Shown here: positions 1 through 64,000 of the stretch, in pieces | Position numbering within the stretch: the stretch's first letter is position 1 | Layout of the letters: each line of letters starts with the position of its first letter | Notes under the pieces: model-generated | What the model was told of the DNA's origin: nothing | Databases searched by the model: none | Seen by the model: the letters and a program-made list of their open reading frames with translations, nothing else | Made by a program: the position numbers and the translations under genes | Source of the DNA: Lachnospiraceae bacterium | Lineage (GTDB): Bacteria > Bacillota > Clostridia > Lachnospirales > Lachnospiraceae | Length of the DNA stretch: 64,000 bases | Direction of reading: 5' to 3' | Assembly (NCBI GenBank): GCA_015057525.1 | Contig: SVEE01000006.1 | Coordinates: forward strand, 62,001 to 126,000

Positions 1-872
1 ACAAGCTTCAAAAAAGCCATAACAATTGTTCCGCCTAAGCTAGCCAACATAGCAAAAACAGGACATACCACATTAGGTCTCTTAGTTTTATTAACACTTG
101 TAACAAAGCCCACAACAGCTAATATCAAAACTATAACAAAAGCTACAATAATTAATATTGTAAATGTACCCAGTACTCCTGATATTTCAGGACTAGCCTC
201 ATATGCTTCCTCTGCCGCATCCTTCCAAATATTCTTAGTTCCCACATCTCCCCAGTAATTCATATAAATATGATATACAGGATCAGAATTAAATACAGCA
301 GCAAAAATTATTGTAAGCAAAGCGAATGTACCTGTTAAAATCGAAAAAATCTTAAGCATTGTATTATTTACTGCAACTGGTGCTCTCATACCGCCAAAAC
401 CCATCTGTGGTTGCGCCATTGCCGGCTGACCATATCTCATCTGTGGTTGTGCCATCACAGGTTGGCCATAGTTCATCTGCGGTTGCGCCATCCCTGGCTG
501 ACCATAGTTCATCTGCGCAGGAGCCATTCCCATCTGAGAACTTGGTGCTCTCTCTGTAAATTCTAATGGCTGACCAGAAGAAGTACCCATTCCATTTTCA
601 GGAAGGAAGACTGTTCTTGAATCATCGCCAATTGCTGTTTCATAATTCTCTGGTATTAAGACTGTTTTAGAGTCATCGCCAACCGCTGATTCATAATTTC
701 CTGGTATTAAAATAGTTCTTGAATCATCACCTAATCTTTCATGTTCCTGAGGGGTCTGATGATTAATAACCTGCTCAGGTGCTACATTTGAGAAAGATTC
801 TGCACTAGCTCCACAAACCGGACAATATTCCATTCCGTCAGGAGAAATATTTCCACATATTGGACAATTCAT
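1..872 (-). CDS. Zinc-ribbon membrane protein with tandem repeats (3' end outside window)
   Basis: Reading from an ATG at 872 (RBS AAAGAGGTG just upstream) gives about 290 residues without a stop before the window edge. A zinc ribbon is formed by Cys 3, 6, 17 and 20. Residues 49-94 hold three 17-residue repeats of the form GDDS(R/K)T(V/I)(L/F)(I/L)P, with Thr at 53, 70 and 87. Residues ~120-157 hold a 12-residue Met/Gln/Pro-rich repeat (MNYGQPxMAQPQ type). Two or more hydrophobic segments follow, so the C-terminal part is membrane-embedded. Similar zinc ribbon plus repeat architecture occurs in proteins that work with FHA domains and Ser/Thr kinases, both encoded at 38-40.6 kb here; that link is inference. 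The function is unknown. Confidence 0.75.
   Translation of the reverse strand, partial: MNCPICGNISPDGMEYCPVCGASAESFSNVAPEQVINHQTPQEHERLGDDSRTILIPGNYESAVGDDSKTVLIPENYETAIGDDSRTVFLPENGMGTSSGQPLEFTERAPSSQMGMAPAQMNYGQPGMAQPQMNYGQPVMAQPQMRYGQPAMAQPQMGFGGMRAPVAVNNTMLKIFSILTGTFALLTIIFAAVFNSDPVYHIYMNYWGDVGTKNIWKDAAEEAYEASPEISGVLGTFTILIIVAFVIVLILAVVGFVTSVNKTKRPNVVCPVFAMLASLGGTIVMAFLKL
402..509. repeat. 36-bp tandem repeat inside the zinc-ribbon gene
   Basis: The hexamer CATCTG recurs at 402, 438, 474 and 510, giving an exact 36 bp period. On the coding strand each unit encodes 12 residues of the Met-Ala-Gln-Pro-Gln-Met-x-Tyr-Gly-Gln-Pro type. Units differ at only a few bases, so copy number could change by slippage. 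Confidence 0.85.
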
Positions 873-945
873 AAATTACACCTCTTTCTTATAATTCATA
901 TAAATTAATTTAACTATAGTACACTATATCACAACTAAAAAACAA

Positions 946-1827
946 TTACGACATAAAATCAAAAATTGAAAGCTGAGTACCTGTAGTTTTATTTTTGTAC
1001 TCTCTCATATATCTGAACAACTCTTCTCTGTCATAAACTATTCCATGTTCCTTACAGGTGTCAGTAACTATTCTAGTTAGTTCTTGATTATTAGGACTAT
1101 TTACTTCGTAAGCATCTCCATAGGTTTCAATGTACTTTTCCTTCATGCCTGGGAACTTCTTATCCAATTGCTCATAGAAATATTCTCTATTTCCATCTCT
1201 AAGGGTAAGTCCTGCACCAAAATACATAATTCCGTACACTCCTGCCTTAACACAATAATCAAGCAACCCTCTTATATTTTCTTCTGTATCGTTAATAAAC
1301 GGCAAGATAGGTGATATCCACACAATAGTAGGTATCCCTTTCTCCTTCATAGCCATGAGAACCTCGAATCTCTCTTTTGTAGTACATACACCTGGTTCTA
1401 TAACTTTACAAAGTTCTTCATCATAAGTAGTCAATGTCATAGCCACGACGCACTTTGTTTTTTTGTTGATTTTCTCCAGAATGTCTATATCCCTCATAAT
1501 TAAATTTGACTTAGTCTGAATCACCAGACCAAAATCGAATCTTTCTATTTGATTGAGACATCTTCTTGTTATCTGAAGTTCTTCTTCAATTGGCACATAT
1601 GGGTCTGTCATAGAACCTGTTGAAATCATACTCTTTGTTCTCTTTCTCTTGAGAGTATGCTCCAAAATATCCTCGGCTCTTGCCTTAATTTCAATATCCT
1701 CAAAATCATGATTCATACGGTAGCATTTACTTCTGGAATCACAGTAAATACATCCATGAGTACAGCCTCTATACAAATTCATTCCATTTTGAGGAGATAA
1801 TATTGCTTTTACCTCTTTGTAATGCAT
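946..1827 (-). CDS. Radical SAM protein of the SPL (spore photoproduct lyase-like) family
   Basis: 293 residues. The radical SAM cluster motif CX3CX2C is at Cys 22, 26 and 29 (CTHGCIYC), placed very near the N-terminus in an RGCxHGCxYC context typical of the SplB-like/Rv2578c-like radical SAM families. Such enzymes bind a [4Fe-4S] cluster and SAM and produce a 5'-deoxyadenosyl radical; the substrate here cannot be read from the sequence. It begins only 15 nt after the stop of the SMC-like gene at 1843-6255, so it is almost certainly co-transcribed with the JetABC-like genes, as the fourth gene where a Wadjet operon would normally carry jetD. It could be an unrelated passenger, or a DNA/nucleotide-acting partner. 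Confidence 0.85.
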   Translation of the reverse strand: MHYKEVKAILSPQNGMNLYRGCTHGCIYCDSRSKCYRMNHDFEDIEIKARAEDILEHTLKRKRTKSMISTGSMTDPYVPIEEELQITRRCLNQIERFDFGLVIQTKSNLIMRDIDILEKINKKTKCVVAMTLTTYDEELCKVIEPGVCTTKERFEVLMAMKEKGIPTIVWISPILPFINDTEENIRGLLDYCVKAGVYGIMYFGAGLTLRDGNREYFYEQLDKKFPGMKEKYIETYGDAYEVNSPNNQELTRIVTDTCKEHGIVYDREELFRYMREYKNKTTGTQLSIFDFMS

Positions 1828-1842
1828 ATGCTCCGTCCTTTT

Positions 1843-4800
1843 CTAGATAAAGTCGAAACTTACCTGTTCAAATTCTAAATCCTTATACTCCAACTCTTCC
1901 TGGTCAACCTTGCTTGTATAATCAGTAACAACAGTAAGCTGTTTTCCCCCTGACATCTGCTGACCAAGTATATAATTCACATCGAATCTTCCTGTTATTG
2001 CCGGTGTTGCACCTCTGGCTGGAACAATCAACTGAACATTATTAGCTTTAAGAAGAGCAAATATTGGTTCCCATATATATACATCCTTTGCCGCACCAAA
2101 TGGATTATCTATGAATATAGTTTTTGTTCGTATATCCTCATTACCAGTCTGATACATACCTGAAATATAATTTATTACAGAAACCAAAAACTGTATATAT
2201 ATACCCTGAGACTGTCCAGTACTACCAACAGCCTCCTCATATCTGAGATATCTACTCTGCTCTTTAATACGCTCACGTTTGTAAAGATTCAACTTGATTC
2301 CATTCATGTCAGTTACTATTACACCAAATAACTTCTTCAATGTAAGGCTGTTTCTTATAAACTTAATTCTATCCTTATCATTTTCATAGTCATCCGCCTG
2401 TGCAACAACCTTATCTATGTAATCTGACATTTTCTGTTTCAAAAATTCATCCTTTACATACGGTATAGTGAGACCGACCATCTGTATAGCTTCCCCATCA
2501 GCAATAATACGAGAAAGCTTAGGCAACTTGTCAAGCTCTGTCTTAACATCAAGGCATCTTTGTAAACACTGTTCCTCAAAATTAGCTTTGATGGTTTCCA
2601 TATCCGAAAGACTCTTCTCAACTCTATCTTTCTCAAGGGCAATATATTCCACAATCGTCCTTAAATTCTCCATAAGAGCTTTTGCTTCTTCATAGTCCTC
2701 AGGGATTACAACATCATCTCGTATTGTGTTTGCAAGTTCAAACACCTCCATGCGGTCCAATGATGATGCGGTATTTCCTTTGAATTTAATAAGCTCATTT
2801 TTAGCCTTGTCAAGGCTCTTGTTACTCTTATCAAATTTAAGAAGATTTTCTTCAAATATGTCTCTAAGCTTATCTTTTTCTTCAACTAATGGAGTTGCTC
2901 CATCAAGACTTATGTCATTGGTTGTAATTATACGTTTAACATCCTTGTATAAATCCACCATATAGCCCTGTTGTCTGAAATATCGCTTGTAGCTTTCATC
3001 GCATTCCTTTGCTTCCCTGTCAAGACGGGCCAAAATTTCTTCACCACTTTCAAGACTGGCAATTATCTCTGAAAGCGAGGCTTCTTCCTCCACATAAGCA
3101 CCAAAAGCATCCTCGATATTTTTTATGGCATAAGATATACTTCCCTCTAATCTACTTATGGATTGTTCTCTGTCACGAAGTATTTTCTCATATTCTGAAA
3201 ACTGTTCTTTTGCATCAGCTATATTCTTTCTTCCAATTTCAAGAACATTTTCATCAGATACAAAAAGCTTATTTTCATATTCCAACTCTCTGAGTTTGTC
3301 CAGCGAAACCCCTCGTTTTTCAATACTTTTAAGACTTCTATCCATAGATATTTTAAGCGTCTCCATAAGAAGTCTCTTATCCTCTATTGCCTTCGCATCA
3401 TCTTTTCCTGCTGAAAGCATAGCCGTAAATCTTGCTTTAATTTCATCATCACCTAAAGTAAGATTGTCGTAATCTCCATCCACATTATAATAGGCTTTAT
3501 ATACGGAATCCCACTCATCAGCAATTTCTTGTTGCTTTCTCTCCAATGCCTTGAGCTTTGACTCTTCTTCAGCAACGTCCATGTTGTTGTCATCGGCCTT
3601 TGCCTCAAGCTGTCTTATATCTTCTTCCAGCCTTTCCATATTTGCTTTTGCAGTCTGACTTATTACCTCCTGCTGATTAATCAACTCCGAAAGCTGATTT
3701 GCAGTATAAAGCTTATTAATATCAGAAAGACATGTTTCATATCTGTTTTGATAATCAGCTATAGCTTCCCTTGCCTTTTCTATGGCAATCCTATATCTTC
3801 TTATCTTTTCTTCGCATTCTTTTATATCTTCACCAAGCTTTTCTGATAATTCCCTTGCCTTAATCAATCTATCACCAGCAGTTATAAACTCACTGTCAGA
3901 TATTTTAAGAACAAATTCCTGATCCTCTCTATAAGCCTGAAGCATTTCCTCTTTTACCTCAAGCTGCATATGAAGGTCTTTGTTTCGATCCTGCTCTGCC
4001 TTAATCAGTTTTTGAATAGTCTCCGCATCCGTCAAATATTCACCTGTTGCATGCACAGCAAAGGCATTCTCTCCAAAATAAAGAGCTTTTTCCTCAACTG
4101 CATCCATATCAAATATGGTAACTGTTTCATCGCCGGTATCAATACCTGTTATATTAGGATCAGCTTTTATATTTTCGTAATCCTTTACCAAAATACCATA
4201 TGGTATCTCTGGATTTACAGTAAGCACCTTCATTTGATGTTCAGGCTTAAGTGCAGACAAATAATCCATTCCTGTCATAGCTGTTACACCATGTCGTGTC
4301 TCTATATAATCAAGCACTTTTTGAGCAGCCTTGGATGCTCCTACAATTCTGCCTTCCTTAAGACGTTCTACATATTTGTCGCTCTTGGCTATAGATTTTT
4401 CAATAGCAGATTTATCTAATACTGCTTGAGTAATTCTTTCTCTTATTATCTCAGAAAGCTCGCCTTCATCCTTTGCAAGATAAACAGCCTTAATATTCTC
4501 AAGTTTATCCCAAGCTTCCTTATATTCCTTTTCCTTGCTGGAAATATTATCTATAACCCTGTCATTCTCAGTTTTTTTATTGTGAAGAATTGAGAGCTGA
4601 AGTTGTTCTTCCCCAAGAAGCTTTTTATTTTCCTCTGTTTCTTCTTCCTTCTCTCTTATCTTATTCTGAATCAATTCTAGTTCCGACTGATCATCTTCCA
4701 TCTGCATAGATATTTCAGTAAACTTTATGTTGTTCATAGATAATCTTATTGCAGATAAATTTTCACTGAGTTTTACAATTTCATCATCAGCTGTTTTCTT

Positions 4801-6255
4801 TGAATTCTCAGCAACAGCGATGTTGATTTTCGCTTCATGCAAAAGTCTTTGGTCATATTCATTTTTTAATCTGTTTGCATTAAGTTTTTCCTGTATTGCT
4901 GTAATCTGCCTACGAATATCTGTAAGAACGACATCTGTACGCATTTTTATATTGTAGGCATATGTATAAAGCATGTTCTCGTCAAAGGAAGACTCAGCCA
5001 TCATTGTTTTTACAACTGCATCATGTTGCTGATATTTTTTTCTGTCCTCCATATACTCGAAATACTCGTTAATGCCCTCTTTTAAATTGAGATCCTTTTC
5101 CAGTTCATCTATTCTTGCTCTAGCTTCAGTTATCTTTGATAAAATAGATTCCCTATCATTTTTCTGTTCCTCAAGCTGCTTCTTGTCTTTTGACACCTTA
5201 AGACATTCTATTCTTTCTCTTTGTCTGTTCTTCTCCGCATGCTTATCATCTCTTGCCTTAGCAAGTTCCTCCATACGAGCCTCATCATTTTTAGCAAATT
5301 CCTCGCCTGTAACACATATATCAGCAAGCACCTTGGTGAGACGACTCTTTTCTTTGTATAAATCCATGAAGGATTCCACCTTGTCAGACAAGACACCCAA
5401 CAGTTCTATCTGATGATCATATCCGGAAATATCTTTCTTTTTCTTCGCAAGTACAGTAAGCTGTTCCTTTATATCCATAAGCATCTTTGCCATGGATTCT
5501 GAACCATCCTCATCTCTCTCTGTCTTAACAAGAAATGCCTTCTCAATAATTTCCTCAATAAGTAAATCCTCAACAACCTTCCTTGTGGTCTTATAATTAT
5601 TCTCAAAATATGTTCTTACATGACCTTCTGTTTTGTTGATTCCTCTAATTATTTCCCACTGGCTCTCATGAATACCATAGTTACTTATATATCTTTGATA
5701 TTCACCCTTTCTGTCAAAAACCCTTACCATAAGAGACATATCTCTATGCTCTAAGTCTTTAAGATAATTTTTCAAGCCTTGGAAAGTAACTCTTTCTCCA
5801 TCCTTAACAAGAGGAAGATTAATAATATCATTTTTATTAAATTCTCTGTAGAAAATACAATAATTGAAATACTCTATGGATGCTACATCTTTCTTTTCTT
5901 CAACATCTCCCTCAGAATCCTTAGCCTTTCTAGCGCAAAATCCGGTGGTCATGTACCTATAGCCATCTGTACTGTCTGCTTCATCAAGCTTCCACTCAAC
6001 AAGAGAATGTATAGTAGTATTTCCGTTACCTGTTCTAAACATTTTCTCTATAGGCTGTTTTTCATCCAAGGTACAATTAGGAATCATATTCTGTAAAAGA
6101 AGAAGCATAAGTACACTTTTACCACCACCATTAGCCAAGTCATAAAGTGTATTTTTTCCATGCATCCTCATGGTGAAGTCATCATAATACTGAGTGCCAA
6201 AATTGTATTTAACATTATTAACTCTTATTCTGTTAATACTAGGCATCCACTTCAC
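1843..6255 (-). CDS. JetC/MukB-like SMC ATPase (Wadjet/Mks type)
   Basis: 1470 residues. An SMC-like architecture is visible: Walker A at residues 41-47 (ANGGGKS), a very long charged helical/coiled-coil region from ~200 to ~1270, an ABC-signature-like STGQSQG at 1345-1351 and a Walker B segment at 1379-1384 (TIFIDN). The length and the partner genes match JetC/MksB/MukB-type condensins that load onto DNA and extrude loops. The position after the Walker B Asp is Asn (D1383-N1384) where most SMC/ABC ATPases have the catalytic Glu. The start overlaps the upstream jetB-like gene by 17 nt, indicating translational coupling. The family assignment rests on architecture and neighbours, with no profile search. 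Confidence 0.85.
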   Translation of the reverse strand: MKWMPSINRIRVNNVKYNFGTQYYDDFTMRMHGKNTLYDLANGGGKSVLMLLLLQNMIPNCTLDEKQPIEKMFRTGNGNTTIHSLVEWKLDEADSTDGYRYMTTGFCARKAKDSEGDVEEKKDVASIEYFNYCIFYREFNKNDIINLPLVKDGERVTFQGLKNYLKDLEHRDMSLMVRVFDRKGEYQRYISNYGIHESQWEIIRGINKTEGHVRTYFENNYKTTRKVVEDLLIEEIIEKAFLVKTERDEDGSESMAKMLMDIKEQLTVLAKKKKDISGYDHQIELLGVLSDKVESFMDLYKEKSRLTKVLADICVTGEEFAKNDEARMEELAKARDDKHAEKNRQRERIECLKVSKDKKQLEEQKNDRESILSKITEARARIDELEKDLNLKEGINEYFEYMEDRKKYQQHDAVVKTMMAESSFDENMLYTYAYNIKMRTDVVLTDIRRQITAIQEKLNANRLKNEYDQRLLHEAKINIAVAENSKKTADDEIVKLSENLSAIRLSMNNIKFTEISMQMEDDQSELELIQNKIREKEEETEENKKLLGEEQLQLSILHNKKTENDRVIDNISSKEKEYKEAWDKLENIKAVYLAKDEGELSEIIRERITQAVLDKSAIEKSIAKSDKYVERLKEGRIVGASKAAQKVLDYIETRHGVTAMTGMDYLSALKPEHQMKVLTVNPEIPYGILVKDYENIKADPNITGIDTGDETVTIFDMDAVEEKALYFGENAFAVHATGEYLTDAETIQKLIKAEQDRNKDLHMQLEVKEEMLQAYREDQEFVLKISDSEFITAGDRLIKARELSEKLGEDIKECEEKIRRYRIAIEKAREAIADYQNRYETCLSDINKLYTANQLSELINQQEVISQTAKANMERLEEDIRQLEAKADDNNMDVAEEESKLKALERKQQEIADEWDSVYKAYYNVDGDYDNLTLGDDEIKARFTAMLSAGKDDAKAIEDKRLLMETLKISMDRSLKSIEKRGVSLDKLRELEYENKLFVSDENVLEIGRKNIADAKEQFSEYEKILRDREQSISRLEGSISYAIKNIEDAFGAYVEEEASLSEIIASLESGEEILARLDREAKECDESYKRYFRQQGYMVDLYKDVKRIITTNDISLDGATPLVEEKDKLRDIFEENLLKFDKSNKSLDKAKNELIKFKGNTASSLDRMEVFELANTIRDDVVIPEDYEEAKALMENLRTIVEYIALEKDRVEKSLSDMETIKANFEEQCLQRCLDVKTELDKLPKLSRIIADGEAIQMVGLTIPYVKDEFLKQKMSDYIDKVVAQADDYENDKDRIKFIRNSLTLKKLFGVIVTDMNGIKLNLYKRERIKEQSRYLRYEEAVGSTGQSQGIYIQFLVSVINYISGMYQTGNEDIRTKTIFIDNPFGAAKDVYIWEPIFALLKANNVQLIVPARGATPAITGRFDVNYILGQQMSGGKQLTVVTDYTSKVDQEELEYKDLEFEQVSFDFI

Positions 6256-6952
6256 CTCCTAACACCTTATATATCCTACCCTTATACTCTTCAAAATAAT
6301 TTTCAACAACTGCCTTGAATCTGTCTGTAGGATAATATCTGTCCTCTACAGAAACAAAAAGTTTCTGTTCCATAAGGAAATTAAATGTAAGCTTAACATA
6401 GCCAGTTCTTGATGCTCGTGAAGCTCTATTTTTATCTTTCTCGTCAGATGTCACTACAGGAAGTTCATCCCAAAGCAACGCTATAGTTTTAAAACTATCC
6501 TCTTCAAGTTCGTCCATTGAGTATATAGACAAATCAGAAGTTATAGCAGAAAGATATGTAGAAATTTGTTCCAAAATATCTTCCAATTTCACATATTCTT
6601 TAACCTGATATGATGCTGAATCCTGATAAAAGGACAAAAGAATGTTGTACATTATGAAGTACACCATATAAAGTTCTTTGTTTAATCGTAACCCCAGCTG
6701 ACGCTTCATATCATCATTTGTGTACCCAAAAATTCTATTACCTTCACCTGCTGTCACATATATTGCATCATTATACTCATATATATCAAGATTAAGCTTT
6801 TTAACTAATTTTGTTGTAATATCATACACTGCTGAGTTTGTATAAAATTCTTCATACATATCTCTTGTGTCAGGGTTTGAACGGGATATTTCTTTTCCAG
6901 TTATTAATGCTGCATATATATCAAGTGCCTTATCTAAGCTTCTTTCTTCCAT
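6239..6952 (-). CDS. JetB/MukE-like subunit of the SMC complex (DUF6063-like)
   Basis: 237 residues, mostly helical, without signal peptide or membrane segment. Its ATG follows the stop codon of the jetA-like gene directly (TAAATG), and its 3' end overlaps the SMC gene by 17 nt. This size and its position between a ~530-residue MukF-like gene and a giant SMC gene are those of MukE/JetB kite-like winged-helix subunits, which bind the kleisin. I recall this group as DUF6063 in Firmicutes. The sequence itself has no catalytic motif. The call is mainly contextual. Confidence 0.75.
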   Translation of the reverse strand: MEERSLDKALDIYAALITGKEISRSNPDTRDMYEEFYTNSAVYDITTKLVKKLNLDIYEYNDAIYVTAGEGNRIFGYTNDDMKRQLGLRLNKELYMVYFIMYNILLSFYQDSASYQVKEYVKLEDILEQISTYLSAITSDLSIYSMDELEEDSFKTIALLWDELPVVTSDEKDKNRASRASRTGYVKLTFNFLMEQKLFVSVEDRYYPTDRFKAVVENYFEEYKGRIYKVLGGEVDA

Positions 6953-8557
6953 TTATCCCTTCCCCCTTTCAAAAACCATATCAGTAACTGTAAATTTTTC
7001 TATTTCCTTTGGTTTGACAGTTGCCTCGTCTTCGTCATCTTTTTTGTATGAAAGATATGAAACTAACTCAACCTGTTCCTCTCCAAAAGAAATATCAAAT
7101 ACCATATCCTTGAATTTTTCCTTTTCATCCTCTGCCATATTTCGGATAACCATTTCCTCAAGAAGAGTGTCTTGTTTCTCCAACATACGAGCCATACTGT
7201 ACTCTCTTTTACCTGCAAGATGCACCAAGAAAGAATAGTAATCTCTATTGGCAAATATTTCTTCTCCAAATTTAATCTCTAGTATTCCATTTAACTCTTT
7301 TAAGGTAACCCTATTCCACTTGTTAATCTGGTCAAGCAACTCATAAAATATCTTCGCAAAATTGGCACCAATTTTCTTGTCCAGAATTTCATCCTCATAT
7401 TCAAAATCTAAGTCTAATTTATTCTTCTCTACTTTTTCACCCTTAAGCTTGTCCTCTGATTTTAAAGTAAGCATATTGTCTATGGATTTCATAGAAAATG
7501 TTTTATCTAGCCTTGGTGAAAAAAGAGGCATAACAACATGAGCCATTTTAGATGGTTCATCCTCTGCCATAATTTTCAGCAGAGTCTGTCTAAAGTCAAA
7601 TATAGGTCTTAATTTTCTTAACTTTGCCCTGCTAATTATATTATCTGAAATTTGCTGTAATTCCATTGTTTCAGCAATAAGCTGACTATGATTATATATT
7701 GTCTTTTTGAGTTCAGTTTCAAGCTTACTTATATCTTCTAACGCTTTAGACTTAAGCGTAGGCACACCATCCTCATTACCGTTTTCAAAGGAAGCCTTCT
7801 CTATAGCCTTATCCACAAGTGCCTTGTTTTTTGCAAAAAGCTTTTGCTCTTCACTAAACCATTTTGCTGTTGTGTCCATATATTTTTCGTAGGCTTTAGC
7901 ACCTTCAAAAATATCTATTCCAAGAAGTTTCAAAACTTGCTCTTTTTCAAGCTTAAGTTGAATAACCTGACTATTAATTCTTTTTACTACATCAATTCCA
8001 CCCTTAAAATTGTTTGAGCTAATCATCTTCTCAAGAAGGAGCTGAGACACATTTATCTTGCTTTCATCTTTTATTTCCTTAGTATCAAGATAGAATTCTA
8101 TACCATCAGAGGTAATTGTATAAAGAACCTGACCATTTTCTATTCTACTTTCAATAAGCTTTATTCTTGCCACCTTACTTGCTCTGTTCTCAGGGTCATA
8201 AAATTTAAACTCAAATGCTTTTCCATCATTTTTAAGCTTATCAAAAATATATAAGATTAACTGTTTTTCATCTTCAGCTGGTTCTTCCAAATCGAAGTCC
8301 CTTCGCAAAAGTTCAGACATAAAACCCTCATATTCTTCATATGTAATATCCTTCTCATGGAAATTATTTTCGTTAATCAAAAAACGCAAGGATGCCATCG
8401 TAATATAACCCATGTCAAGAAAACCATATTTTCCGTCTTTATATTGGGAAAATGTGGTTTCATTTAACACAAAGAATGGGTAATATTTTTTAAGATTCTG
8501 CATTCTTGCGCTATGCTCTGCAATTATGTCATTTATCATAACGTGCTTTAGTGCCAT
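6953..8557 (-). CDS. JetA/MukF-like kleisin subunit (DUF5716/JetA family)
   Basis: 534 residues from the ATG at 8557. This start is chosen because AGAGG lies six bases before it (GAAGAGGTACTC-ATG); an ORF extension of 17 residues upstream has no such site. The protein is charged and helical, with a probable winged-helix N-terminal part and coiled-coil centre, and no membrane segment. Its place as first gene before jetB- and jetC-like genes and its length fit the Wadjet JetA family (formerly DUF5716), the MukF-like kleisin that bridges SMC heads. Whether the complex is a plasmid defence system or a housekeeping Mks condensin cannot be decided here. Confidence 0.8.
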   Translation of the reverse strand: MALKHVMINDIIAEHSARMQNLKKYYPFFVLNETTFSQYKDGKYGFLDMGYITMASLRFLINENNFHEKDITYEEYEGFMSELLRRDFDLEEPAEDEKQLILYIFDKLKNDGKAFEFKFYDPENRASKVARIKLIESRIENGQVLYTITSDGIEFYLDTKEIKDESKINVSQLLLEKMISSNNFKGGIDVVKRINSQVIQLKLEKEQVLKLLGIDIFEGAKAYEKYMDTTAKWFSEEQKLFAKNKALVDKAIEKASFENGNEDGVPTLKSKALEDISKLETELKKTIYNHSQLIAETMELQQISDNIISRAKLRKLRPIFDFRQTLLKIMAEDEPSKMAHVVMPLFSPRLDKTFSMKSIDNMLTLKSEDKLKGEKVEKNKLDLDFEYEDEILDKKIGANFAKIFYELLDQINKWNRVTLKELNGILEIKFGEEIFANRDYYSFLVHLAGKREYSMARMLEKQDTLLEEMVIRNMAEDEKEKFKDMVFDISFGEEQVELVSYLSYKKDDEDEATVKPKEIEKFTVTDMVFERGKG

Positions 8558-8626
8558 GAGTACCTCTTCATAATGTAGTATACTTATAAAAATACACAAT
8601 ATAGGCATTTTTACATAGATACATTA

Positions 8627-8655
8627 ATTTTAATACATTACGAAAAAGAATACAA
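8627..8655 (-). promoter_or_regulatory. Sigma-A promoter for the jetABC-like operon
   Basis: TTGTAT (8650-8655), a 17 bp spacer and TAAAAT (8627-8632) lie upstream of the jetA-like start at 8557. This gives a leader of about 60 nt. The promoter lies just beyond the chemoreceptor terminator at 8670-8699, so the operon appears to be an independent transcription unit. Confidence 0.6.
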
Positions 8656-8669
8656 GTTTTTAATGCAAA

Positions 8670-8699
8670 CAAAAAGTGTAGCACAAACTACACTTTTTG
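8670..8699 (-). terminator. Rho-independent terminator of the chemoreceptor gene
   Basis: A 12 bp stem (8670-8681 with 8688-8699) with a six-base loop is followed on the minus strand by a T-rich tract. It lies 9 nt beyond the chemoreceptor stop. Confidence 0.8.
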
Positions 8700-8707
8700 C
8701 TTATATA

Positions 8708-10756
8708 TTATTTGGCAAATTGATTTAAAACATTATCCAAACGTTCAGCCAATTCTTTATTTTGTTCAGACTGTTTTTGAATATCCTCAGCAATTTCAGA
8801 GGTATTCTCACTCTTCGAAACTAATTCATTAATAGCACATCTATTATCATTTGTAATTTGAACTACACTAGAAATATGCTCAGATATTCCATTAAATGAT
8901 ACTCCTAATGCATCAACGCTACCCTTAGCCTCCATAAGTTCGCTTATAATTTCATTTACATTCTCGCTGTAATGCAATGATTTATCTGCAAAATCTTTAA
9001 ACTTATCCATATCCTCTGATATAAAATTAATTATATATTCAAAGCAATCATTTACTGCATCAATACTTCCATTTGCCTCTGCACACAATACCTGGATTGT
9101 CGCTGCTGTATTTTGGGAATCTTCTGCAAGCTTACCAATTTCATTTGCTACAACAGCAAATCCCTGACCTGCTTCTCCTGCTCGTGCAGCCTCAATAGAA
9201 GCATTAAGCGACAACAAATTTGTTTGATGAGAAATGCTCAAAATACCTGATGCCAAATCATTGATTTTACTAAGACTTCCTAATCTTTCTATAGCCTCAT
9301 CAACAGACTCTCTTGTTCTATACAATGCATCCTTTCCGCTTTCATACGTAGCCGATGCCTGTTCTTTCATATCACAAGCACTAGAAAGAACTCCATCACC
9401 TGTATGAACAGATTCCTGAATGTTTTTCATTATATTCCCAACAATATCATTTATTACTTTTATCTCCCTAGCAACTTCATTCATGTACTGATTAGTACTT
9501 TCCATCTGTGCAGAAAGTTCTTCTGCAGTTGCCAAATCATCTGTAACATTCATAACTAGTTTTGAAGCAGATGTATGCATCTGTTCTGCTTTTTCATCCA
9601 AAATATCTCCACATTCCTGAAGTGTGCCTGTTATTTCTCTAAGAGAGTTAACTAAGCTTTCTGTAGCCTGTGAGATATCTCCAATTTCGTCTCCTCTTCC
9701 AGAATATTTTTTCATTGAATCCTTTTCGGATATATCAAGATTTTTTAATTCAATTATACTCTTATCTATAAACTTCATAGGTTTTAACAGCATCTGAATA
9801 ATGAAATATGATATAACACAAAGTGCAATAACTGCTATAACACAAATAATAACCAATGTTCTCTTCAATGAAATTGTTTCTGCAAAAACCTCATCTTCGC
9901 TGTCAGAAAGAAGGAATAACCAACCATATTCTGACATATAATAATAACCAGCTATATACTCTTTTGAATCCTGCTTATATTCTATATAACCACTCGCATC
10001 TGAATCAGATTTACTCACCTTTTCGCATAAGTCAACAATATATGACTCATCAACCGGAATGGCAATTTTTTCTTCATCTGCATTAAAAATGTATTCTCCG
10101 GTTCTAGTATTAACCATACAATACTGTGCATTTTCCATTCCTTTTAAGCTTAGATTATCAAGTATATCTATTAAGCCGTTTGTAAAAACACCACCGCCAA
10201 CCAAACCTATTGGATTACCTTTTTCATCATATACAGCTTTATATAATGAAACTATCTGCTGACCACTTGCCGGAGAAATAATAATTCCTGTATTATACAC
10301 ACCATCACCAGCTTCTAATAACGAATTTTGAAGAGCCGCCAAAGGATCGCCTTCTCTTGTAATAATACCAACTACATTGACATTTGTATGCGCAAGAACA
10401 TGCGTATTCCATTCACTCGCGTATAAACCTTCCAAATTATTAATATCCGCAGAAAATGTCTCTGTATATTTTTGCGCATTTTCTACAATTGCTTGATCCT
10501 CAGGATGTTGCATTATATCATAAATCTCACCTGCTCTACTATATGCAAGCAATGTACTTTCTGTTTCTGATACATAATTTTGAATTATCTGACTTCTTTC
10601 CTGTACAATAATTTCCAAATTGTCAGTTATTGTTTCTTTATTATCTTCCGTAATAGTATTGATAACAAAAAAAGCTAACCCCGTCATAACAATCAGCTGT
10701 ATTATCATAATACAACCAATAATCTTCTGTCCCAATGACATGTTTTTTATACCCAT
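8708..10756 (-). CDS. Methyl-accepting chemotaxis protein with periplasmic-type Cache sensor
   Basis: 682 residues. A membrane segment near residues 12-33 is followed by a ~265-residue extracellular region with the layout of a double Cache domain, then a second membrane segment near 300-322, a HAMP-like linker ending in DEIGDI, and a cytoplasmic methyl-accepting helical hairpin. The hairpin tip reads [18 protein letters not shown], the conserved CheA/CheW contact. It should sense an extracellular small molecule; the ligand is unknown. No other chemotaxis gene is in the window. It is transcribed divergently from the XRE gene at 10888 and has its own promoter and terminator. Confidence 0.95.
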
Positions 10757-10842
10757 AGACCCCCTCCTGTTCTAATAATACACCTACATCTCCACCAGAA
10801 TCATGTGCATTATTTTATCTATTTGCACTAATAGTTTATTAC

Positions 10843-10871
10843 ATTATATCTTCTTTAATATTAAAATGCAA
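10843..10871 (-). promoter_or_regulatory. Sigma-A promoter of the chemoreceptor
   Basis: TTGCAT (10866-10871), a 17 bp spacer and a consensus TATAAT (10843-10848) precede the start at 10756, giving a leader of about 80 nt. The -35 box lies in the leader of the divergent XRE gene, so the regulator could act here. No sigma-D type TAAA-N15-GCCGATAA match was found. Confidence 0.7.
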
Positions 10872-10887
10872 TAGTAGAGGCGATTAG

Positions 10888-11247
10888 ATGATTGACTCCA
10901 AAACTATAGGTGCAAGAATACGAGAAAAACGACGCGAAAAAGGTATGTCACAAGAAAAATTAGCAGAGCTTTGTGATGTTGGAACAACCCACATATCTCA
11001 CATTGAAACTGGGAACTGTGTACCTAGTCTTAAGATATTTATAAAAATAATTAATGTTTTATCATGTTCCGCTGACGAAATATTACGTGACGAACTAATC
11101 AAAGCTGAACTAACATATTCATCAGAAATTTCCAAACTTTTATCCGACTGCACAAGTCACGAACTAATGATACTTACAGAAACTCTTTCTTCATTGAAAA
11201 ATTCATTAAGAAAAAAAGATTTCCTAAACACAGACGTTCTAAAATAA
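10888..11247 (+). CDS. XRE-family helix-turn-helix transcriptional regulator
   Basis: 119 residues. An N-terminal Cro/CI-type HTH covers about residues 5-65 (IGARIREKRREKGMSQEKLAEL, then THISHIETG). The C-terminal ~50 residues are helical with no recognised effector domain. The ATG at 10888 is preceded by AGAGGCG. It is one of few plus-strand genes and is divergent from the chemoreceptor, so autoregulation or control of the shared intergenic region is plausible but unproven. Confidence 0.9.
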   Translation: MIDSKTIGARIREKRREKGMSQEKLAELCDVGTTHISHIETGNCVPSLKIFIKIINVLSCSADEILRDELIKAELTYSSEISKLLSDCTSHELMILTETLSSLKNSLRKKDFLNTDVLK

Positions 11248-11304
11248 AAATAGTTGAAAAACATCTGTTGTTTTCAGGCTAACATGGTTAAAAAATGACA
11301 TAAA

Positions 11305-11327
11305 AAAGAGCTGTAAAACAGCTCTTT
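11305..11327 (-). terminator. Rho-independent terminator of the first rpn gene
   Basis: A 10 bp perfect stem (11305-11314 with 11318-11327, core AAAGAGCTGT) has a three-base loop and is followed by TTTTTTA on the minus strand. The XRE gene converges on it from the other side but lacks a U-tract there. Confidence 0.8.
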
Positions 11328-11350
11328 GGTGTGTAAACTAATTAATTGCA

Positions 11351-12253
11351 TTAACTTAAATATTTCTCTAAAATTTTCTCCTCATCATAACTCGGAGCAA
11401 ATGCACTAGCTATATCACAAATATTTACAACAACAGATACATCTTCCTCAAGTTCTTCTGCTATGCTCTCCACAGACTTCCCTTTTCGAAGCTTACGGCA
11501 TACTTGAGTAATAAGTTTTATTTCTTTACCTATCTCTATCCCAATCTCTTTTCCTTCTCTTCTGACATCTGCGTCATGGCAAAAAGTTTTCATATACTCA
11601 ACTCTCCATTCCTTATTACAGCGGGCTTTTGACACTGAACGTTCCAACCCTTCCGTATAATCATCACAAATCTCACCAGTTTCTATGTACCTCAAAAAAT
11701 TCTCTGTATCCTTGTCAACATTACACACGATACCTTTTGTGTTGTAAATAAGAATCTTCCTGCCATCCCCGAGATAAATATCCTCCATGTCATCAAAACC
11801 TTTACAGATATTTTCAAACTCGTAACAACAAAGTCCTTTATCAAACGGGTCAAATGTACAAATGAAAATAACATAACTGTCGAGGAGCTCAGAATACTCA
11901 TCACCAGTTTCCAAGTGATTAAGGTCCATAAGTCCCTGATAAAATCTGGAACGCTTAGGAAGAACAACATTTTCTTTCTGCTGCATCTCTGCATCATACA
12001 GTCCAGTGGATTCATCCTCTACATAAACATCATACCTGACAGCTTTCCCATCAACAGCAACCTTAATTGCTTTCTGGTTGTTGATGGAAATATTGTCCCC
12101 AATGACATTACCTGTAAGACGTTGCAGCATCTCAACACAATTACTAGGTTCCTGCATAACCTTGCCAAAGATAAAGTCATCTTTTAATGTTAATCTTTCG
12201 TACTGCGCCTCTATTTCACGAGGCGTTAAATTGGTTGCATAATTCTTGTTCAT
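11351..12253 (-). CDS. Rpn-family recombination-promoting nuclease (PD-(D/E)XK fold)
   Basis: 300 residues. The N-terminal LTLKDDFIFGKVM and the later RYDVYVEDE...YDAEMQ segment are the characteristic features of the Rpn/'PD-(D/E)XK family transposase' group, where Asp and the E-x-Q pair form the nuclease site. The C-terminal part is a charged helical region ending in a small HTH-like segment (KGKSVESIAEELEEDVSVVV). Proteins of this family promote RecA-independent recombination and can cut DNA; several are toxin-like. It stands alone, with RBS AGGAG and its own terminator. It is not an insertion sequence, as no terminal inverted repeats flank it. Confidence 0.85.
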   Translation of the reverse strand: MNKNYATNLTPREIEAQYERLTLKDDFIFGKVMQEPSNCVEMLQRLTGNVIGDNISINNQKAIKVAVDGKAVRYDVYVEDESTGLYDAEMQQKENVVLPKRSRFYQGLMDLNHLETGDEYSELLDSYVIFICTFDPFDKGLCCYEFENICKGFDDMEDIYLGDGRKILIYNTKGIVCNVDKDTENFLRYIETGEICDDYTEGLERSVSKARCNKEWRVEYMKTFCHDADVRREGKEIGIEIGKEIKLITQVCRKLRKGKSVESIAEELEEDVSVVVNICDIASAFAPSYDEEKILEKYLS

Positions 12254-12466
12254 AATAGAATTACTCCTTTCTTACCCAGGAGAATTACTTCTATTCATAC
12301 TATATTTCGTGAAATCTCCTGCTGTTTTTTAATGTGAATATTTAGCATAGATTCCTTTGAAATATAAAAGCCGAACGGCTAAATGAATTATAGAACAAAT
12401 AGATATATGCCACTTTCAGATTAACATATATCCATTCCTTACGTCAATAAATTATAAATGAAAAAC

Positions 12467-12486
12467 ATCATGCCTATAGGCATGAT
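12467..12486 (-). terminator. 20-bp perfect palindrome, terminator-like on the minus strand
   Basis: The sequence is a self-complementary 20-mer centred on CCTATAGG. On the minus strand it is followed by GTTTTTC, so it could end a transcript that has run through the large inverted repeat. It adjoins the outer edge of that repeat exactly. Confidence 0.5.
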
Positions 12487-12824
12487 ATTATTGCGTACTC
12501 ACAGGTACATTACATCTGCGAGGATTTCTTTGGCGCAAAAGATAAAGCCACCATATTCATTTAAACCAACACTTGCGAAAAGGTATTACACATTTCTTAT
12601 GTTCGAACGAAAAAACAGCAACACGCTAACACGGATGTTAGCGTAGGCGTGCTGGACAGGATGTCCGGTGTACGCCGTGTTGCGTAAAAAAGAAAACCTT
12701 AATTCGAACATTAGAAATTGTTATACCTTGTAGCGTGTTGGGTTAAATAAATATTGTAGCTTTATCTTTTCCCAAAAAAGAAATCCCACAGATGCAATGC
12801 ACCTGCGGGACTATACGCAATAAT
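12487..12824. repeat. ~340 bp imperfect inverted repeat with a two-hairpin apex
   Basis: The two arms are diverged inverted copies of one ~130-140 bp sequence. Matching blocks pair in order: 12487-12497 with 12814-12824, 12522-12531 with 12777-12786, 12537-12548 with 12759-12770, 12580-12586 with 12723-12729, 12599-12607 with 12703-12711, and 12618-12625 with 12676-12683. Between the arms are two short hairpins, 12623-12631/12636-12644 and a second from GGCGT at 12646 to ACGCC at 12672-12676 with core GGACA/TGTCC. The layout could be a MITE-like element, an inverted duplication, or a long structured RNA. Its family is not recognised. Confidence 0.85.
12774..12810 (-). terminator. Rho-independent terminator of fba
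   Basis: A 12 bp stem with two G-U pairs (12784-12795 with 12799-12810, loop of three) is followed on the minus strand by a T-rich run (TTTCTTTTTT). It lies 27 nt beyond the fba stop and forms part of the right arm of the large inverted repeat. Confidence 0.75.
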
Positions 12825-12836
12825 CTTAATACAATA

Positions 12837-13700
12837 TTAAGCCTTACCTACTGAACCAAAAAGTTCCATCTTCTCTTTTACAGTTGCCTTAATAGCATCT
12901 GCGCCTGGAGCAAGAAGCTTACGAGGGTCAAATCCCTTACCTTCAAGATCCTTGCCAGCCTCGATGTACTTTCTAGTAGCTTCCTGGAATGCTAACTGAC
13001 ACTCAGTATTAACGTTAATCTTAGAAACACCAAGTGAAATAGCCTTCTGAATCATATCTGCTGGAATACCTGTACCACCGTGAAGAACAAGTGGCATATC
13101 ACCTGTCTTCTGCTGAATAGCATCAAGTGTATCAAAGCTAAGACCAGCCCAGTTATCTGGGTACTTACCATGAATGTTACCGATACCTGCTGCAAGCATA
13201 GTTACACCAAGATCTGCAACCATCTTACACTCATCTGGATCTGCACACTCACCAGCACCTACAACACCGTCTTCTTCTCCACCGATTGAACCAACTTCTG
13301 CCTCGATAGAAATACCCTTCTCGTTGCAAAGCTTAACAAGCTCTGTAGTCTTAGCTACGTTCTCTTCGATTGGATAGTGTGAACCATCAAACATAACTGA
13401 TGAGAAACCAGCCTCGATACATGCTAAAGCACCTTCGTAGCTGCCGTGATCAAGGTGAAGTGCAACAGGAACTGTAATCTTAAGCTCCTCAAGCATACCA
13501 TTAACCATACCTACGATTGTCTTATAACCACACATATACTTACCAGCGCCTTCTGAAACACCTAAGATAACAGGTGAATTAAGTTCCTGTGCTGTTAAAA
13601 GAATTGACTTTGTCCACTCAAGATTGTTGATGTTGAACTGACCAACAGCATACTTACCAGCTTTTGCCTTAGTTAACATCTCTTTTGCTGAAACTAACAT
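12837..13700 (-). CDS. fba: Class II fructose-1,6-bisphosphate aldolase
   Basis: 287 residues, the usual length. The zinc-dependent enzyme converts fructose 1,6-bisphosphate to glyceraldehyde 3-phosphate and dihydroxyacetone phosphate in glycolysis. Diagnostic stretches are the VALHLDHGS block (catalytic Asp and zinc His), SIEAEVGSIGGEEDG, GNIHGKYP and the phosphate-binding LHGGTGIP. The ATG at 13700 has the RBS GGAGG. It appears monocistronic, with a TATAAT -10 box at about 13765-13771 and the terminator at 12784-12810. The residues of the active site look complete. Confidence 0.97.
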   Translation of the reverse strand: MLVSAKEMLTKAKAGKYAVGQFNINNLEWTKSILLTAQELNSPVILGVSEGAGKYMCGYKTIVGMVNGMLEELKITVPVALHLDHGSYEGALACIEAGFSSVMFDGSHYPIEENVAKTTELVKLCNEKGISIEAEVGSIGGEEDGVVGAGECADPDECKMVADLGVTMLAAGIGNIHGKYPDNWAGLSFDTLDAIQQKTGDMPLVLHGGTGIPADMIQKAISLGVSKINVNTECQLAFQEATRKYIEAGKDLEGKGFDPRKLLAPGADAIKATVKEKMELFGSVGKA

Positions 13701-13845
13701 TATATGTCCTCCATTAATTTAAAAATTTGTTGTGTCTTATGAAATTTATCCTTATCGCACAACACGTATGAAGCCATTATACTATATGATTTAGAAAAAA
13801 TAAAGTCGTTAAGCTAAATTTTGTATATAGTATCTCTAACAAAAT

Positions 13846-16677
13846 TTATAAGTATTTTTTTAAATATTTACCTGTATACGACTTTTTATTTGCAACAATG
13901 TCCTCAGGTGTACCCGTACCAACTATAGTACCTCCACCTTCTCCACCTTCTGGACCTATATCAATAATATAATCTGCAACTTTGATAACATCAAGATTAT
14001 GCTCTATGACAACAACCGTGTTTCCATCCTCTCTAAGTTTCTTTAGTATATCTACCAGCTTATGAACATCAGCAAAGTGAAGTCCTGTGGTTGGCTCATC
14101 AAGTACATAAATTGTTCTGCCTGTACTTCTTTTACTCAATTCTGTAGCAAGCTTAATACGTTGAGCTTCTCCTCCAGAAAGTGTAGTAGAAGGCTGACCT
14201 AATTTAATATAACCTAATCCAACATCCTTAAGAGTAGAAATCTTCCTTAAAATCGACGGAACATTTTCAAAAAATTCACATGCTTCATCAACTGTCATAT
14301 CAAGAACATCAAATATATTTTTACCTTTATATTTAATCTCTAAGGTTTCTCGATTATATCTCTTTCCACCACAGACCTCACAAGGAACATAAACATCTGC
14401 AAGGAAGTGCATCTCTATCTTAATGATACCATCGCCCTTACATGCCTCACATCTGCCACCTGACACATTAAAAGAAAATCTCCCCTTAGTATATCCCATG
14501 GCCTTAGCATCCTTCGAATTGGCAAATAAGTCTCTTATAAGGTCAAATACTCCTGTGTAGGTAGCCGGATTAGAACGTGGGGAACGGCCTATAGGCGACT
14601 GGTCAATATTGATTATTTTATCCAACTGTTCTATTCCATCAATGCAGTCATGATCTCCAGCCTTAATCTTAGCACGATTCAAATCTCTAGCCAGTTGCTT
14701 GTAAAGTATTTCATTGACAAGGGAACTCTTACCCGAACCAGATACACCTGTAACACAGGTCATGACACCTAAAGGTACCTTAACATCTATATTTTTAAGA
14801 TTGTTTTGTCTTGCTCCTTTTATCTCTATGAAACCAGTTGGTTCCTTACGAGTTTCTGGTACCGGAATCTTAATCTTACCACTCAAATATGCACCAGTTA
14901 TAGAATCTGGACAATCCATAATATCCTGAGCTGTTCCTTCAGCAACAACTTCACCACCATGCATACCAGCCCCAGGACCAATATCAATAACGTGGTCTGC
15001 AGCAAGCATAGTATCCTCATCATGCTCAACAACAAGAAGAGTATTGCCAAGGTCTCTTAAATTTTCTAGAGCAGCTATAAGTTTGTTGTTATCTCTCTGA
15101 TGCAATCCTATACTTGGCTCATCTAAAATATATGCTACACCAACAAGACCTGAACCAATCTGAGTAGCAAGTCTAATTCGCTGAGCCTCTCCACCTGATA
15201 AAGTACCTGTTGCTCTAGAAAGATTCAAATAATCAAGTCCTACATTAATAAGGAAACCTATACGTGATTTTATTTCTTTTAAAACCTGCTCTCCTATAAT
15301 GTTTTGTCTCTTAGTTAAAACCAATCCATCAAGAAAATCCTTAAGCTTTACAATTGACATTTCTGTTAACTCAGAGATATTTTTATCTCCAATGGTAACA
15401 GCTAAAGACTCTGGTTTCAAACGTCGACCATGACACTCCTCACAAGGAATAGTTGTCATATATGTTTCATAATCCTGCTTCATAACCTCAGCAGAGGTTT
15501 CTCTGTATCTTCTCTGTACATTCTTAATTAAGCCTTCGAAGACCGTAGCGTAAACATTGGCACCATATCTAGCACTTTCGTAATATACTTTGATTTTTCG
15601 TCCACCAGTTCCATTAAGCACAACATCCTTTGCCTTATCATTCAAATCTCTAAATGGTGTATCAAGAGAAAAATTGTATTCCTTAGCTAGAGCTTCCAAA
15701 CATGCATGTGTATAACTTTTTTTGTCACCACTTGATTGCCAGCCTATAACTGAAATAGCTCCTTGATTCAATGACAATGAATCATCCGGTATCATTAAAT
15801 CAACATCAAATTCATTCCTAAAACCTAAACCAGTACAGCACGGACAAGCGCCGAAAGGATTATTAAAAGAAAAGCTTCTTGGCTCAATTTCATCTATACT
15901 CACATTACAATCTGGGCAGGAAAAACTATCTGAAAAAAGCTTTGGCTCTCCACCTATAACATCCACCTTAAGAAGCCCTTCCGACATCTTAAGAACAGTC
16001 TCTATAGAATCCGCCAATCTGCTAGTTATACCTGCCTTCACTGCAAGTCTGTCTACAACTATATCTATATTATGCTTCTTATTTTTATCAAGTTCTATTT
16101 CTTCGCTCAATTCATAAACGCTGCCATCTATAATTGCACGAACAAATCCGCTTTTCCTTGCCTGAGATAGCAGTTTTGCATGTTCACCTTTTCTTCCTCT
16201 GACTACAGGTGCTAAAAGTTGAAACTTTGTCCCTTCTGGAAGTTTTAATATTTCATCTACCATCTGGTCTACTGTCTGTCTGGCAATTTCTTTGCCACAT
16301 TTTGGACAATGTGGAATTCCTATACGTGCAAAAAGCAATCTAAAATAATCATATATTTCTGTAACAGTTCCCACTGTTGAACGCGGATTTCTATTGGTTG
16401 ACTTTTGGTCTATAGAAATAGATGGAGATAGTCCCTCTATCTTGTCTACATCTGGTTTTTCTGCTAACCCGAGAAATTGTCTCGCATAGGAAGACAAAGA
16501 TTCCATATATTTCCTTTGACCTTCTGCAAAAATTGTATCAAAAGCTAAAGAAGACTTACCCGAACCAGACAAACCGGTCAATACAACAAACTTATCTCTA
16601 GGAATCTTAATGTTAATATCTTTTAAATTGTGTTCTCGTGCACCTTGTATGGTAATATATTTGTGCTCACTCATCAT
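13846..16677 (-). CDS. uvrA: Excinuclease ABC subunit A
   Basis: About 943 residues. The ABC-type ATPase dimer recognises bulky DNA lesions and loads UvrB in nucleotide excision repair. Two ABC modules are visible, each with Walker A (GLSGSGKSS near the N-terminus, GVSGSGKSS in the second half) and signature LSGGEAQR. Zinc-binding Cys pairs ([23 protein letters not shown]) are present. The start is taken at 16677, the first of two adjacent ATGs after GGAGA; a longer frame to 16695 would include the RBS. The gene lies downstream of uvrB with a small membrane-protein gene between, likely one DNA-repair transcription unit. Confidence 0.97.
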
Positions 16678-16753
16678 GTTTCTCCGTAAAATCACCTATA
16701 TTTTATCTGAAAATATTTTGCCGTCCATGAAAATAAATCTATCAGAAATGATA

Positions 16754-17014
16754 CTAATCATGTAACTTAGCAGTATATTTTTTTATCATTTTTTCTATAT
16801 CAATTTTGTCTTTTTTATCAAGTATCATAAGTGCAGTGATTGTACCTAAAAGGAAAATAGTAACAACACCAAAAGTACAAATAATTTTCTTCATAAGCTT
16901 ACCCTTACACTCTTCATCTAATACTTCATCCTGTGCTTCAAGCACTTCTTCAACATCCTCCATGGGGATATCAGTTCTCATTGAAATCTCAACAACCAAA
17001 TCATCTCTTAACAT
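16754..17014 (-). CDS. Small single-pass membrane protein between uvrB and uvrA
   Basis: 86 residues, not recognised. An acidic N-terminal half (residues 1-37, with a short MEDVEEVLEAQDEVL helix) is followed by one hydrophobic segment at about 43-66 and a lysine-rich tail. A strong RBS (AAGGAGG, seven bases before the ATG) supports translation. It lies 70 nt after uvrB and 76 nt before uvrA and has no obvious terminator on either side, so it is probably co-transcribed with the repair genes. The N-terminal half resembles short regulatory or DNA-binding helices seen in other small Clostridia proteins, but no function can be claimed. Confidence 0.75.
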   Translation of the reverse strand: MLRDDLVVEISMRTDIPMEDVEEVLEAQDEVLDEECKGKLMKKIICTFGVVTIFLLGTITALMILDKKDKIDIEKMIKKYTAKLHD

Positions 17015-17084
17015 AATAATTCCTCCTTAAAAATCTTTTTAATAAATTAACTATAAGCAAACCATATACATAGTATATATCTTT

Positions 17085-19085
17085 TTACTCATCATAATCA
17101 CGTAAAATAATTTTTAATTCTTTTAGCTCGTCCCTTAAAGTTGCTGCCTCCTCAAAATTAAGTTCCGCCGCAGCCTTATTCATACGCTTAGTAAGTCTAG
17201 CTATCTCTTCTTTAAGTTCCTTCTTAGTCATAGACTCTGGATCCTTAGTATGCCTTGCATTCTTCTCTGCTTCCACAGCCGATTCATCTACCTCAAGAGA
17301 AATTATATCACGTATATCTTTCTTGATACTTGTTGGTGTTATACCATGTTCTTTATTATACTTATCCTGAATAGTCCTTCTTCTATCTGTTTCCTTAATT
17401 GCAAGCTCCATGGATCTAGTTATTGTATCTGCATACATTATTACCCGTCCATCTACGTTACGGGCAGCTCTACCAATAGTCTGAACTAAAGAGGTTTCAG
17501 AACGTAAAAAGCCTTCCTTGTCGGCATCCAAAATTGCTACTAAAGTTATCTCAGGAATATCCAAACCTTCTCTTAACAAATTGATTCCTACTAAAACATC
17601 AAAAACACCCATACGAAGATCTCTTACAATCTCAATTCTCTCCAATGTATCAATCTCAGAATGCAAATATTTGACTTTAATATCCAACTGCTTCATATAA
17701 TCAGTTAAATCCTCAGCCATACGCTTGGTTAAGGTGGTTACAAGAATTTTATTGCCCTTGGCAGTTTCCTTATTAATTTCCGCTACTAAGTCATCCACCT
17801 GTCCTTTAACTGGTCTTACTTCCACCATAGGATCAAGCAATCCTGTAGGCCTTATAACCTGTTCAACACGATTTTCTTCATGTTCTGCTTCATAATCTGA
17901 TGGCGTTGCAGATACATATAATATTTTATCAACTCGCTCTTCAAACTCTTGAAAGTTAAGAGGTCTGTTATCAAGTGCCGACGGTAATCTAAAACCATAA
18001 TCAACTAAAGTCTGCTTTCTTGCTCTGTCTCCAGCATACATTCCTCTGACCTGTGGTAATGTAATATGCGACTCATCCACAATAATTAAATAATCATCAT
18101 TGAAAAACTTCAACAAAGTGTTAGGCGTTGCTCCCGGTTCAAGTCCCGCAAGAATTCTGGAGTAATTCTCCACGCCCGAACAAAATCCAGTTTCCTTGAG
18201 CATCTCCATATCAAACTCTGTACGTTCCGCAATTCGTTGCGCTTCTAGTAACTTATCGTTCTCCTTAAAATACTTAACCCTCTCTTCAAGTTCTTGTTTA
18301 ATTTCTACTACAGCTCTCTCTATCTTTTCACTAGCAACAACATAGTGAGATGCTGGAAATACACAAGCAAAATTAAGAGTACGTTTTATCTCTCCTGTCA
18401 GAGGATCAAATTCAACAATTCTATCTATTTCATCACCAAAAAATTCTATTCTAAGACCATCCTCAAATGTGGACACAGGCAAAATATCTACCACATCACC
18501 TTTAACTCTAAATGTACCTCGACTAAAATCCATCTCATTTCTAGTATATTGAATATCCACAAGTTGCCTTATAAGTTCATCCCTATCCTTCTCCATGCCA
18601 GGTCGCAAAGAAAGCATCATGGACTTATAATCATCTGGATCACCAATACCATAGATACAAGAAACTGACGAAACAACAATAACATCATTGCGTTCTATAA
18701 GAGCTGCGGTAGCACTGTGACGCATTTTATCTATCTCATCATTGACCGAAGAATCCTTGGCAATATAAGTATCAGTAGACGGCACATAAGCCTCCGGCTG
18801 ATAATAATCATAATATGAAACAAAATACTCTACAGCATTATGAGGAAAAAAAGCCTTGAACTCACTATAAAGTTGCGCCGCCAATGTCTTATTATGTGCC
18901 AAAATAATAGTAGGCTTATTTAACTTAGCTATAACATTTGCCATAGTAAATGTTTTACCTGAGCCAGTAACACCAAGTAATGTCTGCTGTTTCTTGCCCT
19001 CCTCGAAACCCTTAACTAAATTATTTATAGCCTCTGGTTGATCTCCCGTAGGTTGAAATTCTGAAACTAACTCAAAACGTTCCAC
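17085..19085 (-). CDS. uvrB: Excinuclease ABC subunit B
   Basis: 666 residues, full length. This helicase-like ATPase verifies DNA damage handed over by UvrA and recruits UvrC. Walker A is at residues 38-45 (GVTGSGKT), the damage-inserting beta-hairpin region is [12 protein letters not shown], helicase motif DESH is present, and the C-terminal UVR coiled-coil domain ([14 protein letters not shown]) contacts UvrA/UvrC. The start codon is GTG at 19085 with RBS AAAGGAG seven bases upstream. An SOS (LexA) box sits ~125 nt upstream. Confidence 0.97.
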
Positions 19086-19170
19086 TATATATCTCCTTTA
19101 TAAAAATAGTTACAATCAAACTATTCATACTCTTAGATTCACATAAAATCCATCTCTTTAATACTCTATA

Positions 19171-19199
19171 ACTATACCACAAACAATTTTAAATGTACA
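19171..19199 (-). promoter_or_regulatory. Putative sigma-A promoter of uvrB
   Basis: TGTACA (19194-19199), a 17 bp spacer and TATAGT (19171-19176) lie about 85 nt upstream of the GTG start. The SOS box is 10 bp upstream of the -35 box. Confidence 0.5.
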
Positions 19200-19208
19200 G
19201 CAAAAGAT

Positions 19209-19220
19209 GAACATTTGTTC
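19209..19220. promoter_or_regulatory. LexA/DinR SOS box upstream of uvrB
   Basis: GAACATTTGTTC matches the Firmicutes LexA core GAAC-N4-GTTC exactly. UvrBA is a classical SOS target in Bacillus, so damage-inducible control is likely. No second match of this form was found in the window. Confidence 0.8.
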
Positions 19221-19277
19221 TATTGGAATTTCTACGTAATCATTACCTTTTCGCAACCAACTTGTATTGAACAAAAC

Positions 19278-19306
19278 ACGGGCATGCATATTATATGCAT
19301 GCCCGT
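19278..19306 (-). terminator. Terminator of the ketopantoate-reductase-like gene
   Basis: A 13 bp perfect stem (19278-19290 with 19294-19306) and three-base loop are followed by GTTTTG on the minus strand, 20 nt beyond the stop at 19326. Confidence 0.8.
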
Positions 19307-19325
19307 AAAAATTCATTATTAGATT

Positions 19326-20276
19326 TTAGAAATTCTCTTCCATAGCTTTAATAAGCCAATATACCATACTATGCACAGGAGCTGAAACATTACATCGAGA
19401 AGCAAGATTAAGCAAACTTCCTGTAAGAGTATCTATTTCTGTTCTCTGTTTTTTTTCTATATCCTGTAACGTAGATGAACGATGTTCATATGTAACAGGA
19501 ATAAGTTCCTCAAACAGAACCTTTCTGTATTCATCTGCTGACGACCAGTAGGTAACACTTCCTGAAGCATTCAAAATTTCAAATGTTTCCTCTATAAGAA
19601 TATCCATAATTGGATGTGCATAATCTGAGTCTGCCAATTCTCCATAAGATTTACCAAGAATTGCACCAAGAGGATTCAATGTTGTGTTATAAATAAATTT
19701 AGCCCATAATGCCTTGCTAAGTTCTTCTTCAAGCTGAGCTGGCATACCTGAATTGTTGATAGCATCAGCTAAATCTTTAATCTCCTCCTCATCATATCCA
19801 TATATAGAGCCCAAAAGAATTGGGGCTTGATGAGCTGTAATTGTACTCTCATTAGGCAACTCTTTCTTAAATCCAGTTATAACTCTACTATGATATAACA
19901 TTTCCTGTGGGAACTTCTCTGCAAAGCTAGCTTCATAGCCCATACCATTTTGCATAAATACTATGTTGCAGTTATCTTTCATACATTCACTGTAATCAAG
20001 AAGACATTCACTCACTTCTTCATTAGCTGTAGTCTTAGTAGTTATAAGGACGTAATCATAACAATTTTCAGGTAAAGAAGCATAGTCATCATACACACCC
20101 ACTTTTCCTGCTGGAACAATTATATCTTTAAACATACCTTTTCTCGCTATACCGTTGCTCTTAATAGCGTCTTTAGTTTCACCTCTTGCAATAAAATCCA
20201 CCTGACAACCAGAATCAACAAGAGATGCTCCTACACCGATACCAAGAGCACCTGCTCCGATAATTAAAATATTCAT
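19326..20276 (-). CDS. Ketopantoate reductase family protein
   Basis: 316 residues. The N-terminus has the NADPH-binding Rossmann motif GAGALG (residues 7-12), and the C-terminal helical domain carries the catalytic Lys (SKALWAKFIYNTTLNPLGA) and EIDTLTG, as in ApbA/PanE 2-dehydropantoate 2-reductases. The canonical reaction is NADPH-dependent reduction of 2-dehydropantoate to pantoate on the coenzyme A route. Some paralogues act on other 2-oxoacids, and no panB/panC is nearby, so the substrate is not certain. It follows the GH13 gene by 39 nt, so co-transcription is likely. Confidence 0.85.
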   Translation of the reverse strand: MNILIIGAGALGIGVGASLVDSGCQVDFIARGETKDAIKSNGIARKGMFKDIIVPAGKVGVYDDYASLPENCYDYVLITTKTTANEEVSECLLDYSECMKDNCNIVFMQNGMGYEASFAEKFPQEMLYHSRVITGFKKELPNESTITAHQAPILLGSIYGYDEEEIKDLADAINNSGMPAQLEEELSKALWAKFIYNTTLNPLGAILGKSYGELADSDYAHPIMDILIEETFEILNASGSVTYWSSADEYRKVLFEELIPVTYEHRSSTLQDIEKKQRTEIDTLTGSLLNLASRCNVSAPVHSMVYWLIKAMEENF

Positions 20277-20315
20277 ACTACTCCCCCATATCTGTAAACC
20301 TTATCAATAAGTTTC

Positions 20316-22409
20316 TTACTTTTTATAGCTAAGCACCATAGCTGATATCTTAGGTACCTTTATGTTTAATACGTTGTTTTTAACCATGTACTCATGTTGC
20401 TCCAAATCGTAGCCTTCTTCAGTAGTAATTATGAGCCTCTTCATAAAACTTCCATCTGGAACACCAAGTCTTCTTACATGAATATTAAGTTCATGCTCTT
20501 CATAGTCGTTATTTAGAATAACAACAACAGCCTGTTTCTTAGTAAATCTTCCATAGCTTACTATCTTGTAGCCACCATGAAGGAACATAAGCGACCCCTT
20601 CATAAGCGCCTCATTTTTCTTGTGTATTTTGATTATATCCTTATGGAATGCAATAAGTTCGTGATCTTCTCTACCCCAAGGATAAGTTCGTCTATTATCC
20701 GGATCTGTCCATCCACAAAGACCTGCCTCATCACCATAGTAAATAGTTGGAGCACCAGGCCATGTCATCTGAAATACAACCGCCTCTCTAAAAACTCCCT
20801 TGTTAACATTCTCATTAGCAGCTTGTGGTCCCATAGTATGGATACGACCTACTCGACGATTAGTTCTTGTAAGGAATCTAGAATGATCGTGATTTGACAG
20901 TTCATTCATAGCAATCTCAAGAGAATTTTGGTTGAATCTAGACATATGATGTCTAAGAGCTCCTGTAAATGCATCTGGATTACCAAGCAGGTCACCTCTG
21001 AACTCATCACTATGCTTTTCAACACCTGTCAAAAACCATGTAATAGGTTCCATAAATGCATCATAGTTCATGACCGTATCCCACTGGTCGCCTAATAACC
21101 AAGCCTTTGCATCTCCATAATGTTCAGCAAGAATAATCGCTTCTGGATTAGCATTTTTCACTCTATCACGAAAATCTCTCCAAAACTTATGATTAAATTC
21201 CTCTGTATATCCCAAATCCGCAGCAACATCAAGTCGCCAACCATCTGCATTGAAAGGTGGAGAAACCCACTTCTCACCTATTCGCATAATATATTCGTAT
21301 AGTTTTTCTGATTCCTCATAATTAAGCTTAGGAAGAGTGTCATGTCCCCACCAACCATTGTAGGTTGTGTTATAAGGCCACTTCCACTGGTCCTGAAATT
21401 TGAAAAAGGATCTATAAGGGCTATCATGGGCAACAAAAGCACCCTTATCATATCCTTCTTGATTCTCATATATACACTCTCTGTCAATCCATTTATTGAA
21501 GGAACCACAATGGTTAAATACACCATCCAAAATAAGTTTCATGCCACGCTTATGAACTTCTTCAATAAGTTCTATAAGCAACTGATTACTAGCTTCAAGA
21601 TTGGCCTTATCTGTAACACGGGTAATATATCTAGTAGACTCTTTATTAGTCTTACAACCTTCTGGAAGGCACTCACCCTCATCCTTAACAATTCTGCCAA
21701 AATGAGGGTCAACATAATCGTAATCTTGTATATCATACTTGTGATTAGATGGTGAAACAAAAATAGGGTTTAAATATATAACATCTACTCCTAAATCCTT
21801 AAGGTAATCTAACTTGTTCATTACACCTTGAAGGTCACCACCATAAAAGGAACGTACATCCATATTATCAGGATACTTGAACCAATCTGTTATTCTCTTT
21901 GTTCCCTCTCCAATATAACAATATTCGTTATCCAACACGTCATTAGATTCGTCACCATTACAAAATCTATCAACATATATCTGGTAGAACACAGCACCTC
22001 TTGCCCATCCAGGAACCTTAAATCCAGGCATAAGCTGAAAATTATAATCAGGATTTAACGTCTTCTGAGAACCCAATTTATTGTAGTAACATACGACACT
22101 ACCAGCAATTACCTCGTAGTAATAATTCAGCTCTTCATCTACATCGCTTATCTTATATGAATAGTAATCAAACAAGTCATCACTACTCTCTATATCCATC
22201 TCATATCTTTCTCCATTACAAATAAGAAAGACCTTGTCTACATTATCTACAGCAGTTCTAAATTTCAATGTAACAGAATCCCCTTTAGAAATCTCTGGTG
22301 GACATCTGTAACTTTCTGTACCGTCTGCAAACAAAGCTCCGAAATTAAGAGCCGTTTTTGTATTATAAACATATTCAAATACTTTATGTGAATGTAATTT
22401 TTTTGACAT
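20316..22409 (-). CDS. GH13 alpha-glycosidase (neopullulanase/cyclomaltodextrinase-like)
   Basis: 697 residues without signal peptide, hence cytoplasmic. Residues 1-~125 form a beta-rich N-terminal carbohydrate-binding domain, followed by a (beta/alpha)8 barrel with GH13 motifs DGVFNH (295-300), nucleophile Asp394 (WRLDVAAD), acid/base Glu429 (LAEH) and transition-state Asp508 (NHDHSR). A C-terminal beta domain follows. This layout fits enzymes that hydrolyse alpha-1,4/1,6 links in imported maltodextrin or cyclodextrin. The exact specificity cannot be read. A strong RBS (GGGAGG) and its own promoter precede it, and the reductase gene follows closely. Confidence 0.9.
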   Translation of the reverse strand: MSKKLHSHKVFEYVYNTKTALNFGALFADGTESYRCPPEISKGDSVTLKFRTAVDNVDKVFLICNGERYEMDIESSDDLFDYYSYKISDVDEELNYYYEVIAGSVVCYYNKLGSQKTLNPDYNFQLMPGFKVPGWARGAVFYQIYVDRFCNGDESNDVLDNEYCYIGEGTKRITDWFKYPDNMDVRSFYGGDLQGVMNKLDYLKDLGVDVIYLNPIFVSPSNHKYDIQDYDYVDPHFGRIVKDEGECLPEGCKTNKESTRYITRVTDKANLEASNQLLIELIEEVHKRGMKLILDGVFNHCGSFNKWIDRECIYENQEGYDKGAFVAHDSPYRSFFKFQDQWKWPYNTTYNGWWGHDTLPKLNYEESEKLYEYIMRIGEKWVSPPFNADGWRLDVAADLGYTEEFNHKFWRDFRDRVKNANPEAIILAEHYGDAKAWLLGDQWDTVMNYDAFMEPITWFLTGVEKHSDEFRGDLLGNPDAFTGALRHHMSRFNQNSLEIAMNELSNHDHSRFLTRTNRRVGRIHTMGPQAANENVNKGVFREAVVFQMTWPGAPTIYYGDEAGLCGWTDPDNRRTYPWGREDHELIAFHKDIIKIHKKNEALMKGSLMFLHGGYKIVSYGRFTKKQAVVVILNNDYEEHELNIHVRRLGVPDGSFMKRLIITTEEGYDLEQHEYMVKNNVLNIKVPKISAMVLSYKK

Positions 22410-22459
22410 GGAGTCAGCCTCCCATTTTTACTGTTGCACCATAATAGACAACTATGATT

Positions 22460-22488
22460 ATTTTAATACAATATACAAATTTTAACAA
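22460..22488 (-). promoter_or_regulatory. Sigma-A promoter of the GH13 gene
   Basis: TTGTTA (22483-22488), a 17 bp spacer and TAAAAT (22460-22465) give a ~45 nt leader to the ATG at 22409. Confidence 0.6.
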
Positions 22489-22522
22489 TACTTAATTATC
22501 ATTGGAATGGTTTTAAAAAGGA

Positions 22523-22590
22523 GAAAAGGACAGCCAACGTTCGACTGTCCTTTTCGGAGAAGGTATTTTGTTACTTATGGGGTGTAGCAA
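22523..22590 (-). ncRNA. Candidate intergenic small RNA ending in a strong terminator
   Basis: On the minus strand TTGTAA (22616-22621), a 16 bp spacer and TATAGT (22594-22599) could start a transcript near 22588 that ends at a stem of 11 bp (22523-22533 with 22545-22555, GAAAAGGACAG) followed by TTTTT. The ftsH terminator lies upstream of this unit and the GH13 promoter downstream, so neither neighbour explains the hairpin. No RNA family was recognised; existence rests on promoter and terminator only. Confidence 0.35.
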
Positions 22591-22723
22591 AAAACTATAT
22601 AATGTATTGGGGGGGTTACAAGTATTATTATAACCATAATTGTAGAAAAGTCTGCCCAAACATTTAAATTATTTTTAAATTTTTTTGTGCATTTTAGCGA
22701 TAAAAGAAATCATAAAACGACAA

Positions 22724-22762
22724 AAAAGCCTCTTTTTTGTTCATAACATACAAGAGGCTTTT
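22724..22762 (-). terminator. Rho-independent terminator of ftsH
   Basis: An 11 bp stem (AAAAGCCTCTT with AAGAGGCTTTT) is followed on the minus strand by TTTTTTG, about 50 nt beyond the ftsH stop. Confidence 0.75.
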
Positions 22763-22810
22763 AATATAATGGTAAATTTCACCAATACTTGTTGATTTTT
22801 TTAATATCAT

Positions 22811-24730
22811 TTATTTTGTTTCGGCGTTTTCAACATTTTTTTCTTCTGAAAAGATTTCATCAGAAGTACTTTCTTCTATCAAAATTTTATCTTCTTCAAA
22901 CAAAGATTCAAACTCTGCTCTTTCGATACGCTCTTTTTCGAGAAGCAACTCTGCACATTTGTGCAATACATTTATATTTTCGGTGATAATACGCTTTGCT
23001 TCTTTATAACAATCATCGATAATGCGTCTAACTTCACCATCAATCATAGCAGCTACTTCCTCACCATAGCTTCTTGAATGACCTAAATCTCTTCCAAGGA
23101 ATACTTCTTCACTATTATCAACCTCATAATTAATAAGTCCTACCTTGTCAGACATACCATATTTTACAACCATCGCTTGAGCTGTTTGCGTAGCCTGCTT
23201 AATATCCTGAGAGGCACCAGTAGTAATATCTCCGAATATAAGCTCCTCTGCAATTCTTCCACCGAAGCTCACTTGAATATCCTGAAGCATTTTTTTCTTG
23301 GTATTAAAAACATTATCATTCTCAGGAAGAGGCATTGTATATCCACCTGCACCACGACCATTAGGTATAATTGATACCAAATGCACTGGCCCCACCTCAC
23401 TGAGAAGGTGGAATAATATAGCATGACCAGCCTCATGATAAGCTGTAATTTTTCTTTCTTTTTCTGGAACAAGTCGGCTCTTCTTCTCACCACCAATTCC
23501 AATCTTGACAAAACTCTTATCTACATCTTCCTTCTTGATGTACATACGATCCTTCTTTGCTGCACATATAGCAGCTTCATTCATAAGGTTTTCAAGATCT
23601 GCACCTGCAAATCCAGCAGTTGTTCTTGCAATCTCATGCAAATCAACATCATCTGCAAGTGGCTTATTTCTAACATGAACCCTTAAAATTTCTTCTCTAC
23701 CTTTAACATCTGGTCTTCCAACCAATACTTTACGATCAAAACGTCCCGGACGAAGAATAGCAGGGTCAAGAATATCAACACGATTCGTAGCAGCTAAAAC
23801 TATAATGCCTTCATTAGTACCAAATCCATCCATCTCAACAAGAAGCTGATTGAGAGTTTGCTCACGCTCATCATGACCACCACCGAGACCTGAGCCCCTT
23901 TTTCTGGCAACAGCATCAATCTCATCTATAAAGACAATACAAGGTGAATTCTTCTTGGCATCTTCAAACAAGTCTCTAACTCTAGATGCACCTACTCCAA
24001 CAAACATTTCTACAAAATCAGAACCTGATATAGAGAAAAATGGCACTCCCGCCTCACCAGCTACAGCCTTGGCAAGAAGAGTTTTACCTGTTCCAGGAGG
24101 ACCCTCTAAAAGAACACCCTTAGGAATTCTAGCACCTAACGAATTATATTTCCCTGGATTTTTCAGGAAATCTACTATTTCCTCCATATCCTCTTTCTCT
24201 TCTTCAAGACCTGCAACATCCTTAAAAGAAATCTTTGGGTCATCGTCAGTTGACATTCTGGCACGGCTCTTACCAAAGTTCATTACTTTACCGCCGCCGC
24301 CACCTGCACCGCCACCTGAGCTACTGCCCATAAGCATAACAACAAGAAAAATCGACAATATAATCCCTATTATTAATGGCAACCATGTCATAAACGCACT
24401 TTGTCTGGCAACATCCTCCAGATTCATACTTATGGTTCCATTACCATATTCCATCACTATTTCCTGTACAGTATTTACATCAGATGCATAAAATTCCTTC
24501 TGCTCATCAGTACCATGATATGTGATGGCTATAACGCCCGTAGGAACCTCGCTGTTCTGATATATATCAACCGCTTTAATTAAATTTTCAGCTACTTCAC
24601 TTCTAAAATCATCTATAGTATAGCTGGTATCTATTGGACTTCTGTTGTTTTGCATCCAAACAATAACACAAGTCGCAATCACAAAAAGCAATAGGTAAAA
24701 CCCTAAGCCTTTTCCCACACTTTTTTTCAT
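22811..24730 (-). CDS. ftsH: ATP-dependent zinc metalloprotease FtsH
   Basis: 639 residues. This membrane-anchored AAA+ protease degrades misfolded membrane proteins and regulators, and in Bacillus it also promotes sporulation. Two membrane segments flank a small external domain (about residues 10-30 and 117-137), followed by a Gly-rich linker, Walker A GPPGTGKT near 210-217, Walker B VFIDEIDA, the AAA second region of homology, and zinc site HEAGH near 433. The start is the ATG at 24730 (AGGGAG seven bases upstream), not the preceding TTG. It follows hpt by 19 nt, the conserved tilS-hpt-ftsH arrangement. Confidence 0.97.
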
Positions 24731-24749
24731 CAATGTGCTCCCTTCTAAT

Positions 24750-25271
24750 TTATTCCTCTATTATTCCGATATATGGAAGATTTCTATATTTTTGTGCACA
24801 ATCAAGACCGTAGCCTACTACAAATCTATCTGGAACAACAAAACATGTCATATCCGGTTCAATATCTACAACACGTCTTTCTGGCTTATCAAGAAGAGTT
24901 ATAATTTTAAAACTCTCTGGTTTTCTTTCCTTTAAAATATTTACCAAGTAAGATAATGTTCTTCCCGAATCCATAATATCCTCAACAAGAATTACATTCT
25001 TACCCTCAATACTATCATCAAGATCCTTGATAAGCTTAACCACACCTGATGAACTTGTTCCATTACCATAGCTACTTACAGACATAAAATCTAATGTAAC
25101 AGGCACAGTAAGTTTCTTAGCAAGTTCACACATAAAAAATACACTTCCTCTAAGCACACCAATTAAGTGAACCACCTTGCCCTCGTATTCTTTATTTATT
25201 AACTCTGCCATTTCAGTTATCTTCTTATCTACTTCATCTTCACTAATAAGTACTCCGATTTTTTCAGCCAT
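24750..25271 (-). CDS. hpt: Hypoxanthine phosphoribosyltransferase
   Basis: 173 residues. It salvages hypoxanthine (and usually guanine) with PRPP to IMP/GMP. The PRPP-binding loop is [14 protein letters not shown], and the substrate end is [19 protein letters not shown], both standard. The ATG at 25271 overlaps the tilS stop region and is preceded by AAAGGGTG; a GTG three codons further upstream is less well placed. The gene sits in the conserved tilS-hpt-ftsH order. Confidence 0.96.
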
Positions 25272-25272
25272 A

Positions 25273-26667
25273 TTATTCACCCTTTCCTACGTAATTCAAA
25301 CGAATTATCTTTGATGTATTTTCCTGAATCTTACAAGACTCACTGTATCTTAGACCTATAACCCACAATACTTCATTGCCATTAGCAAGAATAGGCCAGT
25401 TACTTCGTTTTTCTCGATCAATTTTGTTATCAATAAACACCCTCGATAGTTTTTTTGTACTGCCTTTAGCATCAATTACTATATAATCCCCATCTGCCGG
25501 TGTTCTTATACACAGACCATCTTTTATTTTACCATAATCAGCCATTTTAGTATATATTTTTTTTGAAACTTCTAAGGTTGATTGCTTGTCTTCAATATTA
25601 ACTTCAAGGGCACCCCAACCAGGTATCTCAAACAATCCATTCCCTTTAATTTCTATATAATAATCCTGTTCATGAATTTTTTTATTACTTATAATGATTT
25701 TATCATAGCTTTTTCTTGCCTTTATATTATATGGCAATTCAACCATTCTGCCCGTATCCTGGTAAATCAACGAAACCACAGACATTATATTGTTTCTTGT
25801 TATATTCTTCTTCATGCCAGCCACAGAAGCTATAGCCTCATGAACAACGTGTTCCTGCAGTACTGGATTAAATGTGTAAAGTTGACTAACGTCCAAACTG
25901 ACTGTTTTGCCAAAATCATCCTCCTCAACATTTTCTTCGTATCCACCCATAGCCTGTTCATGTATATATTCATAACTTCTACTTGCTTCCTGAGCAATCT
26001 GACATATGTGTTTTATTGCACCACTATTTACGTCTTCCATTGCGGGAATAACTATGTGACGAATCTTATTTCGGGTATAATCTAGTTCAGAGTTAGTGGA
26101 ATCCTCCCTGTAAGCCTGCCCCTTATCACAAAGATACTTTTCAATCTCATCTCTTGTTATATTCAAAAGAGGTCTTATTATATTGTCTCTGACAGGAGCC
26201 ATTCCTGACATTCCCTTAAGTCCAGTTCCCCTTAACATATTAAATATTACTGTTTCTGCCAAATCATTCTTATTATGAGCTACAGCAATCTTATTGCATC
26301 CTTTAGCTTTCAAAACTTCATCAAAGCATTTGTATCTAAAAAGTCTTCCAGCTTCCTCAATTGTAATACCTTTTGACGCTGCATATACAGGAATATCCTT
26401 ATGAAACGAAACAAACTCCACATCATATTTGCAGCAAAGTTCCTTCACAAATTCCTCATCCTCATCCGCTTCATTTCCTCTTATCATGTGATTAATATGC
26501 ACCGCAACAATATTGGAAAGACCAATCCGCTGTCTTAGTTCTAGTAATGACAACAAAAGGCAAACCGAATCAGCACCACCTGATACACCAATTACTACAC
26601 TATCATCATGTTCAAGCATGGAGTAATCCTTTATGTAATTGTAGATTTCATTAGTAAAACTATTCAT
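25273..26667 (-). CDS. tilS: tRNA(Ile)-lysidine synthase
   Basis: 464 residues. It ATP-dependently attaches lysine to C34 of the CAU-anticodon isoleucine tRNA, making it read AUA. The PP-loop SGGADS is at residues 29-34, and HINHMIRGNEADEDEEFV matches the family. The C-terminal TilS domain (LCIRTPADGDYIV... KKLSRVFIDNKI) is present. The gene is essential in most bacteria. It lies 68 nt after spoIIE and overlaps hpt. Confidence 0.96.
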   Translation of the reverse strand: MNSFTNEIYNYIKDYSMLEHDDSVVIGVSGGADSVCLLLSLLELRQRIGLSNIVAVHINHMIRGNEADEDEEFVKELCCKYDVEFVSFHKDIPVYAASKGITIEEAGRLFRYKCFDEVLKAKGCNKIAVAHNKNDLAETVIFNMLRGTGLKGMSGMAPVRDNIIRPLLNITRDEIEKYLCDKGQAYREDSTNSELDYTRNKIRHIVIPAMEDVNSGAIKHICQIAQEASRSYEYIHEQAMGGYEENVEEDDFGKTVSLDVSQLYTFNPVLQEHVVHEAIASVAGMKKNITRNNIMSVVSLIYQDTGRMVELPYNIKARKSYDKIIISNKKIHEQDYYIEIKGNGLFEIPGWGALEVNIEDKQSTLEVSKKIYTKMADYGKIKDGLCIRTPADGDYIVIDAKGSTKKLSRVFIDNKIDREKRSNWPILANGNEVLWVIGLRYSESCKIQENTSKIIRLNYVGKGE

Positions 26668-26735
26668 AATATCTCCATTTTACGCAAAATAACATTAAGA
26701 AATATACCATATTCTAACATTTCTGTACATAGTCG

Positions 26736-28730
26736 TCACAAAGTTTTAACAAGTTTACACACTATTATAGTGGCGTCATCCTTAAACCTGCTTCCACCTA
26801 TAGATTTAACTTTTTCTAAAATATATTCTACCACATCTTCAGGATTATCATATTCCATATCTGAAAGAATATCCCTAAGATAATCATCCTTATTTTCAAA
26901 AATTATACTTTCTAAAACCCCATCACTTACCATTACGATTATATCATTTTTATAAAACTTTTTTATGCATCTTTCGCACACTGCACCTTCAATAACTCCT
27001 ACAGGAAGGGAGGTTGATTTTATCATTTCCAGCCACTCTCCTCGTTTAATGTAACTTGTGGCAGCACCTTGCTTGTACATCCTTCCCATCCCTGTATGCA
27101 AATCAACTAACAACATATCCAATGTTGCAAAGGATTCCCCTTTATTAAGATTAGACAGGTATGAATTTACCAGTTTAATGGACACCTCTTTATCAAACCC
27201 TGCCGCCAAAAGCTCTTCCATAATTTCCAACACATTATTACTGTCAGCACAAGCCCTTTGACCATTACCCATTCCGTCCGCAATCATAACCAAATACTGT
27301 CCATCAACAATCTCTCCCACATAAAAATTATCACCACATACCTGGTCATCATATCTACTTAAGCACCGAACCGCAGTTTTACATACAAATTCAGGTTTTT
27401 CTCTAAAACATAAAACCTCATAATTATGCCCTACTATTTGTCTGCTCTCATCCTTTATCTCAAGCTGAACCTTCATTTCCCTTTCAATAATTTTTTTTAC
27501 AACATCTGTAGCTACAATTCTACCTCTCCTTGTTTTTGATGTTATGTAAACTTCATATCTCTCGTCATCATTTTTTAACACGACAAGATTTTTCACTTGA
27601 ATATCCCTACCATTTAACTCTTCTATAATATTCGCCTCTATGGTTTTTCTTAAAGGAACCTGCTTATCTAACTGATTAGTAAATTTTTCTATTATCTCAC
27701 CTACATCATTAAAACCAATCCCTGTATTTACAGAACCTGCCAAAGTATATTCTATACGTTTAAATGCTGAAGCTAGATTATTAATTCTATCTATGACTAA
27801 TCTACCCCACTCTGGTGAATTTGATGTCAATTCATCACCCTTTATTCTCCCGTCCACATGAGCAACTATCTTGTGTGGCATAAGTAAAAATAAAAACATG
27901 GCCGATATCACAGCCTTAATATTCTCCTCCGTCAGCAAAAAATCATACCAGTATACTCCTAGAACATAAAAAACACTAAAGAATATAAATACATATGCCA
28001 CCTTCCCTCCTCTTATAAGAGAAAGCAAAGAAAACGAGACCAATGCAATAATCAAGCATGCCGGCAAATAAAGCAGCTGATTAGATTTAAAAGATATTAT
28101 CATTGCCGCAACTACGGTCCATATAACACCTATATTAAATCCAAATTTGTAAAACAAGAATACTACAGAAAAAAATGTCACAGTATTGAGTAATACAATC
28201 TCACCAAAAACATACAAGGGCATACCATTAAGGACCGCGATTCCAAGAAGCAACACACTTATTAACGATTCATTTTCTACAACAATACGACTGTAATCTT
28301 CCAACATAACTTTTAACGCATAATAAAATATAAAACTGGAAGAAAAAACAAATGCTGCCTCTATAGGCAACTTTGTAATATTTACTGTTCCAACAGTATA
28401 ATAAAATGATAAGTTTAATATTAATGTCAACATAGATGACAGACCTGATACAAGAAGTTCCTTACCTCTTATAAAATCAAACACTTTCATATTGCTTATC
28501 AGCAAAACTCCCACAATTATTCCACCGTATTTTATAGTGTCAAATATAGGTAGTTTTATTAGCATGCCAAGGCTTGTACCAATTAATGGAAAAAATATGT
28601 TTCCCCCTAACGCAGCTATCGCTGTCATATAACCAACGGCAAAGGGATTCATATTCATTACTTCACATTGACCAACAAAAAAACCTATCATGGCTAACCA
28701 AACGCCATCAAATGTTTTACTTTTTCCCAT
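26736..28730 (-). CDS. spoIIE: Stage II sporulation protein E (PP2C phosphatase)
   Basis: 664 residues, shorter than the ~830 of Bacillus. Residues 1-~285 contain about ten membrane segments, a central regulatory/oligomerisation part follows, and the C-terminal ~200 residues are a PP2C-type phosphatase with metal-binding Asp residues in MIADGMGNGQRA, DMLLVDLHTG and DDATIIVCK. SpoIIE dephosphorylates SpoIIAA to activate sigma-F in the forespore and acts at the polar septum with FtsZ. The upstream promoter has the Spo0A-type long spacer. It heads the spoIIE-tilS-hpt-ftsH series. Confidence 0.96.
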   Translation of the reverse strand: MGKSKTFDGVWLAMIGFFVGQCEVMNMNPFAVGYMTAIAALGGNIFFPLIGTSLGMLIKLPIFDTIKYGGIIVGVLLISNMKVFDFIRGKELLVSGLSSMLTLILNLSFYYTVGTVNITKLPIEAAFVFSSSFIFYYALKVMLEDYSRIVVENESLISVLLLGIAVLNGMPLYVFGEIVLLNTVTFFSVVFLFYKFGFNIGVIWTVVAAMIISFKSNQLLYLPACLIIALVSFSLLSLIRGGKVAYVFIFFSVFYVLGVYWYDFLLTEENIKAVISAMFLFLLMPHKIVAHVDGRIKGDELTSNSPEWGRLVIDRINNLASAFKRIEYTLAGSVNTGIGFNDVGEIIEKFTNQLDKQVPLRKTIEANIIEELNGRDIQVKNLVVLKNDDERYEVYITSKTRRGRIVATDVVKKIIEREMKVQLEIKDESRQIVGHNYEVLCFREKPEFVCKTAVRCLSRYDDQVCGDNFYVGEIVDGQYLVMIADGMGNGQRACADSNNVLEIMEELLAAGFDKEVSIKLVNSYLSNLNKGESFATLDMLLVDLHTGMGRMYKQGAATSYIKRGEWLEMIKSTSLPVGVIEGAVCERCIKKFYKNDIIVMVSDGVLESIIFENKDDYLRDILSDMEYDNPEDVVEYILEKVKSIGGSRFKDDATIIVCKLVKTL

Positions 28731-28773
28731 AACACCCCTCCAAAAATTTACACCGCAAAATGAATGCCATAGG

Positions 28774-28806
28774 ATTATAACTGTTTTTTCTTTTACATAT
28801 TGTCAA
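28774..28806 (-). promoter_or_regulatory. Spo0A-type spoIIE promoter with a 21-bp spacer
   Basis: TTGACA (28801-28806) and TATAAT (28774-28779), both consensus, are 21 bp apart. The Bacillus spoIIE and spoIIG promoters have the same anomalous 21-22 bp spacing and need Spo0A~P bound next to sigma-A. The leader to 28730 is about 38 nt. Confidence 0.8.
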
Positions 28807-28840
28807 ATACTGGTAATAATCTTAAGTAGTTGTTGACAAA
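28800..28840. promoter_or_regulatory. Putative Spo0A boxes at the spoIIE promoter
   Basis: TTGTCAAAT at 28800-28808 overlaps the -35 box, and an inverted TTGACAAA (that is, TTTGTCAA) is at 28833-28840. Both resemble the 0A box TGTCGAA/TTTGTCAAA, and the ~30 bp spacing upstream of and over the -35 box fits an activator site. Confidence 0.6.
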
Positions 28841-28850
28841 AACAAGCAAT

Positions 28851-28879
28851 AAAAAAGGAGCTTCATAAGCTCCTTTTTT
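28851..28879 (-). terminator. Terminator of the rqcP-yabQ-divIC unit
   Basis: A 13 bp perfect stem (AAAAAAGGAGCTT with AAGCTCCTTTTTT) and CAT loop overlap the end of the divIC-like gene and give a six-T tract on the minus strand. It separates this unit from spoIIE. Confidence 0.85.
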
Positions 28880-29195
28880 ATTCGTAGGGACGTATAACTA
28901 TCTCATCCGGATATACCATTCCAAGTTTGTCCTTGGCTACATCCTCTATGTACTGATTCGTCTTCATATACTGTTCCTGAGCAAGTAGATTCTCATGTTC
29001 TAACATAGCATCTTCAATCTGCTTCTCCAGTGTGATTTCTGTTTCTTTTAATTCTCTACTTTGGGCATGTAAATTAACTACCTTAACGCAAGCAACAAAA
29101 CACACAAAAATAACTGCCATTACTATAAACATACTGGCAATTCTTGACTGCTTTCTAGTTGATCTTCTTTTCTTAAGATTTCTACTCATTTCCAT
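28878..29195 (-). CDS. divIC: Septum formation initiator family protein (DivIC/FtsL-like)
   Basis: 105 residues. A basic cytoplasmic N-terminus (residues 1-18), one membrane segment at about 20-40 and an extracellular coiled coil (LKETEITLEKQIEDAMLEHE) ending in the DKLGMVYPDE motif are diagnostic of DivIC/FtsB-type divisome proteins that link FtsL and FtsQ in septal peptidoglycan synthesis. The position between yabQ and spoIIE is the conserved divIC locus of spore formers. The RBS before the ATG is weak, so the start could be the second Met. Confidence 0.88.
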   Translation of the reverse strand: MEMSRNLKKRRSTRKQSRIASMFIVMAVIFVCFVACVKVVNLHAQSRELKETEITLEKQIEDAMLEHENLLAQEQYMKTNQYIEDVAKDKLGMVYPDEIVIRPYE

Positions 29196-29205
29196 ACCCG
29201 ACTAA

Positions 29206-29607
29206 TTATCTATTTCTTCTTACAGATAACATAATTCTACCCTCTTTTACTTGTTTTTTCAACATTTTCTTTAGTTTTTTGACAGTTTTTTTAACCAACA
29301 ACAAGATGTATGATATAGTCCAAATAAAAACACAACTTATAGTATAATGATAAACAATAAACCCTAAAATTCCACTTAACAAAATGTATATTCTGAGTTC
29401 TCCATTGTTATAAATTTGAATTTCATGTAGCACAACTATTGCTGACATCATCCAAAAACATATATCTTCAATGCTCACAAAAAAAATATTGTGTTTTATC
29501 AATCTACGAAAACATCTTATTATATCATACAAAAAGCCAAGGCCTGCTCCAACGTACAAAAACACAACAAATACATTGTATTGTAGTGCTATAAACTCTG
29601 TCATCAT
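29206..29607 (-). CDS. yabQ: Spore cortex biosynthesis protein YabQ
   Basis: 133 residues. The N-terminal LGFLYDIIRCFRR motif after the first hydrophobic segment and two further membrane segments are typical of YabQ, an outer forespore membrane protein needed for cortex formation in Bacillus. Two adjacent ATGs (29607, 29604) follow GGGAG; either may be used. It lies between rqcP and divIC. The yabP gene that normally precedes it is absent from this locus. Confidence 0.88.
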   Translation of the reverse strand: MMTEFIALQYNVFVVFLYVGAGLGFLYDIIRCFRRLIKHNIFFVSIEDICFWMMSAIVVLHEIQIYNNGELRIYILLSGILGFIVYHYTISCVFIWTISYILLLVKKTVKKLKKMLKKQVKEGRIMLSVRRNR

Positions 29608-29672
29608 TCACTCCCAATATGGCAAGCTCTAAAACATTATATGTTCAAAATAAACATACTATTACAACAGAT

Positions 29673-29912
29673 TTATAAGTATTTGTACATGTCCTTCGCA
29701 TCTTCTTTTTTAGTTGTATCAGCTATCATAGTCACCTCTGCCTTAACAGATTTGTTACCAAATGCTATCTCTATAACATCTCCAACCTTAACATCATATG
29801 ATGCTTTAACAACCTTACCATTAACCTGAACTCTTCCTGCATCACAGGCTTCATTAGCCACAGTTCTTCTCTTAATCAACCTAGACACCTTTAAATACTT
29901 ATCTAAGCGCAT
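29673..29912 (-). CDS. rqcP: S4-domain RNA-binding protein RqcP
   Basis: 79 residues, nearly entirely an S4 domain (MRLDKYLKVSRLIKRRTVANEACDAG). RqcP (YabO/Hsp15 type) stabilises the P-site tRNA during C-terminal alanine tailing in ribosome-associated quality control with RqcH. The start at 29912 has AGGAGG well placed; an upstream in-frame extension lacks a site. It follows the HU terminator and leads into yabQ. Confidence 0.9.
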   Translation of the reverse strand: MRLDKYLKVSRLIKRRTVANEACDAGRVQVNGKVVKASYDVKVGDVIEIAFGNKSVKAEVTMIADTTKKEDAKDMYKYL

Positions 29913-29937
29913 AATTAGACCTCCTATCAAAAACAAA

Positions 29938-29959
29938 AGCCACCGCTTAAGCGATGGCT
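29938..29959 (-). terminator. Rho-independent terminator of the HU gene
   Basis: The palindrome AGCCA-(CCGCTTAAGCG)-TGGCT is followed on the minus strand by TTTTGTTTTTG, 25 nt beyond the HU stop. Confidence 0.8.
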
Positions 29960-29984
29960 CTTAATTTATAAACTCTTATATGGA

Positions 29985-30257
29985 TTAGTTTACAGAATCC
30001 TTTAAAGCCTTACCAGCTTTGAACTTAGGTGCCTTAGAAGCAGCAATCTTCATAGTCTCACCAGTTCTTGGGTTTCTACCCTCTCTAGCTGGTCTTTCAG
30101 CAACTTCAAATGTACCGAATCCAACTAACTGGATCTTCTCGCCCTTCTTTAATTCGCTAGCAACTGTCTCAGTGAAAGCCTTAAGTACCTTCTCTACCTC
30201 AGTCTTCTTTAAGCCAGTCTTCTCAGCCATGCTTGCAACTAATTCGTTCTTGTTCAT
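29985..30257 (-). CDS. hup: HU family DNA-binding protein
   Basis: 90 residues, the standard length. The motifs GFGTFEVAERPAREGRNPRTGE (DNA-binding arm) and the C-terminal PKFKAGKALKDSVN are diagnostic. HU bends and compacts DNA as a dimer. The ATG at 30257 has RBS AGGAGG. It has a near-consensus promoter and its own terminator, so it is a highly expressed monocistronic unit next to rqcP as in many Firmicutes. Confidence 0.97.
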   Translation of the reverse strand: MNKNELVASMAEKTGLKKTEVEKVLKAFTETVASELKKGEKIQLVGFGTFEVAERPAREGRNPRTGETMKIAASKAPKFKAGKALKDSVN

Positions 30258-30350
30258 CGATAATTCCTCCTATATAATACAAACGTCGTTGATTGCCATA
30301 AGCAATACCTTTTTTTATTTGCGGCACCTATTAAAAATGCCCTATGCATA

Positions 30351-30379
30351 TTTATACCCTTTTAACCAGTATTTGTCAA
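30351..30379 (-). promoter_or_regulatory. Strong sigma-A promoter of hup
   Basis: Consensus TTGACA (30374-30379), a 17 bp spacer and TATAAA (30351-30356) give a leader of ~87 nt before the ATG at 30257. The leader holds an ATTGC/GCAAT stem around 30285-30310. Confidence 0.85.
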
Positions 30380-30426
30380 GTAAAAACGCAAGGAAAATCA
30401 ATAACTTTTGTAATTTATTAATAATT

Positions 30427-30975
30427 TTAACCTTCCATCTGTTTTCCAAGAAAGTTAGCCGCCACAACCGCAATCTTCTGTTCGGTCTCTCCAATAGGTT
30501 TATCACCTTCTCTTGAAAGCAATATAACTGCCCCTATGGCATCGCCCTCGCTAATAATAGTTTGAACAATCTGACCAGTATATTCATTCTCACCATTACC
30601 CAAAATTTTTATAAATTTCTTCTCACCCTTCTTGGCTAATATTGCTTCCCTGTCATTAATTGCTTCCTCAAGTTCCTTATGAAGACTTTTTCCAAGTAGT
30701 TCCTTCTTTGGTATACCTGCCACCGCAATAATTTGGTCTCTATCGCTAACACATACACCACATCCAAGTATCTGCGCAGTTGCCTCCACATACTGCTGAG
30801 CAAAAGCACTAAGCTCTCCTATCGGGGAATATTTCTTTAAAATAATTTCTCCTTCTTTGTCTGTAAATATTTCTAGGGGGTCACCCTCTCTTATTCTGAG
30901 AACTCTTCTTATTTCCTTTGGAACAACAATCCTCCCCAGTTCATCGATACGCCTAACAATGCCTGTTGCCTTCAT
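30427..30975 (-). CDS. spoVT: Stage V sporulation protein T (AbrB-type regulator)
   Basis: 182 residues. Residues 1-50 form an AbrB/MazE swapped-hairpin DNA-binding domain (MKATGIVRRIDELGRIVVPKEIRR), and the rest is a GAF-like domain, the exact SpoVT layout. In Bacillus it tunes sigma-G dependent genes in the forespore. The start at 30975 is preceded by GGAGGT, and that RBS is the 3' arm of a long hairpin (30985-31035). The gene follows the c-di-GMP operon. Confidence 0.95.
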   Translation of the reverse strand: MKATGIVRRIDELGRIVVPKEIRRVLRIREGDPLEIFTDKEGEIILKKYSPIGELSAFAQQYVEATAQILGCGVCVSDRDQIIAVAGIPKKELLGKSLHKELEEAINDREAILAKKGEKKFIKILGNGENEYTGQIVQTIISEGDAIGAVILLSREGDKPIGETEQKIAVVAANFLGKQMEG

Positions 30976-30984
30976 ATAATAAAA

Positions 30985-31035
30985 ACCTCCATTTACAAAT
31001 CTTAGTATTTGAAACTAGTATCTGTAAATAGAGGT
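30985..31035 (-). terminator. 16-bp hairpin that ends the GGDEF operon or sequesters the spoVT ribosome binding site
   Basis: 31020-31035 pairs with 30985-31000 over 16 bp (two G-U pairs in RNA), with a 19-base loop that can itself fold. The 3' arm includes GGAGGT, the spoVT Shine-Dalgarno, and is followed by TTTTTATTAT. It is thus both a plausible intrinsic terminator for the upstream gene (stop at 31062) and a block on spoVT translation from read-through transcripts. Confidence 0.75.
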
Positions 31036-31061
31036 ATTTTATACCTTGCTTATTTGTTGTT

Positions 31062-32147
31062 TTAATTATTTTTTAAATCTTCTTCAAAAGAAACAACCTG
31101 ATTTCTTCCGTTATTTTTTGCCATGTACATTGCATCATCTGCATTCTTTATGGTATCGTGATAATCACCACCACCATACATAGCAATTCCTATAGAAATT
31201 GTTGTTTTACATATGCCATTATCACTTTGTTCAACTTTTTCTCTCAACATACCTGCAATTCTTATTGCCTGTTCAGAAGGACATCCTGGCATAATAATCA
31301 AAAATTCTTCTCCACCCCAACGAATAACATAATCTGTAGCACGAACATTACTACGCAACGTATTAGCGATATGAACAATAACCTTATCTCCATCCTCATG
31401 GCCAAATTCATCGTTCACCTTTTTGAAAAAATCAATATCAATCAAAAGCATACTAACCGATAAATCAGGGGCAAATACCAATCTACCAGCCGAAGCATCA
31501 TATATTTCTTTTAATATATTACGATTATATACACCTGTAAGCTGATCACGAACTGCCAACTGCTTAAGGCTATCTTTTGCAACATAATGTTCAAAGTATA
31601 CACCTTGCATCATATAATGCATTGCTCCTATAGCTAAAACACATGGCAAATTAAACAGATACATCATCTCTAAATTTTCATATTGTATAAATATATTGGC
31701 AACAGCAATATCAACAATCAAAAACATATGCGCAATCATACTATATAAAAACGGAGCTGAAAAACCTGCACACACAAATATAATATTCATGATAATCATA
31801 CCTGGAATCGCAAACTGTCTATCGGGCAATAAATATGTAGCCCAATCAGTACACCAAATAATAATGTGTATCATCAAATATGTTGCAAAAACCATCACAC
31901 GATAATCTGTAACTTTTTTTGTTAAAATTACATACACAAAAAAAGGAACTATTACTATAGCACGCGGCAGCAATGTCTCATAAGCAAAATGTCCAAAAAT
32001 GCTACAATCAGTAATAAAGAAGGATAAATATGCCAATACAGCAACTGTAACCATACGCATATTAAATTTTTTATAATAGTCATACTTTGATTGAAAAAAT
32101 TTCTTTTGTTCTTCTTTAGAAAAATCTCGTAAAACGATTTTATCCAT
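31062..32147 (-). CDS. Membrane diguanylate cyclase (GGDEF)
   Basis: 361 residues. Five or six membrane segments fill residues ~30-190, followed by a GGDEF domain with active-site GGEEF at 278-282 and a product-inhibition I-site RATD at 269-272 (RxxD, five residues before GGEEF). It should make cyclic di-GMP from two GTP, with feedback inhibition, in response to an unknown membrane or ligand signal. It lies 22 nt after the GGDEF/EAL gene, the last gene of a three-gene operon that ends at the hairpin 30985-31035. Confidence 0.93.
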   Translation of the reverse strand: MDKIVLRDFSKEEQKKFFQSKYDYYKKFNMRMVTVAVLAYLSFFITDCSIFGHFAYETLLPRAIVIVPFFVYVILTKKVTDYRVMVFATYLMIHIIIWCTDWATYLLPDRQFAIPGMIIMNIIFVCAGFSAPFLYSMIAHMFLIVDIAVANIFIQYENLEMMYLFNLPCVLAIGAMHYMMQGVYFEHYVAKDSLKQLAVRDQLTGVYNRNILKEIYDASAGRLVFAPDLSVSMLLIDIDFFKKVNDEFGHEDGDKVIVHIANTLRSNVRATDYVIRWGGEEFLIIMPGCPSEQAIRIAGMLREKVEQSDNGICKTTISIGIAMYGGGDYHDTIKNADDAMYMAKNNGRNQVVSFEEDLKNN

Positions 32148-32169
32148 TCTTTAGGTTCCCTCCAAAAGT

Positions 32170-33840
32170 TTATGTTTCTATATACATCAATCTTGTTTCA
32201 AACTCCTCTACCGCCAACGGCTTGTCAAAATAAAATCCTTGAGCTAAAAAGCAATTATTTCTTTTTATAAGTTTTAACTGTTCCACAGTCTCCACACCTT
32301 CAACTATACATTCAAACCCCATATCTGCCGAAAGAGCTATGAGATGTTTCAACATAGCCATACGCTTCTCATCATAATTCTTACCATCTGGCAAATAACT
32401 TCTATCAATCTTTAAGACACTCCATGGCGCTTCCCTAAGAAGATTAAGGGAAGAATAACCTGTACCAAAATCATCCACGGAAGTTGAAATCCCATTATTC
32501 CTAAGTCCTGTAACCAACTGCTTTAAAATATCAAAATGCAAATCCATTGTGGTTTCAGTAAGTTCTATTTCTATGTATTCGTGAGGAACATTGTTTCTAT
32601 CTATTATATCCAGTATATCCTCTAGAATTCTGGAATTCCCTAAATGTTTTCTCGATAAATTGACAGATACTTTAACTGCTTGTTTCCCAGTGTCAATCCA
32701 CCTTCTTATATCTTTACAAACATGATCAAGCATATAAAAATCCAATTGGCAAATAGCCTGACTTCTTTCAAGAACGGGAATAAAATCGCCTGGAGAAACG
32801 ATTTTACCATCATGAAACCATCTACAAAGTGCCTCAGCACCCACCATAAGGTAATCCTTCAAATCAACCTTAGGCTGATAAAACACTTTAAACTCTTCGT
32901 TAGCCATGGCATCCACAAATATTTCTTCTATATATCTGTTTTTCTTGGATTGCTCTAAAAGCTGTGAATCAAAAAAGGCTGTGTATGCTGTTTCGGCAGA
33001 ATTCTTAGCAACCTTCGCCGCCATGCTTATGGAGTCCATAATATCTGTTGCATTATCACAATCCTCATCAATCATATAGAATCCAGTGCTTGCAGATATA
33101 TATACGTTTTCATCTTCTTCTATAAGATACACATCTTGTCCTGCAAGATAAAGCTTAACATCATCTAATCTAGTCTTGTTGAACAACATAATAAAATTAT
33201 CACCGCCAACACGACATATAATGTCATCATCTTCTATGTTGAGTTGCAATCCTTTAACAAACTTCTTCATAGCTAATGTGCCATTTCTTCTTCCAACTCT
33301 ATCATTAACCGAAGAAAAGCCTTTCAGGTTAAATCTACATGCACAATATTTGCCAATCTCTTTTTTATCTATGAGATAATTTGCCACCTTAACAAAATAG
33401 TTTAAATTATAAACCTCTAACTCATGGTCCTTATACAACATTTCAGAGGCAATACGCATTGTTCTTATACGTCCATGAAAACTGTACAAAATTTTGAGCA
33501 ACACCTTAATCTTGGACAAAATAACTTCATCCCATCCATGATTCTCACATGTACCATTCACAGAATAGACTGCTATGCATGTATCCATAGTATCTTCTCT
33601 CTGAGTGTATATACATGCATCATTGTAGACCTCTGTTTCATATAAAAGAGTTTCTTTCACTTCACTTTCTCTTTCCTGAATAGTATTCTCATAGAAACAT
33701 ACCCCAACTCTGCCTATACCAAGCACATTACAAATTGGCCCCAATGCTAATGCTATAGCGTCGCTTCTTTCGTCAGTAACAGATTCCATATTAATCAAAA
33801 ATTCATCTAGTGCACGACCATATTCTGCATTATCAAACAT
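32170..33840 (-). CDS. GGDEF/EAL protein, probable c-di-GMP phosphodiesterase
   Basis: 556 residues. A soluble N-terminal sensor-like region (1-~130) precedes a GGDEF domain whose active site is degenerate (GGDNF, 212-216) and lacks an I-site, then an EAL domain with intact motifs: EALCR (336-340), ELTET, DDFGTGYSSL, KIDRSY and VEGVET. It is therefore expected to degrade c-di-GMP, with the degenerate GGDEF acting as a GTP-binding regulator. No membrane segment is seen. It starts 11 nt after the PocR-domain gene and precedes the active cyclase, pairing opposing activities. Confidence 0.93.
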   Translation of the reverse strand: MFDNAEYGRALDEFLINMESVTDERSDAIALALGPICNVLGIGRVGVCFYENTIQERESEVKETLLYETEVYNDACIYTQREDTMDTCIAVYSVNGTCENHGWDEVILSKIKVLLKILYSFHGRIRTMRIASEMLYKDHELEVYNLNYFVKVANYLIDKKEIGKYCACRFNLKGFSSVNDRVGRRNGTLAMKKFVKGLQLNIEDDDIICRVGGDNFIMLFNKTRLDDVKLYLAGQDVYLIEEDENVYISASTGFYMIDEDCDNATDIMDSISMAAKVAKNSAETAYTAFFDSQLLEQSKKNRYIEEIFVDAMANEEFKVFYQPKVDLKDYLMVGAEALCRWFHDGKIVSPGDFIPVLERSQAICQLDFYMLDHVCKDIRRWIDTGKQAVKVSVNLSRKHLGNSRILEDILDIIDRNNVPHEYIEIELTETTMDLHFDILKQLVTGLRNNGISTSVDDFGTGYSSLNLLREAPWSVLKIDRSYLPDGKNYDEKRMAMLKHLIALSADMGFECIVEGVETVEQLKLIKRNNCFLAQGFYFDKPLAVEEFETRLMYIET

Positions 33841-33851
33841 CCAATCCCCCC

Positions 33852-35009
33852 TTATAATGGTAACTGTGGAATACTAAATTCTACAAAAATAGTGTTATCT
33901 TCTTCTCTCCTCATAATAACAGATGCCGACATCTGTTCAAGGAACATTTTGAGTAATCTAATCGCGACAAGAGAAACATCTTCCGGCTCATATACAAAAC
34001 TGTCGCTGTTTACATAGCTAAGTATTTTTTTTCCAGTATCAGACGGAATCTTTGAATCGTAATCCATAATAGTTATAACTAGCATTGTTGCATACGACTT
34101 TTTACGTGTAGAGAATTCTACGGTCAGAAGCCCTCCTGTTTTGTATGTGGAAATAACCTGAAGTGCTTTAACAGTTATCTGCCCTATTCTGCCTGCATCC
34201 CCAAGCAAAAACTCCGGAACCGACGGAGCCACTCCAATACGAAAATCTATTTTATTCGTATCCAACATATTGACAGCCTGTTCATATACAACATCCATTA
34301 AATCATTAACCTTATAGTTAGTCTCTCTAAGTTCTATCTTACCATCTACTTGTCGAATGTAATCTACAACCTCACGAATCTCAACTGGTATTTGACTAGA
34401 GTCCATATGTAAATCACTATACATGCTCATGATAAATTCTGATTGTGCTTTGGCTGCCTTCTCCATCTTACGACTCTTCTCAAGTGCCAAGTAATTATGA
34501 TATGCCATTTCAGATAAACTTGCAGCAAGACCTTCAAGGAAAATAGCCGCACGTTCAACATCCTCTTTATCCATGCATCGTGTTTTCTTAGCCGCCTCAA
34601 TAAATGTGTCAGGATCAATGCCTAATTCCTTGGCAATTTGCGCCATTTTTTCTTCATCTACATCCTCTGTACGAATCTGACCGCCTATGCAACTACCAAT
34701 CATCTTACCCTCAAGCATAATAGGTGCTGCAAAATCAGTTAATCCTGCATGACAGTTATAAACAGTTGCACGTTTATTCTTAAGCGTTAAAACGGCTCCA
34801 TTTTTATCACACTCTTCACATCTGCTGCATCCTAACTTAGTGGTTCTGACCAAATCCATACAAAAGCCAGAAAATCCACTTCCTTTTGTTACTGGTATTC
34901 CATTTTCATCTGTCATAAGTGAGGCAAGGCCTGTATATTTCGAAAATTCATCTTGTATTTTCTGTAAGGCCTTAACTTCCATCAAGTCTACCAAGCGTAT
35001 ATCTTTCAT
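33852..35009 (-). CDS. PocR-domain sensor protein with degenerate kinase-like C-terminus
   Basis: 385 residues. Residues ~10-165 form a PocR-type ligand-binding domain with conserved cysteines (CSRCEEC, then YNCHAG), seen in sensors of hydrocarbon-like ligands or possibly cluster-binding. A linker helix (165-215) and a C-terminal ~150 residues resemble a histidine-kinase ATPase domain, but no phospho-accepting His motif and no clear N/G1/G2 boxes are visible. It may relay a signal to the two c-di-GMP enzymes encoded directly downstream. No membrane segment is present. Its start at 35009 follows a typical AGGGTG site. Confidence 0.8.
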   Translation of the reverse strand: MKDIRLVDLMEVKALQKIQDEFSKYTGLASLMTDENGIPVTKGSGFSGFCMDLVRTTKLGCSRCEECDKNGAVLTLKNKRATVYNCHAGLTDFAAPIMLEGKMIGSCIGGQIRTEDVDEEKMAQIAKELGIDPDTFIEAAKKTRCMDKEDVERAAIFLEGLAASLSEMAYHNYLALEKSRKMEKAAKAQSEFIMSMYSDLHMDSSQIPVEIREVVDYIRQVDGKIELRETNYKVNDLMDVVYEQAVNMLDTNKIDFRIGVAPSVPEFLLGDAGRIGQITVKALQVISTYKTGGLLTVEFSTRKKSYATMLVITIMDYDSKIPSDTGKKILSYVNSDSFVYEPEDVSLVAIRLLKMFLEQMSASVIMRREEDNTIFVEFSIPQLPL

Positions 35010-35188
35010 AGCATCACCCTAAAAAACGTATCACATCTGTCAAATAGCATCCATTTTTTCTTGCATAATAGCAAAAATTTCCTATTTATATAATACTATT
35101 TTTTTATACAAAAAACAACTTTTTATAGTTAAATTTAACAATATTTAAACGGATTTTTATATACATTTTACGACATTTAAATCTAAAA

Positions 35189-35228
35189 GAAAAAGGGATA
35201 TACCTTCATCTTGGCATATCCCTTTTTC
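35189..35228 (-). terminator. Terminator of the NCS2 permease gene
   Basis: A stem of 15 of 16 pairs (35189-35204 with 35213-35228; GAAAAAGGGATAT core) with an eight-base loop is 17 nt beyond the stop and followed by T-rich sequence on the minus strand. Confidence 0.75.
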
Positions 35229-35244
35229 GAAACATATCTATAAT

Positions 35245-36603
35245 TTACAAAACTATATATTTTGCCACAAAAAGTATAGCTAAAATATACATAAGTGGCG
35301 TAATCTTCTTGGTCTTTCCGCAAACCAAATTAATTACAACATACGAAATCACACCAAATGCAATCCCCTCTGAAATACTGTAGAGAATAGGCATGGCAAT
35401 AATGCAAAGATATGCAGGAACAGACTCTGTTACATCATTAAAGTCAATTTCCACAACAGCACTAACCATAAGGAATCCTACGAATATAAGAGCTGGTGCT
35501 GTAGCAAATCCTGGTATAGCACAGAAAATTGGTGACAAAAATACCGACAAGAGGAAAAGCAAACCTGTAACAACTGATGTGAGACCTGTTCTACCACCCG
35601 CAGCCACACCCGCAGAGCTTTCTACAAATGTAGTAGTTGTGGATGTTCCAAGCACAGCACCTGCAGATGTAGCAATGGCATCTGCAAAAAGAGCCTGTTT
35701 AACTTTAGGTAACTTACCATTTTCATCAAGCATATCGGCTTTGTTTGCAACACCGATAAGAGTTCCAAGTGTATCAAACATATCAACGAAAAGGAACGCA
35801 AATATTATTATGATAAAATCAGTTATCTTAACACCACTCATATCAGCATTAAAGCATTCTCCAAATGTAGCCCCAATTGCTGTTAAATCAAAATCCGACC
35901 ACGCAGGGAAAAGAGAATAAAATCCAGCTTCCGCATCTACTGTATAAATCCCAACTGCCTCACATATCATTCCTATAATCCAGGTAACTACAATACCTAT
36001 AAGTATAGAACCCTTAACATTTTTAGCATACAAGATAGCAGTTATAAGTAATCCTATCAATGCAAGAAGTGCACATATACCAACTGTACTAAAGTTCTCA
36101 GTAAAATCAACAACAGCCACAAGTGTAGCCCCGTCATCCACAACTATATTGGCACCTTGAAGTCCAATAAAAGCACAGAAGAGTCCGATACCTACAGATA
36201 CACCCTTCTTAAGCTGAAGTGGAATCGCATTGAAAATTGCTTCTCTAACATTTGTAATCGATAAAATTATGAATATTATACCTTCAACAAATACAGCAAG
36301 TAATGCCACCTTCCATGAATATCCCATAGAACCACAAACTGTATATGCAAAATACGCATTAAGCCCGAGTCCCGGAGCAAGCGCAAAAGGATAATTAGCG
36401 CAAAATGCCATAACAAAGGTACCTATAAACGCTGCCAAAGCAGTAGCCATAAGCACTGCGTTTTTATCCATACCCGAAGCAGATAAGATAGTTGGATTTA
36501 CTGCCAAGATATAAGCCATTGTCATGAATGTAGTAATACCGGCAACAACTTCAGTCTTAACAGTAGTATTGTTTTCTTTAAGCTTAAAAATTTTTTCTAA
36601 CAT
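35245..36603 (-). CDS. NCS2/AzgA-type purine permease
   Basis: 452 residues, about 12-14 membrane segments. The N-terminal TEVVAGITTFMTMAYILAVNP and the ALAPGLGLNAYF motif define the AzgA/PbuG branch of NCS2 transporters, which import hypoxanthine, guanine or adenine by proton symport. It feeds purine salvage such as Hpt (24.8 kb). No purine riboswitch is visible in the short upstream region. It is monocistronic with its own terminator. Confidence 0.92.
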   Translation of the reverse strand: MLEKIFKLKENNTTVKTEVVAGITTFMTMAYILAVNPTILSASGMDKNAVLMATALAAFIGTFVMAFCANYPFALAPGLGLNAYFAYTVCGSMGYSWKVALLAVFVEGIIFIILSITNVREAIFNAIPLQLKKGVSVGIGLFCAFIGLQGANIVVDDGATLVAVVDFTENFSTVGICALLALIGLLITAILYAKNVKGSILIGIVVTWIIGMICEAVGIYTVDAEAGFYSLFPAWSDFDLTAIGATFGECFNADMSGVKITDFIIIIFAFLFVDMFDTLGTLIGVANKADMLDENGKLPKVKQALFADAIATSAGAVLGTSTTTTFVESSAGVAAGGRTGLTSVVTGLLFLLSVFLSPIFCAIPGFATAPALIFVGFLMVSAVVEIDFNDVTESVPAYLCIIAMPILYSISEGIAFGVISYVVINLVCGKTKKITPLMYILAILFVAKYIVL

Positions 36604-36660
36604 ATTATTCCCCTTTCTCGTAAATATGTTCTAATTTTAGCAATTATTTAATTAAACCAC

Positions 36661-36695
36661 AAGAGCAAAGATTAATTAAAATAATCTTTGCTCTT
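36661..36695. terminator. Hairpin between SNF transporter and NCS2 permease genes
   Basis: A 14 bp perfect stem (AAGAGCAAAGATTA with its complement) and seven-base loop lie 12 nt after the SNF transporter stop. The U-tract is poor on either strand, so it may terminate weakly or only stabilise the mRNA end. Confidence 0.55.
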
Positions 36696-36706
36696 ATTCC
36701 TCTAAT

Positions 36707-38062
36707 TTATATTAATCCATTTACCAGAATCACAAGAATCAATATTGGTAAAACGAATTGGAAATATGGCTTTACCCATTTCTTTAACTTCATACCTGCA
36801 CCAGTATTTGCTTCTTGCATATATTTATCATATCCCCAACCATATTTAGTTATACAGAATAACAAAAATATTAATGCACCTGTCGGCAAGAGAATATTAC
36901 TAACTATAAAGTCCTCTGTGTCAAGAATATTTCCACCCTTTATGAGTTTTATATCGCTCCATACATTAAAGCCTAAAACACAAGGAATACTTGTAACAAG
37001 CACTATAATACAGTTAGCAATTGTCGCCTTCTTTCTACTCCATCCAAAGTTATCCATACAGCTCGCCATAATATTTTCAAAAACAGCAATTACTGTAGTA
37101 AAACTTGCAAAAGTCATAAACAAGAAGAAAAGTGTTCCCCATATACGACCACCTGCCATATCCACAAATACATTTGGCAATGTAACAAAAATAAGCGAAG
37201 GTCCTGCATCTGGAGTTATTCCAAAAGAAAAGCACGCCGGAAAAATTATAAGACCTGCGGAAATTGCAACAAAAGTATCCAAAACGCAAATTCTTACAGA
37301 CTCACTGAGTAATGTATTGTCCTTCTTCATGTAGCTACCAAATATTTGCATACTTCCAATACCAAGACTAAGGGTAAAGAAGGCCTGATTCATGGCTGCA
37401 GTAATCACTTTTCCTATTCCTACATTTTTTGCTTTTTCTAAATCAGGCAATAAATAAAAGGAAAGTCCTTCCCTTGCACCTGAAAGTGTGGCACTATTAA
37501 TAGCCAACACAACAATTAAAACAAGAAGGGAAATCATCATAAATTTGGAAATTCTCTCAAGTCCATTTTGGAGTCCAAAGCTACAAACCAAAAAACCTAA
37601 AACTACTATAATTAGTGTCCAAAGTCCCATTTCAACAGGTGATGCCAACAAATCATTAAATACACTTTCCACTGCTACAGCATCTAATGTACCATCAAAT
37701 TCACCTCTTAAAAACTTGAAGAAATAGCTAATCATCCATCCTGCAACACTAGTATAATACATCATGAGAATAAGGTTTCCCAACATGCAAAGCCATCCAT
37801 GAAGATGCCATTTCTGTCCTTCCTTTTCAAGCTGTTTATATGCACCCACAGCACTTTTTCCTGTTGCTCTTCCCACAGCAAGTTCCATAGTTAAAACAGG
37901 AATTCCCATACAAAGAAGAAACAACAAATAAAATAATACAAATATTCCTCCACCATTTTCACCTGCAACGTAAGGAAATCTCCACACATTTCCTATCCCT
38001 ATTGCACACCCAGCACTAACAAGTATAAAGCCAAGACGTGATTTGAAATTTTCCCGTGCCAT
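36707..38062 (-). CDS. Sodium-dependent transporter (SNF/NSS family)
   Basis: 451 residues with about 11 membrane segments. The N-terminal RLGFILVSAGCAIGIGNVWRFPY is the sodium/substrate-binding helix 1 of the neurotransmitter:sodium symporter family, and the length fits the 11-helix prokaryotic members. The substrate is probably an amino acid or related amine; it cannot be specified from the sequence. It lies between the FHA gene (54 nt upstream) and the purine permease. Confidence 0.93.
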   Translation of the reverse strand: MARENFKSRLGFILVSAGCAIGIGNVWRFPYVAGENGGGIFVLFYLLFLLCMGIPVLTMELAVGRATGKSAVGAYKQLEKEGQKWHLHGWLCMLGNLILMMYYTSVAGWMISYFFKFLRGEFDGTLDAVAVESVFNDLLASPVEMGLWTLIIVVLGFLVCSFGLQNGLERISKFMMISLLVLIVVLAINSATLSGAREGLSFYLLPDLEKAKNVGIGKVITAAMNQAFFTLSLGIGSMQIFGSYMKKDNTLLSESVRICVLDTFVAISAGLIIFPACFSFGITPDAGPSLIFVTLPNVFVDMAGGRIWGTLFFLFMTFASFTTVIAVFENIMASCMDNFGWSRKKATIANCIIVLVTSIPCVLGFNVWSDIKLIKGGNILDTEDFIVSNILLPTGALIFLLFCITKYGWGYDKYMQEANTGAGMKLKKWVKPYFQFVLPILILVILVNGLI

Positions 38063-38116
38063 TATCTATCCTCCAAAAATCCTCTAAAATCTATGCATAA
38101 ATACACTTTGAGTCTC

Positions 38117-38872
38117 TTAATTAATTGCACAGATTTCAAATTTCTCGTTACTTCCAATAGTAAAATTACAGCCAACTGACAAAAGAACTGACTGACCCGG
38201 CTGTATATGTGTTTCACCATTAACCTTCACTCCATATGAAGAACCTAAATCTTGAAGCAATACATTTCCATCTGGCCTTACACTTACCTTACAATGAACT
38301 CTACTAACTCCGGAAGCATTCGGTGCAAATATTAAATTACACTTTTCTTTTGACCTTCCAAAAGTAATAGGTTGTTCTAGAGAAAATGCCGCATTTGCAT
38401 ATTCACCTGAAATTCCATAAATAACTATCTGTGGTGCAGACTGTTTAATCGGCTGTGATTGTTGATTAGATACCTGCTGCTGTGGCATGTATTGGTCCAT
38501 AGAATCTGTTATCAAAACTGTTCTTTCAACATTATTATTTACCGTATTAGCATTATTAAACTTTATAGAATTAATCTGAACAGGTTTTACTGGTGCCAAA
38601 CCCGAATTAGGAGCTGGTGTCATACTTCTCTGCTGATACTGATTGCTACTATACATCTGTCCACCCTGCTGTGCCTGATTAGTATATGCAGTCTGAGCAT
38701 ACTGGCTGTGAGAAGACTGATACCCTGGGTACATATTGTTCATAGGCATCTGCATCCCTTGTCCCCCAGGCATTTGACGACCCTGCCCCATATTAGCAGG
38801 TATCTGATGGCCTTGCATCATATTTCCTTGCATTTGACGACCTTGCATTTGATTATTATACATACTCTTCAT
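38117..38872 (-). CDS. FHA-domain protein with Met/Gln/Gly-rich N-terminus
   Basis: 251 residues. Residues 1-~95 are low-complexity (Met, Gln, Gly, Asn, Tyr). Residues ~148-251 form a forkhead-associated domain with the phosphothreonine-binding residues Gly172-Arg173, Ser190-Arg191 and His193 and the NG turn (KVNGE), so it should bind phospho-Thr. Residue Thr118 in ERTVLITD has the +3 Ile favoured by FHA ligands, so it may be phosphorylated by the kinase encoded 154 nt upstream. The function is unknown beyond a scaffold in Ser/Thr kinase signalling. Confidence 0.88.
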   Translation of the reverse strand: MKSMYNNQMQGRQMQGNMMQGHQIPANMGQGRQMPGGQGMQMPMNNMYPGYQSSHSQYAQTAYTNQAQQGGQMYSSNQYQQRSMTPAPNSGLAPVKPVQINSIKFNNANTVNNNVERTVLITDSMDQYMPQQQVSNQQSQPIKQSAPQIVIYGISGEYANAAFSLEQPITFGRSKEKCNLIFAPNASGVSRVHCKVSVRPDGNVLLQDLGSSYGVKVNGETHIQPGQSVLLSVGCNFTIGSNEKFEICAIN

Positions 38873-39026
38873 ACATCTATACCATTCCTATATACCAAAT
38901 TATAATTTTCTCAGATACGAATCCCATCTAAGTTTTTCTTGATTTTGCCTTCTAAACAAGATACAAAGACACTAATTTGCAGTATATCATATGGTTCTTT
39001 TTTTCTCAAGATATTACATAATTCTA

Positions 39027-40646
39027 TCACCTATAATAAACTACCCAGAAAAAAAGCCCATTCTCATCCTTGCCAATTGCCATTCCAAGTTCCGAACAAT
39101 TAAGAAGGTCTATATTAAAGCCGTTTGCTTTGGCTGTTGCCTGAAAGTCCGACATAACATCTTCCACTGAAAACGATGTTCCATACATCTGAATCAAGCT
39201 AAACACAGCATCATTTTCAATACCATTTTCCACCATAGCATTCCATAACTGTTCCCCTAGTGCTTCATTCCAATCCTCTGTATCAACAATTCCAACACAG
39301 CCTGTCACGCAGTCCGACGCCACATCCTCAAGTTCTGAATTTGTCTTAATCTCACCAAACCCTTCTTTCTTACGTTCACCGTTAACCAAATCATAAAATT
39401 CTTGCTTGAGTGTTTCTAAATCTTTCTCGCTATCAACTTGAATTTCTTCATCGCCCGACAGCACAATAGTTTCTTGGGTATCACTTTTTTGACCGCTTGT
39501 AAGCTTACCAATTTTTCTAACCATAATAATCATACAGCCAATTAAAGTAATAATAATAACAGCCACAATAGCTCTTGTCTTATTCTTACGTCGTACATTC
39601 TCTTTTTTCATGTTCTCTATTATTACTTTTGTAGAGCTCTCTTTTATTTTTCTTTGCATACCAGCCTGACTTGCCTTTGGGTCAGCACCATACACATAAA
39701 AGAAATAATACAAATCCGTTGCATTTTTTATTCTTTCGTCTATACCAATCGCAAGACCGTTCATGAGAGCAGCTTCTTGTATAGGATTAATAGGTATTCC
39801 CATTTGAGATGGCAACATCACCTGATCATATTTTGCTCTTTCTGTGGCTGGCATCACCTTTACGCCTGTTATCATTTCATATACTGTTGCACAAAGAGCA
39901 TAAATGTCTGAATAAGAGCCAATCACACCATCCTTTTGACGTTGCTCGAGAGGTGAATAGCTCTGCTTAAATACTTTATTTTCGCTCATACCCATCTCTT
40001 TAGTTTTAGCCGCACCAAAGTCTATGAGTTTCACCGAACCATTATTGGTAATCATAATATTATCTGGACTGATGTCTCTATGTACTACGCCTCTTTCATG
40101 CACACTGGCCAAGGCTTTTATTACAGGTTGAATAAGTCCAAGTGCTTCATTAACCGTAAGTCTTCCACCACGTTCTTTTATATAGGACTTAAGGGATTTA
40201 CCCTCTAGAAACTCCATAACAATGTATGCAGTACCATTCTCTTCAAAATAATTGATTACCTTTACAATTCCTGGATGTTCATCTATCTGAGCAAGAACAC
40301 GTGCTTCTTCAATAAAAAAGCCTTTCTCTCTCATGAACAAATTACCTCTATTGTCATTATAAGTTGTAACCATACTGCTGCCGTACATTCTATCTGCACA
40401 CTGATGAAGAAAATATTCCTTAATAGCAACCTTCTTTTGGAGGTTCATATCAAAACCTATGTATGTTATTCCAAAGCCTCCATCGCCGAGGCATTTTCCT
40501 ACCAAATATGCATTGTGAAGGACCGTCCATACAGGTAACTGTTTATTCTGATTTTGATAATATACTTCATGCCCACAGTAAGGACAATTCATCATCTGAG
40601 AAGGCTTTTCTCTCATACATCCCATACATAGATTATCTAAATTCAT
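39027..40646 (-). CDS. Membrane Ser/Thr protein kinase with zinc ribbon and CAP-like outer domain
   Basis: 539 residues from the ATG at 40646; the ATG five codons earlier overlaps the AGGGG site. An N-terminal zinc ribbon (Cys 7, 10, 21, 24) precedes a complete Hanks-type kinase domain: GxGGFG loop, Lys76, HRDISPDN (189-196), DFG 209-211. A membrane segment lies at about 359-377. The ~150-residue outside region starts with a Glu-Thr-Ile-Val-Leu motif (Thr393) and ends in a CAP/SCP-like fold (VNGERKKEGFG, SELGMAIG) without the usual catalytic His pair. It should signal an envelope cue. FHA gene 154 nt downstream is the likely partner. Confidence 0.9.
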   Translation of the reverse strand: MNLDNLCMGCMREKPSQMMNCPYCGHEVYYQNQNKQLPVWTVLHNAYLVGKCLGDGGFGITYIGFDMNLQKKVAIKEYFLHQCADRMYGSSMVTTYNDNRGNLFMREKGFFIEEARVLAQIDEHPGIVKVINYFEENGTAYIVMEFLEGKSLKSYIKERGGRLTVNEALGLIQPVIKALASVHERGVVHRDISPDNIMITNNGSVKLIDFGAAKTKEMGMSENKVFKQSYSPLEQRQKDGVIGSYSDIYALCATVYEMITGVKVMPATERAKYDQVMLPSQMGIPINPIQEAALMNGLAIGIDERIKNATDLYYFFYVYGADPKASQAGMQRKIKESSTKVIIENMKKENVRRKNKTRAIVAVIIITLIGCMIIMVRKIGKLTSGQKSDTQETIVLSGDEEIQVDSEKDLETLKQEFYDLVNGERKKEGFGEIKTNSELEDVASDCVTGCVGIVDTEDWNEALGEQLWNAMVENGIENDAVFSLIQMYGTSFSVEDVMSDFQATAKANGFNIDLLNCSELGMAIGKDENGLFFWVVYYR

Positions 40647-40757
40647 CCTCGTTCCCCTCATTTATCTAAAGATTTATTAACATAGTTAAATTATAACACC
40701 TATACACACAAAATTTCTACACAATAATATACATAGCGATTTCTTTCGGGCAAAAAA

Positions 40758-40782
40758 CGCCAAAGCTATATATACTTTGGCG
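40758..40782 (-). terminator. Terminator overlapping the ABC ATPase stop codon
   Basis: CGCCAAAG pairs with CTTTGGCG (8 bp, nine-base loop) and is followed by TTTTTT on the minus strand. The TAG stop of the ATPase gene lies in the loop. Confidence 0.75.
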
Positions 40783-41548
40783 CAATAATTATACTTTCTT
40801 TATTATTTATAAACTCAAATTCAATATCATACACAGACTTTAAATTATTCTTAGTGAGAACTTTCTTACTATCTCCCATGTCGTATATTTTTCCATTTTT
40901 CATAAGGACAATTTTGTCGCAAAATCTGGCCGCTAAATTCAAATCATGCAATATTGCAATTATGGTTTTTCCTTTATCTTCACGCAACTTAATCATTACC
41001 TTCATAAGCTCATATTGATGTCTTACATCAAGATTAGAGACTGGTTCATCAAGGATAATCCACGGTGTATCCTGAGCAATAGTCCTGGCAATCATAACAC
41101 GCTGAAGCTCTCCACCACTCAACCTGGAAATACTCTTATCCTTAAGTTCATAACAATTTGTGTACTTCATTGCCTCATCTATAATCTGATTGTCAGCTTC
41201 ACTTAAAGGCGAAAACATTTTTCTTTTATTTTCTCTTCCCATAGCTACAACGTCAGCCACAGAAAAATCTATATCTTTATTTATATTTTGAGGTAAAAAT
41301 GATAAAACTGTAGCCATTTTTTGTCGCGTCATATTTTCTACATTCTCATCATCTAAATATATCTCACCACTTGTTTTTTTAGACAACTTTAAAATTTGTC
41401 TCACCAAAGAAGTTTTACCGGCTCCATTCGGTCCTAAAACTCCATAAAAACTCCCTGTTTCAAAGCTCGATGTTATAGAATCAATTATTGGATTTTGTCT
41501 CTTATCTGGTTGCCACACAAGTTCCGTAGTTTTTATCTGTTTTACCAT
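40766..41548 (-). CDS. ABC transporter ATPase, FecE/BtuD type
   Basis: 260 residues. Walker A GPNGAGKTS, Q-loop, signature LSGGELQRV and Walker B WIILDEPVSNLD are intact. The neighbours (binding lipoprotein and FecCD permease) make it the ATPase of a type II importer for an iron chelate, haem or cobalamin. It starts 3 nt after the permease stop, the third gene of the operon. No metal-specific motif distinguishes the substrate. Confidence 0.93.
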   Translation of the reverse strand: MVKQIKTTELVWQPDKRQNPIIDSITSSFETGSFYGVLGPNGAGKTSLVRQILKLSKKTSGEIYLDDENVENMTRQKMATVLSFLPQNINKDIDFSVADVVAMGRENKRKMFSPLSEADNQIIDEAMKYTNCYELKDKSISRLSGGELQRVMIARTIAQDTPWIILDEPVSNLDVRHQYELMKVMIKLREDKGKTIIAILHDLNLAARFCDKIVLMKNGKIYDMGDSKKVLTKNNLKSVYDIEFEFINNKESIIIAPKYI

Positions 41549-41551
41549 AAG

Positions 41552-42589
41552 CTACACCTTCTTTCTTCTGGATATTATAAGACCAATAAAATATGGTGCA
41601 CCACAAACAGATGTAATTATACCTACTGGTATTTCTGTAGGCGCAGATATAGTTCTTGCCAAGGTATCACATACAGTCAAAAATATAGCTCCAACAAAAA
41701 ATGCGTAAGGCAACAATTTCCTGTTATCAGCTCCGCATAATATTCTAATGCTGTGAGGTATAATTAAGCCAACAAAGCCAATAACTCCACTTACCGACAC
41801 AGCTGATGCCACCAAAAGAGAGGCTATTACAATAATTATGCGTCTTGTTTTTATTGTATCTATTCCTATACATTTTGCATCATCTTCACCAAGCATAAGT
41901 ATATTAAGTTTACCTGAATAAGCAACAAGGACAGGGAATCCTATTATAGAAAATACAAAAAGAAATTTAACCTTATCCCAATTTGCTGCGGAAAAGCTAC
42001 CCATTGTCCACATATAAACCTTATCAATTTGCTCCTTATTAAAAGTCATAAGAAGAGAAATTATAGCACTTAGCATAGTGCTCATAGCCGTTCCTGTGAG
42101 AAGCATATTTATGGTAGATAATTCTCCGCCTATCCTTGCTATTTGATATACAACGAAAACAGTTATCATAGCACCAACAAAAGCAAGTGCCCCTATAGCA
42201 CCAAGTCCCATAAAATCAACAGATATACCAGTCAACATGGCAATGGTAGCACCTAAAGCTGCACCAGATGAAACACCAAGTATATGTGGGTCAGCAAGGG
42301 AGTTCCTAAAAACTCCCTGAAATGCTGCACCTACAATAGCAAGTGCTCCCCCAACCAAAGCTGAGAGAAGTATTCTTGGCATCCTGACTTTCCATATTAT
42401 AACTTCGTATGTGGTGCTTATATCTGATAAATCTATTTGATTCTTTATTATGGGAAGCTTTGACACAACAGTTTTAACGCTGTCTGTAAGAGTCATACTG
42501 GAAGACCCTACCATGGCAGCCCACACAATCACCAAAAAAAGAATTAATACCAATATAATTAAACGAATCCAAGGAAAAGTTTTTTTCAT
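41552..42589 (-). CDS. FecCD-family ABC permease
   Basis: 345 residues from the ATG at 42589, which overlaps the lipoprotein stop (TAATATG) and has GGAGG 12 bases before it; a TTG two codons upstream is an alternative. About ten membrane segments, with the family motif around GAAFQGVFRNSLADPHILGVSSGAALGA and the coupling-helix region CIGIDTIKTRR. It forms the membrane channel of an iron-chelate/haem/B12-type importer with the flanking genes. Confidence 0.93.
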   Translation of the reverse strand: MKKTFPWIRLIILVLILFLVIVWAAMVGSSSMTLTDSVKTVVSKLPIIKNQIDLSDISTTYEVIIWKVRMPRILLSALVGGALAIVGAAFQGVFRNSLADPHILGVSSGAALGATIAMLTGISVDFMGLGAIGALAFVGAMITVFVVYQIARIGGELSTINMLLTGTAMSTMLSAIISLLMTFNKEQIDKVYMWTMGSFSAANWDKVKFLFVFSIIGFPVLVAYSGKLNILMLGEDDAKCIGIDTIKTRRIIIVIASLLVASAVSVSGVIGFVGLIIPHSIRILCGADNRKLLPYAFFVGAIFLTVCDTLARTISAPTEIPVGIITSVCGAPYFIGLIISRRKKV

Positions 42590-42590
42590 A

Positions 42591-43535
42591 TTATTCAAAA
42601 GCCTCCGGATGGAATATCTTCGCAAGTTCCTCTATTCCTTGAGCATTTCTATACCCCTGTCTGTCCAACATATTTATATCAATGGTGTAAACATGCCCCT
42701 CTTTAACAGCGGTAAGCTCTTTATAAGCTTCCATACTTACAAAATCATCCTTCATATATTCACTAATGACAATTATTTCAGGATCAGCCTCAACAATTTC
42801 CTCAAGAGTTATTCCCCATCCAGAAATGTCCTTAGCAATATTATCTCCTCCTGCGATTTCAAGCATATTTCCAGCATATGTATCACCACCAGAAGTATAG
42901 TCTCCATATTCGCCATACCCAATTACATAATATACGCTAGGTGCATCCAAGTCTTTCACTTTTTCCTCAACACTAGAAATTGTACTTTTCATTTCAGATA
43001 TACAATCAGCCGCCTTGTCATTACAATTCATAACCTGACCAAAGACTTCAATCATAGTATAAACACCCGAAATATCTGTCTGTTCATCAAGAACCACCAC
43101 CTCAATACCGGCATTTTTCATCATTTCCACAGCATCTGGATTAAAGCAGGCCGATGTAAAAACAACATCCGGCTCAAGAGCAATTATGTTCTCTAAATTT
43201 GGTTCCCAAAGAGTTCCCACAGACTCCACAGATAGCACATCTTCTGGGTAATCACAATATTCACTTCTTCCCACCAACTTATCTTGCAAACCAAGCTCAT
43301 ATATAAGTTCTGTAATGTTTGGTGCCACTGAAATTATTTTCTTGGGTTCCTCTGTGATTGTAGCCACGTTACCTTGAGAATCAGTAACCTCAACAGGATA
43401 CACAGTTTCTCCTACCATTGCTTCACCATTTGTAGAAGCCTTAGTAGATTCTTCTTTGCTGTTACAGCCGGTTACACAAAAAGCCATAGAAATGGCAAGA
43501 ACAAGTGCAACCACTTTTCTTTTTAATTTTTTCAT
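42591..43535 (-). CDS. Iron/cobalamin-type ABC substrate-binding lipoprotein
   Basis: 314 residues. A lipoprotein signal has the lipobox VTGC with modified Cys24. The body has the class III binding fold of FepB/BtuF proteins (VAPNITELIYELGLQDKLVGRSEYCDYPEDV, VLDEQTDI). The Asn/Tyr-rich ligand site does not show whether iron-siderophore, haem or B12 is bound. First gene of the importer operon. The upstream 157 bp do not contain a complete cobalamin riboswitch. Confidence 0.92.
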   Translation of the reverse strand: MKKLKRKVVALVLAISMAFCVTGCNSKEESTKASTNGEAMVGETVYPVEVTDSQGNVATITEEPKKIISVAPNITELIYELGLQDKLVGRSEYCDYPEDVLSVESVGTLWEPNLENIIALEPDVVFTSACFNPDAVEMMKNAGIEVVVLDEQTDISGVYTMIEVFGQVMNCNDKAADCISEMKSTISSVEEKVKDLDAPSVYYVIGYGEYGDYTSGGDTYAGNMLEIAGGDNIAKDISGWGITLEEIVEADPEIIVISEYMKDDFVSMEAYKELTAVKEGHVYTIDINMLDRQGYRNAQGIEELAKIFHPEAFE

Positions 43536-43692
43536 ATTTCTCCATTCTTTTTATTACACCTTTTCACTCCCTTTACGGGAACACCACGGCATTAAGTGTA
43601 TCATTTTATAACTTAAAATTCAACTAACACTATTTCTTTTTTATGTTCATTGAAGTATACTATTTTTATTATTAGTAAACGGAGAAAATTTC

Positions 43693-44730
43693 ATGAAAAT
43701 TATGGTTATATTTACAGGCGGAACCATAGGGTCAACTGTTAACGGAGACTTTATATCACCCGACAATTCCCAAGGTTCTAAGCTTATATCTCAATACGAG
43801 ATTTTATCCAAACAAAACGGCTCTGAGTATACTTTAACCCTACACACATGCATGCCATACTCTCTTTTAAGCGAAAACCTCAACGGAAGTCACTTGAACA
43901 AATTAGTAGAATGCATAAAATCCACTATAAATTCAAAAGAAAACTATGACGGCATAATTATCACCCACGGTACAGACACTTTGCAATATACTGCTGCCGC
44001 TCTTGATTATATTTTTGCTGACATTTCCATACCTATTGTTTTAGTTTCAAGTAACTACATACTTGACGACAGCCGTGCAAATGGTCTCCACAACTTTTAT
44101 TTTGCTGTTGAATTAATCAAAAAAAATATTCCTGGAGTTTTTGTATCATATAGAAACATTCCTGGGCAACTAGATATTCACTACGGTTCAAGATTACTAG
44201 CCCACGCAACCTGTCAGGATGAAATACACAGCATAGGGAATTGTTATTTAGGAAGATTCCAGTATGATTTTTTAACTGAGAACAATAGCTATGCTTTCCT
44301 CGAAAATGATGTCTTAAAAAGGAGTCCTACAACTAACTTTAAGTTGCCAGCCAACTGTTTATTTTCAACTACTTGCCCTGTCTTATATATTAAGGCTATG
44401 CCAGGTTTTAGATATCCTACTATACCAAAGGAGACATCTGCAGTTTTAATAGACAGCTACCACTCAGGAACCATATGCACTGAAAGTAATGACTTAATAA
44501 TATTTTGTAAAGAAGCATCAAGTAAAAATATTCCCATATTCTTAGTTGGCGCCGAAGATAGAACTGCATACGAAAGCACAAAAACATATGACAACTTGGG
44601 AATAAATGTATTGCCAAAAGCTTCACCAATAGCAATGTACGTTAAGCTATGGCTTTTAAGCCAATTATCTTTCGAAAAAGGAGAACTTATCGAAGCAACA
44701 TATACTCCTATTTCCAAAGAATTCATTTAA
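43693..44730 (+). CDS. Asparaginase family protein
   Basis: 345 residues. The two catalytic threonine sites are present: TGGTIGS (residues 8-14) and HGTDT (92-96). L-asparaginases hydrolyse asparagine to aspartate and ammonia. No signal peptide, so a cytoplasmic type I enzyme is most likely; a related amidase role is possible because the second half diverges. RBS GGAG nine bases before the ATG at 43693. It is a lone plus-strand gene convergent with the acyltransferase gene. Confidence 0.88.
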   Translation: MKIMVIFTGGTIGSTVNGDFISPDNSQGSKLISQYEILSKQNGSEYTLTLHTCMPYSLLSENLNGSHLNKLVECIKSTINSKENYDGIIITHGTDTLQYTAAALDYIFADISIPIVLVSSNYILDDSRANGLHNFYFAVELIKKNIPGVFVSYRNIPGQLDIHYGSRLLAHATCQDEIHSIGNCYLGRFQYDFLTENNSYAFLENDVLKRSPTTNFKLPANCLFSTTCPVLYIKAMPGFRYPTIPKETSAVLIDSYHSGTICTESNDLIIFCKEASSKNIPIFLVGAEDRTAYESTKTYDNLGINVLPKASPIAMYVKLWLLSQLSFEKGELIEATYTPISKEFI

Positions 44731-44753
44731 ATTATTCAAGCAATAAAATCTAC

Positions 44754-44802
44754 AAAAAAGAAGACAAGTATCTTCATTTAGGAAAGACTTGTCTTCTTTT
44801 TT
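44754..44802. terminator. Bidirectional terminator between asparaginase and acyltransferase genes
   Basis: A 16 bp stem (44754-44769 with 44787-44802) has A-runs on one side and T-runs on the other, so it can end both convergent transcripts. It overlaps the acyltransferase stop region. Confidence 0.85.
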
Positions 44803-45512
44803 TCTATTTCGTTAATCTTATTCTCAATACGGGATTTAACTAATTTTGCTATTTCATTTTTCTTTAGGCTACCATACTCTTCATACAAAATCGGCTCCAA
44901 AAAATGTACCTGTGTTGTTACTTTTTCGAAGGTATTTGAATTCATGGCTTTATAGGAATCATAAATTGCAACCGGAACTATGGGCGTTTTGGACTTCAAG
45001 GAACACGCAAAACAACCCGACTTAAATTCCTGAAGTGTATTTTTATTATCAGTGTATCCACCCTCCGGAAAAATAAGATACTTGCGACCAGCTTTCACAT
45101 CTTCAGTTAAAGCCATCAGTGCTTTCATCTGTCCCTTCATATCAGAAAAACTTATAACCTTACACTTTAAAAGCTTGCTAACCTGTCTCGTTATAGGTTT
45201 GTCAGCCGAACCCTTTTCCCAAAAAATGGAACAGGGATTTTTGTGGGAAAGCAATATACCAAGTGCATCATATTTCCCCTGATGATTAGAATACATTATG
45301 TACCCGCCTTCCTTAGGAAGGTTATCATGACCAGTAAATATAGTTTTCGCTCTCGCAAGCTTAGCTAAATATCTTACTATCACCATAGCAAACTTATATA
45401 ATTCTTCTTCAGTATATTTGTATGCATGTTTTATCATGCGATTAGCCTTAGCTATCCACAACAAACCATACGGAACACAAGATAAAATTACTGCTTTGAA
45501 TCTTAAATTCAT
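44778..45512 (-). CDS. Lysophospholipid acyltransferase family protein (PlsC-like)
   Basis: 244 residues. The acyltransferase motif SNHQGKYD (H-x4-D, block I) and FPEGGYTD (block III, variant of FPEGTRS) are present. Such enzymes acylate 1-acylglycerol-3-phosphate to phosphatidic acid. The N-terminus is hydrophobic and probably peripheral to the membrane. The EGTR to EGGY change could alter the acceptor. It lies between CorA (34 nt upstream) and the bidirectional terminator. Confidence 0.88.
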   Translation of the reverse strand: MNLRFKAVILSCVPYGLLWIAKANRMIKHAYKYTEEELYKFAMVIVRYLAKLARAKTIFTGHDNLPKEGGYIMYSNHQGKYDALGILLSHKNPCSIFWEKGSADKPITRQVSKLLKCKVISFSDMKGQMKALMALTEDVKAGRKYLIFPEGGYTDNKNTLQEFKSGCFACSLKSKTPIVPVAIYDSYKAMNSNTFEKVTTQVHFLEPILYEEYGSLKKNEIAKLVKSRIENKINEIEKKKTSLS

Positions 45513-45546
45513 GATGATACCCTTTTCTCCTTGTAAAATATGCTAT

Positions 45547-46488
45547 CTATAGCATCTTTCTCTTCTTAAGGAAAAAGGCAACAATCAGACAAACAAGTAA
45601 AATAATTCCACAAATAATCAAGAATCCATATGGCGTATCTGCTAGAGGAACCCACTTAGAGCTGACATTCATACCGTAAATACCTGAAATAATTGTAGGA
45701 ATAGCCATTACTATAGTAATAGATGCCAAATATTTCATGATATTGTTAAGCCTATTGTCAATAACTGTAGACATAAGCTCTCTAGTACCTTTTAAGATAT
45801 CTCGGTATATCTGGGTCATTTCGATTGCCTGTAAATTCTCGACAACAACATCATCAAGTAGTTCTTGATCCTCAGGGAACTTTTTAATTCCACTATACCT
45901 TGTAAGACGATCCACCACCATACGGTTTGCACGAAGTGATGTATCAAAGTATACAAGGTTGGATTCCAATTCGTGAAGATTAATGATATCTGAATCCTCT
46001 GTTGCTTTTCCCATTCTTTCTTCCATCTCTAGACGTTTTCTGTCTATAATACGAAGATACGACTGATACAATGTACTTGTTCTATATAAAATCTGGTAAG
46101 TAAATCTTACCTGTTTTTTGGTAGTAAAATCTTTGAGTTGAGCCGACATAAAATACTTTATTACTGGTGTCTCTTTAGAGCACACTGTTATAATAGCCTC
46201 ATCGGTCCATATAACACCAAGAGGAATAGTTGTGTACGCCTCCTGATTATGACGAATTTCCACAGTCGGAATATCGAAGATAATAAGGACATATCCATCA
46301 TTAATATCTACACGTGATGACTCTTCATCATCAAGAGGAGCTCTTAAATCAGATATATCTATATTATACTTTTCTGAAATTTCTTTGCTCTCGTCATGAG
46401 AGGGGGAGGTCATATTAATCCACATTCCAGGCATATATTCAGTTATTTCTTCTAAAACGTGATTATTTGTAATATATTTACTAATCAT
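45547..46488 (-). CDS. corA: CorA-family divalent metal transporter
   Basis: 313 residues. Long N-terminal cytoplasmic alpha/beta domain, long stalk helix and two C-terminal membrane segments with the signature YGMN between them (IYGMNVSS). CorA pentamers carry magnesium (also cobalt or nickel). It starts after AGAGGTAG; the plsC-like gene follows 34 nt later. Nothing unusual in length or motif. Confidence 0.92.
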   Translation of the reverse strand: MISKYITNNHVLEEITEYMPGMWINMTSPSHDESKEISEKYNIDISDLRAPLDDEESSRVDINDGYVLIIFDIPTVEIRHNQEAYTTIPLGVIWTDEAIITVCSKETPVIKYFMSAQLKDFTTKKQVRFTYQILYRTSTLYQSYLRIIDRKRLEMEERMGKATEDSDIINLHELESNLVYFDTSLRANRMVVDRLTRYSGIKKFPEDQELLDDVVVENLQAIEMTQIYRDILKGTRELMSTVIDNRLNNIMKYLASITIVMAIPTIISGIYGMNVSSKWVPLADTPYGFLIICGIILLVCLIVAFFLKKRKML

Positions 46489-46596
46489 CTACCTCTACCT
46501 CCATAAAAGACTAATAACTAGTATATCACAAAATTTTTAATAAAAAAACCGTTTTAATGCCAATTTTAGGAAAAGTTTAATATTATACTTAATTAG

Positions 46597-47361
46597 CTAT
46601 TTATATTTTTTTAGATTAACATACAACCTTCCTTTGCGAGTTTCGTTTCCACACCCTATAAATTTATATTTTCCGTAACCTCTTATAGAAAATATATCGT
46701 CGTTCTTTAAGGTGACACTGTTTCTTTCCTCTACTCTGCCATTGCGTAAAACCTTCTTAGAAGAAAATAATTTCAAAGTTTCACTTCTTGAGTTTTTTGT
46801 AACGGCAGCAACTATTGCATCAAATCGAGGAGACGAAACAATCAAACTCATATCAACCAATTCTGGTGCAAACAAAGACTTATTATCTGCCTCTTCCATA
46901 ACATGTACTTTAACATTAGTATGTTTAATTTTTGTTAAGCTTTCTGTTATATATTGAAAAATATTTTCGTGACAGAATATGTATGCTTTTTTATTTTCCT
47001 TAACTAAAATATCGCCTATTACACTTCTGTCTATCCCTAAATTCATAACTGCACCAAGAAAATCTCTGTGACTTAGCTCATCAGCAAACTTCTCTATATA
47101 AGGTTCCACACAAAGAATTTTTATTGGCCATATATTTTCATACCCAAAAAGTTCTTCCGAGCCAAAGCTAACCATCTGACGTTCACTATCTTCATACCCG
47201 CCATTAATTTCATAGCCAACATATTTAAACTCACCACTTATTTCATCAAAAATAGAAAGCTCAGCAGGAGTCAGAAATCCTGTATAGGTATATATATTTT
47301 GTTTATATGCCTTTTTTGCCAAATCCATGAGTCTGGCTTTTAGAAGTTGTTCATCATTCAT
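46597..47361 (-). CDS. ylmH: YlmH family S4-domain RNA-binding protein
   Basis: 254 residues. The N-terminal alpha/beta domain (YTGFLTPAE, GGYEDSERQMVSF) and the C-terminal S4 domain (KVLRNGRVEERNSVTLKNDDIFSIRGYGKYKF) match YlmH, which aids ribosome-associated quality control and sits in the division cluster of many Firmicutes. Here it stands apart from division genes, 14 nt after copA. RBS is weak (AGGATAAC). Confidence 0.88.
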   Translation of the reverse strand: MNDEQLLKARLMDLAKKAYKQNIYTYTGFLTPAELSIFDEISGEFKYVGYEINGGYEDSERQMVSFGSEELFGYENIWPIKILCVEPYIEKFADELSHRDFLGAVMNLGIDRSVIGDILVKENKKAYIFCHENIFQYITESLTKIKHTNVKVHVMEEADNKSLFAPELVDMSLIVSSPRFDAIVAAVTKNSRSETLKLFSSKKVLRNGRVEERNSVTLKNDDIFSIRGYGKYKFIGCGNETRKGRLYVNLKKYK

Positions 47362-47375
47362 AAGTTATCCTAGGG

Positions 47376-47585
47376 TTACTCTATCCCAACTACAGTGTAG
47401 CCTTCCTCCTCAACAATTCCTTTGAGAACATCGTTTTCAACATCACCATTAAGAGTTATCACAGCAGTTCCTTCCTCGTGGCTCACAACTGCTTCTAATA
47501 CATCTGGTTGCTCCTCAAGCACTTTTTTAACTCTTCCCGAACAGTGTCCACACATCATTCCTTCGATTTTCATTGTCTTTGTCAT
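47376..47585 (-). CDS. copZ: Internally initiated CopZ-like copper chaperone (in frame with copA)
   Basis: 69 residues starting at Met792 of CopA, with the metal motif MCGHC. GGAGG at 47593-47597 and a seven-base spacer precede the ATG at 47585, a stronger site than that of copA itself. It most likely descends from a separate copZ gene whose upstream stop codon was lost. A heavy-metal-associated domain of this size carries Cu(I) to the ATPase or to a repressor. Existence of the free form is inferred from sequence only. Confidence 0.6.
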
Positions 47586-49958
47586 ATTATTACCTCCACT
47601 TATTTCTTCATGTCTTTCATCATCGTTAATTTCTTCAATAACTTTCTTAAAGTCCTCATTCCTATTGAGTTTCATAAAATTAAGTCTAAGGGCATTGGTT
47701 ACAACACAGAAACTTGACAGACTCATAGCCGCTGCCCCAAACATAGGATTAAGCTCCCAACCAAAAATAGGATACCATACACCTGCCGCAAGAGGAATAC
47801 CAATTACATTATATATAAATGCCCAAAACAAATTCTGTTTTATATTTCTTAACACACCTCGACTAAGTTTAACTGCTGATGCAACATCAGCTATACTGTT
47901 TTTCATAAGGACAACATCTGCCGCATCTATTGCTATATCTGTGCCTGCTCCAATTGCAATTCCAATATCTGCACTTGTGAGGGCAGGTGCATCATTTATT
48001 CCATCACCTACCATAGCCACTTTTTTACCAGTTTCTCTCAGCTGGCTAATAACCGCCTCTTTACCCTCCGGCAAAACACCTGCTATAACTCTGTCCACAT
48101 CCACCTGCTTACCAATATAAGCAGCTGTTTTTTCGTTATCTCCAGTTAACATAACTACGCTAACACCCATATCTTTAAGCAATCCAATTCCTTCCGCGCT
48201 GTCTGTTTTTATCACATCTGCAACAGCGATAATACCCAAAAGTTGTTTTTCTTTTGCAAAGAGCAGTGGTGTTTTTCCTTCTGAAGAGTATGCGTCTATT
48301 TTATTTTTAATATCAGATGAAACATTCACATATTGACTAATAAATTTTAGGTTTCCACCATATATATTTTCTGTTCCATATTTGGCCATAAGACCATTGC
48401 CAAATACGACATTAAAATCTGTGATATCTTTTCTTCCAGATTTAATTACTTCTCGTTCTCTATGAGACAACTTTTCATACATATCTTCATAGTAGCTTAC
48501 AATTGCATGAGCCAAAGGATGCTCACTTTTTACCTCTAGAAGATATGCCATTTCTACTAGTTCTGTCTCTTTATTACCAGAAACAACATAAATATCTGTA
48601 ACCTGAGGCTTACCTTCTGTTATAGTCCCTGTTTTATCAAGGGCAATAATACCTACTTTACCAGTTTCCTCCAAAGACACAGCTGTCTTAAATAAAATTC
48701 CATGCTTTGCCCCCATTCCATTGCCCACCATAATGGCAACAGGAGTAGCTAACCCCAGGGCGCAAGGACAGCTTATAACTAGTACAGCAATAGCTCGTCC
48801 AAGAGCAAATCCCACAGTCTGTCCTACAAGCATCCAAACTATAAATGTTATCACCGCAACACTAATAACAACTGGCACAAATACACCTGATACTTTATCT
48901 GCTATTTTAGCAATTGGCGCTTTCGATGAAGCAGCATCACTTACCATCTGAATTATCTGAGATAAGGTAGTGTCCTCACCTACACGTATGGCCCTACATT
49001 TTATGAACCCAGATTGATTGATAGTCGCCGCTGAAACTAAATCTCCCACCAACTTGTCTACAGGAATACTTTCACCGGAAAGTGCAGATTCGTCAACAGC
49101 ACTAAATCCCTCTATAATCTCGCCATCTACAGGAATACTCTCACCCGGTTTTACTACAAATATATCACCAATTTTAAGTTCATCTACGGAAACTGTTTTT
49201 TCTTCACCCTCTACAACAATTGTAGCTGTTTTAGGCGCAAGTTTCATAAGTCCCTTTAATGCATCTGTTGTTTTACCTTTTGCTCTTGACTCAAGCATTT
49301 TACCCATAGTAATAAGGGTAAGTATCATTGCCGTAGATTCGAAGTAAAACTCATGCATATATTCCATCATCTTGCCATGATTACCCATAGCATGTGCATC
49401 AGTCATAGCAAAAAGCGCATATAAACTGTACACATATGACGCTGTTGCACCAAGTGCAACTAATGTATCCATGTTAGGAGATTTATGGATAAAAGACGTA
49501 AATCCATTTACAAAAAACTTCTGATTAATTATCATTATGATGGTGGTGATAAGTAGCTGAAAAATTCCTATCCCAATATGATTTTGGGCAAATCTATCAG
49601 GAAGTGGCCAATCCCACATCATATGTCCCATTGAGACATACATAAGAGGAAGTAGAAAACATAGGGATACCATAAATCTCCTCTTAAGTACCGGTGTTTC
49701 TTTATATTCCAAAGAATCTTCTATTTCGTGGTTTTGTGAATCTGCATTATTCTGCTTTTTACTTTTTACGGTAGCACCGTACCCCGCCTTTTCAACTGCA
49801 TCTATTATATCTCTAACATCAACATCTCCCTCTACCATCATAGAGTTCGTGAGTAGATTTACAGATACACTCTCTATTCCTTCAAGAGCCGAAACTGCTT
49901 TTTCTACTCTTGCACTACAAGCAGCACAGCTCATCCCTGTCACATTAAACTGTTGCAA
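47376..49958 (-). CDS. copA: Copper-translocating P1B-type ATPase with fused C-terminal CopZ-like domain
   Basis: 860 residues from a TTG start at 49958 (GAGG seven bases upstream). An N-terminal heavy-metal domain ([11 protein letters not shown]), eight membrane segments, the TGES-like loop ([11 protein letters not shown]), CPC metal site ([11 protein letters not shown]) and DKTGTITEG phosphorylation site define Cu(I) export ATPases. Unusually the last 69 residues form a second heavy-metal domain ([11 protein letters not shown]) like the chaperone CopZ, joined by the linker [13 protein letters not shown]. That linker encodes a full ribosome binding site, GGAGG seven bases before ATG (47585), so CopZ can also be made alone. 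Confidence 0.95.
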
Positions 49959-50006
49959 AATATCACCTCGCAAACTTTAAAAAAATTTATGTTAGCCTTA
50001 TTGTGC

Positions 50007-50036
50007 ATTATAGCTTTTTATTTATTATGGTTTCAA
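50007..50036 (-). promoter_or_regulatory. Sigma-A promoter of copA
   Basis: TTGAAA (50031-50036), an 18 bp spacer and consensus TATAAT (50007-50012) precede the start at 49958. A GACACAC-type sequence lies just upstream of the -35 box, but no CopY (TACANNTGTA) operator is present. Confidence 0.65.
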
Positions 50037-50068
50037 GTGTGTCATTTGAGAAAATATATCAAAAAGAA

Positions 50069-50091
50069 ATAGGACTTCCTAGAAGTCCTAT
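50069..50091 (-). terminator. Terminator of the hydE-nadA-mnmA operon
   Basis: A 10 bp perfect stem (ATAGGACTTC/GAAGTCCTAT) with CTA loop overlaps the mnmA stop and is followed by TTTCTTTTT on the minus strand. Confidence 0.85.
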
Positions 50092-51161
50092 CCTATGGTT
50101 CCACCACCAATTACAACATCATCCTGATAAAGTACAACCGCCTGTCCTTTTGTTATAGCGCGCTGAGGTTCATCGAATACTACATGGAGTGTATCCTCAT
50201 CAGGCTGTGTAACTGTTGCCCATTGTTCTATATGTCTGTATCTTACTCTTGCTTTGACCCTCATTGGTTCAGTTATTTTATCTATCGCTATGAGATTTAA
50301 ATCATGGGCGTCAAGTGTGGTTGAAAAAAGTTCATCATTTGAGCCAAGAACAACCTTATTTTCATCTGGCTCCACGGCAAACACATAAAGAGGTTCTTTT
50401 GCCGATATTCCAAGCCCCTTTCGCTGACCTATTGTATATCTTATTATACCTTTGTGTTCACCTAATATATTTCCTTCTGTATCAACAAAATTTCCTTCCG
50501 GATATTTTTTTCCTGTATAGCCTTCAATAAAGTTAGCATATCTTCCATCAGTTACAAAACATATATCCTGGCTGTCATGTTTTTTTGCATTAACGAAATT
50601 ATGCTCTTCTGCAATTTTTCTCACATCCGATTTAGGCATATTTCCAAGAGGAAAAATTGTATGTGCAAGCTGTTCCTGAGTCATAGAAAATAGGAAGTAA
50701 CTTTGGTCCTTCGATGGGTCATTTCCCTTTTTAAGGAGATAACGTCCACTTTTCTCATGGTACTCTATGCTTGCATAATGTCCCGTAACCACATAGTCAT
50801 ATCCCAGTTCTTTTGCTCTATTGAAAAGGTACTCAAATTTAAGATATCTATTGCAATCTATACAAGGATTAGGAGTCATACCATGTTCGTATGCATATAC
50901 AAACTTGTCCACTACCTCTTCCTTAAATCTCTCAGAAAAATTAAAAACATAATGGGGAATATCCATGGATGTAGCTACATTTCTCGCATCCTCCACATCA
51001 TCAAGAGAACAACAGGTATGCTCCTTAGACAAACCAATATCTTCATTTTGGAATAATTTCATCGTCGCTCCAATGCAGTCATATCCACGTTCCTTCATAA
51101 GATATGCAGCTACGCTGGAATCTACGCCACCGCTCATAGCGATTAATGCCTTCTTTTCCAT
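50088..51161 (-). CDS. mnmA: tRNA-specific 2-thiouridylase
   Basis: 357 residues. The PP-loop SGGVDSS (10-16), catalytic Cys in PNPCIDCNRYLKF and second Cys in SQDICFV identify MnmA, which thiolates U34 of Lys, Glu and Gln tRNAs using sulfur from a cysteine desulfurase relay. Its ATG abuts the nadA stop (TAAATG), with AGGAG before it. Third gene of hydE-nadA-mnmA. Confidence 0.96.
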   Translation of the reverse strand: MEKKALIAMSGGVDSSVAAYLMKERGYDCIGATMKLFQNEDIGLSKEHTCCSLDDVEDARNVATSMDIPHYVFNFSERFKEEVVDKFVYAYEHGMTPNPCIDCNRYLKFEYLFNRAKELGYDYVVTGHYASIEYHEKSGRYLLKKGNDPSKDQSYFLFSMTQEQLAHTIFPLGNMPKSDVRKIAEEHNFVNAKKHDSQDICFVTDGRYANFIEGYTGKKYPEGNFVDTEGNILGEHKGIIRYTIGQRKGLGISAKEPLYVFAVEPDENKVVLGSNDELFSTTLDAHDLNLIAIDKITEPMRVKARVRYRHIEQWATVTQPDEDTLHVVFDEPQRAITKGQAVVLYQDDVVIGGGTIG

Positions 51162-52082
51162 TTAATCTCCTAATTCTATCATTCTTTCAATACATTTTAC
51201 TGCTTGTTCTATGGTGTCTTTGTCAAGTTCTACGGAACCTCCACCTATTCCTAGTACAGCTTGATATACATCTACTAATGTAGTCGCTTTCATATCTGCA
51301 CATATTAAATCTTTAGACAAGAAATAAAATTTCTTTTCAGAGAGTTGGTATGACAAAAGTTCTGCAATACTGTTTTCTGTTCCAATAATAAATTCTTTTG
51401 CGTCAGATTCTTCTGCATACTTCATAATTCCTGATGTGGAGCCTACATAATCCGCATAAGAAACCACCTCTGGCGGACACTCAGGATGCACTAAGAATAA
51501 TGCATTTGGGTGTTCCTCTTTTGCTTTTATAACATCCTCTTTTCTCATACTTCCATGTGCTGGACATCCACCCTTTAAAAGCTTTATATTTTTATCAGGA
51601 AGTTGTTTTGCAACATAATCTCCTAAATTACAATCTGGTATAAAAAGAATATTTTTCTCTGGCATTTTTTTTACTATATTTACTGCAGATGCGGATGTAA
51701 CACATACGTCTGCTATAGTTTTTAATGCTGCTGTTGTATTAACATACGCCACAACAGAATAATCAGGATACTCCTTTTTTACAGAATTTATATATTCAAC
51801 ATCCATTTGCTCTGCCATAGGACACCCTGCAGTAGGATTAGGCATAATAACTGTTTTTTCTGGAGATAGCATCTTAACTGTTTCCGCCATAAATTTTACT
51901 CCACACATTATAACTGTTTTTTGTGGAACAGATTTTGCTTTTACACTAAGCACATATGAATCTCCTGTAAAATCAGCTATCTCTATAATCTCTTTGGCTT
52001 GATAGCTGTGTGCCAATATGCATATATCTTTTTCCTTCTTTAATCTGATTATTTCCTGTTGCATTTCATGTATATTCATCAT
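51162..52082 (-). CDS. nadA: Quinolinate synthase A
   Basis: 306 residues. It condenses iminoaspartate with dihydroxyacetone phosphate to quinolinate for NAD synthesis, using an oxygen-sensitive [4Fe-4S] cluster; cysteines in VIMCGVKFMAE, NPTAGCPMAE and HPECPPEV match the family. Two ATGs (52082, 52079) follow AAGGAG. The start overlaps the hydE stop by one codon. No nadB or nadC is next to it, unlike the usual nadABC cluster. Confidence 0.95.
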   Translation of the reverse strand: MMNIHEMQQEIIRLKKEKDICILAHSYQAKEIIEIADFTGDSYVLSVKAKSVPQKTVIMCGVKFMAETVKMLSPEKTVIMPNPTAGCPMAEQMDVEYINSVKKEYPDYSVVAYVNTTAALKTIADVCVTSASAVNIVKKMPEKNILFIPDCNLGDYVAKQLPDKNIKLLKGGCPAHGSMRKEDVIKAKEEHPNALFLVHPECPPEVVSYADYVGSTSGIMKYAEESDAKEFIIGTENSIAELLSYQLSEKKFYFLSKDLICADMKATTLVDVYQAVLGIGGGSVELDKDTIEQAVKCIERMIELGD

Positions 52083-53146
52083 TTGTACTCCTTTTTTACA
52101 TCGCCTCTATCAGTTACTATCTTATAACCTGCATTTTCAACTCTTTTTTCTAGACAAATTTTGCACTCGGCAGCCTCGTCTCCTGTACATATTTTATTTT
52201 CATATAACTCATATAGTTTTCTCACACCAACAGGCGAAAGATTCGGCATTACTACATTTGCTCCTGCCTTTAGTCCAAGCTCTCTACCACTAGGATGAAT
52301 TGTTCCAAGGGCCGTCGTCGAAGGAAGCAGTGCGTACGGAAACATTATTCTAAGTATAGAAAGCATACGAAGAGTAAGTTCTAAACCACCTTGCTTAGCA
52401 TCTGCAAAAGGTGTTTCATTGTGTGGAATAAATGGTCCTATTCCTATCATATCCGGTTGAAGTTCCTGTAAAAACCGCAAATCAGCGACAAGATTTTCCG
52501 TAGTTTGGTATGGTGAGCCCACCATGAATCCTGCTCCAACCTGATAGCCAATTTCTTTTAAATTATACAAACATTTCTTTCTTGTTTCAAAAGCTAGTTC
52601 CTTTGGATGAAGTCTTCTATAGTGCTCATCCGTTGCTGTCTCGTGTCTTAATAAATATCTATTTGCTCCTGCCTTATAATACGACTCATAGCTTTCCTTG
52701 GATTTTTCTCCTATAGAAAGTGTTATCGCCACATCAGTATATAGTGTTCTGATAGAAGAAACAATATCACAGATAATATCATCTGTATAGTACATATCCT
52801 CCCCGCCTTGAAGAACAAAGGTTCTAAAACCTAACTCATACCCCTCACGGCAGCATTCTAAAATTTCTTCCTTAGTGAGTCTATATCTGTTCACCTTAAC
52901 ATTACCACATCTAATACCACAATAATAACAATTATTTTTACAGTAATTAGTAAATTCTATAAGGCCTCTTATATACACGTCTTTCCCATAAATGCTTTGT
53001 CTTATCTTGTCAGCCTTCTCTCGTAAGACAATTGTTAATTCACTATCTATGTCTAAATCTGTTTCTATAAGCATAGCAAGCTCACTATCATTTGCATCCT
53101 TATTATTTATGAAATTGTCCAGAATTAATTGCATTTCTCTGTCCAT
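52079..53146 (-). CDS. hydE: [FeFe] hydrogenase maturase HydE (radical SAM)
   Basis: 355 residues. The radical SAM CX3CX2C motif is at Cys 69, 73 and 76 (NYCKNNCYYCGIR), and a second cluster motif CX7CX2C at Cys 320, 328 and 331, as in HydE of thermophiles. HydE helps build the dithiolate bridge of the H-cluster. No hydF, hydG or hydrogenase gene is in the window. It heads an operon with nadA and mnmA, and is driven by a promoter nearly identical to that of the serine acetyltransferase gene. Confidence 0.92.
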   Translation of the reverse strand: MDREMQLILDNFINNKDANDSELAMLIETDLDIDSELTIVLREKADKIRQSIYGKDVYIRGLIEFTNYCKNNCYYCGIRCGNVKVNRYRLTKEEILECCREGYELGFRTFVLQGGEDMYYTDDIICDIVSSIRTLYTDVAITLSIGEKSKESYESYYKAGANRYLLRHETATDEHYRRLHPKELAFETRKKCLYNLKEIGYQVGAGFMVGSPYQTTENLVADLRFLQELQPDMIGIGPFIPHNETPFADAKQGGLELTLRMLSILRIMFPYALLPSTTALGTIHPSGRELGLKAGANVVMPNLSPVGVRKLYELYENKICTGDEAAECKICLEKRVENAGYKIVTDRGDVKKEYK

Positions 53147-53233
53147 ATTTACCTCGTGTAACAGGAAGTATTTGTTGTATACTTAAAAACAAATTTTATA
53201 CCTGCATCCAATATTTACTTTAAATTTGTTGAG

Positions 53234-53262
53234 ATTATATCACAATAATTTTACCATAACAA
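53234..53262 (-). promoter_or_regulatory. Sigma-A promoter of hydE-nadA-mnmA
   Basis: TTGTTA (53257-53262), a 17 bp spacer ending in TGTGA (extended -10) and TATAAT (53234-53239) lie ~85 nt upstream of hydE. A ~50 bp surrounding module is shared with the serine acetyltransferase promoter. Confidence 0.8.
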
Positions 53263-53466
53263 CAAATGTTATGTTTTTACCATATGTTTTACAATATGGA
53301 GATTTAACTTGACGCAATCCTTTTTTTAATCTATTATTTTTCTACAAGAACTTATTCTTTTTTTCTAATTCAGATATTCTTTATTTCATTTTGTTCTTGT
53401 GTCTACCCATATATTTTTTTCATTGAAAGTTGGTGATTATTTGATTGTCTTATTTTAACTATTTAT

Positions 53467-53494
53467 TTGAAATAGCATTATTGTATGATATAAT
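53467..53494 (+). promoter_or_regulatory. Promoter of the second rpn gene with an overlapping dyad
   Basis: TTGAAA (53467-53472), 16 bp and TATAAT (53489-53494) with an extended -10 TGA. The inverted repeat TTGTATG-N10-CATACAA (53481-53504) spans the -10 box and could be an operator. Confidence 0.55.
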
Positions 53495-53578
53495 CACCAT
53501 ACAATATGGCAATTTTCAAATATTTAATCGTTTACTACGTCTGGAGAGGTAAAATCATACATAGAAAGGTGACGTATT

Positions 53579-54523
53579 TTGAACGACAAAGATATTACAG
53601 AAAAAACATTAGAAGATAACAATGATGTATTTGCTGATATTGTTGACGTGTTACTTTATAACGGTGAAGGAATCATCAAAGAAAACGAACTCATCAACAC
53701 AAAAGCTAAAAGTCAATATAAATCTGACGATTCTATTTTACACGAGCAAGAACGTGATGTTTCCAAGATCTGGCATAAAAATAACATAAAAATTGCAATA
53801 TACGGATTAGAAAATCAAACAAAAATTGATAAGGATATGCCTCTAAGAATTATGGGTTATGATGGTGCTTCATATAAAAGCCAAACCCTTGACCCAAAAA
53901 ACAAAGAACGCTATCCTGTAATCTCATTGGTTCTATATTTTGGTGAAGAGCGTTGGAACACACCAAGAAGCTTATATGATTGTTTTGACATTTCTCCAAG
54001 CTTAATACCATATGTCAATGATTACAAAATTAATGTATTTGAGATAGCGTATTTACCAGATGAAATAATAAATAAATTCAAAAGCGATTTCCGTATTATT
54101 GCAGATTTTTTCGCACAAAAGAGAAAAAACAAATCATACAAACCGTCCTCACAAAAGATAAGACATGTAGATGAATTTTTAAAACTCATGAAAGCAATAA
54201 CAGGAGACGAACAGTATATTGCTGCTAACAAAGAAGGAGGAAAAGAAACAATGTGCGAGATAGTAGATAGTTTTTTAAAACAAGGCTTTGACAAGGGCTA
54301 TGATGATGGATTCAGCAAAGGCTACGACAACGGATTTGGTAATGGTTTTAACGATGGTTTTAACGATGGTTTTAACGATGGTTTTGGCAGTGGATTTAAC
54401 GATGGATGCATAAGCGGACAGATTATTGCATATCACGATGTGGGACTTTCTGTTAAAGAGATTGCCGAAAAGCTCAATTGCACCGAAGAAAAAATTATAA
54501 CCACTCTAGAAAAAAAATCATAA
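53579..54523 (+). CDS. Rpn-family recombination-promoting nuclease with GFNDG repeat tail
   Basis: 314 residues from a TTG start (AAAGGTG seven bases upstream). The DVSKIW...IAIYGLENQT segment with Asp and E-x-Q matches the Rpn/YhgA nuclease core, less complete at the N-terminus than in other members. A Gly/Asp/Asn-rich tail (residues ~238-280, repeats of GF-N/G-D-G) precedes a small HTH-like end (LSVKEIAEKLNCTEEKII). It is a plus-strand gene between minus-strand operons and has a strong terminator. It is a distant relative of the rpn gene at 11351, not a copy. Confidence 0.82.
   Translation: MNDKDITEKTLEDNNDVFADIVDVLLYNGEGIIKENELINTKAKSQYKSDDSILHEQERDVSKIWHKNNIKIAIYGLENQTKIDKDMPLRIMGYDGASYKSQTLDPKNKERYPVISLVLYFGEERWNTPRSLYDCFDISPSLIPYVNDYKINVFEIAYLPDEIINKFKSDFRIIADFFAQKRKNKSYKPSSQKIRHVDEFLKLMKAITGDEQYIAANKEGGKETMCEIVDSFLKQGFDKGYDDGFSKGYDNGFGNGFNDGFNDGFNDGFGSGFNDGCISGQIIAYHDVGLSVKEIAEKLNCTEEKIITTLEKKS
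54344..54379 (+). repeat. Three exact 12-bp repeats in the rpn tail
   Basis: Three head-to-tail copies of GGTTTTAACGAT (54344-54355, 54356-54367, 54368-54379) encode Gly-Phe-Asn-Asp units. Exact identity suggests recent slippage and possible length variation. Confidence 0.85.
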
Positions 54524-54527
54524 TATT

Positions 54528-54570
54528 AAAGCATATGTTTCTATGATAAAATCAACGAAACATATGCTTT
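54528..54570. terminator. Terminator after the second rpn gene, possibly bidirectional
   Basis: A 14 bp perfect stem (AAAGCATATGTTTC with its complement) and 15-base loop separate rpn from the convergent acetyltransferase gene. TTCTT follows on the plus strand. Confidence 0.75.
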
Positions 54571-54587
54571 TCTTATAACTTCGGTTA

Positions 54588-55481
54588 TTATAATTCTCTT
54601 GTATTTAACTCTGGCATGGTAGATGCAACCTTAGTATTAGCAGGTATTGATGTAGTAATAAATGTATTACCGGCAATCACCGAATTCTCTCCAATAACAG
54701 TCTCTCCACCTAAAATAGTTGTATTGGAATAAATAACCACATTATCTTCAATAGTTGGATGACGCTTAACCCCAGAAAGTTCCTGTCCTTTTCTAGTGGA
54801 AAGAGCACCCAATGTTACACCCTGATAAACCTTTACATGGTCACCGATAACTGTTGTTTCACCAACAACAATTCCTGTTCCATGATCTATACAAAAATAC
54901 TTGCCTATTTCTGCTCCTGGATTAATATCAATTCCTGTTTTGCCATGAGCATGCTCTGTCATAATTCGAGGAATATAAGGAATATTTAATTTATACAACT
55001 CATGGGCATATCTATAAACAAAAATCGCATAAAGTCCTGGATACGAAAATATTATATCCTCTTTACTTTTTGCTGCAGGATCACCATTAAATGCTGCTTC
55101 CACATCCATAAGAAGCATATTTTGGATAGCAGGTACTTTGTTTACAAATGCAAGTGCTAATTCTTGAGCCTCTATTGTTGCGTCAGGATTAGCTTTTGTC
55201 TTATCATCAAATGATATTGCTAGCTTAATCTGCTTAAAAAGTTTTTCAAAAATAATAGACAAAATGTTTCCAGCAAAATTTTCCTTTGACACATACGCCA
55301 AATTTTCTGTTCCAAAAAAACCTGGAAAAGTAAGTTTTCTTAAATCCTCTACAATAGAAATAATCATCTCTCTGTTAGGCAGTCTATCCTCTAAGGATAA
55401 ATCAAAAATCTTTTGTGTATCATAATTCCCTTTTAATTCTTGTGCAAGTAGCTGTATTTGCTTATTGATTTTATTTTCCAT
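54588..55481 (-). CDS. cysE: Serine O-acetyltransferase
   Basis: 297 residues. The N-terminal ~120 residues are helical, and the C-terminal left-handed beta-helix has hexapeptide repeats and the active-site FCIDHGTGIVVGETTVIGD. It transfers acetyl from acetyl-CoA to serine, the first step of cysteine synthesis. It is the longer, EpsC-type form found in Clostridia. Its promoter module resembles that of hydE-nadA-mnmA. No cysK is adjacent. The start at 55481 has GGAGAATTGG-like sequence, moderately placed. Confidence 0.93.
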   Translation of the reverse strand: MENKINKQIQLLAQELKGNYDTQKIFDLSLEDRLPNREMIISIVEDLRKLTFPGFFGTENLAYVSKENFAGNILSIIFEKLFKQIKLAISFDDKTKANPDATIEAQELALAFVNKVPAIQNMLLMDVEAAFNGDPAAKSKEDIIFSYPGLYAIFVYRYAHELYKLNIPYIPRIMTEHAHGKTGIDINPGAEIGKYFCIDHGTGIVVGETTVIGDHVKVYQGVTLGALSTRKGQELSGVKRHPTIEDNVVIYSNTTILGGETVIGENSVIAGNTFITTSIPANTKVASTMPELNTREL

Positions 55482-55559
55482 ACCAATTCTCCATAAAACA
55501 ACTTTATATTATTATATTACAGTCTCAAACATACAGTATAAATTTTCAAATTTGTTGAA

Positions 55560-55588
55560 ATTATATCACACTAATTAGCCCATAACAA
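55560..55588 (-). promoter_or_regulatory. Sigma-A promoter of cysE
   Basis: TTGTTA (55583-55588), 17 bp ending in TGTGA and TATAAT (55560-55565) lie ~75 nt upstream of the ATG. 42 of 50 bases over 55547-55596 equal 53221-53270 upstream of hydE. Confidence 0.8.
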
Positions 55589-55612
55589 CAAGTGTAAAAT
55601 TTTTATAAAAAA

Positions 55613-55640
55613 GCTCACACCCATATAAACAAGTGTGAGC
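55613..55640 (-). terminator. Terminator of the ior-paaK-ACT operon
   Basis: GCTCACAC pairs with GTGTGAGC (8 bp, 12-base loop), followed on the minus strand by TTTTTTA. It is 18 nt beyond the ACT gene stop. Confidence 0.8.
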
Positions 55641-55658
55641 CTTTAGTAATCATATCAA

Positions 55659-56090
55659 TTATAATTTAGCAATTTCCTCTTCATTCACGAGAGGTATTCC
55701 GTTCTCTTTAAGAACCTTCTTAGCTGCTGCTCTATCCTCAACCTTAATTATCATAATAGCTCTTTCCTGGCTCTTTGCAAAGAATGCATAAGCATAATCA
55801 AGACTCATTCCTGCCTGAGCAAGAACCGAAACTATTTTTGCAATACTACCTGGTTTGTCCTCGCCAGCTACAGCAATAACATCTGTAAGAGAATAAATAT
55901 GTCCATTCTCTTTCAACGCATTACCTGCCGCAAAAACATCATCCACAATAAGTCGCAAAACCCCAAAATCCGAAGATTCCGAAATAGAAAGTGCTCTGAT
56001 ATTTACATTTGCTTTCGCTAAAACATCTGTGATGTCTGCAAGTCCACCACTTCTATTCTGAAGAAATACTGAAATCTGTTTTACTGCCAT
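55659..56090 (-). CDS. Two-ACT-domain amino acid-binding protein
   Basis: 143 residues made of two ACT domains (about 1-70 and 71-143), with FLQNRSGGLADITDVL and VAGEDKPGSIAKIVSVLAQAG at their ligand sites. Small stand-alone ACT proteins next to PaaK and IorAB are thought to bind an aromatic or other amino acid and adjust the pathway. It follows paaK by 76 nt, last gene of the probable five-gene operon. Confidence 0.88.
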   Translation of the reverse strand: MAVKQISVFLQNRSGGLADITDVLAKANVNIRALSISESSDFGVLRLIVDDVFAAGNALKENGHIYSLTDVIAVAGEDKPGSIAKIVSVLAQAGMSLDYAYAFFAKSQERAIMIIKVEDRAAAKKVLKENGIPLVNEEEIAKL

Positions 56091-56166
56091 ACCAATTACC
56101 TTCCTTTCTGTCTAAACAATTAAACATTTGTCTAATCATCCATAACCTTATCCAATAAAATCAAAA

Positions 56167-57474
56167 TTAATCGTAAAGTTTTCTCTTATCTATTACCCTG
56201 ACTGCCTTTCCTTCACTTCTTGTAATGGACTTTGGTTCTACAAGATGAACCTTAGCCTGAATACCAAGCATTGCCTTAAGAGAGGCTACGAGCTGTTTCT
56301 CCTTAGCTGTGATTTTACTTACAGAATCCGAGAACATTTCCTGAGACATTTCAACATTTATATCAAATGTATCAGTATTATTAACTCTATCTACTATAAT
56401 CTGATAGTTTGGAGTCATTCCCTCATTAAGAAGAACTGTCTCTATCTGTGATGGGAATACATTTACACCACGGATAATAAGCATATCATCGCTTCTACCC
56501 ATTGGCTTACGCATCTTAATATGAGTTCTACCACATGAGCAAGGCTTTCTAGATAATATACAAAGGTCTTTTGTACGATAACGAAGAAGAGGGAAGGCTT
56601 CCTTAGTAATGCTTGTAAACACAAGTTCACCCTTCTCACCCTCTGGAAGAACCTCTCCTGTCTCTGGATTAATAATTTCTGCTATAAAGTGGTCTTCATT
56701 TATATGCATGCCTGCCTGTTCTTCACATTCAAAAGAAACTCCAGGTCCACTACATTCAGTAAGTCCGTATATATCATATGCTTTAATTCCAAGCTTTTCC
56801 TCTATATCGTGACGCATTTCATCTGTCCACGCCTCAGCTCCAAAGATACCCGCCTTAAGCTTAATCTGATCCTTAACACCTTTTTCCTCAATAGACTCTG
56901 CAAGATAAGCAGCATACGATGGGGTACAGCAAAGAATAGTAGAACCCAAGTCAGTCATAAACTGAATCTGTCTATCTGTATTACCTGACGAAGTAGGAAT
57001 AGTAAGAGAACCCACCTTGTGAGAACCACCATTAAGTCCTGGACCACCTGTAAAAAGTCCATATCCATAAGACACCTGAACAACATCCTCATCTGTAGCT
57101 CCAACTGCAGTTAATGCACGGGCACAACAATCTTCCCAAAGGTCTATATCATGCTGCGTATAAAATGCAACAACTCTCTTTCCCGTTGTACCACTTGTTG
57201 ACTGTATACGAACACAGTCCTTGACAGGCTTAGCCATAAGACCATAAGGATATGCTTCTCTTAAATCATCTTTAGTGAGGAATGGTAATTTATGTAAGTC
57301 TTCAATACCCTTAATATCATCCGGTGTAACACCCTTTTCTTCCATCTTCTTACGATAATAAGGTACATTGTCCCATACATGTTTCACCTGTTTAACCAGT
57401 CTCTCACTCTGAAGGGCTTTAATCTGGTCAACTGGCATTGTCTCGATTTCAGGTTGATAATACTTCTTTGCCAT
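56167..57474 (-). CDS. Phenylacetate-CoA ligase (PaaK type)
   Basis: 435 residues from the ATG at 57474; the ATG five codons earlier contains the GGAG site. The AMP-forming P-loop is STSGTTGKRV, with YGLTECSG and the C-terminal domain around GRSDDMLIIRGVNVFPSQIE. It activates arylacetates to CoA thioesters with ATP. In anaerobes next to IorAB it may either trap arylacetyl-CoA for biosynthesis of aromatic amino acids or yield ATP in reverse. It is the fourth gene of the operon. Confidence 0.93.
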   Translation of the reverse strand: MAKKYYQPEIETMPVDQIKALQSERLVKQVKHVWDNVPYYRKKMEEKGVTPDDIKGIEDLHKLPFLTKDDLREAYPYGLMAKPVKDCVRIQSTSGTTGKRVVAFYTQHDIDLWEDCCARALTAVGATDEDVVQVSYGYGLFTGGPGLNGGSHKVGSLTIPTSSGNTDRQIQFMTDLGSTILCCTPSYAAYLAESIEEKGVKDQIKLKAGIFGAEAWTDEMRHDIEEKLGIKAYDIYGLTECSGPGVSFECEEQAGMHINEDHFIAEIINPETGEVLPEGEKGELVFTSITKEAFPLLRYRTKDLCILSRKPCSCGRTHIKMRKPMGRSDDMLIIRGVNVFPSQIETVLLNEGMTPNYQIIVDRVNNTDTFDINVEMSQEMFSDSVSKITAKEKQLVASLKAMLGIQAKVHLVEPKSITRSEGKAVRVIDKRKLYD

Positions 57475-57500
57475 CTTTTCGTCTCCCATCTTTTTATAAT

Positions 57501-58070
57501 TTAGGCATCTCTTCCCATAGCAAATGCCTTTTTATTCAATTCGAGGAACTTAGGTGGCACACAAGCTTCAAGTGCCTCCATCCAAGCTTCCTCGGATGCA
57601 TCAAAATATTTCGATAAACGTCCCATAAGAACTAAGTTAACCGCTTTACTTGATCCGGCTTCCATAGCCAGACTTAATGCATCAATTGCATCAACATCTG
57701 CTCCTGCTGCCTGCATCTTCTCTATTAAATTTTCAGGATACTGTGCAGCGCCTGTAATTACAGGCATAGGATCAATTTCTTGTGTGGAAACTATAATTTT
57801 TCCACCCTTCTTAAGATATGATACATATCTGGCAGCCTCTAATTTCTCAAAAGAAATAATATAATCTGCCTCACCTTTATCTATTATAGGAGAATATACT
57901 TTCTCACCATATCTAACATAAGTTACAACACTTCCACCTCTCTGGCTCATACCATGAACCTCAGATACCTTAACATCATATCCCTGAGAAAGAAGAAGCT
58001 TACCCAACATTTTACTTGCAAGAAGTGAACCCTGTCCACCTACACCAACAATCATAATATTCTTAGTCAT
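57501..58070 (-). CDS. iorB: Indolepyruvate:ferredoxin oxidoreductase, beta/gamma subunit
   Basis: 189 residues from the ATG at 58070 (GGAGG nine bases upstream). It matches the gamma-type domain of 2-oxoacid:ferredoxin oxidoreductases (IMIVGVGGQGSLLASKML; SEVHGMSQRGGSV). With IorA it decarboxylates aryl-pyruvates to aryl-acetyl-CoA, reducing ferredoxin. The start overlaps the iorA stop (ATGACTAA), implying translational coupling. Confidence 0.94.
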   Translation of the reverse strand: MTKNIMIVGVGGQGSLLASKMLGKLLLSQGYDVKVSEVHGMSQRGGSVVTYVRYGEKVYSPIIDKGEADYIISFEKLEAARYVSYLKKGGKIIVSTQEIDPMPVITGAAQYPENLIEKMQAAGADVDAIDALSLAMEAGSSKAVNLVLMGRLSKYFDASEEAWMEALEACVPPKFLELNKKAFAMGRDA

Positions 58071-59802
58071 TTCCATTGCCCTCCAATGCTCCAAATGCGC
58101 ATAATTGCTCACATACTCCACAACCTACACAAAGAGTAGGGTCAATAGTTGCTTTATTATCCTTCATGCTAATTGCTGGACATCCAAGCTTCATACACTT
58201 AGTACATCCCTTACACTTATCAGGATCACATGTAATAGGAGGCTTAGCCTTAACTGTCTTAAGAAGCGCACAAGGGCGACGGCTAATAATAACAGATGGT
58301 TCTGCAACAGCAAGTTCTTCCTTAACAGCCTTATCTGTCTCTTCAAGATTATATGGGTCAACAACTCTTACTCTGTTTATACCCATAGCCTTACAAAGAG
58401 CTTCTAAATCAATCTTACCAGCAGGGTCTCCCTTGATATTATATCCTGTTGTAGGATTCTGCTGATGACCTGTCATACCAGTGATAGAGTTATCCAAAAT
58501 AATAACTGTTGAATTACTCTGGTTATAAGCTATATTAGCAAGACCTGTCATACCTGAATGCATAAATGTGGAGTCACCAATAACAGCAACAGTTTTACCC
58601 TCACTTTCAGCACCTAACGCCTTATTAAAACCATGGATAGAGCTTATTGAAGCACCCATACAAGCTGTTACTTCCATAGCACTAAGTGGTGCAACTGCGC
58701 CTAATGTATAACATCCAATATCTCCTAATACTGTACATTTGTTCTTAGAAAGAGTATAGAACAATCCACGATGCGGACAACCCGCACACATAACAGGTGG
58801 ACGTACTGGGATATTCTCATCTAAGGATAGTCCATCTGGAGTTTCCTTGCCAAGCTTTTCAGCAATAAGATTCTGTGAGAACTCATCCTCCATAGGAAGT
58901 AAATCTTTACCATTAACCTCAATACCAAGAGTATTACAGAATTCCTCAATAAATGGATCAAGTTCTTCAATCACAATAAGCTTATCTACCTTAGATGCAA
59001 AATCCTTAATCATCTTAGCAGGAAGAGGCCAAACCATACCAAGTTTTAATATACTTGCTCCTTCACCATAAACTTCCTTAGCATACTGATAGCAAGTCGA
59101 AGACGTAATAATACCGAGCTTTGTGTCCCCCATCTCCACTCTGTTTAAAGGAGATGTTTCTGCATACTCTGCCAAATCTCTTAATCTCTGTTCAACAACC
59201 GGATGCTTCTTCTTAGCATTGCCAGGCATCATAACATTCTTAGCAATATTCTTCTCATATGGCTTAACAGGGATATCAACTCTCTCTGATGTTTCAACAA
59301 TACTCTGAGAGTGTGCAATTCTTGTACATGTCTTTAAAAATATAGGAGTATCAAATTTCTCTGAAATTTCGTAAGCAATCTTTGTGTATTCCAACGCTTC
59401 CGCTGAATCAGCAGGTTCAAGCATAGGAATCTTCGCAGCCTTAGCATAGTGGCGTGAATCCTGTTCATTTTGCGAAGAATGCATACCTGGGTCATCAGCT
59501 ACTGCAATAATCATACCTGCATTAACACCAGTATAAGAAATAGTGAAAAGGGGGTCTGCAGCAACATTTAAACCAACATGCTTCATACCACAAAAACTTC
59601 TCTTTCCAGCAAGGCATGCGCCAAAAGCAACCTCAAGCGCAACCTTCTCATTAGGTGCCCATTCACAGTACACCTCATCATATTTTGCTACCTCCTCAGT
59701 TATCTCCGTACTAGGAGTACCAGGATAGCTCGATACAACACCACAGCCTGCCTCGTATAATCCACGAGCCACCGCAGCATTACCTAACATCAACTGTTTC
59801 AT
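58063..59802 (-). CDS. iorA: Indolepyruvate:ferredoxin oxidoreductase, alpha subunit
   Basis: 579 residues from the ATG at 59802 (AGGA nine bases upstream). It fuses the pyrimidine-binding domain (residues ~1-170), a linker/C-terminal subdomain and the TPP-binding domain (VIGDSTFMHSGMTGLANIAYNQ), then a two-cluster ferredoxin (CKGCTKCMKLGC; CVGCGVCEQLC). The enzyme joins thiamine-dependent decarboxylation of aromatic 2-oxoacids to CoA and ferredoxin. It follows the symporter gene by 33 nt. Confidence 0.95.
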   Translation of the reverse strand: MKQLMLGNAAVARGLYEAGCGVVSSYPGTPSTEITEEVAKYDEVYCEWAPNEKVALEVAFGACLAGKRSFCGMKHVGLNVAADPLFTISYTGVNAGMIIAVADDPGMHSSQNEQDSRHYAKAAKIPMLEPADSAEALEYTKIAYEISEKFDTPIFLKTCTRIAHSQSIVETSERVDIPVKPYEKNIAKNVMMPGNAKKKHPVVEQRLRDLAEYAETSPLNRVEMGDTKLGIITSSTCYQYAKEVYGEGASILKLGMVWPLPAKMIKDFASKVDKLIVIEELDPFIEEFCNTLGIEVNGKDLLPMEDEFSQNLIAEKLGKETPDGLSLDENIPVRPPVMCAGCPHRGLFYTLSKNKCTVLGDIGCYTLGAVAPLSAMEVTACMGASISSIHGFNKALGAESEGKTVAVIGDSTFMHSGMTGLANIAYNQSNSTVIILDNSITGMTGHQQNPTTGYNIKGDPAGKIDLEALCKAMGINRVRVVDPYNLEETDKAVKEELAVAEPSVIISRRPCALLKTVKAKPPITCDPDKCKGCTKCMKLGCPAISMKDNKATIDPTLCVGCGVCEQLCAFGALEGNGND

Positions 59803-59835
59803 CTTAGGATATCCTACCTTTCGTAACAAATTATA

Positions 59836-61263
59836 TTATTCTGCATCTGCAGTTTTATTTTCTTTCATTTTCTTAAAAAAGCTTTTTGTTTCTTTTGCAA
59901 CAACTCCACTAAGTGCAAAAAGTGCAATCATATTTGGTATAGCCATAAGACCGTTGAAAATATCTGCTATTGTCCAAACAGCTGAAACTGTCATAAATGG
60001 TCCTATAAACACAGCTAGGATATATAACCATCTAAATACCATAACTGACTTTTTACTTCCTCCAGAAAGATACTCAAGACATCTTTCTGAATAGTAATCC
60101 CAGCCTAGAATTGTAGTAAACGCAAAGAATACAAGACAAAGCATAAGAACAAACGCTGAAAGCTGTGAAGGAAATGGCAATCCGTTCTGGAATGCGTATG
60201 ATGTTACATTAACACCTTCAAGTCCTGGTTGTAAATGTGCGCCAGTAAGTACAATGGAAATACCTGTCATGGAACAAATAATAATAGTATCAATAAAAGT
60301 TCCTGTCATAGATACAAGTCCCTGTCTTACAGGCTCCTTTGTCTGTGCAGCAGCTGCTGCTATAGGTGCAGAACCAAGACCTGCCTCATTAGAAAATATA
60401 CCTCTTGCAACACCTTTTTGCATTGCAACAATCCAAGTACCTGCAGCACCACCTAAAACAGCTTTAGGGTCAAATGCAGCTTTAACAATTGTAACAACTG
60501 CATCAGGCACTTTAGAAAGATTTGTAAATATAAGTATAAGCGCAAAAACAACGTAGATTATAGCCATAAATGGAACAACAATCTGTGATACACTTGAAAT
60601 TCTCTTAATACCTCCAATAAGTACAAGGGCAACAACAACTGCAAGCACAACAGAAGCTATAACAACTGCCCACGAATATTCACCGAGCAAAGGTATATCT
60701 ACTGTAGCTTTACCTTCTGGATCAAAGAAACCTTTAACGGCAGATGAAATACCATTTACCTGTGTAAATGTACCAATACCAAGTAAACCTGCACAAACAC
60801 CAAAGAATGCAAATATTTTAGCAAGCCACTTCCAGTTTTTGCCCATACCTTTTTCTATGTAATAGAAAGGTCCACCTAAAGAATGACCATCCTCACCAAC
60901 AACACGGTATTTTACTGCAAGAAGTCCCTCTGCGTATTTTGTTGCCATACCAAAGAATGCAGCCATTACCATCCAGAAAAGAGCTCCTGGACCACCTGTA
61001 CATATAGCAGTCGCAACACCTACAATATTACCTGTTCCTATTGTAGCTGAAAGTGCCGTACATAACGCTGCAAAAGAAGAAACCTCTCCTACTCCGTCCT
61101 CCTCATTCTTAATCATCCACTTAAGGGCAAGTGGAAGCTTACGAACCTGTAATAAACCTAATCTTACTGTGAGTAAAATTCCGCCAAGCATGATTAAAAT
61201 CATAAGTGGTGGTCCCCACACAAAATCGTCAATAGCGACTAAAACCTCATTAAACTTTTCCAT
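59836..61263 (-). CDS. Sodium:alanine symporter family protein (AGCS)
   Basis: 475 residues with about 11 membrane segments. The signatures ATIGTGNIVGVATAICTGGPGALFW and FSNEAGLGSAPIAAAA are diagnostic of AGCS transporters, which import alanine or glycine with sodium. Placement first in the operon with IorAB and PaaK suggests it may bring in the amino acid that feeds them, or a product. RBS GGAGG before the ATG at 61263. Confidence 0.94.
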   Translation of the reverse strand: MEKFNEVLVAIDDFVWGPPLMILIMLGGILLTVRLGLLQVRKLPLALKWMIKNEEDGVGEVSSFAALCTALSATIGTGNIVGVATAICTGGPGALFWMVMAAFFGMATKYAEGLLAVKYRVVGEDGHSLGGPFYYIEKGMGKNWKWLAKIFAFFGVCAGLLGIGTFTQVNGISSAVKGFFDPEGKATVDIPLLGEYSWAVVIASVVLAVVVALVLIGGIKRISSVSQIVVPFMAIIYVVFALILIFTNLSKVPDAVVTIVKAAFDPKAVLGGAAGTWIVAMQKGVARGIFSNEAGLGSAPIAAAAAQTKEPVRQGLVSMTGTFIDTIIICSMTGISIVLTGAHLQPGLEGVNVTSYAFQNGLPFPSQLSAFVLMLCLVFFAFTTILGWDYYSERCLEYLSGGSKKSVMVFRWLYILAVFIGPFMTVSAVWTIADIFNGLMAIPNMIALFALSGVVAKETKSFFKKMKENKTADAE

Positions 61264-61323
61264 ATTTCCTCCTGACTCTCATGCGTCGTTTTATTATTTT
61301 TTATGACAATTCACGACTTTACT

Positions 61324-61352
61324 ATTGTAAAGGATTAAAGAAAAATATGCAA
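61324..61352 (-). promoter_or_regulatory. Sigma-A promoter of the symporter-ior-paaK-ACT operon
   Basis: TTGCAT (61347-61352), a 17 bp spacer and TACAAT (61324-61329) give a leader of ~55 nt to 61263. Confidence 0.65.
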
Positions 61353-61372
61353 TAGATAATAAAAGTATTCCA

Positions 61373-63526
61373 TTAATCTTTTGAGGTGTTTTTCAATTCT
61401 TCCTTTAACTTTTTTCTAGTTTCTTTTACATTGGCATAAATTTCCGGATTGTCTTTTTTCATAGAAGCATTTATTGTCTTTCTATGGTTAACAAGCAATC
61501 CATAGGCTTTATTGTTTATTGACTTAAGCTTATCCTCTACAACAAGTCTTCTTCTTTCAATTTTTTCTTCTAAAGCACGAACTTCTTCATCTGTAAACTT
61601 GCCTTTATTCTTTCCATCTTCAAGATGAAGTTCCATGTAATCAAGAAGCTCATCTTCATCAAAAAGTCCAATTCTACCCCAACTAGTTTCTCGTTCAACA
61701 TCAACAAGAGATTCAAAATTATCTGATGTAAGCTTTTCGATTATTTCTTTGGCCATTTGTCGCATTTTTCGTTCTGTATCCTTACCAAATGCCCACTCAA
61801 ACTCCGCAAGTCGCTCACTGGCTTCCACATAAAATATAGCATTTAAACCATCTTCTCCTTCTAGAGGATATGGTCGTTCAACACCGGCATCTCGTAATGC
61901 GAGGGACACTGTACGACGAACTATTCCATTTTCAATAAGACTGATTGCTCCAAATCTCCTAAGTTGATCATTCAAACTTCCAGCATGCTCTGTAATATAA
62001 AACGCAATTCCTTTTTCGTTAAGATTTTTATTCAAAATAACAAGTCTCTCTGCTGCTGTTACATCTATATTACCAATACCTCTTGCATCAACAATAACTT
62101 GCTTTGTATCTTCTTTAATTGCACCTTCAATATCCTGACAAAATGCATTGATGTTGGCAAAAAAAAGATTTCCACTGAATCTATAAATTATTGTATTTTT
62201 CAACGGTTTAGCATTTTTGTTTCTATCCAAGCTATTAAAATCCTCATGTCCTGGAATCATACCAAGAAATGCCTTAGGTGGCACAACGGCTCTAATGACA
62301 ACCATACCAAAGGAAAGCAACACACCAATGACAACACCATATATAGTACCAAATATAAGTACTCCAAACATCGCCATTATAAAAACAAAGAACTCATTCT
62401 TATTCGTGTTCCAAAGATTTTTAGCCAGCTTAATCTCGAGAATATTCACTAATGCGGCAACAACAATACCTGTCAAAACAGGGATTGGCAGATATTCAAA
62501 CACGCCTGTTCCAAACAACAAAACAAGCAGCATAGAAAATGCAGCAATTATTGATGCAAGTTGAGATTTGCAACCAAACTGGTCTGCAAGCCCAGTACGA
62601 GAAACACTTCCATTAATTGGAGAAGATCCCATAATACAACCCGCAAAATTCGACATAGAATAAGCTAAGATTTCTCTGTTGTTATTAATTTTAAAGTTGT
62701 ATTTAAGAGCATAGCTATTTGAAGCAAGTAATGTCTGTGCCATTACAACAGCCGCAATACTAAATGCCAAAACAATCAAATCTAAAGTAAAATCCAATGG
62801 TTTATCTAATAGCATATTCAATTTCGGAATTGTAATATCTGGAAGTCCGGTATCAACCTGTGGAAGTAGCTTAACACCATAATCCTCTATATGTAAAAGG
62901 GCTGTTGCTAGTGCACCCAAAATCATCATAAGAACGGACATAGGAAATCTAGGCAATATTTTCTTAGATATGATAATAACAATAGCTGTTCCAAACCCCA
63001 AAATCGCAGAAGCCTTATTGAAGTCATCCGTTTCCATAGCAATATGAGCTACAAGCTGAAACAGTTCCCCAGATGTACTTTCTCCTCCAAAAAGTTTTGG
63101 TATCTGCATTAGGATGATTGTTATTCCAACACCTGTTATAAAGCCTCCCATAACTGGTCTTGATATGTAATTAACTATACGGCCGGCTTTAAAACCATAA
63201 AATATCAGTAGCCACATTGCCACAAATAGAGAAATGATAGGAATGACATTTACAGCTTCCTGTGAATATGCTACAACACCCATACCAGCCAAGGAACTTC
63301 CCACCATGGCGGCAGGAAGAGCATCAACACCAGCAATAAACATTTTTGATGTGGAAATAAGTCCAAAAATCAAAACAGGCAAAAGGGAACCATACAAACC
63401 ATATTGAACAGGTAAGCCTGCCACTTGGGCATACCCCATAGAAATAGGTATAGTCACTAATGCCACAATTATGCCTGAGAAAATATCATTTTTAACGTTC
63501 CTTTTGTCAATTCTGTCTTTAAACAT
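61373..63526 (-). CDS. SulP-family anion transporter with STAS domain and long C-terminal extension
   Basis: 717 residues from the ATG at 63526 (AGGGTGATGGCT spacing favours it; ATG 63532 and GTG 63535 are alternatives). About ten membrane segments in residues 15-430, with PVQYGLYGSLLPVLIFGL and NFAGCIMGSSPINGSVSRT signatures, then a STAS domain (~460-560, VIVDARGIGNIDVTAAERL). The last ~150 residues are charged helical (EEVRALEEKIERRR) and not part of the usual SulP fold. SulP proteins import sulfate, bicarbonate or dicarboxylates; the substrate is undetermined. Confidence 0.9.
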   Translation of the reverse strand: MFKDRIDKRNVKNDIFSGIIVALVTIPISMGYAQVAGLPVQYGLYGSLLPVLIFGLISTSKMFIAGVDALPAAMVGSSLAGMGVVAYSQEAVNVIPIISLFVAMWLLIFYGFKAGRIVNYISRPVMGGFITGVGITIILMQIPKLFGGESTSGELFQLVAHIAMETDDFNKASAILGFGTAIVIIISKKILPRFPMSVLMMILGALATALLHIEDYGVKLLPQVDTGLPDITIPKLNMLLDKPLDFTLDLIVLAFSIAAVVMAQTLLASNSYALKYNFKINNNREILAYSMSNFAGCIMGSSPINGSVSRTGLADQFGCKSQLASIIAAFSMLLVLLFGTGVFEYLPIPVLTGIVVAALVNILEIKLAKNLWNTNKNEFFVFIMAMFGVLIFGTIYGVVIGVLLSFGMVVIRAVVPPKAFLGMIPGHEDFNSLDRNKNAKPLKNTIIYRFSGNLFFANINAFCQDIEGAIKEDTKQVIVDARGIGNIDVTAAERLVILNKNLNEKGIAFYITEHAGSLNDQLRRFGAISLIENGIVRRTVSLALRDAGVERPYPLEGEDGLNAIFYVEASERLAEFEWAFGKDTERKMRQMAKEIIEKLTSDNFESLVDVERETSWGRIGLFDEDELLDYMELHLEDGKNKGKFTDEEVRALEEKIERRRLVVEDKLKSINNKAYGLLVNHRKTINASMKKDNPEIYANVKETRKKLKEELKNTSKD

Positions 63527-63532
63527 AGCCAT

Positions 63533-63829
63533 CACCCTGTCTTCCCATTATCGTCAATCATCTAGTCTTCATGCAACCCTAATGTGCCCTAGACACTCTA
63601 TTTATATTATAATCCACAAGCCCTTTATATTCAACAAAATATCGCAAATCCAAAGCGTTATTAAAGTATTTAATCAAATCTCAAATACACAGCCTGTAGT
63701 ATGTTTTTTTGTCGCATTATATACTCTAGTAAATTGATTGCATAATTTACATACTATAGTATATTTTTTGTGGGAATTATTTATTATATCCTTTATACAG
63801 AAAACATATAAAAAAAAGGGGGGATACAC
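63533..63829. other. 297 bp divergent gap between the SulP gene and the XRE gene
   Basis: Very AT-rich. It has a 12 bp perfect palindrome (63751-63762), a half-copy at 63721-63731, and a possible promoter for the XRE gene (TTGATT, 17 bp, TAGTAT, at about 63734-63762). No gene seen. Confidence 0.6.
63751..63762. promoter_or_regulatory. Palindrome ATACTATAGTAT, possible XRE operator
   Basis: A perfect 12 bp palindrome lies 68 nt before the XRE start and overlaps its possible -10 box. ATACTCTAGTA at 63721 is a near-copy 30 bp upstream. Such spacing suits an autoregulated repressor. Confidence 0.35.
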
Positions 63830-64000
63830 TTGGCTACAATTGCAGAAATTATAGGTGAGAGAATAAAATTCTATCGTAAAGAAAAGGGCATTAGCCAAGA
63901 AAAGCTTTCAGAGCTTGCTGAGCTTCACCCCACATATATAGGACAACTTGAACGTGGAGAGAAAAATCCTTCCGTTGAATCCATTGCAAAAATATGCAAA
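63830..64000 (+). CDS. XRE-family regulator (start only, cut by window end)
   Basis: 57 residues to the window edge from a TTG start (GGGGGG six bases upstream). The HTH reads IGERIKFYRKEKGISQEKLSELAELHPTYIGQLERGEKNPS, typical of Cro/CI-type repressors such as SinR relatives. The frame is open at the end. Divergent from SulP. Confidence 0.85.
   Translation, partial: MATIAEIIGERIKFYRKEKGISQEKLSELAELHPTYIGQLERGEKNPSVESIAKICK

Follow-up and report, generated by a model that had tools for sequence, protein, structure and literature searches.

A JetD-less type III JetABC operon followed by a radical SAM gene, with candidate clamp-binding tails, in Lachnospiraceae

Genes and proteins of the locus

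In the window, that is, the whole stretch of 64,000 nucleotides analysed here, four consecutive genes on the minus strand lie at positions 946–8608 (Table 1). The open reading frames (ORFs), the PADLOC type III models and PF04055 confirm the arrangement described in an earlier note on this DNA, with adjacent genes for JetA-, JetB- and JetC-like proteins and a radical SAM protein (rSAM). The JetA3, JetB3 and JetC3 models aligned over nearly the full length of the window proteins, and JetC contains the motifs ANGGGKS, STGQSQG and DNPFG. By these PADLOC models, the three proteins are classed as defence proteins. JetB has 237 amino acids and directly abuts the JetA ORF, and rSAM has 293 amino acids with a gap of 15 nt to JetC. 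Met18 of JetA is nearly invariant and conservation begins at this residue; therefore, translation of JetA probably starts at 8557 and not at 8608. Conservation of JetC begins at the in-frame ATG at 6246 (M4, invariant), and the overlap with JetB is 8 nt. The operon's own promoter, also claimed in the earlier note, was not recovered: the promoter scan found no sigma-70-like site on the minus strand between 8480 and 8800 (one on the plus strand, 2.2 expected).

Table 1. Positions of the genes, tails and hairpin at the locus
Feature	Position	Strand	Remarks
jetA-like kleisin	6953..8557	-	ORF opens at 8608; likely start 8557; PADLOC PDLC00560 JetA3, 711 bits
jetB-like KITE/MukE-like subunit, DUF6063	6239..6952	-	PDLC00571 JetB3, 348 bits; PF19539, 159.5 bits
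jetC-like SMC ATPase	1843..6246	-	ORF opens at GTG 6255; likely start ATG 6246; PDLC00581 JetC3, 1827 bits
SPL-like radical SAM protein (rSAM)	946..1827	-	PF04055; Fe-S motif CTHGCIYC intact
JetC C-terminal tail EQVSFDFI and stop codon, sliding-clamp-binding-like hexapeptide	1843..1869	-	Tail-pattern counts
rSAM C-terminal tail GTQLSIFDFMS, QLSIF sliding-clamp-like pentapeptide	949..981	-	Tail-pattern counts
Terminator-like hairpin, interval between upstream gene and jetA	8670..8699	.	One found, scored on the + strand; 0.0 expected

The operon is similar to type III Wadjet (JetABCD) in that the JetA, JetB and JetC subunits are all present, and both have the DNPF Walker-B variant and a clamp-like JetC tail. 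However, the window operon lacks the JetD TOPRIM nuclease, the JetD-bearing loci that were read have the order D-A-B-C, and the scanned JetD-bearing loci best match other PADLOC subfamilies. Like MksBEF and MukBEF, it is an SMC, kleisin and KITE operon without a nuclease. The predicted fold of JetA was modest (pLDDT 77.9), and a structure search with it ranked chains of MukBEF structures, presumably MukF, first (E 3e-4) with TM-scores of just 0.15–0.21, so that the model gives weak fold support and was used as support only. A search of JetC against solved structures by sequence gave coiled-coil matches among the 60 listed. The window proteins differ from MksBEF and MukBEF in belonging to the type III Jet sequence family, in the presence of rSAM as a fourth gene, and in that the JetABC genomes also have ScpA. 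In bacteria with MukBEF, this complex replaces Smc-ScpAB. ScpA is present in each of 47 genomes, among them the full set of 36 JetA-positive ones, and in 26 of 26 further genomes, and replacement of Smc-ScpAB by JetABC was therefore rejected.

JetD and genomic context

A suggestion made in PMC10586767 is that Wadjet gave rise to MukBEF and likely to MksBEF, to the latter through loss of JetD. The genome containing the window (2.35 Mb, 97% complete) was searched for JetD by HMM, as the earlier note had proposed, and no JetD was found. PF09983 had no match in this genome, and neither had PDLC00591, a model that was silent in every control genome too. PDLC00592 gave one match of 19.5 bits in a reading frame with a stop; it overlaps UDP-GlcNAc 2-epimerase and polysaccharide-deacetylase genes of sugar biosynthesis and looks spurious. 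No JetD adjoins JetABC in 33 loci of the family (contig ends fall inside the operon in L053, L054 and L060) or in 80 loci searched with type III and type I/II queries. Of the 33 family genomes in which the window JetA had a strong match, ten have a JetD_C match elsewhere, each time on another contig, a rate near that of the family (80/250); such a protein could in principle act in trans. Among 50 clade genomes, made up of 49 in which rSAM lies behind JetC and of L128, eight had a JetD_C match, by position never within the Jet loci. According to the earlier note, a jetD gene elsewhere, close to another jetABC, would make the pairing with rSAM incidental; none was found in the genome containing the window. 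The genomes G151 and G174 each have a JetD-less locus and a separate JetD3 system.

The distribution of JetABC is patchy, with 36 of 250 family genomes being JetA-positive. In a sister clade the order dnaX-ybaB-recR-JetABC was found in 12 family loci (the first three genes were named by Pfam in L036), and the order in the window clade is JetABC-rSAM-malic enzyme. JetC gave one weak match among plasmid records and zero among phage records. The frequent stable chromosomal positions, the coexistence with ScpA and the separate JetD3 system in two genomes disfavour a JetD-type plasmid-cutting role for these loci. The earlier note had offered a housekeeping condensin and a defence variant as alternatives; of these, a condensin of the housekeeping type is favoured.

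A dedicated partner encoded by the fourth gene was also considered for other JetABC clades and rejected. Of the five loci scanned there, L137 continues with an aldose epimerase and a MurT ligase, L138 with a phosphoesterase, L128 with an esterase, L178 with an ABC ATPase, and L182 with a protein whose TPR matches are weak.

Linkage and divergence of rSAM

rSAM lies directly behind JetC in 56 of 58 readable loci of one Lachnospiraceae clade, in which JetC goes down to approximately 40% identity. Outside the clade this was the case in 0 of 43 JetD-less rows, and sister clades never showed the pairing. This count and the loose-pattern tail counts below leave out six loci from genomes that were already represented, as well as JetC rows of insufficient length or truncated at a contig end. 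A smaller sample, in which many top-scoring rSAM matches were unlinked, gave the impression of an incidental pairing; wider sampling reversed this, and inside the clade the pairing is not incidental. Conservation of rSAM in the fourth position, proposed in the earlier note, thus applies inside this clade and not to JetD-less JetABC in general.

The conserved position of rSAM could be passive synteny, because 52 of the 54 rSAM-bearing loci (among 80) have also kept malic enzyme downstream. JetABC would then have arrived a single time, in an ancestor, in front of rSAM and malic enzyme, and the order would have been inherited with rSAM unrelated to JetABC. The groupings in the JetC tree resemble those in the rSAM tree, which vertical descent would predict. 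The root of the JetC tree is not trusted because its outgroup is on very long branches. JetABC without rSAM was found in L048/L124 and L128, and the L048/L124 lineage has JetABC and malic enzyme. On the other hand, with a median of 22.5 nt the junction of JetC and rSAM is tighter than that between rSAM and malic enzyme, where the median is 133 nt and 22 of 52 gaps exceed 300 nt. In addition, 47 neighbourhoods of unlinked rSAM contained neither malic enzyme nor a recognisable type III Jet gene, and no type I/II Jet gene beyond one 75-residue JetC1 match of 44 bits. Considering also the divergence of rSAM described below, we regard a passively inherited neighbourhood as rather unlikely.

The AlphaFold2 model of rSAM has a pLDDT of 94.8, and its best folds include PFL-activating enzyme and spore photoproduct lyase (SPL); identity to solved SPL structures is 14–17%, and a sequence search of solved structures gave no match. 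The protein has the radical SAM fold and motif in common with the SPL/SplB-like PA0069 and Rv2578c families, but it scores well below their NCBIfam cut-offs (159/360 and 149/430 bits), has a clamp-like C-terminal tail, and has lost the Fe-S motif in one linked branch. The CX3CX2C [4Fe-4S] motif is intact in the window and missing in 24 of 57 readable linked rSAMs, a count that omits the truncated rSAM of L129; two of the 33 rows with the motif come from genomes that also occur in another collection. The 24 proteins are full length and form one branch (SH-aLRT 93), of which Eubacterium ruminantium ATCC 17233 is an example. This branch is kept under purifying selection, with dN/dS of 0.04–0.14 in eight of nine pairs and the ninth saturated. 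A second full-length rSAM copy is present in 14 of the 24 genomes, and all 14 copies contain CX3CX2C. Among wide unlinked loci the motif was found in 45 of 46; the exception, L217, indicates that loss of the motif is not confined to Jet loci. P12, Q13, R275, Y277, N279 and G283 each reach a conservation of 93% or more among linked rSAMs, and do not in the 28 near unlinked ones. That the Fe-S motif was lost under purifying selection, in 14 of the 24 genomes with an intact copy at another place, and that certain residues are conserved in linked proteins only, point to a locus-specific role of rSAM. Replacement of the nuclease or effector by rSAM, as the earlier note had envisaged, is unsupported, because so many linked proteins have lost the Fe-S motif and many JetABC loci have no rSAM.

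Clamp-like tails and a model of the operon

A loose penta- or hexapeptide was found in the type III JetC tails of 98 of 100 JetD-less and 13 of 15 JetD-bearing loci, compared with 0 of 5 type I/II JetC tails and 13 of 1483 background tails; the loose patterns were defined after inspecting the tails, and shuffled JetC tails, by composition alone, give approximately 12 of 100. The strict clamp pentapeptide occurs in 65 of 102 rSAM tails, in 0 of 96 JetC tails and in 0 of 1481 background tails, the background being mechanically called ORFs, some of them open at contig ends. In the window, QLSIF of rSAM fits the strict pattern and QVSFDF of JetC fits the looser hexapeptide only, and the strict motif lies within the last 25 residues of one of 54 long ORF stretches. 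The rSAM tail is the lowest-pLDDT end of the AlphaFold2 model. The unlinked rSAM family has the same kind of tail in 38 of 46 cases. Of the 24 rSAM tails from the branch without the Fe-S motif, eight do not fit the loose pattern. EQMELMDLF of L237 misses it, yet is a related tail. The two Y-family polymerases of the window's own genome contain QMSLF and QYDLF internally. A passage in PMC9690074 places the clamp consensus QL(S/D)LF at C-termini, and the window tails resemble this motif of sliding-clamp-binding proteins. Among the matches listed, no paper reported clamp binding by Wadjet or Mks complexes in its title or the start of its abstract. Our data suggest that JetC and rSAM may attach through their tails to the DNA-copying machinery.

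Instead of a clamp motif, the JetC tail QxxFDF might form a structural strand in the SMC head or make contact with the kleisin. The near-constant place of the hexapeptide (93 of 100 tails) and the absence of the strict pentapeptide from JetC are consistent with this, but five of the 100 tails have pentapeptides (QTSLF, QTALF, QTSMF and QATLF), and JetD-bearing relatives have QQELLF or QVTLF with other flanks. We consider such a structural or kleisin-binding tail rather unlikely.

Because the tails of JetC and rSAM both resemble the DnaN clamp motif, recruitment of JetABC by the clamp is a likely mechanism. The model that we propose, to which we give nearly an even chance, is a JetD-less, clamp-tethered type III JetABC condensin that works on the cell's own DNA with an rSAM-derived partner. 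Type III JetABC (SMC, kleisin and KITE) would act on this DNA and not as a plasmid-cutting Wadjet. The clamp would bring JetABC to freshly replicated DNA, where the complex would load and then extrude or organise loops. The rSAM-derived protein would travel with the complex as a partner or adaptor, bound to the clamp and possibly to JetABC. It may have remained an active SPL-like enzyme on DNA in the window branch, and in the 24-genome branch it would have turned into a pseudo-radical-SAM protein with a retained, non-catalytic function. Clamp binding, loop extrusion and physical contact of rSAM with JetABC are what we infer from the sequences.

Alternatively, rSAM could be a living SPL-like DNA-lesion enzyme that the clamp and JetABC deliver to newly replicated DNA. 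The intact CX3CX2C in the window, the SPL fold and the QLSIF tail agree with such a repair function, as do the motif and tail of the unlinked family. However, it fails for the Fe-S-less branch, and the identity to solved SPL structures is low; we think it not very probable. Least probable is a defence variant, in which JetABC senses small circular DNA without JetD and acts by silencing, by a replication block at the clamp or through an rSAM effector: the patchy distribution, an intact rSAM copy approximately 110 nt behind type I JetABCD in L260, and the same kind of tail on JetD-bearing type III JetC, through which recruitment by the clamp could help to sense the target, speak for it, but the operon has no known nuclease, the Fe-S motif is often lost, chromosomal contexts recur with hardly any plasmid or phage match, and two genomes have a separate JetD3 system.

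The clamp-tethered condensin can be extended, tentatively, to the whole group: all type III Jet complexes may be clamp-tethered SMC motors, and a JetD-less Lachnospiraceae lineage may have captured a clamp-binding rSAM as a dedicated fourth component, later a pseudoenzyme adaptor in one branch, to give a replication-coupled condensin from a plasmid-defence machine. If this is true, an SMC family known from plasmid defence would be directly tied to the replisome, and it would become clear how a plasmid-defence machine can do the work of a chromosomal condensin once the nuclease is missing. It would also provide a case of a radical SAM enzyme turned into a non-catalytic partner, and the clamp-like tails would point to a way in which type III Wadjet with JetD locates plasmids that are replicating.

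The operon and its genomic setting

Four consecutive genes occupy 946–8608 of the window on the minus strand (table). The earlier note had read them as adjacent JetA-, JetB- and JetC-like genes followed by a radical SAM gene, with gaps of at most 15 nt, and the PADLOC and Pfam matches agree with this. JetA and JetB are separated by 0 nt, JetB and JetC overlap by 8 nt, and JetC is followed after 15 nt by the SPL-like radical SAM protein (rSAM). The promoter that the note had assigned to the operon was not recovered, as a promoter scan gave no promoter-like site on the minus strand upstream of it. A terminator-like hairpin lies upstream of the Jet operon.

Genes of the four-gene locus in the window
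Gene	Position	Strand	Match
JetA	to 8557 by conservation-refined start	-	JetA3, 711 bits (PADLOC)
JetB		-	JetB3, 348 bits (PADLOC); DUF6063 (Pfam)
JetC	to 6246 by conservation-refined start	-	JetC3, 1827 bits (PADLOC)
rSAM	fourth gene	-	Radical_SAM (Pfam)

A catalytic Glu usually follows the Walker B Asp in SMC proteins. In the window JetC (Walker B at 2080–2118) Asn follows Asp, giving IDNPFG, and DNPFGAA was found in 107 of 110 JetC rows, six of which are repeats. The JetC Walker B of the JetD-bearing loci L064 and L065 reads DNPFA. A PD-(D/E)XK transposase-family gene (PF12784; 11351–12253, minus strand) lies about 2.7 kb upstream of jetA. The protein encoded directly downstream of rSAM (3–872, minus strand) has a CxxC ribbon at its N-terminus and carries repeats of the QPQMNYGQP type; its relatives stand behind rSAM in several loci.

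In 12 of the 33 loci with a strong JetA match, dnaX, ybaB and recR lie just upstream, the Pfam naming having been done in L036. The order dnaX-ybaB-recR then JetABC was seen at L031–L033, L035–L039, L043, L049, L051, L060 and L181, followed in several cases by a large protein whose TPR matches are weak. At L046, L055, L057 and L223 a conserved downstream block comprises malic enzyme, an AAA_3 (MoxR-type) ATPase, a DUF58-type protein and a transglutaminase protein. JetC had no match in phage records and one weak match in plasmid records (25% identity over 20%). The distribution of JetABC is patchy. ScpA was present in every genome tested (47/47, including all 36 JetA-positive genomes, and 26/26 further genomes); therefore, the JetABC condensin is an addition to Smc-ScpAB.

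Search for JetD

The claim that the operon lacks JetD was borne out by a genome-wide profile search (PF09983, PDLC00591 and PDLC00592), which found no convincing JetD. JetD_C (PF09983) had no match across the window's own genome, nor did PDLC00591, a JetD model that gave nothing in control genomes either. A PDLC00592 match of 19.5 bits lies among sugar-biosynthesis genes and was rejected as JetD. PF09983 is imperfect for type III, as it missed the JetD3 of genome G233, which PDLC00592 detected.

JetA (PDLC00560) was matched in 36 of 250 genomes of the same family, strongly in 33 and weakly in 3. No JetD was found beside the 33 strong loci, the contig ending inside the operon in L053, L054 and L060. 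The 3 weak loci have JetD3 upstream of JetA. JetD_C occurs elsewhere, on another contig, in 10 of the 33 genomes (two matches being short frames and one under the cut-off), which is about the family background of 80/250. Two of these genomes, G151 and G174, carry, in addition to the JetD-less operon, a type III system in D-A-B-C order, typed by PADLOC for the JetC of L224 and by size and order for the remainder. The order JetD-JetA-JetB-JetC was read by ORF size at the JetD-bearing type III loci L224–L226 and L228–L237. JetD thus comes first at these loci, whereas in the type I and II operons that were read it comes last.

Pairing of rSAM with JetC and loss of the Fe-S motif

A JetC-alignment scan of named genomes, mostly MAGs, placed rSAM behind JetC on the same strand in 54 of the best 80 loci kept from 367 relatives (median gap 22.5 nt). 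Malic enzyme was also kept in 52 of these 54, but less tightly spaced (median 133 nt). A 104-row JetC tree, with rSAM scored within the next two ORFs, put all 56 rSAM-bearing rows in one clade of 59; of the remaining three, rSAM is missing from L128 and L048, and L166 stops within JetC. Beyond this clade, rSAM followed JetC in 0 of 43 JetD-less rows, several of their contigs ending soon after JetC. Conservation of rSAM in fourth position thus holds inside the clade and fails among the outside JetD-less rows. All trees were quick trees with SH-aLRT support only.

With members in 124 of 250 genomes, the rSAM family is common, and most of its genes lie away from Jet genes. In the neighbourhoods of 47 unlinked rSAM genes, neither malic enzyme nor any recognisable Jet gene of type III was seen, type I/II gave nothing beyond one 75-residue match, and no context was widely shared, apart from small groups, mostly on a far branch. 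The first rSAM tree used the 28 closest available unlinked rows, a biased choice; in the second, with 19 more, mostly distant, unlinked proteins, the linked rSAM with the CX3CX2C Fe-S motif no longer formed one side of a branch, and near unlinked proteins nested among them. In the genome of L160, a type I JetABCD operon (L260, 4884–12880; JetA, JetC and JetD by PADLOC, JetB by size) is followed about 110 nt on by an intact rSAM-family copy. L261 has a comparable copy, about 7.7 kb downstream of an operon with the same gene sizes.

The window rSAM has an intact CX3CX2C, and its confident predicted model (pLDDT 94.8) has PFL-activating enzyme and spore photoproduct lyase among its best folds. 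The motif is absent from 24 of 57 readable linked proteins and kept in 28/28 near unlinked ones and in 45/46 from the wide unlinked loci; the exception, L217 (genome G072), has the longest of all branches in the tree and lies close to linked proteins. The 24 motif-less proteins form one branch (SH-aLRT 94 in the first tree, 93 in the wider tree). Judged from their sequences, they are not decaying, because dN/dS within the branch is 0.04–0.14 (8 of 9 pairs computable). Their dN is faster than that of malic enzyme in 8/8 pairs and than that of JetB in 5/7. A second full-length rSAM copy (56–59% identity) is present in 14 of the 24 genomes, with CX3CX2C in all 14; among the other 10, one has a partial copy and nine have none, save a 38-residue match in one. 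P12, Q13, R275, Y277, N279 and G283 are conserved across 58 linked rSAM, including the motif-less ones, and are not conserved in the 28 near unlinked proteins.

Clamp-like tails and a proposed role

Bacterial clamp-binding proteins have a C-terminal QL(S/D)LF, with further variability possible, according to PMC9690074. A strict motif, Q[LM][SDTN][LIMF]F within the last 12 residues, was found in 65/102 rSAM, 0/96 JetC and 0/1481 background ORFs. A loose penta- or hexapeptide pattern, framed after the tails had been seen, was found in JetC from 98/100 JetD-less type III, 13/15 JetD-bearing type III and 0/5 type I/II loci (types checked by PADLOC for L224, L239, L241 and L242). It matched rSAM in 38/46 unlinked, 28/33 linked proteins with the Fe-S motif and 16/24 without, and 13/1483 background tails; shuffled JetD-less JetC tails gave about 12/100. 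As a positive control, QMSLF and QYDLF occur, both at internal positions, in the genome's own two Y-family polymerases. Because the loose pattern was post hoc, rSAM offers the better case for a putative clamp tail; the case for JetC rests on conservation and on pentapeptide forms, found in 5/100 JetD-less and 7/15 JetD-bearing tails.

PMC10586767 proposes a Wadjet origin for MukBEF and probably for MksBEF, the latter through JetD loss. Neither the rSAM partner nor the clamp tails were found described in the literature searched, which comprised titles and abstract starts together with PMC12287153 and PMC10123090, in a collection with few subscription papers; this absence is weak evidence of novelty. 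Our sequence comparisons suggest that the locus encodes a nuclease-free type III JetABC, which the DnaN sliding clamp would probably bring to replicated DNA, and that the rSAM-derived protein may act as its partner.
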